Assembly (NCBI GenBank): GCA_938045315.1
Contig: CALINM010000207.1
Coordinates: 1-16,287 of the forward strand
Origin: an uncultured bacterium
GTDB lineage: Bacteria > CALINM01
Reading direction: 5' to 3'
DNA length: 16,287 bases
The notes under the pieces were generated by a model, which did not search any database, was not told the origin of the DNA, and worked only from the letters and a program-made list of their open reading frames with translations. A program made the position numbers and the translations under genes. Shown in pieces: positions 1 through 16,287 of the stretch (position 1 is its first letter; each line of letters begins with the position of its first letter).

Positions 1-1407
1 CTTTATATTATAGTCGCTTATAGATAAGGGGATTGATAAAGAGGGTGAAATTGTATTTAAAACAACATATTTGTCATTTATTATGTATCCTCTATCAAAA
101 ATCGTGGAGGGAGATAATGTTATATAACCTTTGTTTGCAAATTCCCCCCTATCCATGCTTCTTGAGTAAAGGTTATATCGAAGATTTGTATCTAAAGAAA
201 CATTGCCTTTAGAGTTATTGTAAACTAAAAAAGTAGTTCCCTCAATAGCTGCTCTGCCATGTTGCTCATTTTTTTCATCACTAAGTCCGGTAAGAGATAG
301 TTGATAAGTATAATAAAAGAAAGATGGTTTTTGCATAAGTTTTTCTTTGGTGATTTCTATTTTTTGTAATGATGCGGTGTTATTTTCAATAATTGCTTTT
401 TTTGTTAATAGTATGCTGGCTTCTACTAAATCTCGCTCTTCTTTTTTTTCAAAAAAAGCTGTACTTCTAACATAGGGGATATTCCTGTATTCTGAATCAT
501 CCTCGTATTCTTTAAAATAGTTTTTTGGATTAAAAAAACTCAAATTTGTATCGAAAATAAAGTCTTCTCTTGTTGTGTGAGACCAGTTAATTAGATAGAA
601 GAGTTTGTTATGGTCATAATTGTGAATAAGGTTAAAATTAAATGCACCTGAAGAGTTAAAAGAAAGCATGTATCTATAATCATTTTCTAATCCTATGGAA
701 TTTTTTGTTCTAAGTCTTAAAGTTGTGGTTATATCACTGCTATCATCAATAACGATATATAAAGGTTGTTTAAGAAGCAAACCATGTTTGCCAGACATGC
801 CAAAAGTAGGCATAAGCAGTCCCGTTTCTCTTTCGGTTTTGACAGGAGCAATAAAATAGGGGGAGTAAAACAAGGGTATTCCCAAAAAGTTCAGGGTAAC
901 ATGCTTACCAGTAAGATATTGTCCGGCCACAATGCGCAAATCTTTACCTTTAATAAACCAATCTTTATTTTCTCCCTCGCAGCTTGATACAAATCCTTCG
1001 CTAATAAAAGCACTTTCTCTATCAATGAGGGTAATATTTTTCCCTGAGAAAAATCTTCTTTTTGTAACATCTTGAGATAAAAAGAAAATATCACCCTCTT
1101 CAAGGTAACCTCTCTTTGATTCAATATTATATGTTAAGCCCTTTCCAGAGAATAGAAAATCTCTAAAAAATTTAAAATCTTCAGGAATAATTATTGTACC
1201 GTCCTTTTTGTTATACCTGATTAAGTTTGTCCAGAGCATCATATCATCTTTTCTTACTGTCACGTTTCCAATAGCTGTGATTATGCCAGTATTTTCATCC
1301 ACTTCAAAAGTATCAGCTTCAATATCAATGTCATGTGAACCGGCATAAGAATGTGTTACTGAAATTAGAAATAAAATGAGTGCAAAAATTTTAAAGAAAG
1401 ATTTCAT
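1..1407 (-). CDS. lptD: LPS-assembly protein LptD (OstA/Imp), C-terminus beyond window edge
   Basis: This gene encodes the outer-membrane beta-barrel that, with LptE, inserts lipopolysaccharide into the outer leaflet. I translated it directly: from the ATG at 1407 the frame stays open for 469 codons to base 1, so the 3' end lies outside the window. Residues 1-22 form a signal peptide (MKSFFK, a hydrophobic run, then cleavage after SYA). Residues about 27-125 are an LptA-like jellyroll (DIEADTFEVDENTG, then IGNVTV). The hallmark LptD core follows: SSC at 141-143 with W150, then FLGIPLFYSPYFIAPV at 174-189, TGLLMPTFG at 195-203 and a D-x-T strand near 225, after which barrel strands begin. C143 is the only cysteine seen. 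An AGAGGT Shine-Dalgarno lies 5 bases before the ATG, inside the end of folC, which it overlaps by 17 bases. E. coli LptD is 784 residues, so a third or more is probably missing. The family call is secure. Confidence 0.92.
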   Translation of the reverse strand, partial: MKSFFKIFALILFLISVTHSYAGSHDIDIEADTFEVDENTGIITAIGNVTVRKDDMMLWTNLIRYNKKDGTIIIPEDFKFFRDFLFSGKGLTYNIESKRGYLEEGDIFFLSQDVTKRRFFSGKNITLIDRESAFISEGFVSSCEGENKDWFIKGKDLRIVAGQYLTGKHVTLNFLGIPLFYSPYFIAPVKTERETGLLMPTFGMSGKHGLLLKQPLYIVIDDSSDITTTLRLRTKNSIGLENDYRYMLSFNSSGAFNFNLIHNYDHNKLFYLINWSHTTREDFIFDTNLSFFNPKNYFKEYEDDSEYRNIPYVRSTAFFEKKEERDLVEASILLTKKAIIENNTASLQKIEITKEKLMQKPSFFYYTYQLSLTGLSDEKNEQHGRAAIEGTTFLVYNNSKGNVSLDTNLRYNLYSRSMDRGEFANKGYITLSPSTIFDRGYIINDKYVVLNTISPSLSIPLSISDYNIK

Positions 1408-2686
1408 TTAGTACCTCTTTTGCTTCTCCAACTCCATAAAGGGAACCGGTAAATAAAATTGGTTTATCTTTTTTATAAAAACAATCTTTTATCACAGAAG
1501 GTATATCATCAGCAAAGATAAAATGATCATCATTTTTAAATTGTTTTTCGTAATCTTCTCTTTTATAACTTCTTTCATTTTTGTTTGGCACAAGAACAAT
1601 TTCCAGTGCGTAGGGTCTTAATTTATCTATCATTTCATTAATATCCTTATCCTTCAAAACCGTTAAAATTATCCTGAACTTTTGTCCTGGAAAGAAAGTA
1701 TCTAAATTTTTTACAAGTGAATCTACTCCCTGAGGATTATGGGCACCATCAATTATAAAAGGTGGTGTCTTTCGTATAATTTCAAATCTACCTGGCCACT
1801 TTGCTTTTTTAATGCCCCAATAAATATCTCTTTCATTAACCTTGAAGCCCCTTTTGGAAATTAGTTCTATTGCAGCAATGGCAAGAGATGCATTATCAAA
1901 CTGGTTAATACCTATTAGACTTTCTAAAACTATGTCATTGTAGTTTTTAAATATGCCCTTATAATTAAATTGAACATTATTTATTATTTCAGCAAAAAAC
2001 TCTTTATTTAATCTATAAAAGGGAGCATTTTTTGCTTTTGCTTCGCATTCTATAACATTTAATGCCTCTTTTTCCTTAGTACCAGTTATACAGGGGGTGT
2101 TGTTTTTAATTACCGATGCTTTTTCATAAGCAATTTTTTCTATTGTGTCCCCTAAAAATTCTCTATGATCCAATCCTATAGTTGTGATTATTGTTGTAAG
2201 TGGATTAAGAGTGTTTGTGGCATCGAGCCTGCCTCCAAGGCCTGCCTCTATTATAGCAATATCAACGTTTTCTTTTGCAAAATAATAAAAGGCCATAGCA
2301 GTGGTTACTTCGAAAAAGGTAAAGGGTTTTTTAGAATAGGGAGAATTTTCAATAGTTTCTTTTATCATAAAAGCAAGATTTTTAATATCTTCATGTGATA
2401 TGGGGTTTCCAGAAATTGTAATTCTCTCTGAAAAATCAATTAGGTGGGGGGAGGTGTAGGCACCGGTTTTATAACCAGCTTCTGTTAAAATAGAATTTAA
2501 AAAAGCTGCAGTTGAGCCTTTGCCATTAGTTCCTACAATATGTATGGACTTAAATTTTTTTTCTGGATTTCCAATAAGCCCAAGAAGAATATTTATATTT
2601 TCTAAACCTAAGAGAATTCCAAATTTTTCAAGACTGTATAAGTATTTATATGTATCTTCAATTGATCTCAATGACATCTCCGTCAT
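1391..2686 (-). CDS. folC: Bifunctional dihydrofolate synthase / folylpolyglutamate synthase
   Basis: A cytoplasmic Mur-ligase-family enzyme that uses ATP to add glutamate to dihydropteroate and then to tetrahydrofolates, which keeps folates in the cell. At 431 residues it has the usual length. Visible motifs are the P-loop GTNGKGS (52-58), YTSPHL (77-82) followed by SERI, the metal and substrate segment EAGLGGRLDATN near residue 145, then GLDH...LG, YEKA and the C-terminal-domain motif DGAHNPQG. The start is uncertain. The ATG at 2686 has no Shine-Dalgarno. An in-frame ATG at 2677 directly abuts GGAG, and a TTG at 2671 has GGAG 6 bases upstream; the TTG start would give 426 residues. The conserved fold starts after all three, so function is unaffected. 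The gene overlaps the end of the upstream phosphodiesterase-like gene by 14-29 bases depending on the start. Whether both activities are present cannot be settled by motif reading alone. Confidence 0.93.
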   Translation of the reverse strand: MTEMSLRSIEDTYKYLYSLEKFGILLGLENINILLGLIGNPEKKFKSIHIVGTNGKGSTAAFLNSILTEAGYKTGAYTSPHLIDFSERITISGNPISHEDIKNLAFMIKETIENSPYSKKPFTFFEVTTAMAFYYFAKENVDIAIIEAGLGGRLDATNTLNPLTTIITTIGLDHREFLGDTIEKIAYEKASVIKNNTPCITGTKEKEALNVIECEAKAKNAPFYRLNKEFFAEIINNVQFNYKGIFKNYNDIVLESLIGINQFDNASLAIAAIELISKRGFKVNERDIYWGIKKAKWPGRFEIIRKTPPFIIDGAHNPQGVDSLVKNLDTFFPGQKFRIILTVLKDKDINEMIDKLRPYALEIVLVPNKNERSYKREDYEKQFKNDDHFIFADDIPSVIKDCFYKKDKPILFTGSLYGVGEAKEVLNEIFL

Positions 2687-3440
2687 CCAGAATGTGTACG
2701 TTATCCATTTTAAGTGCTTTTATTTCTTTCTTAATGTCTTTTAAGAAATGAGGTTTTATGTGAAAAATATAGAAACTTATTTTTCCTTTGTTTTTTAGTT
2801 TTTTTATTTCTTCTAAAAAAAGTTCAGCAGTAAGATGCCCGGTTATTTTAGCTAATTCTTTCATGTGATTGGGAAAAGAAATTTCTATAAAAACTGCTCT
2901 TAAATTTTTTAATTTTGAAATTTTTTCCCATAAAGCATTGCATGGTCCTGTATCACCAGTATAAACAACACTTTTTACACCATCGTCAATTATGAATCCA
3001 GAAGAATCGCAAGAATGGCAAGTTTTAACTGCTTCTATATTTAATTCTTTACCGAATTGAGTTTTTTTACCCATATCAATAGGAACAAGTTTAAGGATAT
3101 TATCACCCTTTGTCCCCTTTATTTCAAAGAAATCTGGCCAGATTTTATTATTCATAATGAATTTTTTTAGCATGTTCAACACTGGTTCTATACCGTATAC
3201 TTTAATAGTCCCATTTGGATTTCCAGAGAGAATCAAGTTATCAGCTAAAAAGCAAAGGTCTTTAATATGATCAAGATGACAATGAGTAATACAAATGGAT
3301 TCTATATTTTTCTGCCTGTTAATATCCAGTTCTTTTACTATTGTTCCAGCATCAAGCAGATATCTCTCATTAATCAAAAACGTTACTGGATTGTGTTTTG
3401 GGTCAACACCACCATAACATCCAAGAACTTCAATTTTCAT
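2658..3440 (-). CDS. Metallo-beta-lactamase-fold hydrolase, class II cyclic-nucleotide phosphodiesterase-like
   Basis: A 260-residue, probably cytoplasmic metallohydrolase; no signal peptide or membrane segment is seen. The two-zinc site motif is THCHLDH (52-58), with further likely ligands H142 (CHS), D163 (YTGDTG, 160-165), H202 (GHLT) and H227/H231 (FHIKPH). HCHLDH, GDTG, E187-x-SFPN, GHLT followed by a helix, and the late HIKP match the class II cyclic-nucleotide phosphodiesterase family (CpdP and yeast PDE1 type) better than glyoxalase II, RNase Z or lactamases. From the family, hydrolysis of a cyclic nucleotide such as cAMP is plausible, but the substrate is not shown by the sequence. 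The gene overlaps the GAF/HD-GYP gene upstream by 11 bases and folC downstream. A modest AAGGGA Shine-Dalgarno precedes the ATG. Pairing with an HD-GYP protein suggests a second-messenger role, which is an inference. Confidence 0.8.
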   Translation of the reverse strand: MKIEVLGCYGGVDPKHNPVTFLINERYLLDAGTIVKELDINRQKNIESICITHCHLDHIKDLCFLADNLILSGNPNGTIKVYGIEPVLNMLKKFIMNNKIWPDFFEIKGTKGDNILKLVPIDMGKKTQFGKELNIEAVKTCHSCDSSGFIIDDGVKSVVYTGDTGPCNALWEKISKLKNLRAVFIEISFPNHMKELAKITGHLTAELFLEEIKKLKNKGKISFYIFHIKPHFLKDIKKEIKALKMDNVHILDDGDVIEIN

Positions 3441-4560
3441 AAATTTTTTCCCTTTTACTTTGTGATATTATTTTTCCCCTTTGAAAAGCTTTAATAAATG
3501 CATCAACAATAAGGGGATCAAACTGAATACCTGCATATTTTTTTAACTCTTCAATGGCAACATTATCATCAAGCCCCTTTCTATAAGGCCTATTTGATGT
3601 CATTGCGTCAAAGGTATCACATACGGCTATTATCCTTCCTATGATTGGTATTTCGTCTCCCTTTAAACCCAAAGGATAACCAGTTCCATCATATTTTTCA
3701 TGGTGACTGAATGTGCCTACTACAATTTCTGATAGGTGTTTTACTTTCTTTAGAATTTCAAGACCAATTTGGGGGTGTTTTTTCATTGTCTCAATTTCTT
3801 CCTCATTAAGGGGAGCAGGTTTTCTTAAAATCGCATCGTCAATTCCTATTTTGCCTATATCATGGAGTATAGCAGATAGTTCTAAGTTTTCTTTCTCTTC
3901 TTTATTTAAACCCAGTTCTTCAGCTATTGCAAGGCAGTATTCCGTTACCCTTCTTACGTGTCCACCTGTATAAGGGTCTCTTTTTTCCACCGCTTCAGCA
4001 AGAGCAAAAGAGGTCTGGAAAAATGTTTCCTTCAATTTATTGTATAGCTTTGCATTTTCTAAAGCTATGGAAACTATGTTGGCAAAGGATTCAAACAAGT
4101 TTAAATCTTCATTTGAAAAGTTCTCATCATCCTTCTTATTTATAGCTTGAATAACTCCAAGGAGTTTATCCCTGTAAATAAGGGGTGAACATAAAATGGA
4201 TTTTGTAACAAAGCCAGATTGCTCATCTGCTTTACTGAAAAATCTTGGATCTTTTTTAACATCGTTTACTATAAGACTTTTTCGAGTTTTAGCAACACTA
4301 CCAGCGATACCTTCTCCTATTTTTAACCTAATTTTTTTTATTATTTCTCCTTTTTCTCCCAGAGCCACATGGAAGTATAACTCATCTTTCTCTTCATCGT
4401 ATAGAAGAAGGGATCCCACTTCAGCATTAACAATTTCAGTGATTGCTTCAATAGTTTTCTTATATATATAAGAAGGCTCTAAAGAAGAATTAAGTAAAAG
4501 TGTTACTGAAAGCAGTTTTTTGTGTTTTTCTAATTCTTTAAGTAAAAAATTATTTTCCAT
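3430..4560 (-). CDS. GAF-domain HD-GYP protein, probable cyclic-di-GMP phosphodiesterase
   Basis: A 376-residue soluble signalling protein. A short N-terminal helix is followed by a GAF sensor domain (about residues 25-172: EVGSLLLYDEE, GEGIAGSVA, DPRF, CSPL, LGVIQAINK) and a complete HD-GYP domain (about 180-360). The HD-GYP signatures look intact: DPYTGGH (195-201), HDIGKIGI (233-240), KHPQIG (261-266), HHEKYDGTGYP (286-296), GDEIPIIGRI and the long DAMTSNRPYR segment. All expected metal ligands therefore seem to be present, and hydrolysis of c-di-GMP (or a related cyclic dinucleotide) is the likely activity. No receiver, GGDEF or membrane segment is present, so input should come from a small ligand or redox signal at the GAF domain; that ligand is unknown. 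The gene overlaps the end of trpA by 11 bases and the next gene by 11 bases, so it appears to be co-expressed with tryptophan synthesis. The Shine-Dalgarno is weak (GAGAAG). Confidence 0.9.
   Translation of the reverse strand: MENNFLLKELEKHKKLLSVTLLLNSSLEPSYIYKKTIEAITEIVNAEVGSLLLYDEEKDELYFHVALGEKGEIIKKIRLKIGEGIAGSVAKTRKSLIVNDVKKDPRFFSKADEQSGFVTKSILCSPLIYRDKLLGVIQAINKKDDENFSNEDLNLFESFANIVSIALENAKLYNKLKETFFQTSFALAEAVEKRDPYTGGHVRRVTEYCLAIAEELGLNKEEKENLELSAILHDIGKIGIDDAILRKPAPLNEEEIETMKKHPQIGLEILKKVKHLSEIVVGTFSHHEKYDGTGYPLGLKGDEIPIIGRIIAVCDTFDAMTSNRPYRKGLDDNVAIEELKKYAGIQFDPLIVDAFIKAFQRGKIISQSKREKIYEN
4457..4474. repeat. 18-bp perfect palindrome inside the HD-GYP gene
   Basis: The sequence TTCTTATATATATAAGAA equals its own reverse complement. 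It lies in codons about 29-35 of the GAF/HD-GYP gene (encoding part of SYIYKK), just before the GAF core. It is entirely A/T apart from one C and one G. It could be a protein-binding site or chance in AT-rich DNA; the perfect symmetry is the only evidence. Confidence 0.4.
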
Positions 4561-5350
4561 GGCAGCTTCTCGATAATAGTTTTATAAAATCAATAAAATT
4601 TTGTTTTTCTTCATAATTTTTTGATGCTAATTCCCATTTTTTAACAATAGCACTTCCTATTACAAATCCATCTGCATGGTTATGAAACTGTTCAATCGTT
4701 TCTGGTCCAGAAATGCCAAAACCAAGAACGACGGGAATTTTAAAATTAGTTCTCAAAATCCTTAGTTTCGCTGATGTTTCAGGAGGAAGAGCATTTCTAA
4801 CACCTGTAACACCTGTAACCGAAACAAAATATATAAAACCTGATGCAAATTTATTTATAATTTCAATTCTTTTTAAATCTGTTGTAGGTGTGGCCAGAAA
4901 AATTTGGGTAAGTTTATTTTTTTTAAGTATTTCAGAATACTCCTCGGTTTCTTCTGGTGGCAAATCTACAATTAATACTCCATCCACACCTTTTTTTCTT
5001 GCCTCTTCAGAAAATTTTTCAAACCCGTAAGCAAAGAAAGGATTTAGATAACCCATTAAGATTAATGGTGTAGTATATTTTTTTCTGAATTTTTCTACAA
5101 TTTCTAATGTTTTTTTAACTGTTGTGCCTGATTTGATAGCTCTCTCCATAGCAGCCTGGATTACAGAGCCATCTGCCATTGGATCAGAGAATGGGACACC
5201 TAATTCTATAATATCAGCACCATTTTCAGCAAATATTTCAAGTGCTTCAAGGGTTTTTTCACAATCTGGGTCGCCAGAGGTTATATAGGGGATAAAAGCT
5301 TTTCCTTTAGTTTTTTTTAATTTTTTAAAAACATCTTTTATTTTACTCAT
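4550..5350 (-). CDS. trpA: Tryptophan synthase alpha subunit
   Basis: This gene encodes the alpha subunit, a TIM barrel that splits indole-3-glycerol phosphate into indole and glyceraldehyde 3-phosphate and passes indole through a tunnel to TrpB. At 266 residues it has standard length. The catalytic pair falls at its classical positions: E49 in [12 protein letters not shown] and D60 in [10 protein letters not shown]. Also visible are YITSGDPD (22-29), LILMGYLNP, the loop-6 region FVSVTGVTG, and the phosphate-binding GFGIS and GFVIGSAIV near the C-terminus. It follows trpB with an 8-base overlap and runs 11 bases into the HD-GYP gene. No close Shine-Dalgarno precedes its ATG; a GGGAG lies about 14 bases upstream, so coupling to trpB translation is likely. 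Confidence 0.97.
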
Positions 5351-6539
5351 TTTTATTCATTAACTCCCTTACTTGCATAACATCTTTATCGCCTCTACCC
5401 GAAAGATTAATCAAAACTATTTTATTTTTTAGTTTATCAGCATTTTTAACTACGTAAGCAATTGCATGACTACTTTCTAAAGCTGGAATTATCCCCTCTT
5501 CTTTTGATAGTAGGTAAAAGGCAGAAAGAGCTTCATCATCATGAGCATAAGTATATTTAACCCTTCCGGTCTCGAATAGATAACTATGTTCAGGCCCTAC
5601 ACTAGCATAATCAAGTCCGGCTGAGATGGAATGGGTCGTAAGAATTTGACCATCTTCATCCTGGAGTACATAACTTTTTGTTCCCTGAAATATACCAACC
5701 TTTCCCCCTGCAAATCTCGCTGCGTGCTTGCCAGGTTCAATGCCCACTCCACCTGCTTCTACACCAACGAGCTCCACATTCTTATCATCCAGAAAGGGAT
5801 AAAATATACCCATTGCATTGCTACCACCACCTACACAAGCTACAACTACATCAGGTAGTCTTCCTGATACCTTTTTAATTTGTCTTATTGCTTCTTTACC
5901 AATAACAGATACAAAGTGTTTAACCATGGTGGGATAAGGATGGGGACCAAAAACAGTTCCTAAAACATAATGGGTATCATAAACATTTGTTACCCAGTCC
6001 CTCAACGCCTCATTAATGGCATCTTTCAAAGTCTTACTTCCACCATCAACGCCTATAACTTCTGCACCTAAAAGCTCCATTCTAAAAACATTCAGAGACT
6101 GCCTTTTCATGTCTTCCTTACCCATGTAAATTCTACATTTAAGCCCCATCAAAGCTGATGCTGTTGCTGTAGCAACGCCATGTTGCCCTGCACCGGTTTC
6201 TGCGATTATGCGTGTTTTTCCCATTTTTTTTGCGAGTAAAACCTGACCAATGGCATTGTTAATCTTATGAGCACCTGTATGGCATAAATCCTCCCTTTTT
6301 AAATAAAGTTTTAACCCTAATTTTTTAGAAAGATTTTCCGCAAAATAGAGTGGAGTAGGTCTTCCTACAAATTTAGTTAAATAATATTGAAAATTTTTTT
6401 GAAATTTTTTATCCCTGGACAATTTGAAAAAAGCTTTTTCAAGCTCTCTTAATGCAGGTATTAGTGTCTCCGGTACGAATATCCCGCCAAATCTTCCAAA
6501 ATAGCCTTTTTCGATAAAAAAACTATCATTCTTTTTCAT
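5343..6539 (-). CDS. trpB: Tryptophan synthase beta subunit
   Basis: A PLP enzyme that condenses indole with L-serine to form L-tryptophan in the alpha2beta2 complex with TrpA. At 398 residues it has the length of the standard TrpB1 class. Visible features are [13 protein letters not shown] near the N-terminus, [12 protein letters not shown] (59-70), the PLP lysine K92 in HTGAHKINN, catalytic E114 in AETGAGQHG, the phosphate-binding loop [33 protein letters not shown], the [12 protein letters not shown] helix and the C-terminal NLSGRGDKD. No catalytic residue is missing. The start overlaps trpF by 4 bases (ATGA). The co-substrate serine links this enzyme to serA at the head of the cluster. 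Confidence 0.98.
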
Positions 6540-7147
6540 AAATATTCTTGATTTTCTCTTATTTTTTTGAAAAATTCAAACATCTTTTTAGAATCTTTAA
6601 TTCCATATGAAGATTCTAAACCAGAAGCCACATCTATAGCAAAGGGTTTGTATTTTAATGCTACTAAAACATTATCATTATTTATACCGCCTGCTAATAT
6701 GTATGGTTTTGTAACACCTTTAAGAAAATTCCAATCAAATACCTGCCCCGTACCACCGTGAAAACTTTGATGGTAGGTATCAAAGAGAATAAGGTGATTT
6801 AATTTTAGAGCTTCGTAAACATCTGATTGGGTTTTTATTTTAAAAACGGGTATATATATTGATGGATCAAGAAGGTCATATCTATTTTTATCATCGTAGA
6901 AAATCTGAATTCTATCAAGACCACAAAAATTTTTTATTGACTCCATTACGTTTAAATCTTCGTTAACAAATACGCCAACCTTTATTATAAGGGGTGTCAA
7001 GTTTTTTATTATTTTTTTTGCATTCTCTGGTGATATAAATCTTTTGCTCTCTTTGTAAAAGATAAATCCTAATGCATGGGCACCCAGGGTTTCTGCTAAT
7101 TTAGCGTCTTCTGAACGAGTGATTCCACATACCTTAATCCGTATCAC
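6536..7147 (-). CDS. trpF: Phosphoribosylanthranilate isomerase
   Basis: A TIM-barrel enzyme that isomerises N-(5'-phosphoribosyl)anthranilate to the deoxyribulose phosphate substrate of TrpC. At 203 residues it is a normal monofunctional form. The general base C7 lies in KVCGITR and the general acid D123 in LFDTYHQS. The phosphate loops GGTGQVFDW (131-139), [10 protein letters not shown] (151-160) and [14 protein letters not shown] are intact. One segment is unusual: after LDRIQ the usual QLHG is replaced by QIFY (81-84). Translation starts at a GTG at 7147, chosen because GTG gives the canonical N-terminus and a GAGGGG Shine-Dalgarno lies about 8 bases before it. The gene overlaps trpC by 14 bases and trpB by 4. 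Confidence 0.96.
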
Positions 7148-7934
7148 TTACTAAACCCCTCAGATTGTTAAGTTTTTTTACTGGATCATCGGAACTCATT
7201 AGTGTTGAGCCTATAAGGAATCCTGAAACACCAATTTTAAGAAAGCTTTCAATATCACTTCTCGTTTCAATTCCACTTTCAATAATTACAGGAATAGTTT
7301 CAGGAATGCTCTCTAAAATTTTCAAGCCCCAATTCAAATCTATTTCAAGTGTTTCAAGATTTCTATTATTTATACCCAGTGTATATAATTCATTCAAATC
7401 ATAAAATTCTTCAAATTTTTTAAGACTGTGAATTTCAAAACAAACATCAATATTAAGTTCCTTTGCACAATATAATAGTTCTTTCAAATGTGATTTTTCC
7501 AATGCTTCTGCTATGAGAAGTATCGCATCTGCACCAAGCACTTTACTTTCATAAATTTCATATTCATCAACTATAAAATCTTTGCGTAAAATAGGTAAGG
7601 GAGAAGCTTTTTTTACAACAGGGAGGTCTTCAGGATTCCCGAAAAAAAATTTAGGTTCTGTTATTAAAGATATAGCTTTAGCTCCACCCATATGATATTT
7701 TTTAGCAATTTCAGATACATCTATTTGCAAATTAAAAATTTTTCTGGCAGGCGATGCTTTTTTTATTTCTGCAATTATACGGGTTTCAGTATTTGTGCGA
7801 TTTTGAAATAATTCTCTAAAGGGCCTTTTTTGAAAAGGGACATCTCTACCTTTTAATTCTCTTAGAGGGATCTTTGATTTTTTTTGCTTCACATATATTT
7901 TTTTTTCTTCAATTACTTTTTTTAAAAACATCAT
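7134..7934 (-). CDS. trpC: Indole-3-glycerol phosphate synthase
   Basis: This enzyme closes the indole ring, making indole-3-glycerol phosphate with loss of CO2 and water. At 266 residues it is a separate enzyme, not fused to TrpF as in E. coli. Key residues are visible in order: E56 and K58 in [13 protein letters not shown]118 in ILRKDF, E167 in FEIHS, N189 in [12 protein letters not shown], and E219 in IIESGI, followed by the phosphate-binding [10 protein letters not shown]. The N-terminal helix (residues 1-45) that binds substrate is present. There are two tandem ATG codons (MM), so the start may be either. It overlaps trpD by 4 bases and trpF by 14. Confidence 0.97.
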
Positions 7935-8986
7935 TCATTACTCATCTTAATAAGTTTTTCTAATTTTGCTATAGCTTTACCTGAATCTATAACAGATTGG
8001 GCATATTCGATGCCTTCTTTTATTGTGGTGGCCTTTCCAGCTACGTAAAAAGCTGCTCCTGCATTTAAAACAACTATAGCGCGTTTAGCCCCTCTTTCTT
8101 TACCTGTTAGAATATCTTTTATTATATTGGCATTATCAGTTGCATTACCACCTCTTAGTTCTGAAAAACTATAAATCGGCATGTTAAAATGAGTGGGGTT
8201 TATATAATAAGTTTTTACCTGATTGTTCTTTAATTCTGCTACGTAGGTATCTTTTGTAACTGTTATCTCATCCATACCATCCATACCATGAACAACCATT
8301 GCTCTTTTTGTTCCCAATCTTTGTAAAACGTAAGCAAGAGTCTCACAGAGTTCTTCTTTATATACCCCCAATACCTGGTATTTTGCATTAGCTGGATTAG
8401 TAAGAGGTCCTAAAATATTAAATATGGTTCTTATACCAATTTCTCTTCTTGGACCTATTGCATGTTTCATTGCTCCATGAAAGGTTGGTGCAAATAAAAA
8501 ACCTATACCTATTTTTCTAATGCACTTTGCTACCGTTTCAGGTGTAGCTTCGATATTTACACCTAATTCTTTTAATACATCGGCACTACCACATACACTG
8601 GATACAGAACGATTCCCATGCTTTGCAACTGTTATACCTCCTCCTGCTACTACAAAAGCAGTAGCAGTTGAAATATTAAATGTTAGTGTGCCATCTCCCC
8701 CAGTTCCACAGGTGTCAATAATTGTTTCTCTATCAATGTTTATATCATCCCTGTCTAAATCAAGTGCAACTCCTTCTATTGGTATTTTTGTTGCCCTTTG
8801 TCTCATGACTTTTGCAGCACCTACTATTTCATCAATTGTTTCCCCTTTCATCCTGAGGGCAGTAATGAAAGAACCAATTTGAGCTTGTGTAGCTTCTCCA
8901 GACATAATTTCTTCCATAACCTGCATCATTTCTTCTTCTTCCAAGTCTATTTTATCTACAACTTTGTGGATAGCTTCTCGTATCAT
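7931..8986 (-). CDS. trpD: Anthranilate phosphoribosyltransferase
   Basis: This enzyme joins anthranilate to PRPP to give phosphoribosylanthranilate, the second dedicated step. At 351 residues it is the free-standing form, not fused to TrpG. Visible are the PRPP and metal loop DTCGTGGDG (91-99), FNISTA (103-108), KHGNRSVSS (122-130), [10 protein letters not shown] (133-142), the FLFAP segment, [15 protein letters not shown] and the [12 protein letters not shown] loop. An acidic run near residue 80 ([10 protein letters not shown]) makes the segment before the glycine loop slightly longer than usual. A GGAGG Shine-Dalgarno lies 8 bases before the ATG, which overlaps the trpG stop as ATGA. PRPP use here parallels that of HisG, the partner of the upstream hisZ. 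Confidence 0.97.
8644..8667 (-). other. Potential RNA hairpin inside trpD
   Basis: On the transcribed strand the arms CTGCTACT and AGTAGCAG enclose GCTTTTGT. A further G-U and C-G pair would extend the stem to 10 pairs with a UUUU loop. It falls in the codons for ATAFVVAG after the PRPP loop. Alternating Ala/Val codons could create this by chance, so function is doubtful. Confidence 0.25.
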
Positions 8987-9573
8987 ATTTTTTTCCTCCA
9001 GAAAATTTTTGAAATATTAATAAAGTTTTTAAGAATCTTTTTGCCTTCCCTTGTAAGTATTGATTCGGGATGAAACTGAATGCCCTCTATGACAAAATTT
9101 TTATGCCTTATTCCCATAATTTCACCATCTACAGTCCAGGCAGAAATAATAAATTCCTTTGTTAAACTCTCTCGCTTAATTGCCAGTGAGTGGTATCTTG
9201 TTGCCTCAAAGGGGTTTTCTATATGGTGAAAAATGGTTCTACCATCATGGAAAATTAATGATGTTTTTCCGTGCATGAGGCATTTTGCTTTAACTATTTC
9301 GCCACCAAAAGCATAACCAATGGATTGATGTCCAAGACAAACTCCTAAAATTGGAATTTTTCCAGCAAAATATCTTATAACTTCTACAGATATACCTGCT
9401 TCTTTTGGAGAACAGGGACCTGGCGAGATGACAATCATTTCTGGTGCTAATTGTTCTATTTCCTTTAATGTAATTTCATCATTTCTGAATACTATTACTT
9501 CTTCTCCTAACTCTCCAAAATACTGAACAAGATTATAAGTGAAAGAGTCATAATTATCTATCATTAGGAGCAT
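8983..9573 (-). CDS. trpG: Anthranilate synthase glutamine amidotransferase component
   Basis: A class I glutamine amidotransferase that supplies ammonia from glutamine to TrpE. At 196 residues it is a stand-alone subunit. The catalytic triad is complete: C79 in GVCLGHQ, and H168 and E170 in QFHPES. The oxyanion segment ISPGPCSP (49-56) and the N-terminal [15 protein letters not shown] are typical of TrpG/PabA. An ideal AGGAGG lies 6 bases before the ATG. It follows trpE by 15 bases and overlaps trpD by 4. TrpG proteins can also serve 4-aminobenzoate synthase; with folC further down the same unit a dual TrpG/PabA role is possible, but nothing in the sequence proves it. Confidence 0.97.
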
Positions 9574-9588
9574 TATATTCCTCCTGTA

Positions 9589-11025
9589 CTATCCAAGAAT
9601 ATCCTGTAAATCAGTAATAGATTTCATTAATGCCATTGCTTTATTTAGAGTTTCATTGTATTCATTTTCAGGAATGGAATCTGCCACTATTCCTGCTCCA
9701 GATTGTATATACACTGCCTTACCCTTTTTTAACATTGTTCTTATAGTTATACAAAAATCCATGTTCCCATTAAAACCAAAATAACCAACTCCACCGGCGT
9801 AAAACTCCCTTTTTAAAGATTCTAATTCTTCTATTATTTCCATAGCTCTAATTTTTGGTGCACCTGTTACTGTACCAGCTGGAAAAGTAGCTTTAAAAAC
9901 ATCAAAAGCATCCATTCCTTCTTTAAGCAGTCCTTTTACAGAAGATACTATATGCATAACATGAGAGTATTTTTCTATAATCATAAAATCTGGAACAGTA
10001 ACTGAACCAGTTTTAGCAATCCTACCAATATCATTTCTACCAAGATCAACAAGCATAACATGTTCAGCACATTCTTTTTTATCGTTAAGTAGTTCTTCTT
10101 CTAAAAATTTATCTTCTTCTAATGTTTTACCTCTTTTTCTTGTACCTGCGATAGGTCTTACTTCTACCTCATTATTTTCGAGCCTAACTAATATTTCAGG
10201 TGATGAACCAATTAGATTATAATCACCAAAATCGAGGAAGAACATATATGGTGAAGGATTAATGACTCTTAGGGCACGATATAAATCTAGGCCATCTGCT
10301 GTTACATCTGCTTTAAATCTCTGAGATAAAACAACCTGTATTATATCTCCATTACAAATATATTCTTTCGCTTTTACGATCATACTTTCAAAATCTTTCT
10401 TTTCCGTAAGGTTTTTAATATTTCCTATGGAGAATTTAACTTTTTTAAGTTTTATTATAGGACTTTTCAAAATATCGTAAATTTTACTTAGTTCTGAGAT
10501 ATCCCTTCTATGAGGAGCATAGGAAGGTTTGTTTGAGTAATTTAAACTTACAAGTGTCATTTTATGAGTGAAATTGTCAAATATAACAAGCTTTTTAGGG
10601 ATTATGAAAAACATATCAAAGATGCCTAATTTGTAGGGAGATATATTGGGAAGCTTTTCAAAAAATCTTATCATATCATATCCAACATAACCAACAGCAC
10701 CACCAGAAAATCTAAGTTCTTCCATTGCTTTATGGGGCATAAAATTTTTCATAAAATCTCGTAATACTTCAAAGGGATTTTCAGTAAAAAATTGTTCATT
10801 AATATCACCTTCTATAATGACTTTTTTGCCCTTTGATTTAAAGGTACAAAGAGGATCAAATCCTATGAAAGAGTATCTACCAAGCCTACCAGCAGATTCC
10901 ACGCTTTCTAATAGGAAAGAGGGTTTGTCTGGATACGCAGTTTTCAATTTATAATAACAAGATAAGGGAGTATCAAGATCTGCAAGGTGAGTTTTGAAAA
11001 AGGGATAGACATACATTTTTTTCAT
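9589..11025 (-). CDS. trpE: Anthranilate synthase component I
   Basis: The chorismate-binding subunit that, with ammonia from TrpG, makes anthranilate and pyruvate, the entry step to tryptophan. At 478 residues it has normal length. The N-terminal regulatory motif LLESVE (38-43) is present, with S41 at the position of the tryptophan-contacting serine of enterobacterial TrpE, and NPSPYM occurs in the middle of the protein. Feedback inhibition by tryptophan is therefore likely. The catalytic half shows GSSPEILVR, RPIAGTRKRG, DLGRNDIGR, FPAGTVTGAPKIRAMEII, GGVGYFGFNG and SGAGIVADS. The regulatory motifs and trp context favour TrpE over PabB. It begins 15 bases after purA. Unlike trpG it has no recognisable Shine-Dalgarno, and a second in-frame ATG is present at codon 4. 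Confidence 0.97.
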   Translation of the reverse strand: MKKMYVYPFFKTHLADLDTPLSCYYKLKTAYPDKPSFLLESVESAGRLGRYSFIGFDPLCTFKSKGKKVIIEGDINEQFFTENPFEVLRDFMKNFMPHKAMEELRFSGGAVGYVGYDMIRFFEKLPNISPYKLGIFDMFFIIPKKLVIFDNFTHKMTLVSLNYSNKPSYAPHRRDISELSKIYDILKSPIIKLKKVKFSIGNIKNLTEKKDFESMIVKAKEYICNGDIIQVVLSQRFKADVTADGLDLYRALRVINPSPYMFFLDFGDYNLIGSSPEILVRLENNEVEVRPIAGTRKRGKTLEEDKFLEEELLNDKKECAEHVMLVDLGRNDIGRIAKTGSVTVPDFMIIEKYSHVMHIVSSVKGLLKEGMDAFDVFKATFPAGTVTGAPKIRAMEIIEELESLKREFYAGGVGYFGFNGNMDFCITIRTMLKKGKAVYIQSGAGIVADSIPENEYNETLNKAMALMKSITDLQDILG

Positions 11026-11040
11026 TTAACTGCAGTAAAA
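11025..11040. repeat. Imperfect dyad filling the purA-trpE gap
   Basis: TTTAACTGCAGTAAAA contains the perfect 8-bp palindrome ACTGCAGT flanked by one mismatch and then TTT/AAA on either side. It covers the whole gap between purA and trpE, including the first base of the trpE start codon. A regulator site is possible, but the element is short and does not resemble the CTAG-centred TrpR box. Confidence 0.25.
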
Positions 11041-12330
<1,290 letters not shown>

Positions 12331-13584
12331 TTACTCCTTCCCCTGATTATGGAAAAACTCTTGTGTAAATTTTTTAAAAAAGTTATCTAAGGACATTTTT
12401 TTTGTCTCGTTATTCTTACAATTTGTTACAGTCAAACTTATATTATCCTCTAAAATTAGAATATAATCAAACCTGTTTTTTTGGAGCCCTTTTTTTCTTA
12501 CCTTTGTCAAAAGAGTAACTCGGATTTCATTATTTTGTAAATACTGTGCAATACTTAAAAGGGTCTTCATATTATCATTTTTCGTAACTAATGCAACCTC
12601 AATGTTTTTAGGCCGAAGAATACAGTTTGAAAGAGCAATAATGTCTATTGCAAACCCTGTAGCTGAAGTGTTATTTATTCCAAACTGTTTTAGCAATTTA
12701 TTATATCTTCCACCAGTTATTATTTCTTTCATCTTTCCAGAATTATCTTTTAAATATCCATCAAATACAATCCCACTGTGGTATTCAAGCCCCCTTACTT
12801 CACCTAAATCAAAATAAATTTTATTGCCTAATGTGATATTTATAAATTCGCTTAGTTGTATTAGTTCGTTAAGATTTGGTGTTATGAAAGGAATGGGAAA
12901 TTTTTTTTGAATATCCTTAAGAAGTTTTTCATCACCACAAAGAAGTGGCAATTCGATAATAAAACTTTTTATAGCTTTATCAACATTTAATGGGGACACT
13001 ATTTTTTCAATTTTACTTATATCACGATTAATAAATGCCTGTTTTAATTCTAAATTTTTATATAAACCAGATTTATTAAGGAGCTTTCTTAAAATTTGAT
13101 TGTCATTAAAATACATTTTAATCTTTTCTTTTAAATTAAGGTTTTTAGTTATTTCGTTAATTATTAATAGTATTTCTTGTTCAGCTTTTATATCTTCAAT
13201 ACCAATTATTTCAACTCCAGCATGATGTATTTCCCTTGGATTAGCAAAAAAGCTAGCTGGATTTCTCAAAACTGAACCAAAATAACATAACTTTATTGGT
13301 AAATTTCGGCAAAAATCTTTGTAAGATGCTATTATTCTTACGATCTGAGGGGTAAAATCAAATCTAAAACAAGCGGTCCTGTTCTCATAGGGGTCAATAA
13401 AATTAAAAACGTGACTTTCTTCTTCCCCACTAAATGTGTAAGTTTTTAAAAACTCTACTGAGGATGTTATAATAGGTCTATATCCATAAGCTAAAAAAGA
13501 TTCATAAAGTTTGTGTTGTACAAAATAAAAGACCTCCGCCTCATCAGGCAGGAGGTCTTTGAACCCCTTGGGTAGTTTAAACAT
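12331..13584 (-). CDS. hisZ: ATP phosphoribosyltransferase regulatory subunit HisZ
   Basis: A catalytically inactive histidyl-tRNA-synthetase paralogue that binds short-form HisG, activates the first histidine step and mediates histidine feedback. At 417 residues it has a class II synthetase-like core. Visible are GFKDLLPDEAE (7-17), the motif-2 region FRFDFTPQIVRI (73-84) in place of the synthetase LRPEGT, YFGSVLRN (101-108) and REIHHAGVEIIG (117-128), and the histidine-pocket-like RGLEYHSGIVFDGY. The motif-3 arginine typical of true HisRS is not seen (GFAIDIIALS). The last 80 or so residues (from VALVTKN) resemble a reduced anticodon-binding domain. It starts 1 base after the serA stop, with only a weak AGAGA upstream. 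A strong hairpin lies in codons 9-19. HisG is not in this window and should exist elsewhere in the short form. Confidence 0.9.
   Translation of the reverse strand: MFKLPKGFKDLLPDEAEVFYFVQHKLYESFLAYGYRPIITSSVEFLKTYTFSGEEESHVFNFIDPYENRTACFRFDFTPQIVRIIASYKDFCRNLPIKLCYFGSVLRNPASFFANPREIHHAGVEIIGIEDIKAEQEILLIINEITKNLNLKEKIKMYFNDNQILRKLLNKSGLYKNLELKQAFINRDISKIEKIVSPLNVDKAIKSFIIELPLLCGDEKLLKDIQKKFPIPFITPNLNELIQLSEFINITLGNKIYFDLGEVRGLEYHSGIVFDGYLKDNSGKMKEIITGGRYNKLLKQFGINNTSATGFAIDIIALSNCILRPKNIEVALVTKNDNMKTLLSIAQYLQNNEIRVTLLTKVRKKGLQKNRFDYILILEDNISLTVTNCKNNETKKMSLDNFFKKFTQEFFHNQGKE
13521..13560 (-). promoter_or_regulatory. Terminator-like stem-loop with U-tract inside hisZ codons 9-21
   Basis: On the transcribed strand, AAAGACCTCC then (after one bulged T) GCCT pairs with AGGC then GGAGGTCTTT, around a GATG loop. 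This gives 14 pairs with one bulge. The 3' arm runs directly into TTTATTTTG, so the whole has the shape of an intrinsic terminator. It begins 24 bases after the hisZ start codon, in frame. The codons used here (CTC, CTG, GCG, GTC) are G/C-ending in an AT-rich gene. The structure is seen directly; a role in attenuation or in hisZ translation is inferred. Confidence 0.5.
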
Positions 13585-13585
13585 T

Positions 13586-15178
13586 CTAAATCTCTATATA
13601 ATTTACTGATATTATATTTGGTAATTTTGACATCTCTTCAAGAACCGTTTTATCAACGGGCTGATCCACATGTAGAATTGAAATTGCTGTTCCACCAGCT
13701 TTATCTCTACCCCAGCTCATGCTACCAATATTAATATTTAATCTACCAAGTGTTGTACCTATATTGCCAATTACACCGGGTTTATCGTAGTTATAAAGCA
13801 TTAAAATATGCCCCTCAGGCACAGATTCGACATAAAAATTATTTATTCTCACAATTCTTGGTTCTCTTCCAAAAATTGTACCCATCATAGTCAGGGTGTC
13901 TTTATCTGTCTTAACAGATACTGTGATTAGGTTGTTAAAATCTTTTATGGATGTCGATTTTGATTCAGCGATATTCATACCCCTCTCTTTAGCAATCAGT
14001 GGAGCATTAACATAATTTACTTCTCCCGATTCCATTACTTTTGAAAAGAATCCCTTTAAAAAGGCGATAGTAAGAACACTGGTGTTCTTTTCAGCAATAT
14101 CACCACTGTATTCGATCTGTACATTTTTGATTGCCCCCTTCAATATTTGTGGAACAAAAGCACCAATACCTTCGTTAAGCTTGAGAAAAGGTTCAAAAAA
14201 GCTTAGCTCTTCACTTGTGAGAGAAGGAACATTTACAGCATTTACAATAACACCTCTTTCTAAGTAATCTACAATCTGTTCAGCAATAGCAATTGAAACA
14301 TTTACCTGTGCTTCCTCTGTAGAAGCTCCTAAATGGGGTGTACATATAAAATTATCTAAGGTAAGTAATGGGTTAGAGGGATCTACTGGCTCTTTCTCAA
14401 ATACATCAAAAGCAGCTCCAGCAACCTTCTTTGAAAGTAGTGCTTCATAAAGATCCTTTTCATTTACAAGACCCCCACGGGCACAGTTAATTATATAAAC
14501 ACCATTTTTCATCTTTGCAATACTTTCTTTGTTTATCATATTTTTGGTCTCTTCGAGCAAAGGTACATGTATTGTAATATAATGAGAGCGCTCATATAAT
14601 TCATCTAATGATACCAGTTCAACACCCTTTTTAGCTGCTAATTCTTCTGTAAGATAGGGGTCATAGGCAATAACATTCATTTTTAGACCCCTGGCTCTAT
14701 CGGCCACTATGGAACCAATATTACCAAGCCCAATTATACCAAGGGTTTTATTATAAAGCTCCCTTCCCATAAATTTACTTTTCTCCCATTTCCCGGACTT
14801 TACAGATTGAGTTGCTTGTGGAATATGTCTTGTTAATGCCATCATTAATGCTATGGTATGTTCAGCAGTAGTTATAGTGTTTCCACCGGGTGTATTCATT
14901 ACAACTATACCACGTTTTGTTGCAGAAGGGACATCTATGTTATCAACACCAATACCAGCTCTACCAATTACTTTTAAATTAACCCCTTTTTCAATAACTT
15001 CTTTGTCCACTTTGGTTGCACTTCTTACAGCGAGGGCATGAAAATCTCCAATAATAGAGAGCAATTCTTCCCTTGTTATTTTATTTTTAATAACAGCTTC
15101 TATTTTTTTTGAACTTTTAAGTATTTTTGCACCTTCCTCGGATATTCCATCACAAACAAGTACTTTATAAGTAGTCAT
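13586..15178 (-). CDS. serA: D-3-phosphoglycerate dehydrogenase
   Basis: An NAD-dependent enzyme that oxidises 3-phosphoglycerate to 3-phosphohydroxypyruvate, the first step of the phosphorylated serine pathway. At 530 residues it is the long form with three parts. The first is a catalytic substrate/NAD core (about 1-315), with GRAGIGVDNID, the Rossmann motif GLGNIGSIVADRARG, NCARGGLVNE carrying the catalytic arginine, and PHLGASTEEAQ with the catalytic histidine. An intervening ASB domain (about 320-450) follows, and then a C-terminal ACT domain (about 456-530: MLYNYDKPGVIGNIG, then NINIGSMSWGR). The ACT domain is the usual serine-feedback site. A perfect AGGAGG lies 6 bases before the ATG, overlapping the stop region of the aminotransferase gene 10 bases upstream, which supports the start. 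Confidence 0.97.
   Translation of the reverse strand: MTTYKVLVCDGISEEGAKILKSSKKIEAVIKNKITREELLSIIGDFHALAVRSATKVDKEVIEKGVNLKVIGRAGIGVDNIDVPSATKRGIVVMNTPGGNTITTAEHTIALMMALTRHIPQATQSVKSGKWEKSKFMGRELYNKTLGIIGLGNIGSIVADRARGLKMNVIAYDPYLTEELAAKKGVELVSLDELYERSHYITIHVPLLEETKNMINKESIAKMKNGVYIINCARGGLVNEKDLYEALLSKKVAGAAFDVFEKEPVDPSNPLLTLDNFICTPHLGASTEEAQVNVSIAIAEQIVDYLERGVIVNAVNVPSLTSEELSFFEPFLKLNEGIGAFVPQILKGAIKNVQIEYSGDIAEKNTSVLTIAFLKGFFSKVMESGEVNYVNAPLIAKERGMNIAESKSTSIKDFNNLITVSVKTDKDTLTMMGTIFGREPRIVRINNFYVESVPEGHILMLYNYDKPGVIGNIGTTLGRLNINIGSMSWGRDKAGGTAISILHVDQPVDKTVLEEMSKLPNIISVNYIEI
14072..14089. repeat. Near-palindromic dyad inside serA
   Basis: AAGAACAC and GTGTTCTT are perfect 8-bp inverted arms separated by TG. 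The site lies in the ASB-domain coding region of serA. It has operator-like symmetry but no other supporting evidence, so it may be chance. Confidence 0.25.
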
Positions 15179-15188
15179 TGCTAACCTC

Positions 15189-16287
15189 CTACTCAGCTAA
15201 TATTTCCATTGCTTTTTTAACACCTGAACCAAAGTCAAAAGTATGTCCAAGAGTTTTCAAAGCAAATTCGATGGCAGATACAGCAATTATTATGTCAAAT
15301 CTATCGTAATAACCTAAATGAGCAATTCTAAAAATTTTACCCTTTGCCTGATCCTGACCACCTGTTATTGTAACATTGAGTTTATCTCTACAATATTTTA
15401 CAATTTTTCCTGCATCCATACCTTCTGGCGCATAAACAGCTGTTACTGCGTTACTTGGTGAATCTGGAGCAAAAAGCTTTAATCCTATTGCTTTCATTGC
15501 TTCTCTTGTTGCTTTTGCTAAGGTCTCATGCCTTTTATAAATATTTTCTAAACCTTCTTCTTTCATGCTTTTTAGAACTTCTTTTAAGCCAATAATTAAA
15601 GATACTGCTGGAGTATAAGCAGTTTGATTTTCTTTTATATTTTTTAGTTCCTTTTTAAAGTCAAAATAAAATTTAGGTAATTTAGAATTTTCAACAAATT
15701 TCCATGCCTTATCTGAAAGACCTGCAAAGGCAAGCCCGGGTGGAAGCATAAGCGCTTTTTGAGAACCCGTTATCAAAATATCTATACCCCACTCATCCAT
15801 GGGTAAAGGAAAAACACCCACCCCAGTTATACCATCTACCACTAATATTGTATTTTCATAATTTCTAACAATATCAGCAATTTCCTTTGTAGGATGCATA
15901 ACACCCGTTGAAGTCTCACTTGCTTGAATAAAAACTGCTTTAATATCTGGTTCAGCATCTAAAGCCTTTTTAATGTCAGAAGGATTAACTGCTTTACCCC
16001 ATTCAACTTTAATAACGCGAGCATCTATGCCATAGGCTTTACATATATTATTCCACCTTTCGCCAAATTTACCGCCATCTACTACAAGTGCTTTATCACC
16101 AGGTGAGAGGGTATTAGTAACGGCACCTTCCATTGCCCCTGTGCCTGAGGCTGCAAAAATAAGCACTTCATTTTTTGTGCCAAATAAGTATTTTAATCCT
16201 TCTCTTACTTCTTCCATCACAGGTATAAACTCTGGCGCTCTGTGGTGGATAATAGGTTTTGCCATTTCTAATAAAGTGTCTGGGGAA
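15189..16287 (-). CDS. Class V aminotransferase (serine-pyruvate/alanine-glyoxylate type), N-terminus beyond window edge
   Basis: A PLP-dependent fold-type I aminotransferase. The frame stays open to the window edge, and the codons before the apparent ATG at 16265 read SPDTLLE, which joins MAKPIIHHR exactly as in the family's conserved N-terminus. The real start is therefore upstream, probably only a few residues outside the window. Numbering from that internal Met, visible motifs are AASGTGAMEGA (38-48) for PLP phosphate binding, QASETSTGV (114-122), the PLP-pyridine aspartate D144 in VVDGITGVG, the Schiff-base lysine K170 in TGSQKALMLPPG, and a C-terminal RIAHLGYYDRFD. Position 10 bases upstream of serA suggests it provides the phosphohydroxypyruvate-to-phosphoserine transamination, or a serine/glyoxylate reaction. 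It is of the serine-pyruvate subfamily, not classic SerC. Substrate choice cannot be read from the sequence. Confidence 0.88.
   Translation of the reverse strand, partial: SPDTLLEMAKPIIHHRAPEFIPVMEEVREGLKYLFGTKNEVLIFAASGTGAMEGAVTNTLSPGDKALVVDGGKFGERWNNICKAYGIDARVIKVEWGKAVNPSDIKKALDAEPDIKAVFIQASETSTGVMHPTKEIADIVRNYENTILVVDGITGVGVFPLPMDEWGIDILITGSQKALMLPPGLAFAGLSDKAWKFVENSKLPKFYFDFKKELKNIKENQTAYTPAVSLIIGLKEVLKSMKEEGLENIYKRHETLAKATREAMKAIGLKLFAPDSPSNAVTAVYAPEGMDAGKIVKYCRDKLNVTITGGQDQAKGKIFRIAHLGYYDRFDIIIAVSAIEFALKTLGHTFDFGSGVKKAMEILAE

Follow-up and report, generated by a model that had tools for sequence, protein, structure and literature searches.

Why a hairpin with the form of an intrinsic terminator should lie within the first codons of a full-length gene is the question raised by hisZ in the window, the whole stretch of 16,287 nucleotides analyzed here. 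Hairpins that lie inside genes tend to be discounted by terminator predictors and annotation pipelines, and an operon without an intergenic gap is usually assumed to be evenly expressed. A first-pass annotation had noticed this hairpin and proposed that it makes transcription of the purine and tryptophan genes dependent on translation of hisZ.

The serA-hisZ junction and its gene neighborhood

The host reading frame of the hairpin, hisZ, comprises 417 codons and opens with MFKLPKGF. The genes around it and the junction itself are located as follows.

15189-16265, minus strand: class-V aminotransferase, first gene of the cluster, with its 5' end reaching the contig edge
13586-15178, minus strand: serA, phosphoglycerate dehydrogenase (TIGR01327 above cut-off), the gene upstream of hisZ
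13585-13588, minus strand: serA stop codon TAG (13588-13586), plus the one base that separates it from the hisZ ATG
12331-13584, minus strand: hisZ, ATP phosphoribosyltransferase regulatory subunit-like (its best model, TIGR00443, scores below the curated cut-off)
11041-12327, minus strand: purA, adenylosuccinate synthase

The phylum comparison consists of three genomes: that of the window (G000) and two others, G001 and G002, which are public MAGs titled 'Proteobacteria bacterium' SKW176 and SKW305. A contig search for more relatives returned the same two genomes and one distant match. In all three genomes, serA, hisZ, and purA are co-oriented in the same order, and the 1-nt junction between the serA stop and the hisZ start is kept. 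Positions 1-11025 of the window hold trpE-G-D-C-F-B-A, followed by HD-domain, RNase Z-like, folC, and lptD-like genes. The trp genes and this following set lie 3' of purA in G000 and G001. In G002, a convergent EamA-type transporter gene follows purA (L036 8513-9367), and the trp genes are not there. In G001 and G002, a good promoter-like site, TTGACT/TTGACA-17-TATAGT, occurs just 5' of the aminotransferase gene, at the point where the window is cut off by the contig edge.

L058 18383-18355, minus strand: promoter-like site before the aminotransferase gene
L036 3208-3236, plus strand: promoter-like site before the aminotransferase gene

Structure and codon usage of the hairpin

The hairpin is composed of the following elements.

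13560-13528, minus strand: terminator-like hairpin, identified by folding and present in G000 (the window), G001, and G002
13551-13560 / 13528-13537, minus strand: outer arms, 10 pairs
13550, minus strand: bulged T
13546-13549 / 13538-13541, minus strand: inner arms, 4 pairs
13542-13545, minus strand: hairpin loop GATG, 4 bases
13521-13527, minus strand: U-rich tail TATTTTG (RNA: UAUUUUG), encoding F-Y-F of HisZ codons 19-21

Read 5' to 3' on the minus strand, the hairpin is AAAGACCTCC-T-GCCT-GATG-AGGC-GGAGGTCTTT, followed by TATTTTG. The tail together with the last paired U residues reads UUUUAUUUUG, with U at seven of the eight positions 3' of the GC core in all three genomes, and the TTTTATTTTGT of the tail does not differ among them. 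The hairpin is in frame with hisZ (ATG at 13584) and begins 24 nt past the A of this ATG; the stem covers codons 9-19, and the tail extends to codon 22. Refolding reproduced the geometry given in the first-pass annotation, namely 10 and 4 pairs, one bulge, a 4-base loop, and a U-rich tail, all in frame.

The minimum free energy of the region 13515-13570 is -22.1 kcal/mol when the plus strand is folded (z -5.0 relative to dinucleotide shuffles, none of which was as good), while folding of the minus strand across the hairpin region yields -23.0 kcal/mol. The comparison with codon-shuffled controls, suggested in that annotation, came out in favor of the fold. Synonymous recodings, in which the peptide was kept and the codons were drawn by the gene's own usage, averaged -7.3 against the observed -23.0 in G000 (z -7.2), and none of 5000 was as good. 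The unusual codon choice claimed for the arms is likewise borne out by the codon counts of the gene: the hairpin codons are rare in hisZ (GAC 4/19, CTC 3/47, CTG 1/47, GCG 1/15, and GTC 1/16). The core energies of -19.0, -17.0, and -16.4 kcal/mol in the three genomes reflect a stable, G+C-rich stem. The sequence therefore has the form of an intrinsic terminator, in which a stable G+C-rich hairpin is followed directly 3' of the stem by a U-rich tract. A repeat or mobile palindromic element is ruled out by the single genomic copy at up to three mismatches, a bidirectional terminator by the mere UUUG beyond the stem on the plus strand, and a misplaced hisZ start by the HisZ motif, which begins 5' of the hairpin in all three genomes.

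Position of the hairpin relative to serA

The genome of the window was scanned for G-C-closed hairpins with a U-rich stretch, in a stricter scan over 0.90 Mb and then over 1.03 Mb of the 1.86-Mb genome (~55%). By the d'Aubenton Carafa score, in our own implementation, the hisZ hairpin ranks 7th of 1,147 hairpin and U-tail candidates in the 1.03 Mb, with d values of 32.0, 24.8, and 22.7 in the three genomes. By core energy, it ranks 4th in the stricter 0.90-Mb scan. Most of the other top candidates are intergenic and, where an upstream stop was assigned, mostly lie 8-35 nt past it; the gene calls were simple longest-ORF calls, by which some 'in gene' labels may be wrong. Most of the other strong post-stop hairpins of G000 resemble ordinary intergenic terminators. 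The GC core of the hisZ hairpin starts 28 nt 3' of the serA stop codon in all three genomes, and thus occupies the position of an ordinary serA terminator. The oddity is not the place of the hairpin relative to serA but the start of hisZ, which comes 1 nt after serA, ahead of the hairpin. The strongest U-tailed hairpin of the first survey (-21.2 kcal/mol) is found at L046:720-750 on the minus strand, 213 nt into an ORF whose N terminus looks DNA-binding-like.

Conservation in the phylum and comparison with outgroups

G001 and G002 carry the hairpin at the same hisZ codons and with the same tail. Their HisZ proteins are 65% and 42% identical to that of the window, and HisZ diverges faster than the products of both serA (93% and 79%) and purA (85% and 68%). 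Synonymous shuffling gave z -5.7 in G001 (0 of 5000 as good) and z -4.2 in G002 (2 of 5000). The arms are identical in G000 and G001, between which the synonymous codons of the cluster agree at about 48-60%. Codons GAC10, CTC11, GAG17, GTC18, TTT19, TAT20, and TTT21 are unchanged across all three genomes, and codons 9-21 rank 4th among 4,365 codon segments in synonymous identity. The hisS paralogues of G001 and G002, which served as negative controls, contain no such hairpin.

The first-pass annotation had looked to compensatory synonymous changes in the arms as a further indication. One C-G pair is replaced by U-A in G002, and just one side of this exchange is synonymous, the other being a leucine-to-serine substitution. 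The single covariation is weak alone, since 144 of 500 shuffles reach it with three sequences. The encoded peptide had also been regarded as a conserved HisZ motif. This view holds for PDEA, which is HisZ-like, but not for EVFYF, which at this place is specific to the phylum among the sequences compared and absent from the HisZ and HisS of other groups. The RNA signal may have imposed or shaped the EVFYF of HisZ.

The same serA-hisZ-purA order is found in five more distant genomes (L004, L005, L007, L008, and L009). A comparable terminator-like hairpin is absent within 160 nt of the serA stop in all five; the best outgroup hairpin, that of L007, reaches -9.9 kcal/mol and has a poor tail. The absence of the hairpin from these outgroups despite the same gene order makes it look like a clade-specific gain. 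In the simplest history, the gene order would be old and the terminator would have been gained in this phylum.

A second hairpin at the ctpA-deacetylase junction

A second terminator-like hairpin came out of the same scan of the genome of the window.

L089:14130-14155 (G000:C17), minus strand: second terminator-like hairpin, with counterparts in L159 and L160

It lies 33 nt into a gene for a divergent polysaccharide deacetylase (PF04748) and 29 nt past the stop of the overlapping C-terminal processing peptidase gene (ctpA). The hairpin is also present in G001 and G002, and in G002 the stem bases are largely different with the pairing kept. Five of its nine pairs are changed on both sides, a level reached by just 5 of 500 shuffles. 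Its synonymous-shuffle z values of -3.5, -4.0, and -2.4 are weaker than those of hisZ. Both the hisZ and the deacetylase hairpins are situated 28-30 nt past the upstream stop, and the conservation of the deacetylase hairpin with the same layout indicates that the hisZ hairpin is no isolated case. A third candidate, in an EamA-like gene (L125) with the hairpin 72 nt into the ORF, was rejected, as it shows no conservation in G001 or G002.

A generalization that we advance only tentatively is that, in this phylum, intrinsic terminators at tight operon junctions may be accommodated in the opening codons of the gene that follows, 28-30 nt past the upstream stop. The N-terminal sequence, such as EVFYF of HisZ, would thereby be shaped, and a dual-coding operon step-down would be achieved without intergenic DNA.

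A probable leaky terminator behind serA

The hairpin is probably an intrinsic (Rho-independent) terminator of the aminotransferase-serA transcript, contained in hisZ codons 9-22 and leaky into hisZ and purA. It would lie inside hisZ codons because hisZ starts 1 nt after serA. An intrinsic terminator placed at numerous positions in E. coli is repressed by ribosomes only near the upstream stop, and its activity is maximal beyond ~27 nt (Li et al., PMC4824070). A terminator 30 bp inside the second ORF remains near-maximal despite translation (PMC4824070), because at that point the ribosomes still lag behind the polymerase (PMC4824070; also PMC7858274). The spacing of 28-30 nt, read together with this behavior, suggests a leaky terminator whose action does not depend on hisZ translation, although the behavior seen in E. 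coli may not hold in this lineage.

In the proposed mechanism, RNA polymerase leaving serA would make the hairpin, the ribosome ending serA would be too far behind to block it, and the ribosome starting hisZ would not have caught up with the polymerase. Some polymerases would halt at the U tract, and the remaining ones would read on into hisZ and purA, and into trp in two genomes. The products of hisZ and purA would be set lower than that of serA. From the sequence, we infer termination in vivo, its strength, which is predicted from the energies, and the step-down as the selected effect. The same DNA appears to code for protein and to turn down the genes behind it.

A predicted terminator between serA and the downstream genes, already part of the first-pass annotation, is well supported by its conservation in three genomes, a fold that surpasses synonymous shuffles, a normal distance to the stop, and the second example. 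That annotation had placed the stop before purA and trp. The claim stands for purA, which follows the hairpin in each of the three genomes; for trp, it applies to just G000 and G001. Since trp does not come after purA in G002, control of trp cannot explain why the hairpin is conserved in all of them. The three genomes have in common a putative step that separates aminotransferase-serA from hisZ-purA.

If termination were very efficient, purA would be starved; hence, either the predicted terminator would have to leak or there would have to be an internal promoter. A promoter-like sequence, TTGATT-17-GATAAT (AATAAT in G002), lies inside the end of hisZ, ~100-117 nt before purA, in all three genomes.

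Window 12470-12442, minus strand: promoter-like site before purA
L058 14469-14441, minus strand: promoter-like site before purA
L036 7100-7128, plus strand: promoter-like site before purA

This site could supply purA with transcripts that bypass the terminator, or it may simply mirror the shared peptide. Terminated RNAs carrying the hisZ start would trap ribosomes, which counts against the terminator reading. A tmRNA is clear in G001 and G002, and there is no match above the cut-off in the incomplete G000. Rho is encoded in all three genomes, so that other termination is available too.

Alternative readings

The translation-coupled attenuator of the first-pass annotation, in which prompt reinitiation at hisZ would keep the hairpin open and poor initiation would stop transcription, is unlikely. 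It accords with the conserved 1-nt stop-start junction, the weak hisZ Shine-Dalgarno sequence (AGAG), and the location of the hairpin within a translated region, and a terminator farther into a gene can be held in check by coupled ribosomes (PMC4824070, PMC7858274). However, terminators in E. coli escape repression when they lie within the first 100 bp of an ORF or more than 27 nt past a stop (PMC4824070), and the layout recurs at ctpA, which belongs to an unrelated pathway. In a search for an antiterminator, the best upstream match to an arm comprised 8 G-U-rich pairs (6 in G002) and was much weaker than the terminator. The first hisZ codons include no run of His, Trp, or Ser codons, and there is no leader peptide. 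The E. coli spacing data, together with the lack of a strong antiterminator and of regulatory codons, argue against this part of the annotation.

It is improbable that the hairpin is an RNA processing or stability element that protects a processed serA mRNA against exonucleases at its 3' end, with no termination. Such a role would suit a strong stem just 3' of serA, and differential decay of operon mRNA is known (PMC5927463). The U tract would be needless for this purpose, yet it is identical in three genomes; this point is indecisive, as the genome is AT-rich and FYF is encoded by the same tract.

A hairpin that only slows the early elongation or initiation of hisZ translation is highly improbable. 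The U tail and the constant distance to the serA stop would be left unexplained, as would the resemblance of most strong post-stop hairpins here to intergenic terminators, even though the onset of the hairpin lies near the leading edge of an initiating ribosome. Chance or peptide constraint, with a HisZ motif encoded by palindromic codon choice, scarcely deserves credence: part of the peptide is a family motif and the genomes number three, but the synonymous shuffles, the rare codons kept in all three, and the absence of the hairpin from the hisS paralogues (G001 and G002) and the outgroups oppose it.

Relation to known terminators

Internal operon terminators set gene stoichiometry in the ABC importer operons of cellulolytic Clostridia (PMC9045158). 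The predicted serA terminator would resemble these as a putatively leaky intrinsic hairpin between operon genes, from which more upstream product is expected. The clostridial terminators are intergenic (>50 bp in that survey), whereas the hisZ one is contained entirely within the next gene's coding sequence. The E. coli reporter W48 (Li et al. 2015, PMC4824070) similarly carries a terminator 30 bp into the downstream ORF, soon after the stop; it is efficient despite translation and engineered, while the hisZ element is natural and conserved. Premature termination inside coding sequence is also shared with the ORF-internal 3' ends and intrinsic terminators of E. coli (PMC7815308). Those ends were mapped experimentally, whereas the hisZ terminator is predicted, tied to an operon junction, and backed by genome comparison. 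Ribosome-mediated attenuators (trp, his, and pyrBI) likewise place a terminator in a translated region before biosynthetic genes. In contrast to them, the hisZ case is without a leader peptide, regulatory codons, or an antiterminator, and its host frame is a full-length gene.

Implications

The serA-hisZ junction offers a clean natural test of the ribosome-to-RNA polymerase lag needed for terminator action. If the proposed reading is true, steps in expression can be concealed within the coding sequence of compact genomes, and some N-terminal 'conserved protein motifs' would partly be RNA signals.
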